This document shows, piece after piece, positions 1 to 64,000 of a stretch of DNA of 64,000 nt (the first letter of the stretch is position 1; the number at the start of each line of letters is the position of its first letter). Under the pieces are notes generated by a model. That model searched no databases, was not told the origin of the DNA, and was given only the letters and a program-made list of their open reading frames with translations. The position numbers and the translations under genes were made by a program. Origin of the DNA: Leucothrix pacifica (GTDB lineage: Bacteria; Pseudomonadota; Gammaproteobacteria; Thiotrichales; Thiotrichaceae); NCBI RefSeq assembly GCF_003172875.1, contig NZ_QGKM01000004.1, positions 124,001 through 188,000 of the forward strand, in the 5' to 3' direction.

Positions 1-225
1 AACACCCAGCATGATAGTCTGCAGAATACTGCCAGCTCCCGTCATCATACTTTCCCAATAACCCGTGATATAAATTAGCGGGAATGTCACTAAGATACTG
101 ATAATCGCATCGATAACAGCGCCACCAAATCGAGCGCCGCGCGTGGCTAGCTCAATGTGTTTATTGCTATCGCTTTCTGTTTGAAGATTTGATGTTGGCG
201 CTGCATAGGGATTTTGTTCATTCAT
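1..225 (-). CDS. RDD family membrane protein, N-terminal part
   Basis: Partial gene that runs off the left edge; 75 codons are visible. The start ATG at 225 is preceded by an AAGGA ribosome site. After a polar N-terminus of about 28 residues comes an RGARFGGAVIDAI segment, the Arg/Asp signature of RDD-domain membrane proteins, and then a hydrophobic helix. RDD proteins are poorly characterised integral membrane proteins, some implicated in ion transport. The family call is reasonable but the function is unknown. Confidence 0.7.
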   Translation of the reverse strand, partial: MNEQNPYAAPTSNLQTESDSNKHIELATRGARFGGAVIDAIISILVTFPLIYITGYWESMMTGAGSILQTIMLGV

Positions 226-341
226 ATTGATATCCTTGTTACCGGCGATTAGAGTAAGTCTCAGGAAACTAAAACTTTACGCTAATCGCCAAAAAAATGT
301 AACTTTGATAACAATATTAAGTCAACTTTTGTAAGAATAGC

Positions 342-1214
342 TTAAGCAATCCCCGCCTGATTCTTAGCCGCACGCACCGTGTTATACATCAGACAAGCAA
401 TTGTCATTGGGCCAACACCACCCGGTACAGGAGTAATCGCTCCTGCAACTTCTTTAGCGGCATCAAAATCAACATCACCAACCAGTCGGTTCTTTTCCAA
501 GGCTTCATCGTAGATACGATTAATACCTACATCTATCACCGTCGCTCCCGGCTTAATCCAGTCGCCCTGAATGAAGTGAGGAATACCCACAGCTGCCACC
601 AAAATATCCGCTCCACGACAGACTTCAGGCAAATCCTGAGTGCGTGAATGCGCAATGGTCACTGTACAACTTTGCTGTAATAACAAAGCTGCCATGGGCT
701 TGCCCACGATATTAGAGCGACCCACTACAACCGCATTTTTCCCACTTAAGTCACCCAGCTCATCCTGTAGCAACATCAAAGAACCTAACGGTGTACAAGG
801 TACCATGTTGTTTTGGCCAACCGATAAAGCACCAACATTGCTGATATGGAAGCCATCCACATCTTTATCCGGACTGATCGCATTGATAACAGCGTCACTA
901 TTGATCTGCTTGGGAACCGGTAACTGCACCAAAATACCATGCACTTCAGGATCATTATTTAAGTCATCGATCAGCGATAATAATTCTGCTTCAGAGGTCG
1001 TATCATCAAGGTGGTGAGAGCGAGAATCGATGCCCAACTGTGCGCAGCGTCTTACTTTAGCGCCCACATATGTCGCGCTTGCAGGGTCTTCTCCAACTAA
1101 CACCACGGCAATACAGGGCGATAACTGCTTGTCCTGCTTTAATGAGGCAACTTCATCGGCTAGCTTGTCGCACAGACGGTCAGCAAAGGCTTTTCCATCA
1201 ATTAACTTGCTCAT
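342..1214 (-). CDS. folD: Bifunctional methylenetetrahydrofolate dehydrogenase/cyclohydrolase FolD
   Basis: Cytosolic one-carbon enzyme that interconverts 5,10-methylene-THF, 5,10-methenyl-THF and 10-formyl-THF using NADP. The product is 290 residues, normal for FolD. The family motif YVGAKVRRC, holding the catalytic lysine, lies near residue 50. The central GRSNIVGKP nucleotide-binding loop and the C-terminal [10 protein letters not shown] motif are both present. I start at the ATG at 1214, with GGAG about 8 nt upstream, because the in-frame GTG at 1220 lies too close to that site. It appears monocistronic. Confidence 0.96.
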
Positions 1215-1340
1215 TGACACTTCTCCAACGGGAACTTTAAAAAAATAGCGATAATGATGGGGATGCGCTTGATAAGTGTCAATGCAATAAAGCTAGGTAT
1301 TAGCGTTAAATGTACTAATGAGTCGGACACCGGAGGTAAA

Positions 1341-2924
1341 ATGTCACAAACATCCCTGATCACCCAATTGATGCAAGTACTGCGTCATGCCCCGGACACC
1401 GCAAACCCGGATGATGTGACGTTACTGGAAACCCATATCTCATGGATTATCCTAACCGGCCGTATTGCCTATAAACTTAAAAAACCAGTCAATCTGGGCT
1501 TTCTCGACTTCACGACACTGGCTAACCGCAAGCACTTCTGCGAAGAAGAATTACGACTCAATGCACGACTCGCTGCAGACTTATATCTGGGTGTTGAAAC
1601 CATTACTGGCAACGCTCAGCAGCCAGTAATAAATGGCGAAGGCCCGGTGATTGATTACGCCATTCGCATGCGGCAATTCCCACAGTCAGCCCAATTGGAT
1701 AAGCGTTTGGAGCAACACTTACTGCTACCGGCTGACATGGAAGCATTAGGAGCTATGATCGCCCGCTTCCATCAACAACTACCACCTGCCGAAGCAAACA
1801 TTGATTACGGTAGTGTCGAACAGATCCATAGTGATGTTGGTGATAACCTAAGCGTCATCAAAGATTATTTTGAAGCAACTTCCAGCGACACACCTGATAA
1901 TCCTTCATTGGATGATCGGCAGACACTGACAGCCATTGAAGACTGGGTCAAAAAGCAAAACCAAGCACTTGATGACGTGTTTGCCCAACGCAAACAACGG
2001 GGATTCATTCGTGAATGTCATGGGGATCTTCACCTCAGAAATCTGATTTGGCTGGACGATCATCCCGTGGCGTTTGACTGTTTAGAATTTGACGAGTCAC
2101 TGCGCTGGATAGACGTGATGTGTGAAATCGCCTTTTTAGTCATGGATTTAATGAGCCGGGACCAAGATGCCCTCGCCTATGCTTTCCTCAACCACTACCT
2201 GCAACAAACCGGTGACTATCAGGGACTCACCGTCTTACCCTACTACATTAGCTACCGCGCAATGGTCAGAGCCAAAGTGGATGCACTGCGTCATCAGCAG
2301 TCGGGGATAAGTCCGCAGGAGCTAGCTGCAACAGATACTGAGTTACATGCTTATATGAATTTGGCGCTGCGTATTAGCCAGCCTAGACGAGCCAGACTCA
2401 TCATCACACGAGGCATGTCAGCATCGGGTAAAAGCACCATTAGCCAAGTGCTGTCAGCACAGATCAGCGCAATTCGTATTCGTTCGGATGTGGAGCGTAA
2501 ACGACTCTATGACCTTGAAGCGACTGAATCCGCGGCCAGTGCTCCAGATACAGGCTTGTATAGCAAATCCATCAGCACTAAGACCTATACAACACTGTTA
2601 GCGCTGGCAGAACACAGTTTAGCGGCTGGTTTTGATGTTATTGTCGATGCTGTATTTATGCACCACACACAGCGCCGGGTATTCCAAGAGCTTGCTGAAC
2701 ACAACAACTATGATTATGTCATTCTGGAATTCACCGCCAGTCCCGATACGCTCAGGCAACGCATAGTCTCACGCGTGAAAGAAGCTTCAGATGCTGACCT
2801 GACAGTGCTGGAACATCAATTATCACAATGGCAGCCCCTTCAGACCGATGAGACGAAGTATCGTATTGAGGTGGATACCGAACAAGCTATTGATATCGCG
2901 GCGTTTGCTCAAAAACACTTATAA
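1341..2924 (+). CDS. Two-domain protein: aminoglycoside-phosphotransferase-like plus P-loop kinase
   Basis: The 527-residue product starts at the ATG at 1341, directly after a strong GGAGG site; the upstream in-frame extension from 1254 has no such signal. The N-terminal half resembles the aminoglycoside/choline kinase fold, with the catalytic-loop motif HGDLHLRNL near residue 226 followed by an FD(C)LEF segment. The C-terminal part is a P-loop kinase domain with GMSASGKST near residue 358. This two-domain layout is widespread and usually annotated as an AAA/zeta-toxin-like ATPase of unknown substrate. It is not evidence for antibiotic resistance. Confidence 0.85.
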   Translation: MSQTSLITQLMQVLRHAPDTANPDDVTLLETHISWIILTGRIAYKLKKPVNLGFLDFTTLANRKHFCEEELRLNARLAADLYLGVETITGNAQQPVINGEGPVIDYAIRMRQFPQSAQLDKRLEQHLLLPADMEALGAMIARFHQQLPPAEANIDYGSVEQIHSDVGDNLSVIKDYFEATSSDTPDNPSLDDRQTLTAIEDWVKKQNQALDDVFAQRKQRGFIRECHGDLHLRNLIWLDDHPVAFDCLEFDESLRWIDVMCEIAFLVMDLMSRDQDALAYAFLNHYLQQTGDYQGLTVLPYYISYRAMVRAKVDALRHQQSGISPQELAATDTELHAYMNLALRISQPRRARLIITRGMSASGKSTISQVLSAQISAIRIRSDVERKRLYDLEATESAASAPDTGLYSKSISTKTYTTLLALAEHSLAAGFDVIVDAVFMHHTQRRVFQELAEHNNYDYVILEFTASPDTLRQRIVSRVKEASDADLTVLEHQLSQWQPLQTDETKYRIEVDTEQAIDIAAFAQKHL

Positions 2925-3099
2925 CGCAGATGCATAACAGGCACCACGTTATAGAATCCGGGCATCACTAACAGGATGATCTAACTGCTAGTCAGCCGGG
3001 ATGTAAAGCGCGTATTATGACCTATCTATTTGACACAGTGCATTGTAGTCGCTTACGTAAAAGAGCGGCACTATAATCCCCAACCCGACTGAGAGACTT

Positions 3100-4050
3100 A
3101 TGGATAAGAACGTAGCAAGCCACACCACTCATGACGCTGAGGCAGATCAACGCAATCAAGACATCAAAATTTATGTTAACGGTGACATCCTGCATCGGTC
3201 AGACGCCAAGGTATCTGTTTATGATAGTGGGTTTATGTTGGGCGACGGCATGTGGGAAGGTATGCGCCTGTACAACGGGGTGTGGGCGTTTTTTGATGAT
3301 CACATGGATCGCTTATTTAATAGCTGTAAAGCTGTTTCCATCGATATCGGTATGGACAAGCAAGGCATCCTCGATGCATTGACTCAAACGGCTGCAGCTA
3401 ATGGTATGAGTAGTGATGTGCACTGTCGTTTGATGGTAACTCGCGGAGTTAAGGACAAGCCCTTTCAACATCCCGAACTGTCTCGCTCTGGCCCTACGAT
3501 CGTGATTATTATGGAACACTCCAAACCGGTCGCAAGTTTGCATAAAGCGGGGATTCGTTTGGCTACGGTTCCGCAAATCCGCGGTTTGCCGATGACACAG
3601 GATGCCAAGTACAACTCACACTCCAAACTAAACTGCATTATCGGTTGCCTGCAAGCTGAACAAGCCGGTGCGGATGAAGCGCTCATGCTTGACCCTAATG
3701 GCTTTGTAAACACCACCAATGCATGCAACTTTTTTATCGTCCGGCGTGGCGCGGTCTGGACCTCAACCGGCGACTATTGCATGAATGGCGTGACGCGGCA
3801 GAAAGTAATCGATTTGTGCCGAAGCAATGACATTCCAGTGTTTGAAAAGAACTATTCACTCTATGAAGCTTATGGAGCGGATGAAGCCTTCTTAACCGGC
3901 ACTTTTGGCGCACAAACACCTGTAGCAGAGATTGATGGTAAAAAAATTGGTGGGCACGATGGAGCCGGGCCGATTACTCAGCGCTTACAAGGCTTATACA
4001 AAGCGCTGATCAATGATCATGTCGATGAAATGAACTCGATAAAATCGTAA
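3100..4050 (+). CDS. Class IV PLP aminotransferase (branched-chain/D-amino-acid transaminase-like)
   Basis: A PLP-dependent transaminase of fold type IV, 316 residues. The N-terminal IYVNGDILHRSDAKVSVYDSGF block is replaced here by its key features: a VNG start, a DSGF(M)LGDG loop and an EGMR motif. The likely Schiff-base lysine is in the YNSHSKLN segment near residue 180, and a DEALMLDPNGFVN loop follows. Class IV members include IlvE, D-alanine aminotransferase and PabC. The sequence alone does not settle substrate, although the DSGFMLGDGMWEG form is common in generic branched-chain-type enzymes. A polar 22-residue N-terminal extension precedes the fold. Confidence 0.85.
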   Translation: MDKNVASHTTHDAEADQRNQDIKIYVNGDILHRSDAKVSVYDSGFMLGDGMWEGMRLYNGVWAFFDDHMDRLFNSCKAVSIDIGMDKQGILDALTQTAAANGMSSDVHCRLMVTRGVKDKPFQHPELSRSGPTIVIIMEHSKPVASLHKAGIRLATVPQIRGLPMTQDAKYNSHSKLNCIIGCLQAEQAGADEALMLDPNGFVNTTNACNFFIVRRGAVWTSTGDYCMNGVTRQKVIDLCRSNDIPVFEKNYSLYEAYGADEAFLTGTFGAQTPVAEIDGKKIGGHDGAGPITQRLQGLYKALINDHVDEMNSIKS

Positions 4051-4153
4051 TTCCGGTTACAGCACAAGCGTAAATGTATCGGTATGACTATCTGCTGATA
4101 ACCGCTGCGAATTTCATTGTAATATAGCTACATCTCACTAACGGTATTCCACA

Positions 4154-5425
4154 ATGCTCGACTACCTAATCCAAAACGCTAGCCTTCCCGATGACCGCGC
4201 CAACATGTCCATTGGCATTAAAGACGATAAAATCGTGGAATTAAGTCAGGCACAAAACCTCCCTGCTCACCAAACTTACAATGCCGCAGGCAATCTGGTC
4301 ACGCCCCCCTTCGTTGATAGCCATTTCCATATAGACTCCACCCTAAGCCTTGGCCAACCGCGCTTAAACCAAAGCGGCACGCTACTGGAAGGCATCCAAA
4401 TCTGGAATGAGCTAAAGCCGGACCTCAACGCCGAGCACATCAAAAAGCGCGCTTTAGACATCTGTAAATGGGCCGTTGCACAAGGCACACTGGCGATTCG
4501 CTCTCACGTGGATATCTGCGATGATAGTCTGCTGGCTACGGAAGTCTTGCTGGAGGTTCGCAAGGAAATGGCCCCATGGATTGATCTTCAGCTGGTGGCT
4601 TTTCCGCAGGATGGTTATCTGCGCTACAAACACTCCGTTGCCAATCTGAATCGCGCGTTGGATATGGGCGTAGATGTAATCGGTGGTATACCGCATTTTG
4701 AGCGCACCATGAGCGATGGCGCAGCGTCGGTCAAAGCCCTCTGCGAACTGGCTGCGGAGCGCGGCCTAATGGTGGATATGCACTGCGATGAGTCGGATGA
4801 TCCCTTATCACGGCACGTCGAAACGCTGGCGTATGAAACGCAGCGATTAGGTTTACAAGGGCGAGTCACAGGTTCACATCTCACTTCCATGCATTCAATG
4901 GATAATTATTACGTCAGCAAGCTGATGTCGCTCATGGCGGAGGCAAAGCTGAATGTGGTGGCTAATCCGCTGATCAATATCACCCTGCAAGGCCGTCATG
5001 ACAACTACCCGAAACGACGCGGTATGACGCGGGTTAAAGAGCTCACGCAGCGCGGCATTAACGTCGCCTATGGTCACGACTGCATTATGGACCCGTGGTA
5101 TAGCCTCGGCAGCTACGACATGCTGGATGTGGCACACATGGGCCTACACATTGGACAAATGACCGGGGTAGCCGAAATGCAGGCCTCATTTCAATCCGTT
5201 ACCGCAAACGGTGCCAAAACAATGAACCTCGAAGGCTATGGACTGGAGATCGGTTGTCATGCTGATTTGGTGGTACTTCAGGCTAAGGATGCGGTTGAAG
5301 CCTTGCGCTTACGCAGCAACCGCTTACTGGTCATGCGCCGAGGTAAAGTGGTCGCTAAAAGTGCTCTCAAAGTGTCAGACGTAATGCTAGGTGAGCAGAG
5401 CGAAACGATTGATTTTCGCTTATAG
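4154..5425 (+). CDS. codA: Cytosine deaminase-like amidohydrolase
   Basis: An amidohydrolase-superfamily enzyme of 423 residues, matching E. coli CodA in length and motif order. The metal-binding HFHID is near residue 58, RSHVDICD near 117, APWIDLQLVAFPQDG near 140, the catalytic HCDE near 212, SHLTSMHS near 244, the LQGRHDNYPKRRG block near 277, and GHDCIMDPW near 315. CodA converts cytosine (also isocytosine or creatinine in relatives) to uracil and ammonia in the cytosol. No codB permease is adjacent, so the physiological substrate is inferred only from homology. Confidence 0.88.
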   Translation: MLDYLIQNASLPDDRANMSIGIKDDKIVELSQAQNLPAHQTYNAAGNLVTPPFVDSHFHIDSTLSLGQPRLNQSGTLLEGIQIWNELKPDLNAEHIKKRALDICKWAVAQGTLAIRSHVDICDDSLLATEVLLEVRKEMAPWIDLQLVAFPQDGYLRYKHSVANLNRALDMGVDVIGGIPHFERTMSDGAASVKALCELAAERGLMVDMHCDESDDPLSRHVETLAYETQRLGLQGRVTGSHLTSMHSMDNYYVSKLMSLMAEAKLNVVANPLINITLQGRHDNYPKRRGMTRVKELTQRGINVAYGHDCIMDPWYSLGSYDMLDVAHMGLHIGQMTGVAEMQASFQSVTANGAKTMNLEGYGLEIGCHADLVVLQAKDAVEALRLRSNRLLVMRRGKVVAKSALKVSDVMLGEQSETIDFRL

Positions 5426-5478
5426 AAAGCTGCGGAGCATGCGCTGATTAAAGCAAGCCAGATGATACGATAAGACAG

Positions 5479-5513
5479 TCACCACAAGCCAAAAACACAT
5501 TGGCCTGTGGTGA
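5479..5513. terminator. Hairpin between convergent genes
   Basis: A roughly 13-bp inverted repeat (TCACCACAAGCCA pairing with TGGCCTGTGGTGA, one mismatch) with a 9-nt loop lies between the convergent codA-like and usp genes. Neither strand has a U-tract directly after the stem, so this may be a weak bidirectional terminator or a 3'-end stabilising hairpin. Confidence 0.45.
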
Positions 5514-5527
5514 TAACAAGCATATGA

Positions 5528-6391
5528 CTAAGCTGTCTGACCAATCTTCGCAGGCAAAGGAACCGCCAACACATCACACTGTGCATGTGATGACACATAG
5601 TTGGTTGTAGAGCCAATTAATGAACCAATGCCGCGGCGGCTGCGTGTACCCAATACAATCAAGTCCACGTTCTGCGCTTGTGAGTAAGACACAATGCTGT
5701 TCACGGGTGAACCCATCATCACCTCGCCTTGAGAGCGAGGTATTTCCAACTCATCCAGCAACGCGTGTAACTGCTTTTCACCGCTTTCCAGCAAATCAGC
5801 CTGCAGTCCTGCAGCGTCAGGAGATAACACACCAAAACCTAGCGGTTGATAATAATAGTCGTTAATTACTGCTTCATTAACCACATGAATCACCCGCAAG
5901 TCAGCGGAAAAGCTATTAGCAATCGACTTAGCGCGGTGAGCCGCATAACGGGCGTTTTTGGAAAAATCTACGGCCACTAAGACAGTCTTATAATCAGTCA
6001 CTTCAGCTTCATCTAATGCCGCTTCCAATAGTTGCTCACTTCGCAACCAGTCCCAGGCATCGTGGGAAGCGCTTTTGTCGAAGTACTTCATGTCGGCGTC
6101 CACAAAGGGCTTACTGAGGGCAACACCAAGACGCTCCCACAGCTTCTCACCAACAATAGCGATCTTCTCAAAGCTTTGCTGATTAGTCAGGCCAAATTCC
6201 AAATCATCTTTCATAGCCGTCAACTCTGCACCTTGCAGATGGTCCAGCTCGATCAATAATGAGATTTTGCCATAGCGTTTGATGAGGCTTTCCAGCTCAG
6301 GCAAAAATGCCTGATACTCTTCATGTGTGACTCGTCCGGACACTCGTACTGCAAATATATTGTCTTCTCTAACGGGTATAAACTGAAACAT
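5528..6391 (-). CDS. SpoIIAA-like (STAS/SEC14-type) domain fused to a universal stress protein domain
   Basis: A cytosolic protein of 287 residues with two domains. Residues 1-118 resemble the SpoIIAA-like family (DUF3478): EDNIFAVRVSGRVTHEEY, a LLIELD strand, then a WERLG segment and an FD(K)xxxxDAWDWL ending. Residues 133-283 are a UspA domain with VLVAVDFS at its start and an ATP-binding-type GSPVxxIVxYS / DLIVLGTRSRRG / LIGSTTNYV loop. UspA proteins respond to stress, often by binding ATP. GGAG precedes the ATG. The trxC gene lies 44 nt upstream on the same strand, so they may be co-transcribed. Confidence 0.8.
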   Translation of the reverse strand: MFQFIPVREDNIFAVRVSGRVTHEEYQAFLPELESLIKRYGKISLLIELDHLQGAELTAMKDDLEFGLTNQQSFEKIAIVGEKLWERLGVALSKPFVDADMKYFDKSASHDAWDWLRSEQLLEAALDEAEVTDYKTVLVAVDFSKNARYAAHRAKSIANSFSADLRVIHVVNEAVINDYYYQPLGFGVLSPDAAGLQADLLESGEKQLHALLDELEIPRSQGEVMMGSPVNSIVSYSQAQNVDLIVLGTRSRRGIGSLIGSTTNYVSSHAQCDVLAVPLPAKIGQTA

Positions 6392-6435
6392 ACGCTACTC
6401 CTTCAGGCCTGCAAGTGACTAAGTGCGCCTGGCAT

Positions 6436-6873
6436 TTAGCTGATACTTGAATTGACCCAGTTTACAATCTGACTGGGTGACATGGCACCGGATTGGCGAG
6501 CCACCTCACGACCGTTGTGAAAGATAATCATGGTTGGAATGCTGCGAATTGCATACTGTCCTGCCACTGACTGTGCAACCTCAGTATTGAGCTTTGCCAG
6601 TATGGCGCGAGACTGCAACTCAGCTGCCGCTTGTGCATAGGCTGGTGCCATTTGCTTGCAAGGGCCACACCACTCTGCCCAGAAGTCAACCACCACCGGC
6701 AGATCATTATTACCAATAAATTTGGCAAAACTCTGATCCGTTAAATCAGTAGGTGTAGCGGGCAATAAGGCCTTTTTACACTTTCCACAGACCGGTTGTT
6801 GTTGCAAACGACCCTGAGGTACGCGGTTGGTAGCACCACAGGCGGGGCAAACAATATGGCTTGATTCACTCAT
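6436..6873 (-). CDS. trxC: Thioredoxin 2 (TrxC)
   Basis: A cytosolic thiol-disulfide reductase of 145 residues. The N-terminal zinc ribbon has cysteines at 9, 12, 29 and 32 in two CxxC pairs, which distinguishes TrxC from TrxA. The thioredoxin fold follows with the active site WAEWCGPCK and the conserved cis-proline segment IRSIPT. GGAGAG precedes the ATG. TrxC is typically induced by oxidative stress and reduces proteins such as ribonucleotide reductase. Confidence 0.95.
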   Translation of the reverse strand: MSESSHIVCPACGATNRVPQGRLQQQPVCGKCKKALLPATPTDLTDQSFAKFIGNNDLPVVVDFWAEWCGPCKQMAPAYAQAAAELQSRAILAKLNTEVAQSVAGQYAIRSIPTMIIFHNGREVARQSGAMSPSQIVNWVNSSIS

Positions 6874-6994
6874 AACATCTCTCCAATAGCTAAATAGTAC
6901 AGCAGTTATTGAAGTGTGATGTTGACCTCTGTCAATCTATCGATACATTAACCACTGCTTATAGTGTCTTTATATTGGGGATACTAAGCTACAA

Positions 6995-8815
6995 TCAAGT
7001 CTTATTCCGATAGTCCTCAATCGGAATAATTTCCAGCGGGGTTCCTCCCTTTAATGGCGGCTCGTCACACTCTTTAAACACACGGAACTGACAGGACTGG
7101 CACATCACATGATCCAATGCGACGGTGGTAATTTTATTGATTGCATCCTTCTTTTGCTCAAAGAAATACTGTGCACCGATGTGTTCGTCAAAGTGTCCAC
7201 GATGAATAAAGTTGTTCACCTTGGGCTTTAGCTCTGCAAAGTACAGACCGCCACCTTTTTCCTGCAAACGATCAGACTCTTGTTCAATCATTTCCGCACC
7301 GGTCATATCAATAAAATTGACCCCGGTGCCGATCACCAAAATGTGCTTTATCCCTTGCTTCTCGCTAATGTAATGCAGGCGATTCTGAATATGGTTGGCA
7401 GAACCAAAGTACACTGACATATCTACGCGGATAATTTTTAGCTGAGGACACTCCTGCAAATTATGCGTGCGGGATTCTTTTACCAGTGTTGGTTTACCGG
7501 TATCCGGATCACGCATCGGCGCAAGGCTGACCACATCCGGAATAGAAGTTCTGGCCAAAAAGATCACCAGTGACAGCATCACACCCAAATAGATTGCAAA
7601 CTCAAGCTCTAGAAACAAGGTCGCAAAAAACGTTGTCAGTAATATGCTGGTTTCCGAGCGACTGGTTTCAAACACTTTACGAATCGTTCCCCAGTTGACC
7701 AGACTGTATGCAACCACCAGAATAATTCCACCCATGGCAGCTGTTGGCAGATAGCGTGTGTATGGTGCAACTAATAGTATAATTGCTGCCAAAATGACGG
7801 CGGCAAAAATCGCTGACAATGGCGTTTGCGCACCCGCACTGTAGTTCACTCCTGAGCGCGTAAATGAACCGGAACCTGCATAACTGGAGAAAAAGCTCCC
7901 CACGACGTTAGACATTCCCTGACCAAAGAACTCCTGGTTACCATCAATGCGCTGGTGCGATTTTGAGGCAATCGCCCGACTGATCGATACGGCTTCTATC
8001 AAACCTAATAAGGCGACAGCAAATGCTTGTGGGCCCAGCGCTTTAAAGGTTTGTAATGAAAAATCAGGTGATGAAATGGGCGGCAGACGCGCCGGTATCT
8101 CTGCAACAAAATTAATGCCGACAGACTCTCCTCCCAACGCAATAGCAAGGATTCCACCGACAATAAGTGCCACCAGCATATTCGGTACTTTTGGCATGAA
8201 TCGCTTGATCAATACCGCCGTGACTAATGTCGTCATACTGACGGCAAAGATGGCCCAGTTGGTATTGGGTAGTTGATGGAAAATATCGACCCAAGTGTGT
8301 AAAAACGAACTTCCCCGCTCTACCTCCACGCCCAGCACGTACTTCATTTGACTACTGGCAATCAAGATGGCTGCGCCCGCAGTAAAGCCAATTACAACGG
8401 TATGGGAAACAAAGTTAACCAATACACCCAATCTTGCCAACGCGAAAGCTAGCTGATACACCCCTGCCAAAAAGGTGATGGTCAGCGCATTTTGGATATA
8501 TTGCGCACTGCCGGGTTCTACACCACCGGTATTCAACGTCGAAAAGATAACGATCGATATAGCCGTTGTCGGGCCTGAGATTAAGTGAAGTGACGAGCCA
8601 AATAATGCCGCAATAATGGGCGTTACCATAGCGGTGTAAAGCCCATATTCCGGCGGTAATCCGGCAATCGTAGCGAACGCAACACCCTGAGGTAATACAA
8701 TAACCGCGCCAGTAATTCCTGCTAACAGATCAGCCTTTAAACTGTCTTTGTTTATGCTGGGTAGCCAATAAATAAATGGAAATAGAAACTGGAGGAACGA
8801 GTTCATAGCGGCCAT
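6995..8815 (-). CDS. SulP family anion permease with STAS domain
   Basis: An inner-membrane transporter of 606 residues. About ten to twelve hydrophobic helices span residues 10-435, with the SulP signatures GAVIVLPQGVAFATIAG and PPEYGLYTA near residue 35-60 and a GSSLHLISGPTTA block. A STAS domain occupies about 460-560. The C-terminus adds a cysteine-bearing tail (MCQSCQFRVFKEC) not part of the core STAS fold, possibly metal-binding. SulP members carry sulfate, bicarbonate or dicarboxylates and the substrate cannot be read here. Start choice between 8815 and the ATG at 8806 is uncertain because neither has a clear ribosome site. Confidence 0.88.
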   Translation of the reverse strand: MAAMNSFLQFLFPFIYWLPSINKDSLKADLLAGITGAVIVLPQGVAFATIAGLPPEYGLYTAMVTPIIAALFGSSLHLISGPTTAISIVIFSTLNTGGVEPGSAQYIQNALTITFLAGVYQLAFALARLGVLVNFVSHTVVIGFTAGAAILIASSQMKYVLGVEVERGSSFLHTWVDIFHQLPNTNWAIFAVSMTTLVTAVLIKRFMPKVPNMLVALIVGGILAIALGGESVGINFVAEIPARLPPISSPDFSLQTFKALGPQAFAVALLGLIEAVSISRAIASKSHQRIDGNQEFFGQGMSNVVGSFFSSYAGSGSFTRSGVNYSAGAQTPLSAIFAAVILAAIILLVAPYTRYLPTAAMGGIILVVAYSLVNWGTIRKVFETSRSETSILLTTFFATLFLELEFAIYLGVMLSLVIFLARTSIPDVVSLAPMRDPDTGKPTLVKESRTHNLQECPQLKIIRVDMSVYFGSANHIQNRLHYISEKQGIKHILVIGTGVNFIDMTGAEMIEQESDRLQEKGGGLYFAELKPKVNNFIHRGHFDEHIGAQYFFEQKKDAINKITTVALDHVMCQSCQFRVFKECDEPPLKGGTPLEIIPIEDYRNKT

Positions 8816-9007
8816 TTTTGTTGGTATTAAAGCGCCTCAAGTCTACGCCTATTTATTGATAATGCGTCAGTCCAAAGGAGATACATTTTGTGAGTACCAC
8901 TTTCAATAAAATTAATACTCCCTATTGTTTTTGATTTTCCTCAATGTCTAATAAAAAATGACAGCGTATGATCCGATGATTTACCCAATTGATCAGGTAT
9001 ACATCAC

Positions 9008-9728
9008 ATGGATACGTCATCTCAGCTCATAGAGTCGCGCCTGACACACATGCCGATTTCTTTCTTTTCTGTTGTTATGGGCATGGCAGGAATGACCATT
9101 GCCTGGGAAAAGGCCCAACAAGTTTTCGGCACCGACCTTGGCTTTGTTAATGCATTATTAGCGACTTTAACGGCGCTTGTGTTTATTGCATTGGGGGTGA
9201 TGTATACACAGAAAATTATTAAACACCCTGAGCAAGTATCGGCTGAATTAAAGCATCCGGTGAAGTTGAGTTTCTTCCCGACGATTTCCATCAGCTTTCT
9301 GTTAATGTCGATTGCCTTTATGTCGGATCTTATTCCACGACCCAATCCCAGCCCGTTTGCTGCCAACACTGTTTATTCTGATCGCACCACCGGCGGTTGG
9401 TTTTGTAGCCTATATGAAGCTTAACGGAGGTGAGTTGGATGCATTTGCACGGGTTCTGTATTTCTCTGGTTTGTTCCTGACACTACTGCTGTTTACTCAG
9501 TTTAAGCGTTTTATCAATCTGCCATTCTTCTTATCCTGGTGGGCATATTCATTCCCGATTGCGGCGATTACTATCGCAACACTGGTCATGTTTGAGAGCA
9601 CACAGAAGCTTGGCTTTATGTGGTTGGGTGGGTTGTTGTTGGTATTGATCACGTTTTTGGTGGGACTGTTATTGGTACGCACCGGACTGGCAATTCAGAA
9701 TAAGGAGATTTGTGCGGAAGAGCACTGA
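9008..9728 (+). pseudogene. TehA/SLAC1-type (TDT family) transporter, internally deleted and frameshifted
   Basis: Two overlapping frames hold the two ends of one transporter. The frame starting at 9008 encodes the N-terminus (LTHMPISFFSVVMGMAG...) up to about FLLMSIAFM near 9320. The frame visible from about 9323 encodes the C-terminal portion, beginning RILFHDPIPARLLPTLF, followed by APPAVGF. The two are offset by one base. Together they give about 240 residues against roughly 310-330 for TDT proteins, so about 75-80 residues of the middle helices are missing as well. An internal deletion joining out of frame explains both facts. A functional product is unlikely. Confidence 0.82.
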
Positions 9729-9753
9729 TATCACTCGGTCGCAGTACAACAAA

Positions 9754-9788
9754 GGGCGTATTATTCTGAGGCGTATACGCCCTTTTTA
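9754..9788 (+). terminator. Rho-independent terminator
   Basis: A perfect 8-bp stem, GGGCGTAT at 9754-9761 with ATACGCCC at 9775-9782, is followed by TTTTTATT. It sits just after the decayed tehA-like gene and before cobQ. Confidence 0.85.
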
Positions 9789-9859
9789 TTGATTGACGAG
9801 GCAAATGGCAGCGTTCACACTCGCTCTATTCTCACCGTCGTTTTGGGTATCATCACGTC

Positions 9860-11350
9860 ATGCCTCACACCAGCAAACTTTCACCACTGATGATTCAGGG
9901 CTGCACCTCTGATGCTGGCAAGTCCTATCTCGCTGCCGGATTCTGCCGCCTTTACGCTAATCGCGGTATTCGGGTCGCGCCTTTTAAAGCACAGAATATG
10001 TCGAATAATGCCGGCGTCACGCCAGACGGTGGTGAGATTGGCCGCGCACAATTACTGCAGGCACAAGCTGCCCGACTCTCCCCAAGCGTCTATATGAATC
10101 CAGTGTTGCTAAAGCCAGAAGCCGACTCGATGTCGCAGGTAATTTTACTCGGCAAGGCACAACCGCAACTCAAAGCCATTCCCTGGCAGGAACGCAAAGA
10201 TTATCTCTGGGAAACCGTTAAAAGTAGCCTGCAGAAAATGCAGAATGACTATGACCTGCTGATTATTGAAGGTGCCGGAAGCCCTGCTGAAATCAACCTG
10301 CGCTCCGGTGATATCGTCAATATGCGCATTGCGTTAGAAGCTCAGGCACAGGTACTGTTGACATCGGATATTGACCGTGGCGGATCATTCGCTCACTTGC
10401 TCGGCACCTGGCATTGCCTTGAACGTCACGAACAACAACGCATTGCCGGATTTCTGCTGAATAAATTTCGGGGTGATGCATCACTACTGGGAAATGCAAT
10501 GGAGTGGCTGGAGGGTAAAACGCAGATACCTACATTGGGTGTTATTCCTATGCTCAACCTACCACTGCCTACAGAGGATGCGTATTCTCAACAGGCCGGT
10601 GTATTGAATGGCTCAGACAGTGATTGCGTATCTATGACTGGGCAAGTCACCAGGATCGCCATTATCCGTACACCTTACATGTCAAATTTTGATGAGTTTG
10701 ATGCGCTCATTAATGAGCCGGATGTTCAGGTAGCGTTTGTCGATAAACCGACAGAACTAGCGGATGTGGTGGCAGTGATTATCCCCGGCTCTAAACATGT
10801 CAGTGTTGATTTGGAATTTCTAAAGCAAGGTGGTTTTGCTGCGCGGTTACATCAATTAGCGGCCCAAGGTGTGCAGATTCTGGGTGTATGTGGTGGCATG
10901 CAAATGCTGGGCAGGTCACTAAATGATCCACATAATCTGGAAGGCGGCTATACCAGTCAAGGCTTAGGATTACTGGCAATCGATACCACACTGGAAGCCG
11001 AGAAAACCACTCAGCAAACCACTGCTACCTTGGTCAATAGTGGCGCTCAGGTCACAGGCTATGAAATCCACCATGGAAAAACCAGCGCGGACAATGGCGT
11101 CAAACCCTACCTGAAGAACCAGCAAGAACTGGTGATAGGGTATGTGCAAGGCAATATTGCCGGCATGTATGCACATGGTTTATTTGATAATGCGGTCTAT
11201 CGACAGGAGTTTTTGCAGAAACTGGGGATTGAAGCGCAGGCTGGGGAGTGGAGCGAGCAAGTGGATGCTGCATTGGACACATTGGCGCTTCATTTGGAAA
11301 AACACTGCGATATGGCGGCGATTGATCGGGCGATTGGGCTACGAGGCTAA
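9860..11350 (+). CDS. cobQ: Cobyric acid synthase CobQ/CbiP
   Basis: An ATP- and glutamine-dependent amidase that amidates four side chains of adenosyl-cobyrinic acid a,c-diamide in cobalamin synthesis. Its 496 residues match the family. The N-terminal P-loop-like domain shows MIQGCTSDAGKS and PFKAQNMSNN. The C-terminal class I glutamine amidotransferase domain has the nucleophile in GVCGGMQMLG near residue 343 and a catalytic histidine region in YEIHHGKT. No other cobalamin gene and no cobalamin riboswitch-like leader is visible nearby, so the rest of the pathway must lie elsewhere or the cell salvages precursors. Confidence 0.95.
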   Translation: MPHTSKLSPLMIQGCTSDAGKSYLAAGFCRLYANRGIRVAPFKAQNMSNNAGVTPDGGEIGRAQLLQAQAARLSPSVYMNPVLLKPEADSMSQVILLGKAQPQLKAIPWQERKDYLWETVKSSLQKMQNDYDLLIIEGAGSPAEINLRSGDIVNMRIALEAQAQVLLTSDIDRGGSFAHLLGTWHCLERHEQQRIAGFLLNKFRGDASLLGNAMEWLEGKTQIPTLGVIPMLNLPLPTEDAYSQQAGVLNGSDSDCVSMTGQVTRIAIIRTPYMSNFDEFDALINEPDVQVAFVDKPTELADVVAVIIPGSKHVSVDLEFLKQGGFAARLHQLAAQGVQILGVCGGMQMLGRSLNDPHNLEGGYTSQGLGLLAIDTTLEAEKTTQQTTATLVNSGAQVTGYEIHHGKTSADNGVKPYLKNQQELVIGYVQGNIAGMYAHGLFDNAVYRQEFLQKLGIEAQAGEWSEQVDAALDTLALHLEKHCDMAAIDRAIGLRG

Positions 11351-11409
11351 AAAAGGCTGATATCCCGAGAGATATCTCAAAATATTAGCAGGCATAGTGC
11401 CCTAACTCA

Positions 11410-12021
11410 TCAAGCGTTGTTTTTGTCTGCCGAGTATGTCTCCACCTGTTGCATCAACTCTTCAACCTCACCATTTCGTACCTGCTCATAAATAGCCTGC
11501 ACTGAAAGACTCATACCAACCGACTCTAGCTCTACCACATCGTCCCAGTAATAATAGGAAGGCTGCCACCCCTGATTTCGGCGAAACACTTCAACCTCAA
11601 CCCGTTCTTGTTCAACCAAAACATATTCCTGTAGGCTCGGTAAGTTGATGTATTCAAGTCGCTTGATTTGCCGATCCAGCTGGTGAGTACCTTTAGATAA
11701 TACTTCAATGAGTATTAGTGGTGAATCTGTAGAATAGTCATCAATAAACTGATCATCGCAAACAACCGTTACATCAGGGTAGCGATAGTGATCTTTACTG
11801 GTTTTCACCAACAGGTCACTGCTAAAAGGACGACAATCTGTACCGCGCAAGTGAGTGACTAAACTAGTCAGCAAATTAGCGGTGATCTGGTTATGATTAA
11901 TACTCGCCCCAGCCATCGCATAGACAGAACCATCAGCAAACTCATGGCGAACTTCACTCTGGCGTTCTCCTTCGAGGTAGTCCTCTACGCTAAGTTGATT
12001 GTGCTGTTCTGCTAGTGGCAT
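11410..12021 (-). CDS. Uma2 family (DUF820) putative endonuclease
   Basis: A 203-residue protein with the Uma2 restriction-endonuclease-like layout: SVEDYLEGERQSEVRHEFADG near the N-terminus, an NHNQITANLLTSL helix, PDVTVVCDD, then LILIEVLSKGTHQLDRQIK with the acidic/lysine residues typical of PD-(D/E)XK folds, and YINLPSLQEYVLVEQ. Uma2 proteins occur in many copies in cyanobacteria and in some proteobacteria, and their role is not established. It stands alone with a long untranslated stretch upstream. Confidence 0.85.
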   Translation of the reverse strand: MPLAEQHNQLSVEDYLEGERQSEVRHEFADGSVYAMAGASINHNQITANLLTSLVTHLRGTDCRPFSSDLLVKTSKDHYRYPDVTVVCDDQFIDDYSTDSPLILIEVLSKGTHQLDRQIKRLEYINLPSLQEYVLVEQERVEVEVFRRNQGWQPSYYYWDDVVELESVGMSLSVQAIYEQVRNGEVEELMQQVETYSADKNNA

Positions 12022-12365
12022 GTCAGGCCCCTTGATTAAGTAATATATCTATATTAGAGATTAACTGAAAAAGAATAGCAAATGTGTCTACACAGCGAGT
12101 CTGAAGTACCCAATAAGCGCTGTACACCATAAGCACTTCATGACTAGAGTAGTTTAGACTTGAGTAAAATGCAGATCCATTTAAAGTAGATATCAGGAAA
12201 GTTGCACATAGGATGACATCATGAATCAGCATTACCGTTCTATCCGCAAAATTGACCCTGAGCACTGATAACCGAGGATGGTTATGAGAACCTGACCCAG
12301 TTTCCGTATGATAAGAAATTGATGGGAATGAGCTGATGCTAGCTCATGTTCCGTTAGCAGAGATC
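12022..12365. other. Intergenic stretch, no convincing gene
   Basis: About 340 nt between the Uma2 gene and selO. I see no RNA gene, no clear terminator and no convincing gene. A short plus-strand reading frame from 12221 encodes 15 codons, and the frame two bases over (12268-12336) reads as a protein-like tail ending in a TGA. These might be remnants of a lost gene, but there is too little to identify one. Confidence 0.4.
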
Positions 12366-14072
12366 TCACGACGAACAACTATAATGTGACACTCCACCTG
12401 CTTCAAAAAACTGTTCGGGCTTCAACCTATTGTACTTATCATCAACACCTTGTGACTGCTCTGCATAAGGCCGCGTCATAACCTCTTGTAGCTCACGAAT
12501 TAGCCCATAGTCTTGCTCTGCTGCTACCTTATAAGCAGGCGCAACAAACCACTCACGCAAACTGTACTTGGCATTGACGCTCTTCATCTGTCTGGATATT
12601 TCCTCAGGCGAACGGGAAGCAGCATTATTAATCAGCATTTTCCATTGTGTGAACCACTTAGCCCAACGCTCATCCAGCGCTGTCGATTCGGAGTAGAAGC
12701 TCTTTTTAAGTGGGATAATATCCTCAGGTAGTGCTGACAGTTCACGGAAGAACATCGTGTAATCGACCGTCGTTTTCATCATCAGCCTAAGTAGTTCATG
12801 GAATAGTGCTTCGTCGAAACTATCTAATCCCAGTTTAGACGCCCACATCTCATCCATCTTGCTTTGCATAACATCTGGAAAACCACGTTGAATATCATCA
12901 AGTTGCTGTAAAGCCTCGGGATGTGATTTCAGTAAAGGCCTCAAAGCTGTACAAAAACTCGCGAAATTACGTTCTGCTGCAGCCGGCTGGTTGAAGAAGC
13001 AGTAATGCTCTCCACCGCCTGTCCACGGCTGAAAATATGGATCAAACACCTCGCAGAATCCAAATGGGCCATAGTCCAGCGTAAAACCACCTGCGGCACA
13101 GTTGTCACTATTAAAGTTGCCCTGGCAATAACCAACCCGTATCCAATTCGCGACCAAGGAGGTCAGGCGATTGCGAAACTCACGTGCCAGCATCGCGACT
13201 TTTTCTGTCATAGGCAGCTGCTGGTCGATAACATCTGCGTACTCACGGTCAATAAGGTGCAGAACAATTTGCTCCAGCTCTGCCATCGCTTGTGGGTGAG
13301 CTTCACTTCGCGCACGGCGACCAAAGATTTCAAGCTGACCAACGCGGATAAAGGATGGCGCAACGCGTGTCGAGATAGCAACAGCTTCAGCAATAAGCAC
13401 ATCCGGATCTTGCTCGCGAGACCCTTCCGAGTACCACGGGCGTTTAACCGTTTCGGTCAATGATGCATACAAACACAGCGAGCGCGAGGTTGGCACACCT
13501 AGCGCATGCATGTGCTCCTGCGCTAAAAACTCACGCACGCTTGATCGCAATACAGCACGGCCATCTGCACCTCGAGAGTATGGCGTACGCCCGCTGCCTT
13601 TAAGCTGCATTTCCCAGCGTTGTCCGTCGATCATTGCTTCAAGCACTGAGATGGCACGACCGTCACCATACCCATTACCAGTTTTAAAGGGACACTGCTG
13701 AGTAAACTCTCTACCGTAAATAGACAGCGCGTAGCCAGTGGCCCAGCCTATCTGACGCATTGGTTCCGGCACATCTGAAAGATCACCGGAAAACAGTCTG
13801 ATGAAATCGTCGGACTGCGCTAAACTATCTGCGAGGCCCAATTCACTAAAGAAATTTTTGCTATGAGTGACGTATTCAGGATTTTCAATTGGCGAGGGAG
13901 TGACCGGCACATAATGACCAGAGTAGATTTGACGTGGCGAGTGATTGGCTCCGCTTAAATCCGCATCAGGGTCTGCAGTGAGTGTATCCATTAGCGAGTA
14001 ATCTGCCAAAGCGGCAAGATCACTCAGCGTTTCCAGCGGCTGCTTTGGTTTTGTATCCGTCGTTTGTGTCAT
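12366..14072 (-). CDS. selO: Protein adenylyltransferase SelO (YdiU)
   Basis: A pseudokinase-fold enzyme that transfers AMP from ATP to Ser/Thr/Tyr residues of proteins in redox homeostasis. Recognisable features: [14 protein letters not shown], the [14 protein letters not shown] block, an [13 protein letters not shown] loop, [19 protein letters not shown], and the [21 protein letters not shown] metal-binding region. The 568-residue product is slightly longer than E. coli YdiU. It ends in Cys-Ser-Ser, and that antepenultimate cysteine occupies the place of the selenocysteine in animal SelO. A GGGAATC-like ribosome site precedes the ATG. Confidence 0.94.
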
Positions 14073-14149
14073 GCGCAGTGATTCCCTTTTCTAGCAGCTT
14101 GGTTTGAGACTGAAGCTTGAATTGATCAATGTATCTGCCTGCTCCTATC

Positions 14150-15295
14150 CTAATGTCTAAGACGAGCAGCAAACTCATCAAGCCTACGACAACCCAGTTG
14201 ACTCATATTGTTTCTAAGGTCGTTACTCAGTATCTCAATAACATGATTGCCACCGGCATGACCGAGCGCAGCAACGCCATACATAAACGGTCGTCCCAGC
14301 AATACAAAATCCGCTCCCAAAGCGATGGCGCGGATAATATCCAGACCGGTTCGTACACCACTATCGAACAGCACTTTGATATCATCGCCAACAGCTGCTT
14401 TTATCTCCGGCAATACATGCAATGAAGCGGGCACACCATCACATTGACGTCCACCATGATTGGACACCACAACACCATCCAGCCCAGCTGCAACCGCCAT
14501 TTTTGCCTGCTCCACATCCAGAATGCCTTTAAGCACAATTGGCCCGTCCCACTCATCACGAACCAGCTTCAGATAATCCCAATCCAGTGAACCACCTAGC
14601 TCCTTTACCATAAAAGCGGTCATGTTTTGCATGTCTTTGGCATCCAGATACTTTTCCAGACCACGAAATGCAGGCTGACCATAGCGTAATGTTTCCATTG
14701 TCCAACGAGGCCGCATTGCTGAATGAAACACGGTGCGTAAACCCGTCTTTGGTGGCACGGTGACGCCCGCTCGGGTCTGACGTTCACGGGTGCTCCCGGT
14801 CGGTACATCCGCTGTAACAACAAGTGTTGTGAAGCCATTATCTTTGGCGCGCTTTAAGATATCTTTGCGCAGAGCTTCCCGACGTGGTGGATAGAGCTGA
14901 AACCACCCCATACCATCAACTAAAGGGGCAATGCTTTCTGGTGCTTCTGTGGCCACTGTACTTAAGGTGTAAGGAATACGGTATTGCGCGGCAGATTTGG
15001 CCAGAATCTTCTCGGCAGCAGGCCACATTAATCCTGTCAATCCAACCGGAGCGACGCCAAATGGCAAGTCATAGTCCACACCAAATAATGACGTTTTCGT
15101 CTCCGGCTCAAACACACCCTGCATAAATTTAGGCGTCAGAATCACATCAGAAAATGCAGCACGATTACGAGGTACGCAATCCTCAACCCCCGTTCCGCTA
15201 TCTAAATATTCCCATGCAAAATGTGGAATACGGCGCTTTGCTTTGTATTCTAAATCAGAAATTGCGGGGTATTTATTGTGAAGTTGCTGGCTCAC
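14150..15295 (-). CDS. FMN-dependent alpha-hydroxy-acid dehydrogenase (LldD-like)
   Basis: A 381-residue flavoenzyme of the L-lactate dehydrogenase/glycolate oxidase/mandelate dehydrogenase family. Visible motifs: the N-terminal YPAISDLEYKAKRRIPHFAW helix, PFGVAPVGLTGL, the GWFQLYPPR loop, VVTADVPTGSTRERQ, the lysine segment PIVLKGIL, and the active-site SNHGGRQCDG. DSGVRTGLD and LGRPFMYG complete the barrel. It starts with GTG at 15295, preceded by GAGGAG. It probably oxidises a 2-hydroxy acid and passes electrons to quinone or oxygen. Lactate is only one candidate substrate. Confidence 0.9.
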   Translation of the reverse strand: MSQQLHNKYPAISDLEYKAKRRIPHFAWEYLDSGTGVEDCVPRNRAAFSDVILTPKFMQGVFEPETKTSLFGVDYDLPFGVAPVGLTGLMWPAAEKILAKSAAQYRIPYTLSTVATEAPESIAPLVDGMGWFQLYPPRREALRKDILKRAKDNGFTTLVVTADVPTGSTRERQTRAGVTVPPKTGLRTVFHSAMRPRWTMETLRYGQPAFRGLEKYLDAKDMQNMTAFMVKELGGSLDWDYLKLVRDEWDGPIVLKGILDVEQAKMAVAAGLDGVVVSNHGGRQCDGVPASLHVLPEIKAAVGDDIKVLFDSGVRTGLDIIRAIALGADFVLLGRPFMYGVAALGHAGGNHVIEILSNDLRNNMSQLGCRRLDEFAARLRH

Positions 15296-15322
15296 GGATG
15301 TGCTCTCCTCAGTAAAGTAAAA

Positions 15323-16540
15323 CTATCGTCTGGGTTTTAGTCTTACGTAAGAGCGCGTCAGTGTATCCTGCAGTAATTCAGAACGCCACCAAGATAATAT
15401 CAAGTTAATCCAGAGCACGAGTTTAAATGCCATACAGCAGAATGTTGTGACCACACTTCGCCAGGTCGCGTGGATAAAATTAATCCTGTCCCCTCGCCGC
15501 GAAATCACTTCCAAACCAATAATGCGTTTACCCAGCGTTCCCTGATGTCGCGAACTTTCCTGCACGGGAATGATGATCAGGACATAGAGCAATATCCACC
15601 AGAAAATGGCGGTAAAGCTCTCTTCATCAGCTCCCCAGTTGGCCGCGATGGAGTCAACAAACATCGCCACTAAAATCAACACGATCATATCAATACTGAA
15701 CGCCATGGCACGCCGATAGTAATACAACTCCCGCTTTTGCTTGCCGCCTTTTATCGGACGATCCGCTTCCTCTAGATATGGAAATACCGCGTCTAACATG
15801 CTTCGGTTGTATTGATAATCATACTGCTGCCACTTTTTGTCCCAATGAAATAAACCATTGAGATAGTTAATGACAGGTCTTTTGATGAACAAGTTTTTAC
15901 TCTGCAAAGAAGACTGGTTCACCTCAGCAATCACTTCAAACACTTTATCCGCAGTGGCTTTCCGAAACTCCAGATCACGCATGGATGGCAAAGATTCAAT
16001 AAATCGCCAGGAATCAATATCGTTGGCTTGCTTGATGGATTTAATAATGGCATTAACTTGCGTGTAGAGCGATTCCCAGTCTTTACCGAAGCTTTCTTCT
16101 TGCTGGCTGATTTCAGCGAGTAAGGCTTGATCTTCTTCGCTGAGTGTTGGTACCTCCTCAAGTAACCAAGCGTCGGCATTATCGGTATCGGAAGCCTCTA
16201 ACACGAATGACTCAGATGCTTCGGCTATTTGGGCGCCCTCAAGTCCAAAGGCATCGTCCTTAGCTATACTATCTTTGGGTATGCCATTCTTGGCTACATC
16301 AATCTCGGTTTCCGGTTCAGTTTGTTGCGTCGGCTTACCTTCCTCTGTCATCCAAGGGGTATCATCTTTAACAAACTCAACCGGTCCCCACATCAGCGCA
16401 TTTTTATAAGCCCTGTGCAACTGCTGAAAACCATCGGGATCCTCATCCGGTCTACATTGTTTAAGCAATTTTGCATATGCGATTTTGATGGTTTTCTTAT
16501 CAGAATCAGGCTCGATGCCCAGTATTTCCCAGCAATTCAT
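15323..16540 (-). CDS. J-domain protein fused to an RDD membrane domain (DjlC-like HscC partner)
   Basis: A 405-residue protein. Residues 1-50 form a divergent J domain (MNCWEILGIEPDSDKKTIK, then CRPDEDPDGFQQLHRAY), in which RPDEDP stands where canonical J domains have HPD. A long acidic linker follows. Residues 275-400 are an RDD membrane domain with an RRAMAFSIDM start, two or three helices, and GTLGKRIIGLEV. The ATG overlaps the hscC stop by one base, so the two are translationally coupled. E. coli hscC is likewise linked to a J-domain gene (djlC). The RDD domain would place this cochaperone at the membrane. Confidence 0.82.
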   Translation of the reverse strand: MNCWEILGIEPDSDKKTIKIAYAKLLKQCRPDEDPDGFQQLHRAYKNALMWGPVEFVKDDTPWMTEEGKPTQQTEPETEIDVAKNGIPKDSIAKDDAFGLEGAQIAEASESFVLEASDTDNADAWLLEEVPTLSEEDQALLAEISQQEESFGKDWESLYTQVNAIIKSIKQANDIDSWRFIESLPSMRDLEFRKATADKVFEVIAEVNQSSLQSKNLFIKRPVINYLNGLFHWDKKWQQYDYQYNRSMLDAVFPYLEEADRPIKGGKQKRELYYYRRAMAFSIDMIVLILVAMFVDSIAANWGADEESFTAIFWWILLYVLIIIPVQESSRHQGTLGKRIIGLEVISRRGDRINFIHATWRSVVTTFCCMAFKLVLWINLILSWWRSELLQDTLTRSYVRLKPRR

Positions 16541-18240
16541 CAGAATAAACGATCCTGTTCTAAGCTATCCAGAAATTCAGCAAAATCAAGCTGTGCCTGT
16601 TCGATATCACGCACATTTTGTTTCTCTAAAATTTCTTCAAACCAGCGCAAATTCCCCTGAATCATCTGACGCTGCTCAGCCAACCTGCTTTCAAACAAAC
16701 GCTCAGCCCGGGCAATCAATAGCTGATTGGTCTCCTGCTCACGCGGATGGAATTTCAGCAGTGCCAACTTTTTCCGCGACTCTGCCAACGCTTGCTCACT
16801 CAGCTCACCCGGTGCATTTTGAATCATTTTGTAATAGGTTTCGCCCGTGCTTAGTACTTTAATATCCACTTCCAGCAAACCATTCATATCATAGCTAAAC
16901 CTGACTTCAGCACCCTCTTGGCCTTTCTTATTTTTAGGCACAGCAACCGTGATTGAACCAAGCGCAATATTATTTTTCACCAAGCGGCTTTCACCTTGGT
17001 AGATATTAAATTCCAGCTCTTTCTGATTATTATGCACCGTAAAAAAACTCGACACGCGACTGGCCGGAATCACTGAATTGCGTTCTAAAATCGGACTAAA
17101 TAAATCTCCCTGGGTGCCGCTAATGTCCGCATCATTAATAATGCCAGTGCCAAGGGTATATGGGCACACGTCTGTTAGCACCACATCATCCAACGCCTGA
17201 TCACGCGCTTTTAAACCGGCCTGAATACCTGCCCCCATCGCGACCACTAAGTCAGGGTCAAGGTTAGCCATCGGCAGGCGTCGGAACATCCGCGCAACAA
17301 TAGAACGTAAACTCTGCATGCGAGTTGCACCACCAACCAGAATCACTTCATCCAAATCAGCCGGACAAATATTGGCATCGCGCAAGGTTGTTTCAATCGG
17401 TTGTTGCAGTCTTGACAGCAGTACATCGCTAATCTTGGCAAACTGCTCACGGCTAATCGTCACCGTTTCATAGTTACTTTCCAAAATCGGCTCAACAACC
17501 ACTTTTTCAACGGCATTTAACTCACGCTTCACCCGTTCCATCTGTATCTGGATCTTCTGCAAATCCTGAGGCTTTGTCTTTTTGCGGGTGGTTTTTATCT
17601 GTTCCAGATAATGATCAACAAGCAGTTCGAGGAAATCTTCTCCGCCTAAAAAATTATCACCAGATGACGCATGTACTTCAAGCACGCCAGAGAAATACTC
17701 CATGATCGACACATCAAAAGTGCCACCACCGAGGTCGAGCACCATAAACTGGGAGTGCTCGGGTTTTTCATGCAAACCATAAGCGATAGCAGCAGCCGTT
17801 GGCTCATTGACTAAGCGCTCCACATACAGTCCAGCCATTTCACCGGCCTGCTTGGTCGCTTTACGCTGCGTGTCATTAAAATAAGCAGGCACACTAATGA
17901 CGGCCTGTGTAATGGTCTCACTCAAGTGTTTCTCGGCATCTTCTTTGAGGCGTTTTAGCACAAAACTGGATAACTCCACTGCGCTGTAGTCTTTCCCCTG
18001 CAGACGAATCACTTTGTGCGTTCCCATGTAGCGTTTAAATACCTGTGCAGTTGCTTGCGGGTGCGTCACTGCTCGCTCACGCCCGACTTTGCCAACGTGC
18101 ACCTGATTGTCTTGGTCGATATAAATTGCCGATGGGGTTAAGAAATCACCCAAGGCATTGGGAATCAGCTCAACAGTACCGTCTCGCCACACGGCACAAG
18201 CACTGTTGGTCGTCCCCAAGTCAATTCCTAAAATTGTCAT
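16540..18240 (-). CDS. hscC: Hsp70-family chaperone HscC
   Basis: A specialised Hsp70 of 566 residues, shorter than DnaK. The ATPase domain shows GIDLGTTNSACAVW, the VISVPAYFNDTQRKAT segment, NEPTAAAIAYG, VLDLGGGTFDVS and VILVGGATRMQS. The substrate-binding domain begins near residue 365 (DVCPYTLG) and the helical lid is abbreviated. In E. coli HscC works with its own J-domain partners. Here the next gene encodes one, with a one-base overlap. Confidence 0.93.
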   Translation of the reverse strand: MTILGIDLGTTNSACAVWRDGTVELIPNALGDFLTPSAIYIDQDNQVHVGKVGRERAVTHPQATAQVFKRYMGTHKVIRLQGKDYSAVELSSFVLKRLKEDAEKHLSETITQAVISVPAYFNDTQRKATKQAGEMAGLYVERLVNEPTAAAIAYGLHEKPEHSQFMVLDLGGGTFDVSIMEYFSGVLEVHASSGDNFLGGEDFLELLVDHYLEQIKTTRKKTKPQDLQKIQIQMERVKRELNAVEKVVVEPILESNYETVTISREQFAKISDVLLSRLQQPIETTLRDANICPADLDEVILVGGATRMQSLRSIVARMFRRLPMANLDPDLVVAMGAGIQAGLKARDQALDDVVLTDVCPYTLGTGIINDADISGTQGDLFSPILERNSVIPASRVSSFFTVHNNQKELEFNIYQGESRLVKNNIALGSITVAVPKNKKGQEGAEVRFSYDMNGLLEVDIKVLSTGETYYKMIQNAPGELSEQALAESRKKLALLKFHPREQETNQLLIARAERLFESRLAEQRQMIQGNLRWFEEILEKQNVRDIEQAQLDFAEFLDSLEQDRLF

Positions 18241-18360
18241 TATTATTCACTTTGAGGGTGTTTATTACGTGCTAGAAGTATAGCAAAAGTATCGCTGTTT
18301 GCTGGTGAATCTACTGAAAAACACTAACCGTAGGTCGGTAAGCTAGTGTGGTGCTAGCTT

Positions 18361-18399
18361 AAAAAAGCGGGCCGCTGGCATTGCTGCGAGCGACCCTTT
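18361..18399 (-). terminator. Rho-independent terminator downstream of the PcfJ-like gene
   Basis: Read on the minus strand, GGGTCGCT pairs with AGCGGCCC (8 bp with one G-U pair) around a 12-nt loop. GC and TTTTTT follow. It lies immediately after the PcfJ-like stop codon at 18402-18404, which separates that gene from hscC. Confidence 0.8.
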
Positions 18400-18401
18400 G
18401 A

Positions 18402-19964
18402 TTACCAATAAACACGGCCATGAACGACTTCGTTGACCCAACGCTTCACCACATTGTATTCCGACTTCTTCGGATCAGCGTTGTAGTGCCCCTGAACCTG
18501 CACCAGGTCACGCGTTAATGGATCAATTTCAATGGTAAGCGTGCGCTTATTGTCGCATCGAAGTGAAAAAATCACTGAATGACCTTCGTAGCAACTCTGT
18601 GAGTATCCACCGACACAGTGCTCCATTATTTGACCTTCCTCATGTAGCTCATTACCGGTGGTTAGCTCCACAAAACGCCATTGCTTACCGTGAGCTTGCA
18701 AGTCCCAGTTCCAGCCACGCTCATTCCAGCTAAGGTTTATCAGTTCATAATCACTATAGTGATACGGTGCATTACGGCGCGCCATAAACTCCAGACGATC
18801 AAGACGCTCCTGTTCACGCAAACGATCACGCTCTTCATTACGCGCCATAGATACCTGACGACCGCGCTCTGCCAGCCGCGCACGAGCACGCGCAATAGAG
18901 GCTTGCTCATCCTCATACTGTGTCAGGCTTTCCAAGACTTTTGCAAGGCTACGTCCTTGTAAACGATATTGCTCACCCTGACGCGCCAACTCCGTAAACT
19001 GATGGCGAGCCCACCACAAAATCTTACGGTTTACCTCACCGGACATCTCATACTGCTTACTGATCGTCCAACGACACGTGTCGTACCAAAAGTCCCGGCT
19101 ATCCTCTGAGACCGGCGCCAGCAAATCAATCACATAGGCCTCATTCGCCATCAGGCAAGCAAGATCTTCATCCCAGCCACCCAATCGTTTGAACTCGGCA
19201 TACAGCACGGCATGCTCTGGTGACAACTTAGCCGGACAATCAAACAGCTGATGCCACAACTTATGGCTGGCAGGTGTCCAACCAAACACATCAACCAGCG
19301 CCTTCAGGCTTCCACCCTGCACATACATGAGATAACACAGCAACCACGGAACTGTCTGCTCGTCCATTACACGCGACCAACAAGGCTTTAGAAAAGCCGG
19401 TGCTTCATATTGTACGAACAAATGCTCAAACAAGCCCTGAGTTGACTCAGCTTGGCCATCCCATTCCAACGGGCTGCGAATCCAAAATGCCGATAAGCTA
19501 CAGACATTCTGGATCAACACCGTATTGTGAGAAAATGCGCGTTTAATCACAGCCAGATTAGCATCTGTCAGACGACCTGATTGGGTTGTTAGTAGGGACG
19601 CTAAACCCTCCTGAATATACTGATTGAACCAGCGTTTAGCCCGCTTCACCAAGTCCTCAGAAGGTTTCTCCAATATCGCTGATTGTACGTTGTTATTAGG
19701 CTCATCACTCAGCTGTAAACCAGCCAAAGCATCCCCCAACACACTACCCAAAGTCGGTGCAGGATAAAGCACCTCATTCATGCGCTTGAGGTTACGTTGC
19801 TTCTTCACAATCTCCGCACTCACTTCCCGGTCTCTCGGCATCATCGGCTGTGACAATGGCCGCCCCGTGAAGTAATCGTGATTAATATGGTATTGCTGCA
19901 GCTGCTCATCGTTTAAGCTTTGAAAGTGCTGCTTTATTGTTTGCTTTGCGGCTGCTGCGTTCAT
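18402..19964 (-). CDS. PcfJ domain-containing protein
   Basis: A 520-residue protein with start at 19964, where GGAGG lies five bases upstream; longer in-frame starts at 19985 and 19976 are less likely. The last 110 residues carry the PcfJ signature: WRFVELTTGNELHEEGQ, MEHCVGGYSQSCYEGHS, VIFSLR and then VQVQGHYNADP. The middle contains a strongly basic, Arg-rich helical region around residues 350-400. PcfJ was named from enterococcal conjugative plasmids, but chromosomal homologues of unknown function are common. There are no conjugation genes here, so mobility should not be inferred. Confidence 0.8.
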   Translation of the reverse strand: MNAAAAKQTIKQHFQSLNDEQLQQYHINHDYFTGRPLSQPMMPRDREVSAEIVKKQRNLKRMNEVLYPAPTLGSVLGDALAGLQLSDEPNNNVQSAILEKPSEDLVKRAKRWFNQYIQEGLASLLTTQSGRLTDANLAVIKRAFSHNTVLIQNVCSLSAFWIRSPLEWDGQAESTQGLFEHLFVQYEAPAFLKPCWSRVMDEQTVPWLLCYLMYVQGGSLKALVDVFGWTPASHKLWHQLFDCPAKLSPEHAVLYAEFKRLGGWDEDLACLMANEAYVIDLLAPVSEDSRDFWYDTCRWTISKQYEMSGEVNRKILWWARHQFTELARQGEQYRLQGRSLAKVLESLTQYEDEQASIARARARLAERGRQVSMARNEERDRLREQERLDRLEFMARRNAPYHYSDYELINLSWNERGWNWDLQAHGKQWRFVELTTGNELHEEGQIMEHCVGGYSQSCYEGHSVIFSLRCDNKRTLTIEIDPLTRDLVQVQGHYNADPKKSEYNVVKRWVNEVVHGRVYW

Positions 19965-20201
19965 GCTGACCTCCATCTCGATCAAATTAATAAACTATTC
20001 GAGAATAGACACAGCAAAGGCTGTGCCAACAATAGGCGGAGGTCAATATAAAATACTCTAAGATTATGTTTTAATTAATTTTTATTGTACTTTCAGAGAT
20101 TAGCTAGAGGAAAGATCTCTAGTGAAGGTTGCGCATAATACTATCGGTTAATATAGTAAAATATTTATTTTGTTATGTGATATTTGTTCTGCGCAGCTGC
20201 C

Positions 20202-20618
20202 TTAGTCATTGATGGGTTTGCGACGCAACGCTTTGGTTTTACCGTGCTGCGTTTTTTTATCCATACGTTTTTTCTGTGAGTTACGGCTTGGCTTAGTTGC
20301 CCTGCGTTGTTTCGGCTGAACCACTGCTGCAAGAATCATCTGCTTCAGCCGCTGCAGTGCATCTTCTTTATTTTGCTCCTGATTACGAAACTGCTGCGCT
20401 TTAATAATGATCACGCCATCTTTTGTCAGTCGGTGATCGTTTAATTTGAGCAAGCGTTGTTTGTAGAACGGTGGTAACGTAGAATTCTGCACATCAAATC
20501 GCAGGTGTATTGCTGACGACACCTTATTGACGTTTTGGCCACCCGGACCCTGAGCACGTATTGCAGTCAGCTGGATTTCCCAGTCTGCTAACGCTATGTG
20601 TGAAGTAATGGATAACAT
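20202..20618 (-). CDS. arfB: Alternative ribosome-rescue factor ArfB (YaeJ)
   Basis: A stop-codon-independent peptidyl-tRNA hydrolase that releases stalled ribosomes on non-stop mRNAs. Residues 22-30 include the catalytic GGQ within AQGPGGQNVNKV. The C-terminal tail from about residue 100 is highly basic (PKQRRATKPSRNSQKKR...), as needed to insert into the empty mRNA channel. At 138 residues it matches E. coli ArfB. Confidence 0.94.
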   Translation of the reverse strand: MLSITSHIALADWEIQLTAIRAQGPGGQNVNKVSSAIHLRFDVQNSTLPPFYKQRLLKLNDHRLTKDGVIIIKAQQFRNQEQNKEDALQRLKQMILAAVVQPKQRRATKPSRNSQKKRMDKKTQHGKTKALRRKPIND

Positions 20619-20696
20619 GATGTGAAGAGTATAGCAGTCTAAGCTCCTCTATTAAATTAACAGGTTTTTATGGATATCAGCAGTCTGAGGCATGAC

Positions 20697-21062
20697 TCAC
20701 ACATTCTGCCCTATGTGCCAACACACGCCTGCCGGATCAATCAGACAAAAGTCTTTCATACCCCACGGCTGTAGCTCGATTTTTGAGAGTTTGGCTTTGT
20801 ATTTATCGACCACACCGCTTGCATCTATATGAGCCCACCATGCCTCGATATCTTCTACCAGAATATGCATCATGAAGTTTTCAGCAAATTCATCCCGGCA
20901 AAAATCCTGAAGTAAGAAACTTACGGAATCGAAGTGGAAATAGGCAACGCCACCACCGTCTGAAGCCATCGTGAAGCCAATGTCCTGATAAAACTGTTTG
21001 GACAAATCGAAATCTTTTGAGGGAACGAAGGCTTTTATTTCGGTAATGGATAGGTTTGGCAT
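20697..21062 (-). CDS. VOC (glyoxalase/bleomycin-resistance-like) family protein
   Basis: A 121-residue single-domain protein of the vicinal oxygen chelate fold: IKAFVPSKDFDLSKQFYQDIGF at the N-terminus, a FLLQDF strand, MMHILVEDIEAWW in the middle and FCLIDPAGVCWHIGQ at the end. The family includes metal-dependent lyases, dioxygenases and antibiotic-binding proteins. Substrate cannot be assigned. Confidence 0.8.
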   Translation of the reverse strand: MPNLSITEIKAFVPSKDFDLSKQFYQDIGFTMASDGGGVAYFHFDSVSFLLQDFCRDEFAENFMMHILVEDIEAWWAHIDASGVVDKYKAKLSKIELQPWGMKDFCLIDPAGVCWHIGQNV

Positions 21063-21418
21063 GATAATCTCCTCTCTTCACTTAGATTTAACATAACATT
21101 CATTATGAAGAAGTTTATACAGCAATTTATGCAATAACACTAAAAAAACGGATATCGACTTTTACTAGCAACCACCGACCACTCATCCCCTCATAAACCC
21201 TGCGTTCATATGTACACGACATATAATTAGCACAACAAGTCAACAAACCCAGAGAAACAGACCGAAACCAGCAGTGTGACAAAATCATGGCAGCTGACAC
21301 AGCTACTACTCCCCCCGGTATAAGCGCACAGTCAGAAGTCATCGCAAACTCATAAAAATAAACAATTTTAAGCTGCTGTTGTATCCACTATTCAACACAT
21401 AGCCACAGGACTTAGAAG
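21063..21418. other. Intergenic region between divergent genes
   Basis: About 355 nt between the minus-strand VOC gene and the plus-strand histidine phosphatase gene. It should contain promoters for both. I see no RNA gene and no clear operator. A minus-strand 71-codon frame at 21127-21342 has no recognisable features and is not called. Confidence 0.4.
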
Positions 21419-22060
21419 TTGAAACGTTTTTTACATCCTACTCTAAAACCCCTTATCACGAGCTGTTTATGTCTACCGCTATTCCTGGTAGCAGCAGACA
21501 CCCAAAAAGCCTTATCAGCGCCTGAGTTAATCGCTGCGCTACAGTCTGGTGGCCATATTATTTACATGCGACACGGTGAGACTAATGTTACCGAAAGGGA
21601 TAATCATACCGATACGTTTAAACACTGTGATAACCAGAGGAACCTTAGTAAGAGTGGTCGCGAACAACTAAAAGAGATCGGCACTATCATAGAAGATCTT
21701 AAAATACCGATTGGTAATGTACTGTCCAGCCCTTACTGCCGCACAAAAGAGACCGCGCAATTAACCTTTGGTAAGTATAGCGTAGAGCCAGATTTGCAAT
21801 TCTCAATCGGTAAAAATAAACAAGAAGCCAGCAGACTCGGTAAACAGCTCCTCGCCATGATGCTCAACTCTGGGGTTGAGCACAATAACCATGTATTTGT
21901 TGGCCATACGGCTAATCTAAAGGATGGCTTGAACGTATGGCCGAAGCCTGAAGGAGTTGTTGTCGTGTTTAAAAAACGCGGTGATGACATTATTTTTAAG
22001 GGTATGATTAAACCAGATGAGTGGACCTCCCCTTTACAAAACAAGGATAGTGAGAGCTAA
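21419..22060 (+). CDS. Exported histidine phosphatase family protein
   Basis: A 213-residue protein with a TTG start (AGGACT-like site upstream). Residues 1-30 look like a signal peptide: basic start, hydrophobic core LITSCLCLPLFLVAA. The mature part has the branch-1 histidine phosphatase motif IYMRHGETN near residue 52 and a second active-site histidine in VFVGHTANL near 162. LSSPYCRTKETA is the usual middle segment. Its stop lies three bases before the start of the GGDEF/EAL gene, so they form an operon. Substrate unknown; it may be periplasmic. Confidence 0.83.
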   Translation: MKRFLHPTLKPLITSCLCLPLFLVAADTQKALSAPELIAALQSGGHIIYMRHGETNVTERDNHTDTFKHCDNQRNLSKSGREQLKEIGTIIEDLKIPIGNVLSSPYCRTKETAQLTFGKYSVEPDLQFSIGKNKQEASRLGKQLLAMMLNSGVEHNNHVFVGHTANLKDGLNVWPKPEGVVVVFKKRGDDIIFKGMIKPDEWTSPLQNKDSES

Positions 22061-22063
22061 TAC

Positions 22064-24637
22064 ATGCGTTTCTTTGACTCACTCTCATTACGTAGCCGCT
22101 TTCTAATCGCGCCATTTATTGGTGTCGTGCTGACATTGATATTCTTCTACAGTAGCAACGCAATCATTCAAACTCACAGCGATATACTCCGGGAAATCGA
22201 CGAGTCCAATCTCCCTCAAATCGGTGAAATCAGCCGAACGGTTATTTTGCTGTCACATAATCACGAGAAGTTAGAGCGATTACTTCGTGATGCTGAAGAT
22301 GACCCGGATGAAGAACGAATTTATGTAGAGGGGCGTGTGATATTAGATGAGCTGCATGAGCTGGAAGAACAACTTATTAATACACTTCGTTCAATACCCC
22401 AAACCATTAGCAACATTCAAATCTTTAAACAGATTGAAGCCAATTTTGGTCTTTATCGTGACGAAACCATAAATACTATTGAGCTCTCCACAAGAGAACC
22501 AGAGTTAGCCGAAGATGAAATGCATAATGCAGTTGAGGTGCTGTGGAGACTTAACGATGACTTCATGACCCTGTCGGACTTTCATGTACAAAACCTCAAT
22601 GAAAAGTCAGGCTTAATCGAAAGCTCCCTCTATGACAAGTCATCGCTGACGATTCTGACCTCCTCGTTACTGGGGATCATGATATTTTCAGCGCTCTATT
22701 TTTCAAGACGAATGTCTTCAGAAATAGATCTGGTTAACGAGGCCCTCATCGGTCTTGCAAGGGGTGATAAAGACGTAAAATTACCTGCCAAAAGTAATGC
22801 CAGCAATAATATGCACCAACTCAATGAGGCGGTGTATACCTTTAAGCGAAGTCTGGAAAAAAATAAAGAACAGCAGCATCAACTGAACAATACGATAGGC
22901 AAACTTACCAGTAGTAAAGAGCACTACTACAACCTGTTACACCGTATTCCTGCTGCGATTACCGCCATTAATGACAAAGGCGAAATCGTCTTATTCAACA
23001 AGGCCGCAGAAGCGATCTATGGTCATTCCAGCCGTGAAGTGATCGGTCAGCCAATGTCAATGCTGGCCCCTAAACGTGTTCACGATGATAATAATCATCG
23101 CTTTAATGAGATCAAGTTAGTGGATGACAAAGCGCTCCGGGAGATGGTGAGCCAGCCACTCACCGCCCTTAAAAAAAATGGCGAAGAGTTTTACGTAGAA
23201 GCTGCCGTGACTAAATTGACCTTGGCAAATGAAGAGTCAGTAATGGCGTTTGCAATTACCGATGTTACTAACCGCATCAAGGCTGAAAGAGAGATACTAC
23301 ATAAGGCTCATTACGATGCACTTACCCAGTTACCAAACCGGTTTCTGGCACTTGACCTGCTGCAAAGTGGCCTGGAAGAAGCCCATAAAAATCATGAAAC
23401 ACTCGCTGTGTTTTTCCTTGATCTGGATGGATTCAAAAAGATCAACGACACTTTAGGCCATGAAACAGGCGACAAACTATTGATCGAGGCGGGGAAAAGA
23501 CTGCAATCCATCTTAAATGAAGGCGATACCGTGGCTCGCTTGGGTGGTGACGAATTTATTGTAATTCTTCAGGGCCTGAAGACCTGCCAAGAGGCTATCC
23601 CCACTGTTGAGGAGTTGCTTGAGCAATTTAGAACCCCTTTTGATGTCGATGACCGTGAACTGATATTAACTTCCAGTGTTGGTATTGCGACCTTTCCGGA
23701 CGATGGGGACAGCACTTCAGAGTTATTACGCAAAGCAGACTCTGCAATGTACAGCGCCAAAAAATCCGGCCGCAATACTTATACTTTCTTTACTGAGTCA
23801 ATGAACCGCGGCGTCTCTCGTGAACTCGCTTTAGAAGAACAATTACACGGAGCCCTGAAACGAAACGAGTTTCGACTGGTATTTCAACCACAAATTGATG
23901 TGGTCAGTGGGACGATTGTTGGCGCTGAAGCATTACTACGATGGCACAACCACCTGCTGGGTGACATATCACCAGAGGAGTTTATTCCAATTGCTGAGCA
24001 TACCGGTCTGATCATCCCAATCGGCGAATTTGTTCTGACAAGCGCCTTACAAGCAGTAACGCAGTGGCAGGCTCACTATGGCAGTGAATTACGTATCGCG
24101 GTCAATCTGTCCCCACGTCAATTCCGAGACCCCAATCTCATAGATTTCATTAAGAGTGCACTCAACCGCAGTGGGGTATCGGCGTCTACATTAGAGCTAG
24201 AAATCACAGAAGGCGTTCTGATGAGTGGCCATAGCTTTATTGATGAGGCACTACAAGACCTCAGTGAACTTGGTATTCGTCTGGCGATGGATGATTTTGG
24301 AACTGGCTATTCCTCCCTAAGTTACTTACGTCGCTACTCTTTTGATACCCTGAAGATAGACCGTAGTTTCATCAAGGACATTTCCGTTAGCACAGCAAAC
24401 CGTGAACTGGTGACGGCTATCATAGCGATGGGGCATGCCCTTGGTTTAGAAATTGTGGCAGAAGGTGTTGAGTGCACAAAACAACAAACTTTCTTATGTG
24501 AGCATCAGTGCCAATACGCTCAAGGCTACTTGTTTAACCGACCAATGAATGCAGATGACGTCACTGAGGCACTCTCACAACAAAGCACCTCAGCTCAAGC
24601 AAAGTCAGTGCAGCATTCACCAGAACTAGTGATGTAA
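22064..24637 (+). CDS. Membrane PAS-GGDEF-EAL c-di-GMP signalling protein
   Basis: An 857-residue sensor. A first transmembrane helix (about 15-32) and a second (about 195-212) bracket a periplasmic helical sensor region. A HAMP-like segment, a PAS domain (about 295-405), a GGDEF domain (about 425-580) and an EAL domain (about 595-840) follow. The cyclase motif GGDEF is intact (RLGGDEFIVIL), but the usual RxxD inhibitory site before it reads NEGD. The phosphodiesterase residues look intact: EALLRW, NLSPRQF, DDFGTGYSS, LKIDRSFI and AEGVE. It may have either or both activities. Its partner upstream is an exported phosphatase. Confidence 0.92.
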   Translation: MRFFDSLSLRSRFLIAPFIGVVLTLIFFYSSNAIIQTHSDILREIDESNLPQIGEISRTVILLSHNHEKLERLLRDAEDDPDEERIYVEGRVILDELHELEEQLINTLRSIPQTISNIQIFKQIEANFGLYRDETINTIELSTREPELAEDEMHNAVEVLWRLNDDFMTLSDFHVQNLNEKSGLIESSLYDKSSLTILTSSLLGIMIFSALYFSRRMSSEIDLVNEALIGLARGDKDVKLPAKSNASNNMHQLNEAVYTFKRSLEKNKEQQHQLNNTIGKLTSSKEHYYNLLHRIPAAITAINDKGEIVLFNKAAEAIYGHSSREVIGQPMSMLAPKRVHDDNNHRFNEIKLVDDKALREMVSQPLTALKKNGEEFYVEAAVTKLTLANEESVMAFAITDVTNRIKAEREILHKAHYDALTQLPNRFLALDLLQSGLEEAHKNHETLAVFFLDLDGFKKINDTLGHETGDKLLIEAGKRLQSILNEGDTVARLGGDEFIVILQGLKTCQEAIPTVEELLEQFRTPFDVDDRELILTSSVGIATFPDDGDSTSELLRKADSAMYSAKKSGRNTYTFFTESMNRGVSRELALEEQLHGALKRNEFRLVFQPQIDVVSGTIVGAEALLRWHNHLLGDISPEEFIPIAEHTGLIIPIGEFVLTSALQAVTQWQAHYGSELRIAVNLSPRQFRDPNLIDFIKSALNRSGVSASTLELEITEGVLMSGHSFIDEALQDLSELGIRLAMDDFGTGYSSLSYLRRYSFDTLKIDRSFIKDISVSTANRELVTAIIAMGHALGLEIVAEGVECTKQQTFLCEHQCQYAQGYLFNRPMNADDVTEALSQQSTSAQAKSVQHSPELVM

Positions 24638-24659
24638 TTGACAGACAGAATCGCAGTAT

Positions 24660-25577
24660 TTACGCACAGTAGGCCACTGCAATTGCGGAGGCGACTTTCG
24701 CATTGTTGTAAACCAACTGGATATTTGTGTCTAGACTATCGCCACCGGTGAGATCCTTGACTCGTGCCAGTAAAAACGGCGTGGAATCTTTACCCGTAAT
24801 CCCCTGCTCATCCAATTCCGTTAAGGCTTGCTCGATGGCTGACGTAATTTGTGCTTTATCTTCTTCATACGCCTCTGGCACAGGATTACCCACCACAAAG
24901 CCGCCACGTAGCTGCATCGCCCATTTGGCTTTCATCATATCCGCAACATCTTTGCCACTGTCCACGCGCGCATCCACACCAAAACCGCTGTCACGGAGAT
25001 AAAACGCCGGTAACTTGTCTGTCCCATAGCCCAACACCGTCACACCCTGTGTTTCCAGATATTCCAGAGTAAGCCCAATATCCAGAATGGACTTAATGCC
25101 TGCACAAACTACCGCAACATCTGTTTGTGCCAGCTCCATCAAATCAGCAGAGATATCCATCGTTTCGCTGGCACCACGATGTACCCCACCAATACCGCCT
25201 GTTGCAAAGACCTTGACTCCGGCCATATCAGCAATAATCATGGTAGTGGCAACGGTGGTCGCGCCATCTAAGCCTTTGGCAACCACGACCGGCAGGTCAC
25301 GTCTGCTACACTTAACAACATCCAGCCCTTTTTTACCCAAATACTCAATTTCATCCGTGGACAAACCCACTTTTAAGATGCCACCGATTATGGCGATTGT
25401 TGCAGGTACCGCACCATTATCGCGTACCACCTGCTCTACATTCAACGCTGTCTCAACATTCTGAGGATATGGCATTCCATGAGAGATAATGGTGGACTCT
25501 AGCGCAACTACCGGCTGATGATTAGCCAGTGCTGTTTTCACTTCTTCACTGATGACGACGTATGGGTTCAAGGTCAA
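24660..25577 (-). CDS. psuG: Pseudouridine-5'-phosphate glycosidase PsuG
   Basis: Cleaves the C-C glycosidic bond of pseudouridine 5'-phosphate to uracil and ribose 5-phosphate. The 305-residue product has the expected segments: VALESTIISHGMPYPQN, VPATIAIIGG, KCSRRDLP with a catalytic lysine, TTVATTMIIA, FATGGIGGVHRGA and CAGIKSILDIG(L)TLEYLETQGV. The start lies six bases after the psuK stop, so the two form an operon. Confidence 0.95.
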   Translation of the reverse strand: MTLNPYVVISEEVKTALANHQPVVALESTIISHGMPYPQNVETALNVEQVVRDNGAVPATIAIIGGILKVGLSTDEIEYLGKKGLDVVKCSRRDLPVVVAKGLDGATTVATTMIIADMAGVKVFATGGIGGVHRGASETMDISADLMELAQTDVAVVCAGIKSILDIGLTLEYLETQGVTVLGYGTDKLPAFYLRDSGFGVDARVDSGKDVADMMKAKWAMQLRGGFVVGNPVPEAYEEDKAQITSAIEQALTELDEQGITGKDSTPFLLARVKDLTGGDSLDTNIQLVYNNAKVASAIAVAYCA

Positions 25578-25583
25578 ATCCTT

Positions 25584-26513
25584 TTAATGAGGGTTGCTTA
25601 GTATTGTCTTAACAGAGTCTACGCTTAAATCTGATGCAATAGTCTGCTCGTCTGATAACGCAATAGTACTGGCCCCAATACAAAAATCCACCAGATCTTG
25701 CGGACTTAATTGCCCAACAAAGCCGTAGACCATTGCGGCAGTAAAGGAATCACCCGCCCCTGTGGCATTCACCACCTTGCTTTTTATGGCTTGGCGGAAG
25801 AAGCCGTGCTCCTCATCCTGATAGTAAACACCCTCTGCACCCAATGTAATAAATACCCGCGCCACACCGTTAGCAATTAAAAGCTGCCCTGCTTCAGCTA
25901 TTTTTTGCGGACTATCCAGCGTCAGACCCGTTAAAACCTCTGCCTCACTCCGGTTCAACTTAATGGCATAAAGCTTTCCCAACACTGATTTAGCACGGAT
26001 GGCTTTACTAACGGATACCGGATCAAGGATAAGACGAGTCGCTTGTAAATTTTCCGCCAGATACTCGATGCTCTGTGATGGTAGATTGGCATCGATCACT
26101 GTATAAGGTGACTGTTCGATTTGAGGGATCAGGGGCTTAAAAAAGGCAGGTGTGAGAGTTTCAGTAATCGCCATATCCGAAATGGCAACGACCATCTCAC
26201 CGTGCTCATCCAGGACATAGAGGTAGGTGGACGTTCGATATTCGCTGCTTGTCGCGGAGAGTTGGATATCAATATGGTTAGAGAGTGCATTGTCTTTCAC
26301 CAAACTCCCCTCCTTATCATCACCCACCACTGTAATTAAACGGGCTTTGACTTGTAAGCGACTGATGCACTCAGCGATATTACGGCCAACACCACCTAAG
26401 GACGACTGGATGACGCCAGGACTGGAATCTGCCAGCAGAAGCTGACTTTGCGGCTTGCCTTGGATATCAACGTTTGCGCCGCCAATGACTGTCACAACAT
26501 AGTCAGAGATCAT
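25584..26513 (-). CDS. psuK: Pseudouridine kinase PsuK (PfkB family)
   Basis: A PfkB-type sugar kinase of 309 residues. The N-terminal VIGGANVDIQGK motif and the C-terminal VVNATGAGDSFTAAMVYG with catalytic Asp are intact. In this operon it phosphorylates pseudouridine so that PsuG can cleave it. I use the ATG at 26513, which has AAGG at good spacing. A GTG one codon upstream is the alternative. Related PfkB kinases act on other sugars, so the assignment rests chiefly on adjacency to psuG. Confidence 0.9.
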   Translation of the reverse strand: MISDYVVTVIGGANVDIQGKPQSQLLLADSSPGVIQSSLGGVGRNIAECISRLQVKARLITVVGDDKEGSLVKDNALSNHIDIQLSATSSEYRTSTYLYVLDEHGEMVVAISDMAITETLTPAFFKPLIPQIEQSPYTVIDANLPSQSIEYLAENLQATRLILDPVSVSKAIRAKSVLGKLYAIKLNRSEAEVLTGLTLDSPQKIAEAGQLLIANGVARVFITLGAEGVYYQDEEHGFFRQAIKSKVVNATGAGDSFTAAMVYGFVGQLSPQDLVDFCIGASTIALSDEQTIASDLSVDSVKTILSNPH

Positions 26514-26686
26514 CACATCACCTTTAATTATCGGAAGTTTGGATTATAGGCTGATGGTTTGAAATGTCTGCCCAAAAAGTCGATCCTGACCCACATAATA
26601 ACCTCCAGTGCATTATTATCACCTATTAAAGCCCCTTATCTTTAGGCCTGATAAGGGCTGCACTCATCTCTGTTAAGTCTGCTATC

Positions 26687-27394
26687 ATGCCGTTTTCAAA
26701 CGCAACCGGGGCATCCATTTTGCTGCGTATTTTATTGTGGAAACTTGGCTTCGAATGGGCCAATCTAATGCGGTTGATTAACCCGCGTACTGAACAAAAA
26801 ATCTACTACTTCGCCTTCGGTGCTAACCTTAGCCCGCACATATTAAAGCAGCGTAATATGACTGTTTACCAATCTATTGATTACGCGCTGGAAGATGCAG
26901 CCTTACGCTTTACCCAAAGTGGTTTTTACAAAGATCACGGCTTTGCCTCGGCAGATCACGCACCTGGTGAAAAAGTCTACGGTCGTCTGTATCTGATTAA
27001 GCAAAGTGATGCTGCACGTATGGATTATTACGAAGGCGTGCCGTTTTTGAAGGCTCACGATAAAGTGTTAGGGGAATACAATGGCCTACCTTTTTACTAT
27101 TATCGTGCCAGAACCATTACGCAAGATCTGAAACCCACGCAGGAATATTTGGATTATTTAACAGACGCTTATCATGAAATGGATATTGTACCGAAGTCGT
27201 ACACAAAAGCGATGGAAGCAACCGAAGTGCTGAATACTCGTCAACCTCTCACCATCACCGGTAAGTTTATTGACAACCTGAATCGCTGGCCTACTGCGCT
27301 ACACCCTCTACTAATTAAATATGAAGGGCTTTGTCGCAAAACCGTGGAGCGATTTTGGAACTCGTCATTACTCACCTGGATGATTAAAGACTGA
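26687..27394 (+). CDS. Gamma-glutamylcyclotransferase-like fold protein
   Basis: A 235-residue protein with the GGCT-fold signature YYFAFGANLSP near residue 41, a FASADHAPGEKVYGRLYLI segment and a DYYEGVPF loop that supplies the probable catalytic glutamate. Members open gamma-glutamyl bonds in small amines and peptides. The first 35 residues are a weakly hydrophobic extension. An AraC regulator starts 21 bases downstream on the same strand. Confidence 0.78.
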   Translation: MPFSNATGASILLRILLWKLGFEWANLMRLINPRTEQKIYYFAFGANLSPHILKQRNMTVYQSIDYALEDAALRFTQSGFYKDHGFASADHAPGEKVYGRLYLIKQSDAARMDYYEGVPFLKAHDKVLGEYNGLPFYYYRARTITQDLKPTQEYLDYLTDAYHEMDIVPKSYTKAMEATEVLNTRQPLTITGKFIDNLNRWPTALHPLLIKYEGLCRKTVERFWNSSLLTWMIKD

Positions 27395-27415
27395 TTAACG
27401 CCTCTTGTTGCTGCT

Positions 27416-28132
27416 ATGAAAGACAAACTCTCCATTCGCCGCTATCACCCCGTTCCCGACTCTCATCGGCACAATTATCATCAACTGGTGTTACCACTGC
27501 ATGGCATTATTGAAATGACCCTAGCTGATACCCACCATGCTCGCAGCATCGGTATCGGCCAATGTGCAGTGATAAAAGCTGGTATCACTCATCACTTTAA
27601 AGCCTTAGAGCACGCCCGTTTTTTAGTTGCTGATATGGCTGAACTACCAGATAATCTCCTCAAGATAGACTCCCCATTCGTCACGACTTCAAATGCCCTA
27701 CAACGGTTTTGTAGCTTTGCAGAAGCTCAGTTGGAACATCGCCTAGACAGAACACTTGAAGACTCAATGATGCAGTTATTTAAGCAATTGCTGGCGACTC
27801 AGGAATTCTTACCTCGTACCGACCCACGTATCGCGCGAGTATTAGCGCTATTAGCCGATGATCTTACTGAGGGTCTATCGTTAGATACACTCGCCAAACA
27901 CGCCAATTTAAGCGTCAGCCAGCTCAAAACCTTATTCAAAAAGCAAACCGGTCAAACCTGCGGCCAGTATTTGTTAATGCTTCGAATGGAAAAAGCCCGC
28001 GCCTTGCTAGCCAATACTGACTTTCCAGCACATTTGGTTGCAGAAAAAGTCGGCTATCAGGATCAGTCCGCCTTCAGTAGGCGCTTTAATGCCTACTTTG
28101 GACAATCCCCACGAAGCTTTATGGCGCGTTAA
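27416..28132 (+). CDS. AraC family transcriptional regulator
   Basis: A 238-residue regulator with an N-terminal cupin-like sensing region (HRHNYHQLVLPLHG...) and a C-terminal double helix-turn-helix. The first helix pair is LSLDTLAKHANLSVSQLKTLF. The second is the classic VAEKVGYQDQSAFSRRFNAYFGQSPRSF. It precedes an EamA exporter gene by about 140 nt and likely controls it. Inducer unknown. Confidence 0.9.
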   Translation: MKDKLSIRRYHPVPDSHRHNYHQLVLPLHGIIEMTLADTHHARSIGIGQCAVIKAGITHHFKALEHARFLVADMAELPDNLLKIDSPFVTTSNALQRFCSFAEAQLEHRLDRTLEDSMMQLFKQLLATQEFLPRTDPRIARVLALLADDLTEGLSLDTLAKHANLSVSQLKTLFKKQTGQTCGQYLLMLRMEKARALLANTDFPAHLVAEKVGYQDQSAFSRRFNAYFGQSPRSFMAR

Positions 28133-28275
28133 AATCCAACCTACCAAACGCACATACCGTCCTTTCAGCACAAATCCTCATTCCCTTTTGGGTTACAGTC
28201 ATCACCACTCTGGCAACGACTATTTACACCTGACCAGACCATCCATACCAAATCACATGATGAGTGAATCCCCCT

Positions 28276-29187
28276 ATGACACGATCAGCCTCAACCCTAA
28301 CCGGCTTCAGCGCCATTTTGCTATGGTCTTTACTGGCCTTATTTACCGCAGCCAGTGGCAAAGTTCCCCCCTTCCAATTAATGGCGATGACCTTTGCACT
28401 AGGTGGGATGATTGGTGTGCTAAGTTGGATCTTTCGCCCACATGCTATTCGTGAGTTACGTCAACCTATCAGCGTTTGGGTATTAGGAGTCGGCGGACTG
28501 TTTGGCTATCACTTCTTTTACTTTACTGCCCTGAAAAATGCACCACCAATCGAAGCAGGTTTAATCGCCTATTTGTGGCCGCTATTGATCATTCTGTTTT
28601 CGTCATTATTACCCGGTGAACGATTACGCTGGTATCACTTAGTCGGTGGCATACTGGGCTTATCCGGTGCTGCGTTGATTGTGACGGGTGGTAGCAGTGT
28701 CGATTTCAATGCCGAATACACACTCGGTTACTCCGCCGCCTTACTCTGCGCACTGATCTGGTCAGCCTATTCCGTCACCTTGCGACGTTTCTCTGCGGTC
28801 TCAACCGATGTCGTTACCGGATTTTGCCTAGCGACTGCTCTCTGCGCACTTATCGCGCACGGCATCATGGAGGAAACGGTCTGGCCTGCCAGTACAAGTG
28901 AATGGCTGGCCGTATTCGGTCTGGGGCTTGGCCCTGTCGGACTCGCCTTTTATACATGGGACTACGGCATGAAACATGGCGATATCAATGTACTCGGCGC
29001 TGGTTCCTACCTCGCTCCGTTACTGTCATCACTGGCCTTAGTCGCTGCTGGATTCGCTGACTTCAGCTGGGCAATCGGCACCGCCTGCGTCCTTATCACA
29101 CTCGGTGCCGTTATTGCTGCTAAAGATATGATTCGCTTTAATATGCCCGGCTTTAAGGCGAATCGTGGTAACGATCAGACGACTTAA
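28276..29187 (+). CDS. DMT-superfamily EamA transporter
   Basis: An inner-membrane protein of 303 residues with ten hydrophobic helices in two EamA repeats. Features include PPIEAGLIAYLWPLLIILFS in the first repeat and GPVGLAFYTWDYGMKHG in the second; this arrangement is seen in aromatic amino acid exporters such as YddG. I start at the ATG at 28276. A GTG four codons earlier is possible, and neither has a strong ribosome site. Probable metabolite exporter, under the neighbouring AraC regulator. Confidence 0.85.
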   Translation: MTRSASTLTGFSAILLWSLLALFTAASGKVPPFQLMAMTFALGGMIGVLSWIFRPHAIRELRQPISVWVLGVGGLFGYHFFYFTALKNAPPIEAGLIAYLWPLLIILFSSLLPGERLRWYHLVGGILGLSGAALIVTGGSSVDFNAEYTLGYSAALLCALIWSAYSVTLRRFSAVSTDVVTGFCLATALCALIAHGIMEETVWPASTSEWLAVFGLGLGPVGLAFYTWDYGMKHGDINVLGAGSYLAPLLSSLALVAAGFADFSWAIGTACVLITLGAVIAAKDMIRFNMPGFKANRGNDQTT

Positions 29188-29320
29188 TTACCCTCCTTCA
29201 CTAGGCGGTAACCATAACCAAAGTAACTATTTTTAATCGCACTAAAGCTTCTTACGACACCTAAAGAAAACGCACTCATCTAACCAGCCATCAAAGGTAG
29301 CCTCCCTCACAGAGTCCACT

Positions 29321-29347
29321 AAAAAGGCCCGACAAATTGCCGGGCCT
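29321..29347 (-). terminator. Rho-independent terminator of the liv-type operon
   Basis: Read on the minus strand, AGGCCCG pairs with CGGGCCT (7 bp) around a 9-nt loop, followed by TTTTT. It lies about 55 nt after the binding-protein stop codon, the last gene of the operon. Confidence 0.87.
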
Positions 29348-29400
29348 CGATTCGTTCACTAACGATTTATCAAGCCTGATAAGCGGCCTGAATCAACCTT

Positions 29401-30600
29401 TTAGTGCACCTTCATCGTATTGAACTTAGGTGCAACTTCAACTTCTTTATAAGAACCTGCTGCTTCACCCACTTCTGAGAATTCAACGTTAGACGCGCCG
29501 TCATAATCAACTTCGCCGCCTTCAGCCAAAATCTTCAGAGCCTTAGCAATTTGTCCCGGTAGAATCTTCTCACCCGGTGCATTAGCCACACTCATGATGT
29601 TCTTAGCGATTGAAGCACGATCTGCTGATTTACCAGCCTGCATTGCTAAGACTAACAGTGCAGCTGCATCGTAGCTTTCTGCACGGTATGGGCCGTCACC
29701 ATCAATACCATTTGCTTTCGCGTGATCCAGGAACATCTTTGCACCCGCAGACTCAGAGCCTGGTAGTGTGCCGAATGTACCGTTCAGGCTACCATCAACG
29801 TTCTTGATCAAAGAGTCACCGATCATGCCGTCAGCCAGAATGAAACGAGAGAAAGCATCTGCATCTAAAGAAGCCTGAATAACACCACGACCACCTTGGT
29901 CAAGGTAACCCAGTACAACTAACTCTTCGGCACCAGATGCTGACAATGCACCTACTTCTGCAGAGTAGTCAGCTTTACCATCTTCATGAGCCGCTGAGAT
30001 TGCAACCTTACCGCCTTTCGCTTTGTATGCCGTGCTGAATGACTCAGCCAGACCTTTACCATAGTCATTGTTGGTGTAAGTGATCGCAACTTCTTTGATA
30101 TCACGGTCAATCACGATACCCGCCAATACTTCACCCTGACGTGCATCAGACGGTGCAGTACGGAAGAACATGCCGTTATCTTCAACCGTAGTTAGCGCTG
30201 GTGATGTTGACGAAGGAGAAATCATCGCTACGCCATTGGCTGCAGCAACTTTAGTCGCGATTGCAGTCGAAGATCCAGAACATGCTGCACCCACCATTGC
30301 TACAACTTTCTCTGAAGTAACCAGACGCTCTGCTGCAGAGCTTGCTACAGCTGCATCAACACAGGTTGTATCTGCACGGACTGCTTCGATTTTTTTACCA
30401 TCTAGCAGCGCGCCACTTTCCGATGCTTCTTTAAAAGCCAATTCAGCAGAGTCAGCCATTGTTGGCGTCAATGATTCAATCGGGCCAGTAAAACCTAAAA
30501 TAACACCGACTTTGATTGCTTCACTATGGCTTGCAGCCATTGCTGTCATTGATGCTGATAACGCCAACGCTGTAGCCGTTGCTAATAATGTTTTTCTCAT
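29401..30600 (-). CDS. ABC transporter substrate-binding protein, branched-chain amino acid type
   Basis: A periplasmic binding protein of 399 residues. The start is the ATG at 30600, which opens a clear signal peptide (MRKTLLATATALALSASMTA, cleaved after MAA) and has AGAGGA upstream; the open frame extends further upstream but without signals. The mature part starts IKVGVILGFTGPIESLTP, the LivJ/LivK type I periplasmic fold, with a VGAACSGSSTAIATKV loop and SPSSTSPALT ligand-contact motif. It is the last gene of the operon, separated from livM by an inverted repeat. Ligand unproven: amino acid, amide or urea. Confidence 0.9.
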   Translation of the reverse strand: MRKTLLATATALALSASMTAMAASHSEAIKVGVILGFTGPIESLTPTMADSAELAFKEASESGALLDGKKIEAVRADTTCVDAAVASSAAERLVTSEKVVAMVGAACSGSSTAIATKVAAANGVAMISPSSTSPALTTVEDNGMFFRTAPSDARQGEVLAGIVIDRDIKEVAITYTNNDYGKGLAESFSTAYKAKGGKVAISAAHEDGKADYSAEVGALSASGAEELVVLGYLDQGGRGVIQASLDADAFSRFILADGMIGDSLIKNVDGSLNGTFGTLPGSESAGAKMFLDHAKANGIDGDGPYRAESYDAAALLVLAMQAGKSADRASIAKNIMSVANAPGEKILPGQIAKALKILAEGGEVDYDGASNVEFSEVGEAAGSYKEVEVAPKFNTMKVH

Positions 30601-30684
30601 TGATCCTATCCTCTCTTTCTTTATTAAACCCTGGCATATACCAGACATAAACCCAGCCTTATTTGTAGCTGATTCAAACATTAC

Positions 30685-30715
30685 TACATCCGGCAAATTT
30701 TGTCTGCCGGATGTA
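30685..30715 (-). promoter_or_regulatory. Perfect 11-bp inverted repeat between livM and the binding-protein gene
   Basis: TACATCCGGCA (30685-30695) pairs perfectly with TGCCGGATGTA (30705-30715) around a 9-nt loop. There is no following U-tract in the operon direction, so it does not look like a terminator. A stable hairpin here could protect the downstream binding-protein mRNA or block exonucleases, and so unequalise subunit levels. It could also be a palindromic protein-binding site. Confidence 0.55.
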
Positions 30716-30721
30716 ACAATT

Positions 30722-32089
30722 TTACGAATGACGTACCTTCTCAGGCAGTATTCCTTTTGGACTAAAACGCAGTACGAACAGTAGTAACAGTCCCATCAGG
30801 AACAATCGCAGATGCGGCGCACTTTCAATCAGGTGACTCTTCAAGGCGCTGGTCTCGGCCATGCCACTGGTTACAAAGCTCATCAGAACAATTGCAATCG
30901 GCTCAGCCTCGATCCACATAAACCAGATCAGGAATCCACCAAACACGGCACCCAAGTTATTACCACTACCACCCACAATCACCATCACCCAAACCAGGAA
31001 GGTGAAACGCAGAGGCTGGTAACTCGTTGGTGTTAACTGACCATCAAGGGTCGTCAACATTGCTCCGGCGATACCAATCACTGCCGAGCCGAGTATAAAT
31101 ACTTGCAGATGACGCTTTTTGATGTCCTTACCCATAGCGCTGGCAGCTTCATCATTATCACGAATCGCACGCATCATGCGTCCCCATGGCGAGTTCAATG
31201 CTCGTATACTTAGTGCCAAAACGATTAGCAGAACCACGGCAAATAATCCGGCATAACACAGCTTAACGAATATACCGGAGCCTTCGATCACCAGACTACG
31301 CAGCATTTCTGCCTTTGCATCGGCATCGCTAATAGCAGCCAGCTTGCTTTCGTTAAAGCGGCTTACTAAAGAGATAAACCACTCTTCCTGCTGCAGTTCA
31401 GCTTCCAGAGGCACCGGACGTTTTAGACCCGTGACGTTTTTAACACCGCGAGTCAACCAGTCTTCGTTTTTAATCACTGCGATAACAATTTCAGAAATAC
31501 CCAGCGTCGCAATTGCCAGATAATCAGAACGCAAACCCAGTGCAACTTTACCAATCGCCCATGCAACCGCAGCGGCTAATACACCGCCCACAATCCATGA
31601 GAACAGGATGGGTAAACCCATACCACCTAAGAAACCTGACACCGCTGAATCAACTGATTCTATGCTCGATACCGCAGGGTAAAAGAACTGACGCGCCACA
31701 TACAATCCCAGTAACAGCACGATAAATATCAGCAAACCACGCAGCTTACCTTTCGGCAGCAGTTTCAGCGAAAAGTAGATAATGGCTGACATGACCAACA
31801 TAATCAGCAAGCTTATGCCGATGCCGCCACCGCCTGCTGACCACGCCTCTTTCACCGGAGGATAAGACACCAGAACAGCAGCCACACCACCGATAGCGGT
31901 AAAGCCCATGACACCAGCATTAAACAGTCCGGCATAGCCCCATTGGATGTTGACACCCAGCGCCATTACCGCTGAAATCAGACACATACCGAGGATACTT
32001 AATGAAACAGACCAGGATTGGTACACACCGACAAACACCAACATGCCAGCCATAATCAGAAATACTAAGGGAGCACGAAACTTACTCAT
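30722..32089 (-). CDS. livM: Branched-chain amino acid ABC transporter permease LivM
   Basis: An inner-membrane permease of 455 residues. The conserved N-terminal core shows ALGVNIQWGYAGLFNAGVMGF and the C-terminal core SPWGRMMRAIRDNDEAASAMGKD, which is the coupling-helix region contacting the ATPases. An insert of about 90 residues near position 225-310, between the two cores, likely lies outside the membrane and makes the protein longer than E. coli LivM (about 425). Its start overlaps the livH stop by four bases. Confidence 0.9.
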   Translation of the reverse strand: MSKFRAPLVFLIMAGMLVFVGVYQSWSVSLSILGMCLISAVMALGVNIQWGYAGLFNAGVMGFTAIGGVAAVLVSYPPVKEAWSAGGGGIGISLLIMLVMSAIIYFSLKLLPKGKLRGLLIFIVLLLGLYVARQFFYPAVSSIESVDSAVSGFLGGMGLPILFSWIVGGVLAAAVAWAIGKVALGLRSDYLAIATLGISEIVIAVIKNEDWLTRGVKNVTGLKRPVPLEAELQQEEWFISLVSRFNESKLAAISDADAKAEMLRSLVIEGSGIFVKLCYAGLFAVVLLIVLALSIRALNSPWGRMMRAIRDNDEAASAMGKDIKKRHLQVFILGSAVIGIAGAMLTTLDGQLTPTSYQPLRFTFLVWVMVIVGGSGNNLGAVFGGFLIWFMWIEAEPIAIVLMSFVTSGMAETSALKSHLIESAPHLRLFLMGLLLLFVLRFSPKGILPEKVRHS

Positions 32090-33111
32090 TTGATCACCTT
32101 CCCTTTAAATAAGCCCGTTGGTTTGATGAGCAGCACCACCACCAAAATGATAAATGAAACGGCAAATTTATAATCGGTCGATAACAACTGCGACAGTCCC
32201 TCCGGTTGCCAGTCTTCCGGCAAAACATACACAAACACTTTCTTATAGGCGTAAGTCACCATTACTTCAGAGAAGGCAACGACATAACCACCTACCACGG
32301 CTCCCACCGGATGCCCTATTCCACCAACGATTGCGGCAGCGAATATCGGCAGCAATAACTGGAAGTATGTGAAAGGCTTAAAACTTTTATCCATCCCGTA
32401 AAGCACACCAGCGATAGTCGCCAATGCTGCTGCAATGATCCATGTGATCAATACCACGCGGTCAGGGTTGATACCTGATAACAGCGCTAAATCCTCATTA
32501 TCTGAGAATGCGCGCATCGCTTTACCGGTACGCGAACGCTGTAAAAACCAGAACAATGCAATCACAACAACCAGTGCAACAACAACCGTTAGCACCTGTG
32601 TATAACGAATAGAAAGCCCTTCATCTAAACCCGTTAACTGTTTGAATTCACGAGCTTTCATCAGGAATTTTTCACCGTCATAAAAGCGTTGATCATTAGG
32701 TCCGATAATGAATCGCACGATGGCATTCATCATAAACATGACACCAATTGAAGCGATTGTTAGAATAACCGGTGGGCTCTTTTTCAGTCGGTAAAAGCTA
32801 AACACAGCCTTATCAGTCGCAACCGCAAATAATGCAGTGACAATGATTCCAATCGGCAAGGCAATCAGAGCGGTCGGTAATGGGCTAATGCTGACTCCTA
32901 AGGACTGCAGCCACCATGTCATTAAGATAGTGACCATGGTGCCGAATGCCATTAAGTCACCATGGGCAAAGTTTGCAAAGCGCAAAATACCAAATACTAA
33001 CGTGACACCCAGCGCTCCTAAGGCAAGCTGTGAACCGTAAGCTAGTCCGGGGATTAATACGAAGTTTGAGAACAGCGTTAATGCGTTCAACATTTCAATA
33101 GTTTCTGGCAT
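32086..33111 (-). CDS. livH: Branched-chain amino acid ABC transporter permease LivH
   Basis: An inner-membrane permease of 341 residues with LALGALGVTLVFGILRFANFAHGDLMAFG near the N-terminus, the classic LivH stretch, and the coupling segment RTGKAMRAFSDNEDLALLSGI. Near the C-terminus GGIGHPVGAVVGG is conserved. It lies four bases after livF and overlaps livM, so is co-translated with them. Confidence 0.92.
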   Translation of the reverse strand: MPETIEMLNALTLFSNFVLIPGLAYGSQLALGALGVTLVFGILRFANFAHGDLMAFGTMVTILMTWWLQSLGVSISPLPTALIALPIGIIVTALFAVATDKAVFSFYRLKKSPPVILTIASIGVMFMMNAIVRFIIGPNDQRFYDGEKFLMKAREFKQLTGLDEGLSIRYTQVLTVVVALVVVIALFWFLQRSRTGKAMRAFSDNEDLALLSGINPDRVVLITWIIAAALATIAGVLYGMDKSFKPFTYFQLLLPIFAAAIVGGIGHPVGAVVGGYVVAFSEVMVTYAYKKVFVYVLPEDWQPEGLSQLLSTDYKFAVSFIILVVVLLIKPTGLFKGKVIK

Positions 33112-33115
33112 CTGC

Positions 33116-33820
33116 TTAACCCCCCAGGAATGATTTGCGGACTTCAGGATCAGCTAATAACGCCGCCCCAGTATCAGTAAAGCGATTGCGGCCTGTCACC
33201 AGTACATAGCCCCGATCTGCAATATCCAAAGCCTGACGTGCATTTTGCTCAACCATTAGCACTGCAACACCCGTATTTTTTACTTCAATGATTCGATCAA
33301 ACAGCTCATCCATCACGATCGGTGAAACACCTGCCGTTGGCTCATCCAACATCAACACACTGGGGCGAGTCATCATGGCCCGACCAACTGCGACTTGCTG
33401 ACGCTGACCACCGGATAACTCACCCGCGGCTTGTTTGCGCTTTTCCTTGAGAATCGGAAACAGTTCGTAGATCTGCTCCATGGTTTCGAAAATATCATCG
33501 CGGCGCAAAAATGCACCCATTTCCAGATTTTCCTGAACCGTCATGCTGGTAAATACATTATGCGTTTGCGGTACGAAGGCAATGCCTTCACCAACACGTG
33601 CCTGCGGTGTCAGATTAGTAATGTCTTTACCATCCAACAGCACTTGCCCTTCCCGCAGATCCAACATACCTAACAATGCTTTCATTGCGGTCGATTTGCC
33701 TGCTCCATTTGGCCCAACAATAACCGCAATTTCGCCTTTATCCACACTAATCGTCAAATCATTCAGGATATCCATCCCACCGTATCCACCGGTTAGGTTT
33801 TCCCCAATCAAATAACTCAT
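33116..33820 (-). CDS. livF: Branched-chain amino acid ABC transporter ATPase LivF
   Basis: An ABC ATPase of 234 residues. Walker A is GPNGAGKST near residue 37, the signature is LSGGQRQQ and Walker B is VLMLDEPTAG. FVPQTHNVFTSMTV, the Q-loop form typical of LivF, separates it from LivG. The start overlaps the livG stop by four bases. Confidence 0.93.
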   Translation of the reverse strand: MSYLIGENLTGGYGGMDILNDLTISVDKGEIAVIVGPNGAGKSTAMKALLGMLDLREGQVLLDGKDITNLTPQARVGEGIAFVPQTHNVFTSMTVQENLEMGAFLRRDDIFETMEQIYELFPILKEKRKQAAGELSGGQRQQVAVGRAMMTRPSVLMLDEPTAGVSPIVMDELFDRIIEVKNTGVAVLMVEQNARQALDIADRGYVLVTGRNRFTDTGAALLADPEVRKSFLGG

Positions 33821-34620
33821 GACTGCGCCACCTCCGGCTTATTTTTCAGACCACGGCCAAGATAAGACTCGATAACGGCTTCATTGGTTTTGACTTCTTC
33901 AGCTGTACCTTCAGCGAGTACCGTTCCCTCCGCCATCACAATCACCGGATCACACATACGGGTAATGAAATCCATGTCATGCTCGATCATGCAGAAAGTG
34001 TAACCACGCTCTTTATTTAAACGCACGATAGCATCACCGATAGTATTAAGTAGGGTTCGGTTAACACCAGCACCCACTTCATCCAGCAGCACCACCTTGG
34101 CATCCACCATCATAGTGCGACCAAGCTCAAGCAGCTTCTTTTGTCCGCCTGACAAATTACCGGCTAATTCCTGAATCACATGGGTCAGACCTAAAAATTC
34201 GACAACATCGGCCGCTTTAGCTCTGATCTCAGCTTCCTGCTCCCGAACCAGTGACGGCTTGAACCAGGCATCCATTAGTTTCTCACCGGCTTGCTGGCCG
34301 GGAACCATCATCAGGTTTTCTAAGACAGTGAGTGTTGGGAATTCATGAGCAATCTGGAAGGTACGCAACAAGCCTTTGTCAAATAGCTCATGGGGTTGCA
34401 GTCCGGTTATGTCTTCATCACCGAGATATATCTTACCCATAGTTGGGACGATATTACCTGCGATAATATTAAACATGGTGGTCTTTCCTGCTCCGTTAGG
34501 GCCAATCAGACCGGTAATGGAGCCCTTCTCGATGCTTAGGGTGGCATTATCGACAGCTTTCACACCGCCGAAATGTTTACTTACAGCTTCAACTCGAATC
34601 ATTACAGAGTGAGTACTCAA
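33817..34620 (-). CDS. livG: Branched-chain amino acid ABC transporter ATPase LivG
   Basis: An ABC ATPase of 267 residues, first gene of the operon. Walker A is GPNGAGKTT near residue 37; LLRTFQIAHEFPTLTVLENL is the LivG-type Q-loop (the family usually has a similar RTFQ), then LSGGQKKLLELGR and VVLLDEVGAGVN, where Walker B has VG in place of the common PxAG. The C-terminal tail VIESYLGRG is typical. The 283-nt gap upstream is shared with the divergent envelope cluster. Confidence 0.92.
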   Translation of the reverse strand: MSTHSVMIRVEAVSKHFGGVKAVDNATLSIEKGSITGLIGPNGAGKTTMFNIIAGNIVPTMGKIYLGDEDITGLQPHELFDKGLLRTFQIAHEFPTLTVLENLMMVPGQQAGEKLMDAWFKPSLVREQEAEIRAKAADVVEFLGLTHVIQELAGNLSGGQKKLLELGRTMMVDAKVVLLDEVGAGVNRTLLNTIGDAIVRLNKERGYTFCMIEHDMDFITRMCDPVIVMAEGTVLAEGTAEEVKTNEAVIESYLGRGLKNKPEVAQS

Positions 34621-34903
34621 ATATTAGTTAATAGTGTTTTGTTAACGTAACGGTAATCAACATTAATGCGTGAAACCGGTAACAAAAGCATTGTATACAC
34701 GTTTAAGCACCTCACTCAAGCGACGAAAACTGTTCATACAACTAATATTAATTTATAGCAGAATTTAATTTGACATTTGTGTAAACTGTCCCGCGGAGTA
34801 GAAAATCAATGAACATAATCTCCACTTCTACACACCAATAAATAAGAACAGCGATCCCGTTAATATCGGGACTTACTCTTACCACATCAGGCGGAAACTA
34901 ATC

Positions 34904-36502
34904 ATGATCAAAGACTTATGTCGTATCGGGTCAGACATGTCCAAAAAACGCTGGAAGCTTTGGGCAATCCCAGGGTTTCTTGGATTATTGGCACTGACAA
35001 TGCTCACACGATGCAATCCAATTGAAAACGATTTGCAACAACGAAGCCAGTCAATCCTCAACGACCAAGGAATGAGCTGGGCAAAAACAGAATTAGATGG
35101 TCGTGGCAGAGACTTGCTTCTGACCGGTGTTGCGCCCAGTGAAGATGCTAAGAATCAGGCAATCAATCTGACCCAAGGCGTTTACGGGGTTCGTACTGTA
35201 GACCATGATATTACCGTTAAAGAATACGTTTCCTCAGTTTTCAAAATCAACCACTCCACCGATAAAGTCACCCTCTCCGGCTCTCTGCCAGACCAAGCCA
35301 GTATTGATTTAGCTGTCAACAAAGCCCAGTCGCTATATGGTGAAGCTAATGTAGTCAACGAACTAAGCATTAATGAAATGGCTAAGAAACCTGCTTGGTT
35401 AGCAGGTGCTGCAAGTTTAATGGCCGCACTATATGGTGCTGAAAACCTGGCAATGGATGCTACTGATTCACATGTCAATATCAGCGGCACAGTTGGCTCG
35501 GAAGAAGCAAAAGCACAGCTAGTTCAACAAGCCAAAGCAAGTTTTGGTGACCAATTTAGTGAATCTATTAAAGTCGTACAGGTAGGCCCTACTGCAGAAG
35601 AGCTGGCTGCTATAGAAGCTGCGCGTGTTGCTGAAGAACAGCGTTTGGCTGCAGAAGCGGAAGCGGCTCGTATTGCCGAAGAAAAACGTTTAGCTGCAGA
35701 AGCTGAAGCCGCTCGTATTGCCGAAGAAAAGCGTTTAGCTGCGGAAGCAGAAGCCGCTCGTATTGCTGAAGAAAAACGTTTAGCTGCAGAAGCTGAAGCC
35801 GCTCGTATTGCCGAAGAAAAGCGTTTAGCTGCGGAAGCAGAAGCCGCACGTATTGCCGAAGAAAAGCGTTTAGCTGCGGAAGCAGAAGCCGCACGTATTG
35901 CCGAAGAAAAACGCTTGGCAGCTGAGGCTGAAGCAGCCCGCATTGCCGAAGAGAAACGCATTGCTGCTGAAGCTGAAGCAGCCCGCATTGCCGAAGAGAA
36001 ACGCATTGCTGCTGAAGCTGAAGCAGCCAGACTCGCAGAAGAAAAGCGCATCGCAGAGGCAGCAGAAGCCGCCAGACTCGCTAAAGAAGCTGAAGAAGCC
36101 CGCATCGCTCAAGCTAAGCGCTTGGCAGAACACAATCGTCAAATGTTGGTCTACTGCCAGCTAAAGTTAAATGAGCTGATCAATACTAACCCACCTGTAT
36201 TTGCGAATGACAGTGGGATGATACTCGGTTCAGGTTACGGTGTATTGGGAATAATCACGCTTCATGTGAATTCATGCAGTGACCTGTTGCACAGAAATCA
36301 TCAGTATATCGACGTGGTTTCTCAAGCGGGTAAAGATGAAACCAGCCCTCAATCTCCCGCTATGGGCTATGCTCGTGCTAAAGCTATCATTTCATACTTA
36401 GAAAATATCAATGGAATACACCCCGGATTACTTCGCCCCCGCGAAAACACAGCGACCGATAGCATTGGTGAATCACAACTTCACTTCACAATTACAGAAT
36501 AA
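34904..36502 (+). CDS. Membrane-anchored BON-like protein with 45-bp repeat stalk and degenerate OmpA-like domain
   Basis: A 532-residue protein. One hydrophobic helix (residues about 21-38, LWAIPGFLGLLALTML) is followed at once by RCNPIENDLQQRS. Then come three weak BON-like segments (about 45-230; RDLLLTGVAPSED, VTLSGSLPDQ, VNISGTVGSEE). An A/E/K/R-rich stalk (about 235-405) includes nine near-identical 15-residue units. The C-terminal 120 residues resemble an OmpA domain in outline but lack the clear GHTDxxG motif; GYARAKAIISYL keeps an arginine in the peptidoglycan-contact helix. It is a paralogue of the product at 40763. A start at the ATG at 34904 is supported by the shared N-terminal pattern in both paralogues. 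Function unknown. Confidence 0.75.
   Translation: MIKDLCRIGSDMSKKRWKLWAIPGFLGLLALTMLTRCNPIENDLQQRSQSILNDQGMSWAKTELDGRGRDLLLTGVAPSEDAKNQAINLTQGVYGVRTVDHDITVKEYVSSVFKINHSTDKVTLSGSLPDQASIDLAVNKAQSLYGEANVVNELSINEMAKKPAWLAGAASLMAALYGAENLAMDATDSHVNISGTVGSEEAKAQLVQQAKASFGDQFSESIKVVQVGPTAEELAAIEAARVAEEQRLAAEAEAARIAEEKRLAAEAEAARIAEEKRLAAEAEAARIAEEKRLAAEAEAARIAEEKRLAAEAEAARIAEEKRLAAEAEAARIAEEKRLAAEAEAARIAEEKRIAAEAEAARIAEEKRIAAEAEAARLAEEKRIAEAAEAARLAKEAEEARIAQAKRLAEHNRQMLVYCQLKLNELINTNPPVFANDSGMILGSGYGVLGIITLHVNSCSDLLHRNHQYIDVVSQAGKDETSPQSPAMGYARAKAIISYLENINGIHPGLLRPRENTATDSIGESQLHFTITE
35651..36055 (+). repeat. 45-bp tandem repeat, nine units, in coding sequence
   Basis: Nine consecutive 45-bp units, each encoding AEAEAARIAEEKRLA or a close variant, begin at 35651 and step by exactly 45 bases. 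Units 1-6 are nearly identical in DNA; units 7-9 vary more. Copy number changes would keep the frame and only lengthen or shorten the stalk. Confidence 0.93.
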
Positions 36503-36517
36503 ATTGGAGCAATATTC

Positions 36518-39500
36518 ATGAGTACATTAATCTTTCAAGTTTTTCTCTGGCTATTGGCTGCATTCTTACTGGGTCTTCTGATCGGTTGGTTAGTTCGTCC
36601 TTTTTTCTGCAAACAAGGTGGTAACCGCACAACGAATGCAGGTGACCACAGTTTTGTTAACCGTCCTTCAGTACAAGATAGTGCTGGCAGTGCCCTAAAA
36701 GGCAGTGCAGCTAATCAGCAGCAAGGCCTTCACGCCGGTGCGTCTGCTCAAGTTGCTGACGGTGGACAAGGTACTGCGAGTAGTGACGCCTCCGGAAACA
36801 AATCCGTGGCTGCAGGCGCTGGATTAGCGGCAGCAGCAGCGGCAGCCTATGCTGCTACCAAAAGTGCTGACGACAAAGAAGCTGCTGCTAAGGCCGAGAT
36901 TGAGGCCAAGAGAGCAGCAAAGGCGCGCAAAGAAGCACAACTTGCTCAAGCGGAACAAGCTCAGCGTGATGCAGCTGCTTTACATAAAGAACAGTCTTCA
37001 CGACATGCTGCTGAACAAGCAGAAGCCGCGCGTCTTGCTGCTGAGAAAAAAGCTGCAGATGAGGCGGCTAAACAACAGGCACTTGAGAAGGCACGTCTTG
37101 CTGAAGAGCAGGCTGCTGCTAAAAAGAAAGCCGCCGAAGAAGCCGTTAAACAAGAGGCTCTTGAAAAAGCGCGTCTTGCTGAACAACAAGCAGCTGCTAA
37201 AAAGGAAGCGGACCGTCTGGCTGCTGAGAAAGCCGAGGCAGATCGTTTGGCTGAGGCAAAAAGACTAGCCGATGAAAAGGAAAAGGCAGAAATAGAGGCT
37301 GACAGACTTCGCCTGATTGAAGAACAAAAGCAACGTGATGCTGAAGAAGCGGCTCGATTAGCTGAAGAAAAGCGTGTTGCGGATGAAATCGAAGCTGATC
37401 GTTTACAGCTGATTGAAAAACAACGACTCGCTGATGAGCAAGAAGCAAGAGCCGCAAAGGCTGCTGAAGCCGAGCGTATTGCTGAAGAGAAACGCATAGC
37501 TGATGAAAAAGCTGAGGCTGAACGACTCGCTGCAGAGAAAGCCGAAGCTGAGCGTGTTGCAGAAGAGAAGCGCATTGCTGAGGAAAAAGCTGAGGCTGAG
37601 CGACTAGCGGAAGAAAAGCGTAAAGCCGATAAAGCTGAAGCAGCTCGCCTTGCTGCAGAGAAAGCCGAAGCTGAACGCGCTGCAGAGAAAGCCGAAGCTG
37701 AGCGCGTTGCTGAAGAGAAGCGCATTGCTGATGAAAAAGCTGAGGCTGAAAGATTAGCGACAGAAAAGCGCATCGCTGAAGAGAAACGTCTTGCCGATGA
37801 AGAAGCCGAAAAAGCTCGGTTGGCTGAGGAAAAACGTAAAGCTGATGAAGCCGAAGCTGCTCGACGAGCAGAAGCAAATGCCGCAGCGGAGCGTAAGGAA
37901 GCGGAAGAAGCGAGTGCTAAATCCAGTAATACTGGTGCAATAGCAGCAGCTGCAGGAATTGCATCACTAGCCGCAGCAGGCACAGCATCTGCCGCTAAAT
38001 CAGACACTGCCAACCTCGATGCCTATGCGGATGTGAATGATGATATGCGCCCTGCTCGTCTCGACTCACCTCACGGTGGCAAAGCAGATGACCTGAAGGA
38101 AATTCGTGGTATCGGTCCGGTCATTGAAAAAACATTGAACACGGAAGGTGTCTATCACTTCCAGCAAATCGCAGACTTCACACCGGACAATGTTCGCTGG
38201 GTTGATAAGAACATCTCAATCCCGGGCCGTGTAGACCGCGATGATTGGATTGGACAAGCCAAGGCACTATCAACAGGTCAAACCTATCAAGGATTTGCCT
38301 ATGATCCAGACTCAGTGGTTGTCACCGATGACATGCGCCCTGAAAAAATCACCTCACCCAAAGAGGGTGCTGCAGATGATCTAAAGCGCATCAAAGGTAT
38401 TGGCCCGGTAATTGAAACAACGCTGAATGACGAAGGGATCTATCACTTCCAGCAGATAGCTGATTTCACCCCACAAAATGCAATGTGGGTCGACCAACAC
38501 ATTTCATTCCCGGGCAGAATTCACCGCGAAGACTGGATTGGCCAGGCCAAGTGTTTGATTGATGGTAGCGAATATAAAGGTCATGCATCCATGATGGCTA
38601 CTGAGTTAGAGGACGATGACAGCGCTCAGTCAGCCAATTCATCAACGCCTCCAGAGACAGCAGGTACAGCTGATACTTCTGTTGCTTCTAAAAGTGTTGA
38701 TGCCTCAGCGGCTAGCGGTAATCACTACCAGGATGACGTTACAGATGCGATGCGTCCTGCCAAACTGGCTAAACCCAAAGGCGGCAAAGCAGATGATTTG
38801 AAAGAAATTCGTGGTATCGGTCCGGTCATAGAAAAAACATTAAATGGCGAGGGAATTTATCACTTCCAGCAAATTGCTGACTTCACCCCTGACAATGTTC
38901 GTTGGGTTGATAAGAATATCTCTATTCCGGGTCGCGTCGACCGCGATGACTGGATTGGTCAGGCGAAGTCCTTAGCAACTGGTGATACTTATCAAGGTTT
39001 TGCTTATGATCCTGAGTCAGTGGTAATTACTGATGATATGCGTCCGGAGAAGCTCGCGGCACCAACCGGTGGCAGTGCAGATGATCTCAAACGCATTAAA
39101 GGCATAGGACCTGTTATTGAAAAGGCATTGAATAGTGAAGGAATTTATCACTTCCAGCAGATCGCAGACTTCACGCCTCAAAACACCATGTGGGTGGATA
39201 AGCATATTTCATTCCCCGGTCGTATCCATCGTGAAGACTGGATTGGTCAGGCAAAGAGCATCCTGGATGGTCGTGAATACCGTGGGCATGCAACCGTTGT
39301 TGTAGACACCGATTCAACAGCAGATGACATCACCGATGACATGCGCCCTACCCGCCAACGTCTGAAGCCTAATCAGAAGGCAGATGACCTGAAGGTCATT
39401 AACGGCATAGGTCCTGTGATTGAAGAATCACTCAATGAGGAAGGTGTTTATTTCTATCAGCAAATCGCCGACTTTACTGACGAAAATACGCGCTGGGTTG

Positions 39501-39889
39501 ATAACCATATGGCATTCCCGGGTCGCATCCATCGTGAAGACTGGATTGGCCAAGCCAAAATTTTGGTTGGTGATACCACGGCAGCCATTTCCGACGACAT
39601 GAAGCCAACACTTCTGAGTGAGCCTGGTGTAGGTGGTGCTGAGGATCTCAAGCGCATCAAGGGTATTGGTAAAGTGCTGGAGAAACGCCTGCACAAGCTA
39701 GGCATCTATCATTATGACCAAATTGCAGCGTTAAGTGCTGACAATGTGGTCTGGTTGAATGACTTTGTTTCCTTCCCTGAAGGACGCATTGAGTCAGAAG
39801 ACTGGGTAGGTCAGGCAAAATTACTGGCTGAAGGAAAGCGCACAGAATATTCGGATCGCTTTGACAGCGGCGAAACACCTTATAAATAA
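36518..39889 (+). CDS. Large membrane-anchored protein with coiled-coil stalk and six helix-hairpin-helix repeats
   Basis: A 1123-residue protein. Residues 5-28 form one membrane helix (VFLWLLAAFLLGLLIGWLV). A Ser/Gly/Ala-rich linker follows, and then a long A/E/K/R-rich predicted coiled coil (about 118-468), like TolA or the neighbouring stalks. Residues about 508-1110 hold six repeats of 70-110 residues with DDLKxIxGIGPVIE, IYHFQQIADFTP, W(V/L)D and GRIHREDWIGQAK. These are helix-hairpin-helix domains. Repeats 1-2 resemble 3-4 so closely that a pair was duplicated; repeat 6 is most divergent. HhH folds often bind DNA or proteins, and here the membrane anchor makes protein binding plausible. 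No known full-length relative recognised. Confidence 0.78.
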   Translation: MSTLIFQVFLWLLAAFLLGLLIGWLVRPFFCKQGGNRTTNAGDHSFVNRPSVQDSAGSALKGSAANQQQGLHAGASAQVADGGQGTASSDASGNKSVAAGAGLAAAAAAAYAATKSADDKEAAAKAEIEAKRAAKARKEAQLAQAEQAQRDAAALHKEQSSRHAAEQAEAARLAAEKKAADEAAKQQALEKARLAEEQAAAKKKAAEEAVKQEALEKARLAEQQAAAKKEADRLAAEKAEADRLAEAKRLADEKEKAEIEADRLRLIEEQKQRDAEEAARLAEEKRVADEIEADRLQLIEKQRLADEQEARAAKAAEAERIAEEKRIADEKAEAERLAAEKAEAERVAEEKRIAEEKAEAERLAEEKRKADKAEAARLAAEKAEAERAAEKAEAERVAEEKRIADEKAEAERLATEKRIAEEKRLADEEAEKARLAEEKRKADEAEAARRAEANAAAERKEAEEASAKSSNTGAIAAAAGIASLAAAGTASAAKSDTANLDAYADVNDDMRPARLDSPHGGKADDLKEIRGIGPVIEKTLNTEGVYHFQQIADFTPDNVRWVDKNISIPGRVDRDDWIGQAKALSTGQTYQGFAYDPDSVVVTDDMRPEKITSPKEGAADDLKRIKGIGPVIETTLNDEGIYHFQQIADFTPQNAMWVDQHISFPGRIHREDWIGQAKCLIDGSEYKGHASMMATELEDDDSAQSANSSTPPETAGTADTSVASKSVDASAASGNHYQDDVTDAMRPAKLAKPKGGKADDLKEIRGIGPVIEKTLNGEGIYHFQQIADFTPDNVRWVDKNISIPGRVDRDDWIGQAKSLATGDTYQGFAYDPESVVITDDMRPEKLAAPTGGSADDLKRIKGIGPVIEKALNSEGIYHFQQIADFTPQNTMWVDKHISFPGRIHREDWIGQAKSILDGREYRGHATVVVDTDSTADDITDDMRPTRQRLKPNQKADDLKVINGIGPVIEESLNEEGVYFYQQIADFTDENTRWVDNHMAFPGRIHREDWIGQAKILVGDTTAAISDDMKPTLLSEPGVGGAEDLKRIKGIGKVLEKRLHKLGIYHYDQIAALSADNVVWLNDFVSFPEGRIESEDWVGQAKLLAEGKRTEYSDRFDSGETPYK
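38040..39840 (+). repeat. Six helix-hairpin-helix coding repeats
   Basis: Six units, starting near 38040, 38330, 38745, 39030, 39335 and 39590, encode D(D/A)M(R/K)P-x-ADDLK-x-GIG(P/K)V(I/L)E followed by a W-G-R-E-D-W-(I/V)GQAK ending. Units 1 and 3 share KEIRGIGPVIEKTLN and PDNVRWVDKNISIPGRVDRDD. Units 2 and 4 share KRIKGIGPVIE and FPGRIHREDWIGQAK. This alternation indicates duplication of a two-unit block. Confidence 0.9.
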
Positions 39890-39918
39890 CAACATACTAT
39901 TAAAAACTGGAGTTCAAA

Positions 39919-40710
39919 ATGGTTGATACCATCAAAATACTAGGTAGCCTGTTAGGCAGTGGCGCTTTATCACAAGGTTCTGGCAGCAGTGTGCTTGGTA
40001 ATGTCTTGGGAGCCGCCTTAGGCGGTGGCTCCCAGCAACAAAGTGGTGGCTTAGGTGGTCTGCTAGGTGGGTTACTTGGCGGCGGAGCACAACAACAATC
40101 CAGCGGTGGATTAGGTGGTTTATTGGGTGGCCTGATGGGAGGAAATGCTCAACGTCAGGCTAGTCCGGGAGCTGCTGATTTATTGGGTGGTTTGTTCGGT
40201 GGAAATAACCAACAACATGGTAGTCAATCAGGCGGCAGTTTAGCTGACTTACTTGGCTCAGCCGTAACACAGTTCACCCAAAGTCAAGGTGGCGCTGCCA
40301 ATAATGCGCAACAGCAAAACTATGATCACTTGCGTAATGATGCGGGCCAACATGGCGCAATGGATCAGGCAACACTGCTGATTCGTGCAATGATTAATGC
40401 GGCGAAGGCTGATGGGCGAGTTGATGCTGAAGAGCAGCAAAAAATTCTGGGACGTCTGGGCGATATAAGTCAGGAAGAAGCTGACTTTGTTCGTCGCGAA
40501 CTAGCAGAGCCTTTAGATGTTGATGGTTTTATTCGCACCATTCCACAAGGCTTTGAACAGCAAATTTACATCATGTCTTTAATGGCGATTGATCTGGATA
40601 CTAATCACGAAGCGCAGTACCTGCATCAATTATCACAGGGTATGAATCTGTCACATGACTTATGCAATCAGATTCATGAAAAACTTGGCGCACAGAAGCT
40701 ATACGATTAA
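39919..40710 (+). CDS. DUF533 (TerB-like) family protein with Gly/Gln-rich N-terminus
   Basis: A 263-residue protein. Residues 30-110 are glycine-, leucine- and glutamine-rich with repeated GGLLGGLLGG patches separated by QQQSSG. Residues 140-260 match the DUF533/YebE and TerB-like helical domain: LLIRAMINAAKADGRVDAEE, QQKILGRL, and YIMSLMAIDLDTNHEAQYL. It has no signal peptide I can recognise. It lies between two stalk proteins in the same orientation, 29 and 52 nt from its neighbours, so it very likely belongs to the same operon. Function unknown; DUF533 proteins are often annotated as inner-membrane YebE-like. Confidence 0.82.
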   Translation: MVDTIKILGSLLGSGALSQGSGSSVLGNVLGAALGGGSQQQSGGLGGLLGGLLGGGAQQQSSGGLGGLLGGLMGGNAQRQASPGAADLLGGLFGGNNQQHGSQSGGSLADLLGSAVTQFTQSQGGAANNAQQQNYDHLRNDAGQHGAMDQATLLIRAMINAAKADGRVDAEEQQKILGRLGDISQEEADFVRRELAEPLDVDGFIRTIPQGFEQQIYIMSLMAIDLDTNHEAQYLHQLSQGMNLSHDLCNQIHEKLGAQKLYD

Positions 40711-40762
40711 TGCGTCGTCTTTTAATAACATCGTTATATAAACAATCTATAGGCTACTATTT

Positions 40763-43048
40763 ATGAATAATAAACTTTGTGCCACCGGCTCGGGGATGAG
40801 CAGAAAAAGCTGGTGGTTATGGTCGGGTTTAGGGCTGCTAGCCCTTTACGCCTTGCTCCTCGTGTCAAGGTGTGCCCCCATTGAACAAGACTTACAAGCA
40901 CGTACTAACGCTGCACTCACTGAAAAAGGCTATGACTGGGCTTCAGCCTCTTTAGATAAGCGCGGCCGTGATACTGTATTAAGTGGTATCGCACCTAGCG
41001 AATCAGCACGCGATGATGCTATTCAAACAGCAGCCGATGTTTACGGTGCAAGAGTCGTGACACACGACATGACACTTAAGCAATATGATTCGCCAACGTT
41101 TGGCTTGAAGAACGATGATGGTAAAACGATCTTAACTGGTAGTTTCCCAAGTCAGGATCTGATTGATCAAGCGGTCAGAGCGGCATCAGACAACTTTGGT
41201 GCTGAAAATGTTGTGAACCGTATGAAGCTCAGTGATGATGTTTCATCACCTGCATGGTTAGCGTCATCACTAGCTGTGCTACCAACAATTACTGGCATGA
41301 AAGATGCCGTACTTAATGTGAGTGATAATAGCTCTGAGCTGAATGGAACTTTTCATACTGACGAAGAGAAACAATCATTCCTGAAGATTGCTGGCGACAA
41401 GCTAGGTGATGCGTTTGAGGAAAACACTCAAGTTGTTCCGCTTGGCCCTACCCCTGAGGAACTTGCAGAGATTGCCCGCAAAGCTGAAGAGGCTGAGGCT
41501 GCACGTTTAGCAGAGGAAGCCCGTATTGCTGAGGAAAAGCGTTTGGCTGAGGAAGCCGAAGCAGCTCGCCTTGCTGAAGAGAAGCGTTTAGCCGAGGAAG
41601 CCGAAGCGGCGCGTCTGGCTGAAGAAGCAGAAGCAGCTCGAATTGCTGAAGAAAAGCGTTTAGCTGAGGAAGCTGAAGCTGCTCGAGTTGCTGAAGAAAA
41701 GCGTTTGGCTGAGGAAGCTGAAGCGGCGCGTCTTGCTGAAGAAAAGCGTCTGGCTGAGGAAGCTGAAGCGGCTCGAATTGCTGAAGAAAAGCGTTTAGCC
41801 GAAGAAGCGGAAGCAGCACGCCTTGCTGAGGAAAAGCGTTTAGCTGAGGAAGCTGAAGCAGCACGCCTTGCTGAGGAAAAGCGTTTAGCTGAGGAAGCTG
41901 AAGCAGCACGCCTTGCTGAAGAAAAGCGCCTGGCTGAAGAAGCTGAAGCAGCTCGAATTGCTGAAGAAAAGCGTCTGGCTGAGGAAGCCGAAGCAGCGCG
42001 TCTGGCTGAAGAGAAACGTTTAGCTGAAGCAGCTCGAATTGCTGAGGAAAAACGTTTAGCTGAGGAAGCAGAAGCAGCTCGAATTGCCGAAGAAAAGCGT
42101 CTGGCTGAGGAAGCCGAAGCAGCTCGAATTGCTGAAGAAAAGCGTCTGGCCGAAGAAGCGGAAGCAGCACGCCTTACTGAGGAAAAGCGTTTAGCTGAGG
42201 AAGCTGAAGCAGCACGCCTTGCTGAAGAAAAGCGCCTGGCTGAAGAAGCTGAAGCAGCTCGAATTGCTGAAGAAAAGCGTCTGGCTGAGGAAGCCGAAGC
42301 AGCTCGAATTGCTGAGGAAAAACGTTTAGCTGAGGAAGCAGAAGCAGCTCGAATTGCCGAAGAAAAGCGTCTGGCTGAGGAAGCCGAAGCAGCTCGAATT
42401 GCTGAAGAGAAACGTTTAGCTGAGGAAGCTGAAGCAGCTCGAATTGCTGAAGAAAAGCGTTTAGCTGAGGAAGCTGAAGCGGCTCGTATTGCTGAAGAAA
42501 AGCGTCTGGCTGAGGAAGCTGAAGCGGCTCGTATTGCTGAAGAGAAGCGTTTAGCTGAGGAAGCTGAAGAAGCTGAGGCTGCACGCCTTGCTGAAGAAGC
42601 TCGACTTATTGAAGAGCAGCGTTTGGCTGAACAAGCTGAAGCGGCACGGTTACAGCGAATTGAGGACGTTCAGAACTGTCAACGTGATATCAATGATTCA
42701 ATGACGGGTAACGCGATCTTATTTGCTACTTCGAGTTCCGATATCGACAGCAAGAGCTATCCTTTATTAGACACGATCGCTACGACTGTTCGTCGTTGTG
42801 GTGACATTATTTTAGCGAATGCTCAAAAGATTGAAATCTCAGGTCACACTGACAGTCGTGGTTCTGATGAGATGAATCTGGCGCTTAGTGATAGTCGCGC
42901 AAAATCAGTACGTGACTATATGCTAGAGAAAGGCGTTCGTGCATCTGTTCTAGTTAGTAAAGGCTATGGAGAAGCAAATCCTATCGCCGACAACAATACA
43001 TCGGCGGGCAGAAGACAAAACCGTCGCATTCAATTCACAATTCAATAA
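40763..43048 (+). CDS. Membrane-anchored BON-like/OmpA protein with long 45-bp repeat stalk
   Basis: A 761-residue paralogue of the protein at 34904. One membrane helix (about 20-38, LWSGLGLLALYALLLV) precedes RCAPIEQDLQARTN. Three BON-like segments span about 45-230 (RDTVLSGIAPSES; TILTGSFPSQD; SELNGTFHTDEE). An A/E/K/R-rich stalk of about 390 residues carries roughly 23 EEKRLAEEAEAAR units. Residues about 635-761 are a complete OmpA domain with ILFATSSSDID, the peptidoglycan-binding ISGHTDSRGSDEMN, LSDSRAKSVRDYM, VSKGYGEANPIADN and the terminal RRQNRRIQFTI. Anchor, stalk and OmpA domain could link the inner membrane to peptidoglycan. TM, BON, OmpA order recalls mycobacterial ArfA. Confidence 0.8.
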   Translation: MNNKLCATGSGMSRKSWWLWSGLGLLALYALLLVSRCAPIEQDLQARTNAALTEKGYDWASASLDKRGRDTVLSGIAPSESARDDAIQTAADVYGARVVTHDMTLKQYDSPTFGLKNDDGKTILTGSFPSQDLIDQAVRAASDNFGAENVVNRMKLSDDVSSPAWLASSLAVLPTITGMKDAVLNVSDNSSELNGTFHTDEEKQSFLKIAGDKLGDAFEENTQVVPLGPTPEELAEIARKAEEAEAARLAEEARIAEEKRLAEEAEAARLAEEKRLAEEAEAARLAEEAEAARIAEEKRLAEEAEAARVAEEKRLAEEAEAARLAEEKRLAEEAEAARIAEEKRLAEEAEAARLAEEKRLAEEAEAARLAEEKRLAEEAEAARLAEEKRLAEEAEAARIAEEKRLAEEAEAARLAEEKRLAEAARIAEEKRLAEEAEAARIAEEKRLAEEAEAARIAEEKRLAEEAEAARLTEEKRLAEEAEAARLAEEKRLAEEAEAARIAEEKRLAEEAEAARIAEEKRLAEEAEAARIAEEKRLAEEAEAARIAEEKRLAEEAEAARIAEEKRLAEEAEAARIAEEKRLAEEAEAARIAEEKRLAEEAEEAEAARLAEEARLIEEQRLAEQAEAARLQRIEDVQNCQRDINDSMTGNAILFATSSSDIDSKSYPLLDTIATTVRRCGDIILANAQKIEISGHTDSRGSDEMNLALSDSRAKSVRDYMLEKGVRASVLVSKGYGEANPIADNNTSAGRRQNRRIQFTIQ
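41480..42650 (+). repeat. 45-bp tandem repeat array, about 23 units, in coding sequence
   Basis: Roughly 23 copies of a 15-codon unit (EEKRLAEEAEAARIA and variants) occupy this stretch. Synonymous differences (cgttta, cgtctg, cgcctg) are arranged in blocks, as expected from repeated segmental duplication. A few units are shortened, for example near 42020 where EEAE is skipped. Both strands carry long open frames here only because of the composition. Confidence 0.9.
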
Positions 43049-43062
43049 ACAAGGTATACATC

Positions 43063-43233
43063 ATGGGTTATTTATTTTTCCAGACTTGGATTTGGCTACT
43101 ACTAGCATTTATTTTTGGCCTGGTAATGGGTTGGATCTTCCGCAATATGTCATGCCGCAATGATGCAGAGCATATTGAAATCCACAAAGACCACAACGGC
43201 AATGAAATCAGCCGTAAAGTCGTGCAGAAGTAG
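43063..43233 (+). CDS. Small membrane protein, 56 residues, last gene of the envelope cluster
   Basis: A short gene starting at ATG 43063, 14 nt after the OmpA-type gene. It opens MGYLFFQTWIWLLLAFIFG, continues with LVMGWIFRNMSCRN, and ends in a charged tail with EIHKDHNGNEISRKVVQK. The anchor segment matches the N-terminus of the product at 36518 (FQVFLWLLAAFLLGLLIGW) in hydrophobic pattern and in the W-C-R/K end, so it is a small paralogue of that anchor. A terminator follows directly. Same strand and tight spacing support it as real despite its size. Function unknown. Confidence 0.72.
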   Translation: MGYLFFQTWIWLLLAFIFGLVMGWIFRNMSCRNDAEHIEIHKDHNGNEISRKVVQK

Positions 43234-43253
43234 CTCAATTGAGCGATGTGAAG

Positions 43254-43280
43254 AGGTCACTTTTTAGTGGCCTTTTCTTT
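43254..43280 (+). terminator. Rho-independent terminator of the envelope cluster
   Basis: AGGTCAC (43254-43260) pairs with GTGGCCT (43267-43273, one G-U) around a 6-nt loop, and the 3' side runs into CCTTTTCTTTT. It lies about 20 nt after the stop of the 56-residue gene and marks the end of the operon. Confidence 0.8.
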
Positions 43281-43360
43281 TGCCTGAAATAGTCTCAAGA
43301 CCTTGACCCGACAAGACTCTGCTTGCACACTGACAAGCATTCTTTTTGATGGCCACTCTC

Positions 43361-44368
43361 ATGCAAAAAATCGTCGACTTTCGCAGTGACACCGTCACAC
43401 AACCTACTCCGGAAATGAAACAAGCTATGCTCAATGCACCGTTAGGTGATGATGTATTTGGTGAGGATCCGACCGCAAACTTACTGGAAGAAACCGTTGC
43501 TGAACGCTTTGGAAAGCAAGCCGGATTATTACTGCCAAGCGGCACGCAGAGCAACTTTATTGCGATGCTGGCACATTGCCAACGCGGCGAAGAAGTCATC
43601 ACCGCTGAGGAATACCACGTCTTTAGTTATGAGGCGCGCGGTGCATCCGTTCTGGGTGGCATCTCACTGCACCCGTTGAGCAGTACCGCCTACGGTGCAA
43701 TAAACGCTGCACAGGTGGAATCTGCGATTAAGGAAGATGATTCACACTTCCCTATCAGCAAATTAGTCAGTCTGGAAAATACTGTTTCAGGTTGTGTACA
43801 GCCTCAGGAATCCATTCGTGAGATTACCACGCTGGCTAAACAGCATGGGCTGAATACTCATCTGGATGGTGCAAGAATATTCAATGCGTCCATTGCCTCC
43901 GGTATAGCACCTGCAGAACTGGCAAATGGTTTTGACTCAGTGTCGATCTGCCTGTCAAAGGGATTAGGAACACCTGCTGGTTCCGTTCTGGTGGGTGATC
44001 ATGATTTTATTCGGTACGCCAGACGCCAACGTAAAATGCTCGGTGGTGGTATGCGCCAAAGTGGCATGTTGGCAGCGGCGGGATTACACGCACTTAAGCA
44101 TCACGTCGAACGCTTGGCCGATGACCATCAAAACGCTAAAAAACTAGCCACAGCATTCGCCAAAATTCCGTCACTGAATGTTGACCTTGAGCGTGTGCAA
44201 AGCAATATGGTGTTTATACAGCCGGATGATGAGGAACTGACGGAGTTGGCAGCATTTCTTAAAACCCGGGACATTATTATCAGCCGTCAGCGCTTGGTGC
44301 TTCATCTGGATATTACCGCTGAAATGGTGGATAAAACTATTTCGGCTGTTAATGATTTCTACGAATAG
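43361..44368 (+). CDS. ltaE: Low-specificity L-threonine aldolase
   Basis: A PLP enzyme of 335 residues that cleaves L-threonine (and allo-threonine) to glycine and acetaldehyde. Motifs: VDFRSDTVTQPTPEM at the N-terminus, GDDVFGEDPT, the FGKQAGLLLPSGTQSN loop, HLDGARIFNA with the PLP-contact aspartate, and SICLSKGLGTPAGSVLVG with the Schiff-base lysine. I use the ATG at 43361 because it matches the family N-terminus; ATG 43349 is an alternative. Confidence 0.93.
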   Translation: MQKIVDFRSDTVTQPTPEMKQAMLNAPLGDDVFGEDPTANLLEETVAERFGKQAGLLLPSGTQSNFIAMLAHCQRGEEVITAEEYHVFSYEARGASVLGGISLHPLSSTAYGAINAAQVESAIKEDDSHFPISKLVSLENTVSGCVQPQESIREITTLAKQHGLNTHLDGARIFNASIASGIAPAELANGFDSVSICLSKGLGTPAGSVLVGDHDFIRYARRQRKMLGGGMRQSGMLAAAGLHALKHHVERLADDHQNAKKLATAFAKIPSLNVDLERVQSNMVFIQPDDEELTELAAFLKTRDIIISRQRLVLHLDITAEMVDKTISAVNDFYE

Positions 44369-44376
44369 ATAGCGTT

Positions 44377-46422
44377 TTAAACCTTAGCCACCGCCACAAA
44401 GGTATCGTTATAACAAGCTCCATCCCGAATATCCGTTCTCGCATCCGCTGACATCAGAGCATTCACCGTCAAGCCACTGCGACTACTGGCCAACCACGCA
44501 CCTTTAGGCGTGTATAACACACCTGCTTTCACACGATCCGTCACCTCAGCAGTAAAATAAACCTCCCCTAATTCATTCCAGACCCGCACCTCATCACCAC
44601 TGACCAAACCCGCTGAAGCGGCATCATTCGGATGAATCTCAAGCACCTGACTTTGTAATGAGGCGTCACTACCACCAAACGTGGCATTAGTGCGGTCATC
44701 AGAGGATGGTGAGATAATCATTAATGGATAAGCTTCAGTAGCATCCGTTGAGACATAATGTGGCACAGCATAACCACTCTCCAGATAGTCCGCATCAAAC
44801 AGCTGAATCTTGCCGGATGCCGTATCGGGCATTACCGTTTCACACATAATCGTGGGCTCGCCCTGCTCTGTATTCATTAGCAAGGCTTCATCCAATGGTA
44901 GCTCGCTCGGCTTATAGTTAGACAGCCTCGGATCATTGTCCTGAAATGCCAGATCCATTAATTGCTTATCAGTCAGTGTAAATTCTTCATCCTCAAAACC
45001 AAATCGCTCTGCCAAGCGCCGGAAGATTTCTGTATTTGGCAAAGCTTCACCCACCAAGGGAATCACCGCCTCAGCGCGTTGCAGATAACTGTGTCCATAA
45101 GAGCCATAGATATCCTCAATTTCAAACACACTGGCTGCAGGCAGAATCACATCGGCGTACTGCATGCTGTCGGTCATCACCACATCGCAACCCACAATAA
45201 ACACGGATTCTTGTGATAGCGCACGGTGCATACGCTGCTGGTCAGGGTGTGTAGCGATCGGGTTATGGTTGTAAATCATCACTGCGCGAATCGGTGTCTC
45301 CTGAGTCTCATCCAGCATCACTTTACTCACATCAACAATATTGATGGTGCGCGTGTCATCCGGCAATAAATCCGGTCGGGTAATGCGCTCACTGCTCTTT
45401 GGAAAGGCCAGTCCGGGCTTCGCAATCACACCCGCGCCGATTTTACCGAATTGGCCGGTTAGCGCTTGCAAGGCCATGGAAGCTCTCAGACCTGAGCCAC
45501 CATTACGACCACGCTCAATGCCATTACCGAGTGACAAAGCAACACATTGCGCCTCAAGATACATATCAACAAGCCGGTCAAATTGCCCAAGTGTAAGACC
45601 ACATATCTGCTCCACATCATCACGGGAGTATTCACGCGCTTGCTCAAGATAAGTCTCTACTCCCTCTACCCACTGATCGATAAATGCCTGATTCAATCCA
45701 CCACGACGTTCAATTTCCGCAGCCATTGCCATCGCCAGCACGACGTCCGTTCCTGGTTTAATTTGTAGATAGAGGTCTGCCCGCTCAGCAATTGCGATTC
45801 GCTTAGGGTCAATTACTACCAGCTTACAGCCCTTTTTCTGGGCTTTACTAACCACCCGTGAAAAATGCAGATTCGATACTGTGGCATTATTACCCCAGAC
45901 GAAGATCAGGTCTGATTCCAGCGCTTGCTCCGGCGGCATACCCGGTGCACTACCAAATAAACTGGTATAGGCAGCACCACGAACACCCCCACATAAAGGC
46001 CCACGATCCAGTTGCGTCGCTCCCAGACGATTAAAGAACATGAGATCCAAAGACGCTCCGTCCAATTCACCATGTGGGCCTGCGTAGTTAAATCCCAATG
46101 TTGATTGCGGACCATATTGCTCTATCGCCTTGCTAAAACCTTCGTAAACCAGATCCAGTGCTTTCTCCCAACTGATATGACGGTACTGACCAGAACCACG
46201 TGGCCCGATGCGTTGCATAGGATGCTTGAGACGCTTCTCACCATAGACAAAGTCAGGATAGAATTTTGCCACCTTGCCGCAAATCGCATTGTCGGTATAT
46301 GGGTTAGCTTTAGAGCCACGTATTGAGATGATCTTTTCATCCTGTACAGTCACCGACAGACTGCAGGTGTCCGGACAATCCAACGGGCATACAGCCGGGC
46401 GAACTTCAGTTGTCACACTCAT
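44377..46422 (-). CDS. Molybdopterin oxidoreductase family protein
   Basis: A 681-residue catalytic subunit of the DMSO-reductase/formate dehydrogenase-type superfamily. The N-terminal [4Fe-4S] cysteines are at 12, 16, 20 and 48. Further features are GFNYAGPHGELDG, RGPLCGGVRG, VWGNNATVSNLHFS and, at the end, GDEVRVWNELG with VKAGVLYTPKGAW for the MGD-binding C-terminal barrel. It has no Tat signal, so is cytosolic. No electron-transfer partner subunits are adjacent. GAGGATA precedes the ATG. Substrate unknown. Confidence 0.9.
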   Translation of the reverse strand: MSVTTEVRPAVCPLDCPDTCSLSVTVQDEKIISIRGSKANPYTDNAICGKVAKFYPDFVYGEKRLKHPMQRIGPRGSGQYRHISWEKALDLVYEGFSKAIEQYGPQSTLGFNYAGPHGELDGASLDLMFFNRLGATQLDRGPLCGGVRGAAYTSLFGSAPGMPPEQALESDLIFVWGNNATVSNLHFSRVVSKAQKKGCKLVVIDPKRIAIAERADLYLQIKPGTDVVLAMAMAAEIERRGGLNQAFIDQWVEGVETYLEQAREYSRDDVEQICGLTLGQFDRLVDMYLEAQCVALSLGNGIERGRNGGSGLRASMALQALTGQFGKIGAGVIAKPGLAFPKSSERITRPDLLPDDTRTINIVDVSKVMLDETQETPIRAVMIYNHNPIATHPDQQRMHRALSQESVFIVGCDVVMTDSMQYADVILPAASVFEIEDIYGSYGHSYLQRAEAVIPLVGEALPNTEIFRRLAERFGFEDEEFTLTDKQLMDLAFQDNDPRLSNYKPSELPLDEALLMNTEQGEPTIMCETVMPDTASGKIQLFDADYLESGYAVPHYVSTDATEAYPLMIISPSSDDRTNATFGGSDASLQSQVLEIHPNDAASAGLVSGDEVRVWNELGEVYFTAEVTDRVKAGVLYTPKGAWLASSRSGLTVNALMSADARTDIRDGACYNDTFVAVAKV

Positions 46423-46447
46423 TTTTTATATCCTCTGGCAGTCATGT

Positions 46448-47158
46448 TCAGGCTCTCGTGCCTGTATTTAAAGATTGAATTTGTTGGCCCTGTGCATCGA
46501 AATTATCGGCTGACAGCCAAGTTTCGAATGCGTGTTTAAGCGACGGCCAGTCACTATCAATGATCGCTAACCACGCGGTATCCCGGTTTCGTTGCTTATA
46601 GATAGTACACTGCCGAAACACCCCTTCAAACTGAAAGCCTAGTCGCTTTGCAGCATGTTTGGACGGCTCGTTTAAGGCATCACATTTCCACTCGTAACGA
46701 CGATACCCCAACTCATCAAACACATACTGCATCATCAGATACATTGCTTCGGTTGCCATCGGGGTGCGCTGCATTAGGGGTGAAAAATGAATATGACCCA
46801 CTTCGATAGACCCAACTGATGGCTCGATACGCAGATAACTCGCCAAACCAACCGCAACACCAGTTTGCTGATTGATTACAGCATAAAATAACGGGTCTTG
46901 GCGGCTTGCAGATACTGCTAACCACTGTTTAAAGCTATCGAAATCATCAAATGGACCATATGGCAGATAAGTCCAGTTACGCTGACTGCTATCTTTCGCA
47001 AAGGAGTTGTACAAACCCTGAGCATGCGTCTCTACATCCAACCGCTCCAGCTGACAGAACCGACCCTGCAGCAATGGCTTTGACGGATAGTCACACGCCT
47101 TCCAATCTGGCAGTGCTTCACCAATAGGCTGTCCCAATTCATTGTGCTGTTCGCTCAT
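46448..47158 (-). CDS. GNAT family N-acetyltransferase (RimJ/RimL type)
   Basis: A 236-residue acetyltransferase with LQGRFCQLERLDVETHAQGLY at the start, IGHIHFSP replaced here by EVGHIHFSPLMQRTPMATEA (acetyl-CoA loop), AMYLMMQYVFDELGYRRYEWKCDALNEPSKHAAKRLGFQFEG (shown in part by YEWKCDALNEPSKHAAKRLG). These segments match the group often annotated as ribosomal-protein or small-molecule acetyltransferases. AGAGG precedes the ATG. It lies 26 nt upstream of the molybdopterin gene on the same strand, so the two may be co-transcribed. Confidence 0.85.
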   Translation of the reverse strand: MSEQHNELGQPIGEALPDWKACDYPSKPLLQGRFCQLERLDVETHAQGLYNSFAKDSSQRNWTYLPYGPFDDFDSFKQWLAVSASRQDPLFYAVINQQTGVAVGLASYLRIEPSVGSIEVGHIHFSPLMQRTPMATEAMYLMMQYVFDELGYRRYEWKCDALNEPSKHAAKRLGFQFEGVFRQCTIYKQRNRDTAWLAIIDSDWPSLKHAFETWLSADNFDAQGQQIQSLNTGTRA

Positions 47159-47256
47159 CGCATACCTCTAAATCATACCTGATTGCTTTGAACTTAGATT
47201 AGTGGCTAAATGGACTGCATGCGAGATCCATTATTAAACAGTTTTAGGACCCACTT

Positions 47257-48735
47257 TTGGCAGACTCCAACTTCCCCTCTGAATTATTTTTGCCTTTTCT
47301 GAATGAGGATAAAAGCTTACCGCAGTATGTCGCCCTGTTTCGTGCCTTCCAACAAGCCATCGTGCAGGGAAAGCTGATACCGGGAGCCAAATTACCGGCT
47401 ACACGTCCTTTGGGTCTATCACTGGGTATATCCCGTAATACCGTTAAATCAGCCTATGAGATGTTATTAGCGGAAGGCTATATCGACACAGAACACGGCT
47501 CGGGTAGCTTTGTATCAAAGCGATTACCAGATCAGGCATCCACCTCTGGCACTCAAACCAAACAGCAGGCAGTGACTGTCAACCCGACTGAAGTATCAAT
47601 ACTGGCAAAACGGCTTGAGGACGCTTACCACTCTCCCAACGCCTCCTTAGAATCAAATCTGCTATCACATGGCAAGGGATGTCTGGAAAGCTTTCCATGG
47701 CGACAATGGCAACGCCATGTTACCCACGCATCACGTCAAATGAAGTATGCGCAGGGAGACTCTGTCATGGGAAATACCCGTTTGCGTGCTCAAATTGCCA
47801 ACTACCTGCAAGTGGCACGAGGGGTACATTGTGATACCGAACAAATCATCGTGTGCTCAGGTTCTCAACAGGCAATGTATCTGTCGTTTCAAATATTACT
47901 AAACCCCGGTGATCCGGTGCTAGTTGAAGATCCCGGTTATCAGGGAATTGATGGCGCTATAGATACTCTGGGTGGAATCAAAATTCCGGTGGAGACAGAC
48001 CAGCAAGGTTTCCGGCTTGACACTGGATTGGCAAAAGCTCCACATGCCCGCGTTGCGACTCTGACCCCGACACGTAACTATCCTATGGGATACACTCTGA
48101 GCTTAGCACGTCGCCTTGCCATCCTCGACTGGGCCAAACAAACTGGCAGTTGGATTATTGAGGACGACTATGACAGTGAGTTTCGTTTTGACGGCCCGCC
48201 AATCACATCATTACAGGGGCTTGGTGGTGAGTCTTGTGTGATTTATGCCGGTACTTTCAGTCGCATATTGCATCCATCAATCAGGCTCGGTTATCTAGTG
48301 GTTCCTGAAGCCTTGCTCAAACCGTTTTACCAACTCAAACGATTTATTGATGGTGGCTTGTCACAGCTTCCTCAATTGGCTCTGGCGGAGTTTATGGCTG
48401 CAGGTGATTTCACCAGTCACGTCAGGCGCGCGCGTAAGCTATATCAACAAAGACGCGAGATTCTCAGAGTAGAAATAGAAAGACAGTGTGGCGATATATT
48501 GAAACGTGTAGAAAGCGATGGAGGAATGCACTCGGTGTTTTTATTCGCTGACCAAACTGTTTCCGATAAGGAGGTATGTCTCAAAGCAAACGCAATCGGT
48601 ATCGGTGTTCTACCCCTCAGTGCTTACTACTCAGGTGATAAAAAACAACATGGCTTGATTATTGGGTTTGCCGCTCACGACGAGTCGGCAATAAAACGAG
48701 GTGTGTCGATAATCGCTGAGTGCATCAGACCGTGA
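47257..48735 (+). CDS. MocR/PdxR-type GntR transcriptional regulator with aminotransferase-like domain
   Basis: A 492-residue regulator. Residues 20-85 are a GntR winged helix (GAKLPATRPLGLSLGISRNTV then YEMLLAEGYIDTEHGSGSFV). Residues about 140-490 form an aminotransferase fold (VCSGSQQAMYL, VEDPGYQG, TPTRNYPMGYTL, IIEDDYDSEFRF). The usual PLP lysine position in GTFSK is arginine here (AGTFSRILHPSIRLGY). It likely senses a pyridoxal- or amino-acid-derived effector or has lost cofactor binding. The start is a TTG at 47257, inferred because no better in-frame start lies upstream of the winged helix. It is divergent from the GNAT gene. Confidence 0.87.
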   Translation: MADSNFPSELFLPFLNEDKSLPQYVALFRAFQQAIVQGKLIPGAKLPATRPLGLSLGISRNTVKSAYEMLLAEGYIDTEHGSGSFVSKRLPDQASTSGTQTKQQAVTVNPTEVSILAKRLEDAYHSPNASLESNLLSHGKGCLESFPWRQWQRHVTHASRQMKYAQGDSVMGNTRLRAQIANYLQVARGVHCDTEQIIVCSGSQQAMYLSFQILLNPGDPVLVEDPGYQGIDGAIDTLGGIKIPVETDQQGFRLDTGLAKAPHARVATLTPTRNYPMGYTLSLARRLAILDWAKQTGSWIIEDDYDSEFRFDGPPITSLQGLGGESCVIYAGTFSRILHPSIRLGYLVVPEALLKPFYQLKRFIDGGLSQLPQLALAEFMAAGDFTSHVRRARKLYQQRREILRVEIERQCGDILKRVESDGGMHSVFLFADQTVSDKEVCLKANAIGIGVLPLSAYYSGDKKQHGLIIGFAAHDESAIKRGVSIIAECIRP

Positions 48736-48810
48736 GCGATTGATTAGCCAGGTCTGACTGCAATGCTCTACATTACAAATCAGACTCTAACTAAGTTAGC
48801 ACTAATGTGC

Positions 48811-49095
48811 TTAGGCTCGCTGTTTAGCGGCGACCACTAGCTCAAGATGCTCCGGGTTAATACAAAGTGAGTTACCACAACCTTGGCGTACAACTTTACC
48901 AGGAGGAATATCACCATAGAACGCCATGTAGCTGGCTTTGTGTGCTGATTCCAGATGAGCTTCTCCGTTAGGTTCTTTCACCATCGTTCTTCCATAACCA
49001 TCGATTGAAGTTTGACGTGTCCAGACCAGACAGCCGGTAATTTCATTCGGTTTTGTACAGTTAAGCAAACGCTTCTGCTCTTGTGTTGTCTGCAT
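48811..49095 (-). CDS. Small HNH endonuclease-like protein
   Basis: A 94-residue protein with the form seen in phage- or element-associated HNH proteins: TGCLVWTRQTSIDGYGRTMV, then HKASYMAFYGDIPPG, and a QGCGNSLCINPEHLELV ending with two cysteines and the NPEH histidine motif. AGGAAC precedes the ATG. It stands alone, with no terminase, integrase or intron nearby, so may be a remnant or a domesticated nuclease. Confidence 0.75.
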   Translation of the reverse strand: MQTTQEQKRLLNCTKPNEITGCLVWTRQTSIDGYGRTMVKEPNGEAHLESAHKASYMAFYGDIPPGKVVRQGCGNSLCINPEHLELVVAAKQRA

Positions 49096-49205
49096 GCCTT
49101 GTTCCTATCATTAGTTAGTGACATTCCCTCGCAGACTTTTTTATGTATGGTGTATTATTGTTTTCACCATAAAAGTCAAACCCATTGCGCAACATCAATT
49201 CACTT

Positions 49206-49724
49206 ATGAGCACAAACAAATCAAACTTTAAATTATTATATCTATTACGGCATGCAAAATCCAGCTGGGCTGACCATAGCATGAGTGATTTTGAGCGACC
49301 GTTGAACAAACGCGGTATTCAACAAGCCTCTCAGATAGCCGCAATATTAGCCTCGAAGGAACCCCGACCACAGGTCATTATTTCTAGTCCTGCAAATCGT
49401 GCCTTTAGTACTGCCAAAACAATGGCAGTGGCTCTAGGTAGCGATAAGTCGAAAATAGGTTCAGATAAAAGAATTTATGAGGCAAATATTCAGACTTTAA
49501 TGTATCTGATTCAGGAACTGGACGATGATTTAGAGTCCGTTATGCTGGTAGGACACAATCCGGGATTTTCACATCTGGTGAATACGCTAAGTAGACAGAA
49601 AGTTGCGCCCTTACCTACTTGCTCGTTGATTCAACTAAGACTGGATATTAATCAATGGAGTGAGTTGGAAGCAGAATGCGCAGAATTGCTTAGTGCCGAT
49701 GCCCCTAAGCGCGAAGATCAGTAA
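49206..49724 (+). CDS. SixA-type histidine phosphatase
   Basis: A 172-residue cytosolic protein of histidine phosphatase branch 1. YLLRHAKSSWAD near residue 15 carries the catalytic RHAK/RHGx core; VMLVGHNPGFSHLV near 125 carries the second histidine. SixA removes phosphate from histidine phosphotransfer domains or phosphocarrier proteins in E. coli. I start at ATG 49206. An upstream TTG at 49185 is in frame but less likely. Confidence 0.85.
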   Translation: MSTNKSNFKLLYLLRHAKSSWADHSMSDFERPLNKRGIQQASQIAAILASKEPRPQVIISSPANRAFSTAKTMAVALGSDKSKIGSDKRIYEANIQTLMYLIQELDDDLESVMLVGHNPGFSHLVNTLSRQKVAPLPTCSLIQLRLDINQWSELEAECAELLSADAPKREDQ

Positions 49725-49777
49725 TCGAATTGATTTAAGATATTAACCAACCGGTCTGTAGTGATACGAAGAAGAAA

Positions 49778-50086
49778 TTAGGTAACTGGCAATAAACGAC
49801 TGAGCCCACTGTTCTCAATCAAAGCCAACGCTTGCGCTGGTAACCCCCGAATGGCGAATGATTGCTGTTTTTCTTGTGCAAGTCGCGTCCATGACAGAAT
49901 CACAGCGATACCCGCGGTATCAACCCGCTCGACAGCGGCGAAGTCTAGAGTAATGGCTTGTTGCGATGTAGCCATCAGCTTCTCACCTTCTAACGCAACT
50001 GCTTTGGCATTGTCATAACCAAGCTGACCCGAGAGCTGGTATAACCCCGGATCAGTTTGTGACGCTGTGATAGTAAACGCTGACAT
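49778..50086 (-). CDS. mlaB: STAS-domain protein MlaB
   Basis: A 102-residue cytosolic STAS protein. The STAS fold shows ITLDFAAVERVDTAGIAVILSW, where the T/S-G turn corresponds to the key STAS switch. It is the last gene of an mla operon, whose stop-start overlaps mlaC by one base. MlaB binds the MlaF ATPase and sustains the MlaFEDB complex. Confidence 0.88.
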   Translation of the reverse strand: MSAFTITASQTDPGLYQLSGQLGYDNAKAVALEGEKLMATSQQAITLDFAAVERVDTAGIAVILSWTRLAQEKQQSFAIRGLPAQALALIENSGLSRLLPVT

Positions 50087-50682
50087 TAAGCGACTTCTCG
50101 CTCCAGACGACTAATTAATGCTTCTAAACCACTGGCACTAATTTCACGGGTAAAGTTGGTGCGAAAATTCGTAATCAAATCCACGCCATCAACAGAGACG
50201 TTGTAAGCCTTCCACTCGTTATTAATCAATCGTAAGTCAAACTTCGCATTCTTCGCTTCGGCAGCCACAGGCTGGACCCGTGTTTCAACGGATAAGTAAC
50301 CATTTCTGGAACTTGGTACGGAGCGTATTACGCTAATTGTCGCACCAGCAAACGCGAGCATTGTATTGGCATAACTGCGTGTCAGCATTTGCTGATAAGC
50401 CTGACCAAAACGAGCTCTTTGGTCTTCTGTAGCCGTTTTCCAGTGCTTACCGAGTGTCAACTTAGTCATCCCGTTAAAGTCAACAAAAGGAATAATCTCC
50501 TGCTCGACAAACGAACTGATTAAATCGGGATTTGCTTTAAGCTCAGCATGACGATGCTGCAGAATTGAAAAGATTCGGCTATTCACCGAGGTTACTAAGT
50601 TCTCCGCCTGCGCATTTGCAAAGGCCGGACTCATTAACACACCCAATACCAACACCAGAAAACCGCTATACAAACGTTTCAT
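50086..50682 (-). CDS. mlaC: Periplasmic phospholipid carrier MlaC
   Basis: A 198-residue protein with a signal peptide (RLYSGFLVLVLGVLMSPAFA then NAQA). The mature part matches MlaC/Ttg2D with FSILQHRHAELKANPDL, IIPFVDFNGMTKLTLGKHWK, the QRARFGQAYQQML segment, WKAYNVSVDGVDLITNFR. It shuttles lipids between the inner-membrane MlaFEDB complex and the outer membrane. It lies 32 nt after mlaD. Confidence 0.94.
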   Translation of the reverse strand: MKRLYSGFLVLVLGVLMSPAFANAQAENLVTSVNSRIFSILQHRHAELKANPDLISSFVEQEIIPFVDFNGMTKLTLGKHWKTATEDQRARFGQAYQQMLTRSYANTMLAFAGATISVIRSVPSSRNGYLSVETRVQPVAAEAKNAKFDLRLINNEWKAYNVSVDGVDLITNFRTNFTREISASGLEALISRLEREVA

Positions 50683-50714
50683 ACATTCCCTCCCTCAAAA
50701 GATGATTAGGTTGA

Positions 50715-51176
50715 CTATTTCGTCGTGAGATTTACCAATACTTTGCCGACGATTTCTTCTAATACCAATGCAGATTGCGACAAATATATTGAATCTCCAT
50801 CCCTTAAGACCTCATCTTCAGCACCAGGTTCCAAAGATATATATTGTTCGCCTAATAAGCCTGCGGTATAAATACTCGCCTGAGTATCTGTTGTTAACGG
50901 GTAGTCTGATTGAATTTCCATCGTGACAAGCGCGCGCGATATCTTCTGGTCGTAAGCTACGGAGACGACGCGCCCCACATTAACACCTGACATCGTTACT
51001 TTAGCGCGCGTTCTCAGGCCACCCACATTATCAAAATGCGCTTTGACGCTGTACACCGAGGGGGAGCTGAAACTGTTCCCAAGGTTACTAATATTGAAAG
51101 CCAGCAGGACCAGACTCGCCAGCCCTAAGAAAACAAACACGCCAACCATTAATTCAAGATTTTTCGTTTGTCTCAT
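50715..51176 (-). CDS. mlaD: MCE-domain protein MlaD
   Basis: A 153-residue inner-membrane-anchored MCE protein. One N-terminal helix (LMVGVFVFLGLASLVLLAF) precedes the single MCE domain (VKAHFDNVGGLRTRAKVTMSGV, TQASIYTAGLLGEQYISLEPG). It forms the hexameric lipid-binding ring on MlaE. It starts one base after mlaE stops. It is somewhat shorter than E. coli MlaD (183), mainly at the C-terminus. Confidence 0.93.
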   Translation of the reverse strand: MRQTKNLELMVGVFVFLGLASLVLLAFNISNLGNSFSSPSVYSVKAHFDNVGGLRTRAKVTMSGVNVGRVVSVAYDQKISRALVTMEIQSDYPLTTDTQASIYTAGLLGEQYISLEPGAEDEVLRDGDSIYLSQSALVLEEIVGKVLVNLTTK

Positions 51177-51177
51177 T

Positions 51178-51963
51178 TCAGACCTCTACAAACATTATGC
51201 TGGTTAAAATAAAGTCTAGCGCCAGAACGATCAGCGCGGAATAGACAACAGAACGGGTGGTTGCTCTGGCCACACCTTCGGAAGTGGGCACGGCATCATA
51301 ACCTTCAAACAGCGCAATCCAGTTGACAGCGATGCCAAAAATAAACCCTTTCAGTAAGCCATTAAGAATGTCGTAATTCCACTGCACCTTGCTTTGCATC
51401 TGCGCCCAAAAGGAACCCTCATCAACGCCTAGCCAGCCATGACCGATCAGATAGCCACTGTAAATCCCCACCACCATAAACATCAACGTCAGTAATGGCA
51501 CAGCAATAATTCCGGCGACAAATCGTGGTGTGATCACGCGGCGGATCGGGTCGATCGCCATCATTTCTATACTGGCTAGCTGCTCAGTGGCTTTCATCAG
51601 GCCAATCTCAGCAGTTAAGGCAGAGCCTGCCCTTCCTGAGTACAACAAGGCAGTCAGGACAGGAGCTAATTCACGAAGGATCGACAAAGCCACCAATACC
51701 CCTAATGACTGCTCCGCGCCAAAGTCTACCAAAGTGACATACCCCAATAGACTGATCACCATTCCGACGAATAATGCCGAGAACACGATGATCAGCAGTG
51801 ATAACACGCCGACTGAATATAAGGAATCCAGCAGTAACTTCGGGCGTGTGAGTACAATCGGAAAGCCTTTTAACACATGAAACAAGAAGATACTTGCCCG
51901 ACCAAGACGCTGTAAAAAGCCAAGCGTTTTTTCTCCGGTGCGTTCAAATAGATTTCGCATCAT
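51178..51963 (-). CDS. mlaE: Mla ABC permease MlaE
   Basis: A 261-residue integral membrane permease. The family signatures are ILRELAPVLTALLYSGRAGSALTA in part, with EQLASIEMMAIDPIRRVITPRF after it. It pairs with MlaF and carries the MlaD ring. Its start overlaps the mlaF stop by four bases. Confidence 0.94.
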   Translation of the reverse strand: MMRNLFERTGEKTLGFLQRLGRASIFLFHVLKGFPIVLTRPKLLLDSLYSVGVLSLLIIVFSALFVGMVISLLGYVTLVDFGAEQSLGVLVALSILRELAPVLTALLYSGRAGSALTAEIGLMKATEQLASIEMMAIDPIRRVITPRFVAGIIAVPLLTLMFMVVGIYSGYLIGHGWLGVDEGSFWAQMQSKVQWNYDILNGLLKGFIFGIAVNWIALFEGYDAVPTSEGVARATTRSVVYSALIVLALDFILTSIMFVEV

Positions 51964-52766
51964 GACTTTGCTTCCAGATGAAAGTCATTGGCGCGGCTTG
52001 TGGCGGGGTAATGAAAATCCACGGGGCCTTCGGTGGAGCCAGTTAAGAATTGCTTTAGCCACGGACTGGCGGTTGCTTTAACTACTTCAACAGGGCCCTG
52101 TGCGACCACCTTGCCTTCAGCTAGTACGCAAAGATAGTCGGCGATAGACAGGCTCTCATTAATATCATGCGAAACCAGAATGCTGGTTATGCCCAGCGAT
52201 TTACTCAGGGAACGAATAAGAGTGACAATATTGCCGAGGGTAATAGGGTCTAAACCGGTAAAGGGTTCGTCATACATCATCAAAGCAGGATCAAGCACAA
52301 TGGCTCGCGCTAATGCCACTCGTCTGGCCATGCCGCCGGATAATTCAGAAGGCATTAACTGAGCCGCTCCGCGTAGCCCAACAATTTCCAGCTTCATCAG
52401 CACAATATCGCGAACCATGGATTCATCGAACTGATAATGCTCGCGCACCGGAAAGGCAACATTCTCAAAGACATTGAGATCGGTCAGCAGCGCACCGGAC
52501 TGAAACAACATCCCCATTTGCTTACGTAGTGCAAACAGTTCAGAGCGACTCAGGCCATTCATCTGAACACCTGCTACACTCACTGAACCACTATCCGCTT
52601 GCAGTTGCCCACCAATATGACGCAATAAAGTCGTCTTGCCACAGCCGCTTGGCCCCATAACCGCGGTGATTGCGCCTTGTGGAATCTCTAAATTGATGCC
52701 ATCAAAGATCTGCCGCTGGCCACGGGCAAACGTCAGATCTTTAATCTCGATATAGGCTTGTGTCAC
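51960..52766 (-). CDS. mlaF: Mla ABC ATPase MlaF
   Basis: An ABC ATPase of 268 residues that powers retrograde or anterograde glycerophospholipid transport. Walker A is GPSGCGKTT near residue 40; the signature region is LSGGMARRVALARAI, typical of MlaF/Ttg2A; Walker B is MMYDEPFTGLD. Its start is the head of the five-gene operon mlaFEDCB on the minus strand. Confidence 0.95.
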   Translation of the reverse strand: MTQAYIEIKDLTFARGQRQIFDGINLEIPQGAITAVMGPSGCGKTTLLRHIGGQLQADSGSVSVAGVQMNGLSRSELFALRKQMGMLFQSGALLTDLNVFENVAFPVREHYQFDESMVRDIVLMKLEIVGLRGAAQLMPSELSGGMARRVALARAIVLDPALMMYDEPFTGLDPITLGNIVTLIRSLSKSLGITSILVSHDINESLSIADYLCVLAEGKVVAQGPVEVVKATASPWLKQFLTGSTEGPVDFHYPATSRANDFHLEAKS

Positions 52767-52847
52767 AATCTAACCCGCTATTATTTTATCATTAATGATT
52801 CACATTCTTATGAATAATAATAACAGCTATACGATCAATTTATATCG

Positions 52848-53900
52848 TTATTTCCATACATCGACATTCTGACCGGATTTAACTAATTGTTCGGAGCGAT
52901 GCACCATGTATTTGCTCCACGTATTGAAGTCTTTATAATGCTTACCGGAGACATAGCTCAGCAACTGCTGAAAGTGAAATAACTTCAACATACCAGTAAG
53001 CGTTTCGCGGTGCTTGCCTTCGTTATAGAACAACATCGCGGGCCGGTAACTTATATCGAGCTTGTTCACCCATTGCCTGATTGTGGTTTGATTTCCTTCA
53101 TCATCAATAATCGGGCGTTCATCCAAAGCGTCGAACCGCACTACAGTGTAGTCTTTTAACAGAGCTTGTGTCTCCGCCAAATCAAACACTTCGTTATGAA
53201 AACGCTCACAGTCATCACAACTTTTATCTTCAATAAGAATAGCGACAGGTTTGCCTGAAGCAACCAACTGCTGCACGTTATCCGTTTGTTGATAAACAGG
53301 ATGATCTTTCAGCTCATAAATCGCATCCGTTAAATGCTGCTGACGATAGCTGGCAAAGTCACCTTTCAAATAAGCTTTATCTTTAACGTAGTTGAGTACC
53401 TGACGAAATTCACGTGGCGAACGGTAGCCATTTAAACGCTGCACAATTTGATTATTTTCATTCATGAACAGAATGGTTGGCGTGTAACGAACGTTTAAGG
53501 CTCTGGCTAAATCTGACTCAGGCACTTCCGTCTCGTCATTAAAGGCGACTTCACGGCTACCGTGTAAGTTCAGATCAATACTGTCAAAGGACGCTTGTAT
53601 CAAAGACTTGTTATAGTCTCCTCTGAAATTATCATCCAGCATTTTTTGACAATACGGACAGCCAGAAATATGAAAGTAGATCAGCACATGCTTGTTTACT
53701 TCGGCCGCCTCTTCAACCTCTTCACGAAAGTCGAGAAAGCTATCTTTAAACCAGTCAGGAATGACTACCTCGGTCGCGCCAATGACTTTACCGGGTGTTT
53801 TGGCTTCAGACACCATGGTGTCTGCGACAGCAGTGACTGAGAAAATAACAGTGAGAATCAGCGCAGAAAGCAGCTGTTTAGAATCAATAAATTTAAACAT
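52848..53900 (-). CDS. Exported protein with two thioredoxin-like domains
   Basis: A 350-residue protein with a signal peptide (QLLSALILTVIFSVTAVA). The first thioredoxin-like domain (about 45-175) has ISGCPYCQKML, a CxxC motif, and a cis-proline-like RYTPTILF. The second (about 205-335) has EDKSCDDCERFH, another CxxC, and ISYRPAMLFY. It is similar to SoxW and other periplasmic thiol-disulfide proteins. A tandem thioredoxin layout suggests a reductase or disulfide carrier in the periplasm. Partner unknown. Confidence 0.82.
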   Translation of the reverse strand: MFKFIDSKQLLSALILTVIFSVTAVADTMVSEAKTPGKVIGATEVVIPDWFKDSFLDFREEVEEAAEVNKHVLIYFHISGCPYCQKMLDDNFRGDYNKSLIQASFDSIDLNLHGSREVAFNDETEVPESDLARALNVRYTPTILFMNENNQIVQRLNGYRSPREFRQVLNYVKDKAYLKGDFASYRQQHLTDAIYELKDHPVYQQTDNVQQLVASGKPVAILIEDKSCDDCERFHNEVFDLAETQALLKDYTVVRFDALDERPIIDDEGNQTTIRQWVNKLDISYRPAMLFYNEGKHRETLTGMLKLFHFQQLLSYVSGKHYKDFNTWSKYMVHRSEQLVKSGQNVDVWK

Positions 53901-53986
53901 AATCTAACCCTCCTTTTCGTCAGTATAGACAACACTTCCTAAAATGGACAAGTAGTGCGGAGGGATAGGCGTTCTGTCTTTTGACC

Positions 53987-54322
53987 TTAGGGGCTGAATT
54001 TTTTACCCGCCATCAGGTGTAAATGCATGTGGAAAATAATTTGTCCACCGCCTTCGCCACAGTTCATTTGCACACGATAACCGTCATCGGCAAAACCTTG
54101 TTCATCAGCAATGGCCTTGGCTGCCTGAAATATCTCACCAGCTAATGCGGTATCTTCAGGGGCCAAATCGTTCAAGGTTGCGATATGCTTTTTAGGGATG
54201 ATCAGTACGTGAAATGGTGTCTTCGGGTGAATATCCTTAAACGCTAATACGTGCTCATTTTCGTAAACCACATCAGCAGGTATCTCGCCTGCTAAAATCT
54301 TACAGAACAAACAATCAGACAT
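53987..54322 (-). CDS. hinT: Histidine triad purine nucleoside phosphoramidase HinT
   Basis: A 111-residue HIT protein. CLFCKILAGEIPADVVYENE at the N-terminus, FHVLIIPKKH and the histidine triad FHMHLHLMAGKKF identify HinT, which hydrolyses AMP-lysine and related phosphoramidates. The length matches HinT orthologues. It is 48 nt downstream of recR on the same strand. Confidence 0.92.
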   Translation of the reverse strand: MSDCLFCKILAGEIPADVVYENEHVLAFKDIHPKTPFHVLIIPKKHIATLNDLAPEDTALAGEIFQAAKAIADEQGFADDGYRVQMNCGEGGGQIIFHMHLHLMAGKKFSP

Positions 54323-54370
54323 GAATAATTCCTGTCGTTATCAAGTTTAGTCGGTACAGTAACCCTGTCA

Positions 54371-54967
54371 TTAGTAGGCGCGACGACCATCAAAGGCATG
54401 AGATAGCGTGCCACTATCCACATAATCAAGCTCACCACCCACCGGCACACCATGCGCAATACGTGTCGCCTGAACGCCCTGCTTTGCGGCTAACTCATGT
54501 AAATAATGCGCGGTGACTTCACCTTCGATAGTAGGGTTAGTTGCGAGAATGAGTTCCGCCACCTCGCCACTTTCCAAACGCTTTTCCAGCAGATCCAGGC
54601 CCAACTGTTCAGGGCCGATACCATCAAGCGGCGATAGCTTCCCCATCAGCACAAAGTAGTAGCCGCGATAATCTGTGGCCTGCTCAAGTGCAATCACATC
54701 AGAAGGGTTTTCAACAATACACAGCTTGCTGGCATCCCGATTTGCATTACTACAAATCTTACATAGATCATGCTCTGTCAGCGTTCGGCAGCTTTCGCAG
54801 TGGCCGATTTTTTCAATCGCTTCTTGTATCGCAGAAGCTAGCCTAAGACCAGCCTCGCGATCATGCTCCAATAAATGGAAGCTCATTCGCTGTGCAGTTC
54901 GGGCACCTACGCCCGGCAAACACTTGAATGCATCAACCATTTCATTGAGTAGTGAAGAGTCTGACAT
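54371..54967 (-). CDS. recR: Recombination protein RecR
   Basis: A 198-residue RecFOR component that loads RecA at gaps. The N-terminal helix-hairpin-helix has KCLPGVGARTAQRMSFHLL; the C4 zinc finger is CESCRTLTEHDLCKIC; and the Toprim domain shows CIVENPSDVIALEQ and the EVTAHYLHEL segment, ending in VGGELDYVDSGTLSHAF. Three bases separate it from ybaB. Confidence 0.96.
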   Translation of the reverse strand: MSDSSLLNEMVDAFKCLPGVGARTAQRMSFHLLEHDREAGLRLASAIQEAIEKIGHCESCRTLTEHDLCKICSNANRDASKLCIVENPSDVIALEQATDYRGYYFVLMGKLSPLDGIGPEQLGLDLLEKRLESGEVAELILATNPTIEGEVTAHYLHELAAKQGVQATRIAHGVPVGGELDYVDSGTLSHAFDGRRAY

Positions 54968-54970
54968 AAA

Positions 54971-55300
54971 TCAGAATGGCATCTTCATTCCGGCCGGAAG
55001 ATTCATACCCGCTGTCACACCTGACATACGTGATTTAGTCTCTTCTGCCAATTTTTGAACGGAGTCGTTGATCGCCGCTGCAATCAGATCTTCCAACATT
55101 TCCTGATCATCATCTTCCATCAGAGAGGGATCAATGTTGACACGCTTACACTCGTGCTGACCATTCAGCGTGACAGCGACTAAACCACCGCCAGACTCAC
55201 CTTTTACTTCCAATTTAGCAATCTCAGCCTGCGCACGCTGCATATCTTCCTGCATCTTTTGCGCCTGCTTCATCATGTTGCCCAAACCGCCTTTCATCAT
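54971..55300 (-). CDS. ybaB: Nucleoid-associated protein YbaB/EbfC
   Basis: A 109-residue DNA-binding protein. It begins [20 protein letters not shown] and carries the [19 protein letters not shown] region and the [14 protein letters not shown] helix. It dimerises in a tweezer-like form. The dnaX-ybaB-recR order is the conserved gammaproteobacterial arrangement. Confidence 0.96.
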
Positions 55301-55358
55301 GTCTTTTCTCCTGAAATTTTCTGTATTGAGTATAGCCCAAGGGCCTCAAATAATATGC

Positions 55359-57500
55359 TTAATCTGTTTTCGGTACTACCGAACCCGGTACAACTTTTGC
55401 ATCGAACCGCTCGGCCAAGGCTTTGATAAAATCATCTTCCTGAATGTTTTGTTCAGCAGCACGTTGGCGTTCTTTGATATAACGAGCATTATATTGGGCC
55501 GGTGTTTCCTGATTCAACTCTCTGACGGCAACCACCAGCTTTCGTTGCGTGCCAAAGTACTCATTTAACGCCGCTTCAATTTCGTCGATAGCACTGGTTC
55601 GCATCAGCATTTCACTGGCGGTTTCCAGATGCAATTCTATGCGTTGATCATCCTGCTCTGCCAGAATACAGTTTTTCGCAAGTTCTGCCGGTAAACCACT
55701 TAATGATAGTGATTGTACAATGCCATACCATTCATCTGTAGTAGTCGCTGGCATTGGTGTGGTTGGTGCTGAGTGAGTGCTTTGAACGGTTTCTTTTGCA
55801 TCTTGTGCTTCTGCAGGTGCAGGTGCAGGTGCAGGTGCAGGTGCAGGTGCAGGTGCAGGTGCAGGTGCAGGTGCAGGTGCAGCATTGCTTTCTTCAGGTG
55901 ATTCTGCAAGTGTTTGCTCAGCATCATTTTGCTGACCATTGTGATTGTCGGCATCATTATCTGTTGACGAGTCTGAATCACTCACTACAGGCTTATCCGA
56001 CCCTACCGGTTTTGACTCAGTGAGTTTGACATCCACTTCCGGTGCATCAACAAGCTGCGAGAGCTCACTCACTTTACTGGCAACAGGACTCATGGATACC
56101 TTTGCAGAAGGCTCATCATCCCATGGTGGTGGCTCAGGCGGCTTAGCCTGTTCCTGTGCTGCGGCCCTAGCAGTCTCAGCATTTTCAGGCTTCGCAGTGC
56201 CTGGCTGATTGACCATCTGATCATACTCATCCCACGGCGGCGCTGCCTCATCATCCTGCTGCACAGCTGGCTTTGGTGCTGGTGCTGGTGCTGGTGCTGG
56301 CAATGATGTGCTGGACTCAGATTCCTTAGCTATGGTTTTTTTTTTCAAATCCGCAGCATTATCAGACGCAGGCGCATCAGATACCGCAGCCTGAGCATCT
56401 GACGGTGAAGCAGCAACAGGCGCAACCGTCGTTGGGCGGAAAGCCAACATACGCAGCAGCAACATTTCAAACCCACTACGCGGATCAGGCGCTAAGGATA
56501 AATCCCGCCGTCCTGTAATTGCGATTTGATAATAAAGCTGAACATCTTCTTTACTTAACTGACCCGCTAAATCACGAAGATTATCATCATCTTCATCCGC
56601 GCCAGCCACAACCTGAAGCACCGCTAATTGATGCAACATGGCAATCATCGCATCAGTTGCCGCTGCAAAATCCGGTGTAACGCCCGCCATATCCTCAACT
56701 TTATGGATAATACCAGCGCCATCGCCCGCAGCGACCATCTTAATCAAAGCAATCAACGGATCATGAGCAATACTGCCCAACATGTCCTGTACTTCTTTCA
56801 GCTCAATATGGCCATTACCAAACGCAATCGCCTGATCCATCAAACTCAGCGCATCACGCATACTGCCGTCAGCAGCACGGGCAAGTAAACGAATCGAAGC
56901 ATCATCACCCTGAATGCTCTCTTCACTGCTCAAATGTTTGAGGTGTCCGGCGATCATATCAACCGTCATGCGCTTCAGATTAAACTGTAGGCAGCGGGAT
57001 AAAATCGTGACCGGTAATTTTTGCGGATCAGTCGTCGCAAACAGAAATTTGACGTGTGCTGGTGGCTCTTCCAGTGTTTTCAGCAAAGCATTAAAGCTGT
57101 GACCGGACAGCATGTGCACTTCATCGATCAGATAAACTTTAAAACGACCATGCGTCGGTGCGTACTGAACATTATCCAGTAGCTCGCGAGTGTCTTCGAC
57201 TTTAGTCCGAGAGGCCGCATCCACTTCGATCAAATCAATAAAGCGACCAGCGGCTATTTCCTGACACGCCCCACAAGCACCGCAAGGCTCTGAGGTAACG
57301 CCGGTTTCACAGTTCAGGCATTTCGCCAGAATCCGCGCAATCGTCGTCTTACCGACCCCTCGGGTTCCGGTAAATAAATAAGCATGATGAAGACGGTCAT
57401 TATCAAGCGCATTAATCAGTCCACGCAGTACGTGTTGTTGACCAACCATTTCCTTGAAATTTTGTGGACGCCATTTACGCGCGAGAACCTGATAACTCAT
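55359..57500 (-). CDS. dnaX: DNA polymerase III subunits tau and gamma (DnaX)
   Basis: Clamp-loader subunit, 713 residues as tau. The start is ATG 57500 (MSYQVLARKWRP). Walker A is FTGTRGVGKT near residue 47; a zinc finger has CLNCETGV and CGACGAC; YLIDEVHML is Walker B; and the sensor region includes LFATTDPQKLPVT. At K386-K388 the coding strand has ten A residues. Shifting by -1 gives N-H-S-stop, and by +1 gives P-stop, so slippage would yield a gamma of about 390 residues. The tau-specific C-terminus has long Ala-Pro tracts and the DnaB/alpha-binding region. Confidence 0.95.
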   Translation of the reverse strand: MSYQVLARKWRPQNFKEMVGQQHVLRGLINALDNDRLHHAYLFTGTRGVGKTTIARILAKCLNCETGVTSEPCGACGACQEIAAGRFIDLIEVDAASRTKVEDTRELLDNVQYAPTHGRFKVYLIDEVHMLSGHSFNALLKTLEEPPAHVKFLFATTDPQKLPVTILSRCLQFNLKRMTVDMIAGHLKHLSSEESIQGDDASIRLLARAADGSMRDALSLMDQAIAFGNGHIELKEVQDMLGSIAHDPLIALIKMVAAGDGAGIIHKVEDMAGVTPDFAAATDAMIAMLHQLAVLQVVAGADEDDDNLRDLAGQLSKEDVQLYYQIAITGRRDLSLAPDPRSGFEMLLLRMLAFRPTTVAPVAASPSDAQAAVSDAPASDNAADLKKKTIAKESESSTSLPAPAPAPAPKPAVQQDDEAAPPWDEYDQMVNQPGTAKPENAETARAAAQEQAKPPEPPPWDDEPSAKVSMSPVASKVSELSQLVDAPEVDVKLTESKPVGSDKPVVSDSDSSTDNDADNHNGQQNDAEQTLAESPEESNAAPAPAPAPAPAPAPAPAPAPAPAEAQDAKETVQSTHSAPTTPMPATTTDEWYGIVQSLSLSGLPAELAKNCILAEQDDQRIELHLETASEMLMRTSAIDEIEAALNEYFGTQRKLVVAVRELNQETPAQYNARYIKERQRAAEQNIQEDDFIKALAERFDAKVVPGSVVPKTD
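55813..55878. repeat. Hexanucleotide repeat (GCAGGT)11 within dnaX
   Basis: Eleven perfect GCAGGT units on the plus strand, read as alternating Pro-Ala codons in dnaX. A second shorter run, (GGTGCT)4 at 56275-56298, encodes another Ala-Pro tract. Slippage would change tract length without changing frame. Confidence 0.95.
56336..56345 (-). promoter_or_regulatory. Poly-A10 slippage site within dnaX
   Basis: On the coding strand TTG is followed by ten A residues and CCATAGCTAAGG. Frame 0 reads L-K-K-K-T-I-A. The -1 frame reaches TAA after three codons and the +1 frame reaches TAG after one. No Shine-Dalgarno-like element is evident just upstream, so transcriptional slippage (as in Thermus dnaX) is more likely than the E. 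coli ribosomal frameshift type. Confidence 0.65.
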
Positions 57501-57542
57501 TAGGCAATGTACAGATGGCTTTAAGAAGAGTATGCAATGGTG

Positions 57543-57640
57543 GCGATCCACATCAGCCGACCCTCGGCGCCCGAGATCACCGCTACAGTTGCTTCCTTCC
57601 GGACCTGGCTGGGTTAACGGTTTATCGTCGCGAGGAGACC
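57543..57640 (-). ncRNA. ffs: Signal recognition particle 4.5S RNA
   Basis: On the minus strand the invariant SRP apical segment CCAGGTCCGGAAGGAAGCA lies at about 57589-57607. Flanking sequence begins GGTCTCCTCGCGACG near 57640 and the 3' side GGGCGCCGAGG can pair back as in the bacterial 4.5S hairpin. Its length of about 98 nt and its position just upstream of dnaX match other gammaproteobacteria. The exact ends are estimated. Confidence 0.9.
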
Positions 57641-57712
57641 AATGCAGATCACCATATTGCAGAACGGAGGATTATGAGGGAAAATCATCTCACTAACAAG
57701 AAGAAATATACT

Positions 57713-58531
57713 ATGCCTTTTACTTTAGCTCACCCTGTTGTCTCTCTCCCATTAAAAAAATACTTAGGAGACTACGGCGCACTCTCCGCACTGTTTATCG
57801 GTGCCATTGTTCCCGACTTCGTTTACATGATGCCGCCGGAATTTGTCTACTATTATCGGCTGGAAAGCCACACACTGATGGGACTGATTAAAGTCTGCAT
57901 GCCACTGGGCTTGCTATTCTATTATTTCTATCATTTATTGATGGCTCCCGTGATTGTGTCTGCCTTCCCGGAGATACTCAGGCGTAAACTGCCACGGCAT
58001 TTATCGCTAGGCCAATGCCCACCTCTGTCGAATGCACACGCGATTATTGTGTCACTGCTGATTGGTGCTGCCACACATATTATCTTTGATGCATTTACTC
58101 ATGAGCGACACTTTCCACAATATATCGAGCTATTACGAACGCCACTGGCTTCCATCGATGGCTATCCCATTATGCCGTTCAGAGTGATCCAACATCTGGG
58201 TACTATTTTTGGCAGCCTGATCATAGTTTGGTGGACTTGGCATTGGTTTAAAACAGCACCAGATCTCTCAGAAAAAACGTGGCTACCCTTACCACCTGTG
58301 CGTTACTCGGTGATTGCCTTATTAATACTAATCCCATCATCAGTAGGTATGTATTTCATCTATAAAAACACACCTGAAAATGGCGTGCTATTTGGTTTGC
58401 ATGACATACAGCACGGACTTAAATATGGAATTGTTGCCGGTGGTGCTGCGCTTATCGTGGTATCAGGAGCATTGGGCGCTTTTTATCAGTTATTACTTTT
58501 TTCGGGACGTAGAAAAGCACAATATTCATAA
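57713..58531 (+). CDS. DUF4184 family membrane protein
   Basis: A 272-residue membrane protein. It begins MPFTLAHPVVSLPLKKY, the typical DUF4184 start, then GALFIGAIVPDF-like ALFIGAIVPDFVYMM, and has about six hydrophobic helices. AHAIIVSLLIGAATHIIFDAFTH contains conserved His/Asp residues. The function is unknown. I prefer ATG 57713. ATG 57674, which follows a GGAGG, is in frame and would add 13 residues. The reading frame continues upstream into the SRP RNA region but is not coding there. Confidence 0.8.
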   Translation: MPFTLAHPVVSLPLKKYLGDYGALSALFIGAIVPDFVYMMPPEFVYYYRLESHTLMGLIKVCMPLGLLFYYFYHLLMAPVIVSAFPEILRRKLPRHLSLGQCPPLSNAHAIIVSLLIGAATHIIFDAFTHERHFPQYIELLRTPLASIDGYPIMPFRVIQHLGTIFGSLIIVWWTWHWFKTAPDLSEKTWLPLPPVRYSVIALLILIPSSVGMYFIYKNTPENGVLFGLHDIQHGLKYGIVAGGAALIVVSGALGAFYQLLLFSGRRKAQYS

Positions 58532-58550
58532 AAACACTTACTGAGTTGCT

Positions 58551-59459
58551 ATGAATAAATACTTGGCTACAAATACAAAGAATGCTTTATGCTGCCCATA
58601 TTGTTATGGCGGGCTGCGTGACATAGACACGACAGCTATTTGTAGCAGTTGCGGTTGCCAGTATACCAATTCACCCTCAGGCAGTTTGGATCTGCGCCTA
58701 AACCGGCCTAAGAAATATAGCTACGATTTGACGCTGGGGTCTTCCTTAGAAGACTCGCAGCAACTTTGTGCTAGCCCGCTCTCCCCTAACCCAAATCAGC
58801 AAGTAGACTATCAGAACATCGAAGTACCCAACCATCTTACTTCTGCACTACTAAGCCACTTTCCAAAAGCACAAAATGATAACGCTTTAATGTTGGATAT
58901 TGGGTGTGGTACTGCCGTGCATAAAGCCGTTGCTGAGCATGCAGGATTTGAATACATAGGGATTGATTATCACAATCAAAACGCTCCAATCTTAGGTGAT
59001 GCACACGCTATTCCTCTAAAGGATGACAGCGTAGATTTTGTACTCTCAATAGCAGTACTGGAACATATCCGCTTTCCATTTGTGGTGATGGAAGAGATTC
59101 ACAGAGTATTGAAAACCGATGGAATGTTTATTGGTACAGTCGCATTTTTAGAACCATTCCATGAAGATAGTTTCTACCACCATACGCACTTAGGTACTTT
59201 TAATGCGCTTCAGGCTGGTGGCTTCACGGTAGAGATTCTCTCTGCCAGTGATGAATGGAATAGTCTGGTTGCCCAATTCCACATGGGCTTATTTCCTAAA
59301 ATGCCAATTCCTCTGGCACGGATGTTAGCGGCCCCTATCAGACTGCTCCACAAACTTTGGTGGAAACTTGGAAAGCTTCGGTTTGAAGAAGCCACAGAAC
59401 AAATGCGAATTACCAAGAATACGGGTGCTTTTACTTTTATCGCTTACAAGCGAGCCTAG
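58551..59459 (+). CDS. SAM-dependent methyltransferase with N-terminal zinc ribbon
   Basis: A 302-residue protein. Residues 14-40 hold CCPYC ... CSSCGC, a zinc ribbon like Trm112. Residues 110-220 are a class I methyltransferase domain with MLDIGCGTAVHKAVAEHAG (motif I), IPLKDDSVDFVLSIAVLEH, and EEIHRVLKTDG. It starts 19 nt after the DUF4184 gene and eight nt before a GT2 gene, so it is in the glycan group and may modify a surface sugar or lipid carrier. Confidence 0.8.
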   Translation: MNKYLATNTKNALCCPYCYGGLRDIDTTAICSSCGCQYTNSPSGSLDLRLNRPKKYSYDLTLGSSLEDSQQLCASPLSPNPNQQVDYQNIEVPNHLTSALLSHFPKAQNDNALMLDIGCGTAVHKAVAEHAGFEYIGIDYHNQNAPILGDAHAIPLKDDSVDFVLSIAVLEHIRFPFVVMEEIHRVLKTDGMFIGTVAFLEPFHEDSFYHHTHLGTFNALQAGGFTVEILSASDEWNSLVAQFHMGLFPKMPIPLARMLAAPIRLLHKLWWKLGKLRFEEATEQMRITKNTGAFTFIAYKRA

Positions 59460-59466
59460 ATAAACA

Positions 59467-60429
59467 ATGACTATGAATCAGTCCTTCTCCGTCATTATTC
59501 CTTTGTATAATAAAGGGAATTACATACGCAGAGCCCTGGATTCAGTCCTTTCGCAAACATACCAAGATTTTGAAATCATCGTGGTTAATGATGGGTCTGA
59601 TGATGGAGGTGATGCCCTAGTCCGTAGCTATCTGGATAAAAGAATCCGACTGATTGATCAAGCAAACAGTGGCGTCTCAATAGCCAGAAACACAGGTGTC
59701 GCAGCATCGCACTCTGACTTCATCTGTATGTTGGATGCAGATGATGAGTGGAAGCCGCACTTTCTTGAGGACATGAAGTCGCTACTCGATGACTTTCCTA
59801 ATCATCATATTTTTAGTCTTCGTCATGAAATCGTCAGCACTAATGGCAGGCTCATTAATCCCACTGTCTCACTACCAAATGGCCACCGTGGAATTGTAGA
59901 AAACTTCATCGACACCTTCACACATTCTAACGGTCTCATTAACGCTTCATCGGTCTGCCTAAGGAAGTCATATTTCTTAACACTTGGGGGATTTCCTAAT
60001 GGAGAGAGTCAGGGAGAGGATCTATATCTTTGGTTACTCTATGCCCTCAAGACAGACATCATTTTTTACGACCGAATTGCAAGTTGTTACTACAAAGATA
60101 GTACCAATCGCTCCATACACCGAGTTTGTAAGAAAGAGTTGCCCTACCATTTCAGTCACTTCTATAGCTTGCTAAAACAAAAACAATTTTCGAAAAGGTA
60201 TGGAAAAGAAAAAACGTCACCGTTGAGGCGCTATCTCAGAAATCAAGCCATTCTTCACACGGCAGCACTGATTGCCCTTGATAAGCGGGGCATTGCACTC
60301 GCCCATTCGCTAAGACTCTTCAGATTAAACAAGTACACGTGTTTTGATTGCCTATTGATACAACTGTTCCCCAGCAAGTTATTGGGCAAAGTACAAGTCG
60401 CTAGAAATTATAAAAGAGCGCCTCAATGA
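59467..60429 (+). CDS. Glycosyltransferase family 2
   Basis: A 320-residue inverting glycosyltransferase of the GT-A fold. SVIIPLYNKGNYIRRALDSV opens it, then EIIVVNDGSDDGG and the metal-binding CMLDADDEW. The C-terminal half shows an ExD-like GESQGEDLYLWLL. No transmembrane helices; it acts on the cytosolic face. Its stop overlaps the next start by four bases. Confidence 0.87.
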   Translation: MTMNQSFSVIIPLYNKGNYIRRALDSVLSQTYQDFEIIVVNDGSDDGGDALVRSYLDKRIRLIDQANSGVSIARNTGVAASHSDFICMLDADDEWKPHFLEDMKSLLDDFPNHHIFSLRHEIVSTNGRLINPTVSLPNGHRGIVENFIDTFTHSNGLINASSVCLRKSYFLTLGGFPNGESQGEDLYLWLLYALKTDIIFYDRIASCYYKDSTNRSIHRVCKKELPYHFSHFYSLLKQKQFSKRYGKEKTSPLRRYLRNQAILHTAALIALDKRGIALAHSLRLFRLNKYTCFDCLLIQLFPSKLLGKVQVARNYKRAPQ

Positions 60430-61322
60430 AGCAACGGATTCTGAATACTCTAGAGCACTATAATCACGTTAAGAACCATGTGTTCAATGCATTCAATCAC
60501 CCTGTGATCGTATTGATGTATCACAGAGTATTAGATCAAAATGAACAAGGCAGTCCCTATACTGTAACCACCAGTCACTTCCGGGATCAAATGCTCTACC
60601 TAAAAGATCACTTTGAGATGGTTGGCCTTGAGGACAATTGGCAGAACCTTGAAAGACCTGCCTGCGTGATCACATTTGATGATGGTTATTATGACAATTA
60701 CACAATTGCCAGAGACTTTCTATCACCTCAATCAATTCCTGCCACTTTCTTTGTAGCGACACAAAACATTGGCACCAAAAATCTTTTTTGGTGGGATGAC
60801 CTCAACTTGCATCAGGCTTTTTACGAAAAAAGTAGCGGCTTAACCATGATGCAATTATTTCGCCAACTAAAGAACAGTCAAAGAAACGATCAAATCCGTT
60901 TCTTTAACAAGCACCAACCACCGGTCTGCTGTGATGAAGCAACAAGGAAAGCCTACCGTAGCATGACGAAGCAAGAGTTAATTAGCCTCTCCGACTTGCC
61001 GCACATGAGTATTGGTGCACACACCATTAATCACCTCAACTTAAGCAAACAAAGTATTGATGAGATTGCTTTCGAACTCCGTGAATCTCAATTAAGACTA
61101 GAGCACATTATTAATAAGTCCGTTACCAGCTGTTCATTTCCTTATGGGAGCTACAACAGAAAGGTCATCGGTGTGAGTCAAAAGCTCGGCTTTAATACAG
61201 CGTGTATTGGTGTTTCTCAAAATGCCTACCACTGGACGAACCGACTAAAAATACCCAGAATTTCAGTAGAGGATGTTGCCTTAGGTACGTTCAAGCGACA
61301 GATTAATCGTTTGATTCCATAG
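60426..61322 (+). CDS. Polysaccharide deacetylase family protein
   Basis: A 298-residue NodB-fold enzyme. ACVITFDDGYYDNY contains the catalytic Asp and metal-binding Asp. MSIGAHTINHLNLS contains the metal-binding His pair, and CSFPYGSYN is the C-terminal motif. It removes N-acetyl groups from polysaccharides or lipid-linked sugars. It overlaps the GT2 gene by four bases. It has no obvious signal peptide. Its 3' end overlaps the convergent GT4 gene by about 42 bases. Confidence 0.87.
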   Translation: MKQRILNTLEHYNHVKNHVFNAFNHPVIVLMYHRVLDQNEQGSPYTVTTSHFRDQMLYLKDHFEMVGLEDNWQNLERPACVITFDDGYYDNYTIARDFLSPQSIPATFFVATQNIGTKNLFWWDDLNLHQAFYEKSSGLTMMQLFRQLKNSQRNDQIRFFNKHQPPVCCDEATRKAYRSMTKQELISLSDLPHMSIGAHTINHLNLSKQSIDEIAFELRESQLRLEHIINKSVTSCSFPYGSYNRKVIGVSQKLGFNTACIGVSQNAYHWTNRLKIPRISVEDVALGTFKRQINRLIP

Positions 61323-62354
61323 CTGCCTTATATTTTTATAGCTAAACGATTCAACGGACGACAAAGCGTTTGCTGATAAGAATCGTCGTTTTGACTCACT
61401 TTGTCCAACCTCATCTAGTGCATTAACCAAGCCATGAAAATCATTATTTTCCACCAATAATCCATTATATTGATCTTGGATAAGGTCACTAAGGCCCGTT
61501 GGGCAATTGTAGGCAACAACGGCTTTTTCCAGTGCTAGCGATTCCAATAAAACCATCGGAAAAGCCTCGAAGCGACTAGTCAACAAAAAGACATCCGCTG
61601 CTTTGATAACGGGAAATGGGTTTTTCATTGCACCTAAGATTTTTACGTTTGCATATCGCTCAGCTAGCTTAGTTAAAGCATCCCGCTCCTCACCATCGCC
61701 AATGATAATTAAATCATGAGTTTCGCTGATTGTTGCTGCCTGAAAGACCTCAATCATGACATCGTATGCTTTTTGATAGGTAAGTCGTCCAGCAGAAACC
61801 ACATATGGTTTGGGATGGCTGAATGCTACACTCATCGCTTGCTTCTGAATGGACTGCGCATCCACCGGATTATTAATAATTGTTAGCTGGCGGAAATTGA
61901 AGTTGTTCTGACTGAGGTGATCCTTTAGACCCTTTGACACTGCAACTACCTGAGATGCATAAGGAAACATAAACTTCATCACCGACTGATCAAACCGGGA
62001 CAACATGGTGGGCAGTAGATGTAACGTTAAAATACTATTTGACCGATTACTCAGAAAAGCGCACAAATTAGCTGATTCAAGAAAGCTAATGACAACATCA
62101 TATCCATTACGTTTACTTAACTGCTTGAATCGCTTTTGACGTTGATAGACGTTATAAACCTTTCCAAAAAACCCTTTTCCACCCAAACAGTTTAGGCTGA
62201 TTATTGGAAGTGAGGTATCAAATACGCACCCCTCTGAGGAGAAAACAACGAGAGTAACCTCATGGTCAAAGGACAATAACTCCGCAGTACTGACCGCAGA
62301 CCGTTGCCCTCCTCCCAATGTTAAATCTGGTACCAATACTGCAATTTTCGCCAT
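61281..62354 (-). CDS. Glycosyltransferase family 4
   Basis: A 357-residue GT-B retaining glycosyltransferase. It begins MAKIAVLVPDLTLGGGQRSA, a donor-binding loop. The C-terminal domain has SAGRLTYQKAYDVMIEVF, LIIIGDGEERDAL, and the EAFPMVLLESLALEKAVVA segment with the EX7E pair. Start at ATG 62354 with GGAA upstream. It faces the other glycan genes, so the group has two transcription units. Confidence 0.87.
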   Translation of the reverse strand: MAKIAVLVPDLTLGGGQRSAVSTAELLSFDHEVTLVVFSSEGCVFDTSLPIISLNCLGGKGFFGKVYNVYQRQKRFKQLSKRNGYDVVISFLESANLCAFLSNRSNSILTLHLLPTMLSRFDQSVMKFMFPYASQVVAVSKGLKDHLSQNNFNFRQLTIINNPVDAQSIQKQAMSVAFSHPKPYVVSAGRLTYQKAYDVMIEVFQAATISETHDLIIIGDGEERDALTKLAERYANVKILGAMKNPFPVIKAADVFLLTSRFEAFPMVLLESLALEKAVVAYNCPTGLSDLIQDQYNGLLVENNDFHGLVNALDEVGQSESKRRFLSANALSSVESFSYKNIRQLWNQTINLSLERT

Positions 62355-62526
62355 TGTTTTTTCCAATTGAAACTCAGGGACAAAAACATACACCCAATGG
62401 TAACAATCATATGGCTATGACAGTCTAAGACTTCCGATGAGCCCGATTTAATAACTGCATAACGGTTTCACAAAGCCTATATAATGAGCACAATACTTAA
62501 TCAAACGCGTCACATTGGAGTCCGCT

Positions 62527-62904
62527 ATGTCACAGATTTTCGCAAACGACCACATTTACATCAAGATACATGACAGCGAAGTACCATGGCTCAAGGTCTA
62601 CTCTCAACAAAGCTGTAAAGAGTTCACCGAATGTGACAGCACAACGCGCCAACAGATCTGGCAGTTACTAGAACTGATTGAGCGCGAAATGCTGAGTTAT
62701 TACAAACCCGAAAAGATCAATATCGCCAGTTTTGGAAATTACAAACCACAAGTCCATTGGCATGTCATGGCGCGATTCAAAGAAGATAGCTTTTACCCTG
62801 AGCCAATGTGGGGACCAAAACAACGAGAAGCCAATTTAGACCTCCCCTCCATGGATGGTTTTCTTAAAATTGTGTTACCGAAAATTGAGCAAATACTGAA
62901 ATAA
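62527..62904 (+). CDS. HIT family protein
   Basis: A 125-residue histidine-triad-like protein. IASFGNYKPQVHWHVMARF carries the HxHx core, but methionine stands where the third histidine would be. Members with the HWH(V/I) form are common, so activity may be kept. GGAG lies six bases before ATG 62527. Nucleotide hydrolase or transferase; substrate unknown. Confidence 0.82.
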   Translation: MSQIFANDHIYIKIHDSEVPWLKVYSQQSCKEFTECDSTTRQQIWQLLELIEREMLSYYKPEKINIASFGNYKPQVHWHVMARFKEDSFYPEPMWGPKQREANLDLPSMDGFLKIVLPKIEQILK

Positions 62905-62920
62905 TTTTGCTGCCTCATTG

Positions 62921-62947
62921 CATCGGTGGTGTTACGCTCCACCGATG
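62921..62947 (+). promoter_or_regulatory. Hairpin overlapping the MATE gene start codon
   Basis: CATCGGTGG (62921-62929) pairs perfectly with CCACCGATG (62939-62947) around a 9-nt loop. The ATG of the MATE gene is the last three bases of the stem, so the initiation codon would be sequestered in the folded mRNA. No U-tract follows, so it is not a simple terminator. There is no clear Shine-Dalgarno upstream of the ATG. Confidence 0.5.
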
Positions 62948-64000
62948 AATATAAGCACCTTTAACCGACGCCATGAACTGGGTCAATTAGCCCGGATTTC
63001 TCTCCCCATCATCGCCGCCCAATTACTGCAAATGGGCATGGGCGTTATTGATACGGTGATGGCCGGACGTATTGACGCGCTATCAATTGCCGCTATCGCC
63101 CTAGGTGCTTCGATCTGGTTCTTTGTGATCTTGATCGGCATCGGCATTTTATTGGCGTTTACCCCGATTATCTCTCAACATATCGGCGCTGATAACCACC
63201 CGTTGATTCGGGAAGAACTACGACAGGGAATCTGGTTATCCGTCACCATAGGCTTTTGCCTGATTATTTTATTAACCCTGCTGGCTCAGCTGATGCCGGT
63301 ACTGGGGATTAAACAAGAGATTATTCCGGCGGCCAGTGACTATATTCTTTGGGTAGCCTGGAGCCTCCCCTTTACCTGCTTGTATCTAGTACCTCGCACC
63401 TTTAATGAAGCCAATGGCAACACCTTACCGATGATGTGGATACAGCTGGCCGTGTTACCCCTGAATGTATTGGGTAATTACCTGTTTATGTACGGCAGCT
63501 TTGGTTTTCCGGAAATGGGTGCCTCAGGTGCCGCTCTGTCAACTGGCATCGCTCAGGTTGTCGGTTGTATTGCGCTTTATTACTACACCCTGCATGCGCC
63601 TCAATATAAGATTTACGATTTACGCAAACGCATGACACCGCCGGACTGGGCGCATATTTTCCGTATTTGTAAACTCGGTTTTCCGATTGCAATTACTATG
63701 GGCATGGAGTCTGGCCTGTTTACCGCAACTGCATTGTTGATGGGACGCTTCGGTGCTGAGGCGGCGGCAGGTCACCAAATCGCCATTAATGTTGCATCAC
63801 TGGCCTTCATGGTGCCACTTGGAGTGTCCATGGCATTAACGGTTCGTGTGGGACAAGCCGTCGGTGCCAAACACATGGTCGCTGCCAAAAAGCGCGGCAA
63901 CCTGGGCATTCAGATCTGTGGGTTGATTACCTGCTGCTCCGCCTTCATTCTTTGGCAATTCGGTAACACTATCGCTAACTGGTACACCCACGAAACTGTC
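62945..64000 (+). CDS. MATE family multidrug efflux transporter, N-terminal part
   Basis: Partial gene, 352 codons to the right edge and still open. It begins MNISTFNRRHELGQLARISL, with PIIAAQLLQMGMGVIDTVMAG, the NorM-type first helix. Multiple helices follow, with a NEANGNTLPMM segment and GHQIAINVASLAFMVPLGVS. MATE proteins export cationic drugs or metabolites using Na+ or H+. The NorM subfamily is the best match. No regulator is visible upstream, but the start codon lies in a hairpin. Confidence 0.9.
   Translation, partial: MNISTFNRRHELGQLARISLPIIAAQLLQMGMGVIDTVMAGRIDALSIAAIALGASIWFFVILIGIGILLAFTPIISQHIGADNHPLIREELRQGIWLSVTIGFCLIILLTLLAQLMPVLGIKQEIIPAASDYILWVAWSLPFTCLYLVPRTFNEANGNTLPMMWIQLAVLPLNVLGNYLFMYGSFGFPEMGASGAALSTGIAQVVGCIALYYYTLHAPQYKIYDLRKRMTPPDWAHIFRICKLGFPIAITMGMESGLFTATALLMGRFGAEAAAGHQIAINVASLAFMVPLGVSMALTVRVGQAVGAKHMVAAKKRGNLGIQICGLITCCSAFILWQFGNTIANWYTHETV

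Follow-up and report, generated by a model that had tools for sequence, protein, structure and literature searches.

In Escherichia coli, dnaX gives rise to the short gamma product through a programmed -1 ribosomal frameshift at A_AAA_AAG, together with a Shine-Dalgarno (SD) element and a stem-loop. The importance of gamma, and its making outside E. coli and Thermus, have long been debated. In Thermus thermophilus, dnaX carries an A9 run at which transcriptional slippage yields about 50% short product (Larsen et al. 2000, described in PMC1088944). Bacterial RNA polymerase is reported to slip at runs of nine or more A or T, in both directions (PMC6260861), and nine is the length at which Baranov et al. 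found A/T runs to be selected against in many genomes (PMC1088944). Ribosomes of E. coli slide strongly on A11 in vitro and slightly on A9 and A10 (PMC4363877). The GeneTack study describes 17 two-ORF dnaX genes from 12 genera, nine of them with 10 As (PMC3711429), and in Caulobacter crescentus gamma is made by proteolysis of tau (PMC5009743). Both arrangements considered below are already known: frame 0 encodes tau in Thermus and gamma in the GeneTack genes (PMC3711429).

The stretch of DNA analyzed here (64,000 nucleotides, hereafter the window) comes from Leucothrix pacifica and carries a dnaX gene with a run of ten As (Table 1). The predicted product matched the Pfam domains ATPase, lid, domain III, and tau domain V (PF12170, residues 585–703), and its best PDB match was E. 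coli tau/gamma, over residues 1–374. Clamp-loader structures from E. coli (gamma/tau residues 1–373) align to residues 1–362 of the window DnaX, and the tau C-terminal domain of 5fku matches it at 584–709. Given these domain positions, a product ending at residues 389–391 would be a complete clamp-loader subunit without the helicase- and polymerase-binding parts, that is, gamma. A small bacterial SRP RNA (RF00169, 70.9 bits) occupies 57548–57644 of the minus strand, directly upstream of dnaX; a longer GTG-start ORF (57551) would run into it, so the ATG is the likely start. The linker also contains (Ala-Pro)n encoded by two hexanucleotide arrays (TGCAGG x11.8 at 55812–55882 and TGGTGC x4.5 at 56274–56300). 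Ala-Pro repeats of at least four units were found in the window's genus only, with copy numbers from 4 to 16 across species, and in each gene of the genus that has them one array lies just 3' of the A10 tract.

Table 1. Features of the dnaX locus in window coordinates.
Feature	Position	Strand	Description
dnaX CDS	55359..57500	-	713 aa; tau subunit, DNA polymerase III clamp loader; start ATG 57500
Section common to tau and predicted gamma	56442..57500	-	ATPase, lid, domain III; Pfam matches up to residue 353
A10 slippage tract (candidate)	56336..56345	-	AAA AAA AAA A; K386–K388 and first base of T389
+1 frame stop TAG after P	56330..56332	-	read from the sequence
-1 frame stop TAA after N-H-S	56326..56328 (within a base or two)	-	read from the sequence
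Tau-only C-terminal domain V (alpha-binding)	55362..55748	-	missing from predicted gamma

The tract is the sole homopolymer of six or more in the dnaX coding sequence, and the preliminary description had its placement at K386–K388 and the two stops right. Transcripts with one A extra or two fewer would meet the -1 stop, for a predicted gamma of about 391 aa, and those that lack one A or gain two would meet the +1 stop, for about 389 aa. These lengths follow from the sequence and agree with the gamma of about 390 residues proposed earlier; its proposed origin, slippage, is supported by the patterns described below. The candidate slippage locus resembles that of Thermus in having tau in one ORF, whose C-terminal part contains a tract of 9–10 As lying past the clamp-loader domains (the Pfam match to domain III runs to residue 353), both other frames closed close behind the tract (NHS-stop and P-stop), and no need for ribosomal stimulators. 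It differs from Thermus in its gammaproteobacterial host, in having A10 rather than A9, and in its conservation across a whole order.

By base composition alone, one A9 or A10 per 64 kb is not unusual: 64-kb shuffles averaged 1.8 A9 matches, and 48 of 100 had two or more. The significance of the A10 comes instead from its retention in relatives within the order and its rarity in the genome, since pattern counts found three A10 runs in all in 5.02 Mb. A second run (L162, ~1501–1510; G000:C102:14992-15001) lies within a Lys-rich 839-aa ORF, apparently at KKK, and this ORF is possibly another slippage gene. The third (L163, ~1501–1510; G000:C125:31975-31984) is intergenic, and its neighbors, named from their translations, are a sigma-factor-like ORF (minus strand) and a glutathione-synthetase-like ORF (plus strand).

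Conservation was assessed in 63 genomes of the order Thiotrichales, with which the window's family coincides. Many of these were MAGs, and the set covered Thiothrix, Thiolinea, Cocleimonas, and relatives. Counts refer to the 54 intact dnaX genes with a complete linker, and 51 of these carried A9–A11 just past domain III. By length, 46 genes had A10, four A9, one A11, and three A7. The run was located at codons 363–451, occurred in codon phases 0, 1, and 2, and persisted even where the gene reaches 64% GC (L155). Flanks and linker length differed among genes. All three same-genus genomes with a readable run had exactly A10, as in the window gene, so the prediction that close relatives would keep the run was borne out. 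The dnaX genes of L111, L116/L026, and L122 carried a second A9 in the linker besides A10.

Exceptions were few. Two MAGs (G030/L113 and G019/L129) had A7 only and no obvious substitute site; gamma has possibly been lost there, or is made by another route. One further genome (G020) had A9 with the -1 stop 24 codons away, and together with the A7-only MAGs it indicates that the site can be lost. The third A7 gene (G056) was set aside as homopolymer-collapsed and untrustworthy, since its assembly lacks any A10 in 4.5 Mb and its dnaX contains an N and a stop. We also left uncounted an apparent two-ORF gene in G003, in which the frame break is an N assembly gap in an Ala-Pro repeat.

Codon use within the runs shows selection on nucleotides rather than on protein, as judged by comparison with the remainder of the same genes. 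All 151 Lys codons within runs were AAA, compared with 387 AAG among 1327 Lys codons (29%) elsewhere. The flanks diverge into 28 separate contexts, and related sequences were collapsed to these for statistics; the lack of AAG remained far from chance (P about 10^-11.5). In phase-0 A10 genes, the tenth A falls mostly in Thr and Ile codons and in a few Arg codons, and since these are not Lys codons, the run is maintained at the DNA level.

Frame closure behind the run was likewise enriched relative to an expectation drawn from other positions of the same genes. Both non-tau frames stop within eight codons past the run in 26 of 28 contexts (8.1 expected, P 1e-13). Taken alone, the +1 frame stops within five codons in 26 of 28 (10.3 expected, P 2e-10), and the -1 frame is closed in 20 of 28 (13.7 expected, P 0.012). 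After relatives were collapsed, the -1 enrichment was modest and +1 closure was the stronger signal.

In six genomes of the order (G024, G038, G041, G043, G045, and G046), the arrangement is inverted, with a frame-0 stop 1–5 codons past the run and a frame-0 product of 367–381 aa; the preliminary description had missed this inverse form. The tau tail, which ends in the usual domain V sequence, lies in the -1 frame in five of them and in the +1 frame in G041. In these genes, gamma is templated and tau can be reached only by shifting. Differences between the G043 and G046 tails number 23, 20, and 55 at the three codon positions, and this excess at third positions shows purifying selection on the tail, so tau is made and needed. 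The run is A10 in four of the genes (G024, G043, G045, and G046), A9 in G038, and A11 in G041. Having A10, the four are not accounted for by a base miscounted from the common length; the inversions in G038 and G041 could be recent indels or errors. On the DnaX tree, inverted genes fall in at least three places (G024; G038 and G041; G043, G045, and G046), with several of the relevant forks only moderately supported.

These six genes, and one outside the order (G198), resemble those in the GeneTack set: frame 0 encodes gamma, and a shift at A7–A10 gives access to tau. The window gene, with tau in frame 0, is not a two-ORF gene in that sense. In contrast to the GeneTack set, both arrangements occur here within one order and even within one genus (g7), in which tau is the frame-0 product of the other members. 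The main text of the GeneTack paper names neither Thiothrix nor Leucothrix (PMC3711429), and full-text literature searches gave no paper that links dnaX to Leucothrix or slippage to Thiothrix. Fixation across an order of Gammaproteobacteria, with repeated reversal within that order, appears to be new.

Among the linkers of 215 distinct gammaproteobacterial dnaX genes outside the order, A9 or A10 was present in 13, and most had neither a long run nor A_AAA_AAG. The heptamer occurred in frame in 38, with a -1 stop within ten codons in 36 of them. Where the run was A9 or longer, both frames were closed within ten codons in 12 of 13 genes, compared with a base rate of 12% (P 7.5e-11); shorter runs had both frames closed in one of seven (A8) and five of 11 (A7). 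Double closure at A9 but not at A8 also indicates, from evolution, roughly where the threshold for slippage lies. The inverted gene of G198 (L244), from another family of the class, has gamma in frame and a run of A9, with the -1 frame encoding the tau tail.

Using E. coli dnaX as a positive control, we looked for the stimulators of ribosomal frameshifting. No SD-like stimulator was found upstream of the window tract (anti-SD duplex -3.3 kcal/mol, against -7.4 in E. coli), in keeping with the preliminary description, and sites across the order showed no SD enrichment (mean -2.28 kcal/mol, equal to the null of -2.28). Downstream (+4 to +64), where a stem-loop would be expected, predicted folding in the window gene reached only -8.1 kcal/mol compared with -23.2 in E. 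coli, and structure across the order was weaker than in the surrounding linker (-8.75 versus a null of -10.6 kcal/mol). The window gene contains no in-frame A_AAA_AAG with a near -1 stop; the only such heptamer in the order is one extra late site in L125, whose gene also has A10. Since the site lacks the heptamer, an SD, and a hairpin, frameshifting of the E. coli type was rejected. We also considered a 5' hairpin as an aid to RNA-polymerase slippage. The 60 nt upstream of the window tract fold at -21.3 kcal/mol, with the hairpin ending 15 nt before the tract, and there was no clear enrichment across the order; this candidate was rejected. The locus shares with E. coli the gene, the product pair, and a shift past the clamp-loader domains, but its site lacks A_AAA_AAG, SD, and a conserved hairpin, has both alternative frames closed, and may lie in any codon phase. 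In Caulobacter gamma likewise derives from tau, with the difference that proteolysis needs no slippery site.

We propose that the A10 is very probably a selected, programmed slippage site at which RNA polymerase slips, so that one gene yields both tau and gamma. Slippage on ten templated As would produce dnaX mRNAs with 9, 10, 11, 12, or other numbers of As. Those whose number of As is 10 or differs from 10 by 3n would encode the full 713-aa tau, and the remainder would reach TAG or TAA 1–3 codons past the tract, giving a gamma of 389–391 aa that retains the clamp-loader ATPase, lid, and collar and lacks the domains contacting helicase and polymerase. We infer that slippage does occur, at RNA polymerase and not at the ribosome, that its efficiency lies in the tens of percent, and that clamp loaders incorporate gamma.

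The main competing account is translational, with ribosomes shifting at A_AAA_AAA or sliding on poly(A) to make gamma from an unchanged mRNA. Every A9–A11 run includes an in-frame A_AAA_AAA, which is a weak -1 site for ribosomes. Sliding on poly(A) is possible for E. coli ribosomes, and genes seldom contain three AAA codons in a row (PMC4363877). Outside the order, 36 of the 215 dnaX genes have an A_AAA_AAG closely followed by a -1 stop. However, the stimulators seen in E. coli are absent here, the conserved length of 9–11 exceeds what a ribosomal heptamer needs, and a -1 shift would require the -1 stop alone, yet +1 closure is the stronger signal. Double closure outside the order also accompanies runs of nine or more and not A8, and because ribosomes slide only slightly on A9 and A10 in vitro (PMC4363877), sliding alone fits the conserved length poorly. 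We therefore regard a purely translational origin as rather unlikely, though a ribosomal contribution is possible. The three codon phases, closure of both frames, and lack of SD or hairpin enrichment favor the transcriptional type, as the preliminary description had supposed, and transcriptional slippage is the best reading. The idea that a Lys-Lys-Lys linker patch is required, for example for DNA binding, with the A run as a by-product, draws on KKK being encoded in nearly all genes. It is already contradicted by the lack of AAG in runs, by the tenth A in non-Lys codons, by one phase-1 gene that encodes only KKN, and by the closure of two of three frames right past the run, and we give it almost no credence.

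Two further explanations concern the DNA and its assembly. Replication slippage could make the run a hypermutable phase-variation switch between cells rather than a site acting within each cell. Homopolymers mutate readily, relatives have runs of 9, 10, or 11, and the inverted genes with A9 (G038) and A11 (G041) are one base off an A10 tau frame. Nevertheless, cells are expected to require tau, and a phase without it would kill them unless RNA also slips. Four of six inverted genes are exactly A10 with conserved tau tails, and are thus stable arrangements rather than stray indels; we consider such a switch very improbable. The inverted genes might also be sequencing or assembly indels at homopolymers. 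The G056 assembly shows that homopolymer errors are present in this set, and the break in G003 was due to an N gap rather than to the tract. Errors are nonetheless an unlikely explanation overall, as four inverted genes have the commonest length, the separate assemblies G043 and G046 share the same arrangement, and the frame-0 stop lies as close to the run as expected of a used gamma end.

We think it fairly probable that, in this order, the A9–A11 run has stayed while the directly templated product has switched between tau and gamma at least three times. If transcriptional slippage spreads mRNAs over three frames, such switches would alter the tau:gamma ratio with neither protein lost, and indels in the homopolymer would tune the make-up of the clamp loader over evolution. 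An order with a near-universal tract, in all phases and with both tau-default and gamma-default genes, offers a natural experiment. Comparing the tau:gamma ratio of Thiothrix (tau default, A10) with that of Thiolinea disciformis (gamma default, with A9 and a stop in frame 0), both of which are cultured, would be informative about the cell's requirement for gamma and the efficiency of RNA-polymerase slippage.
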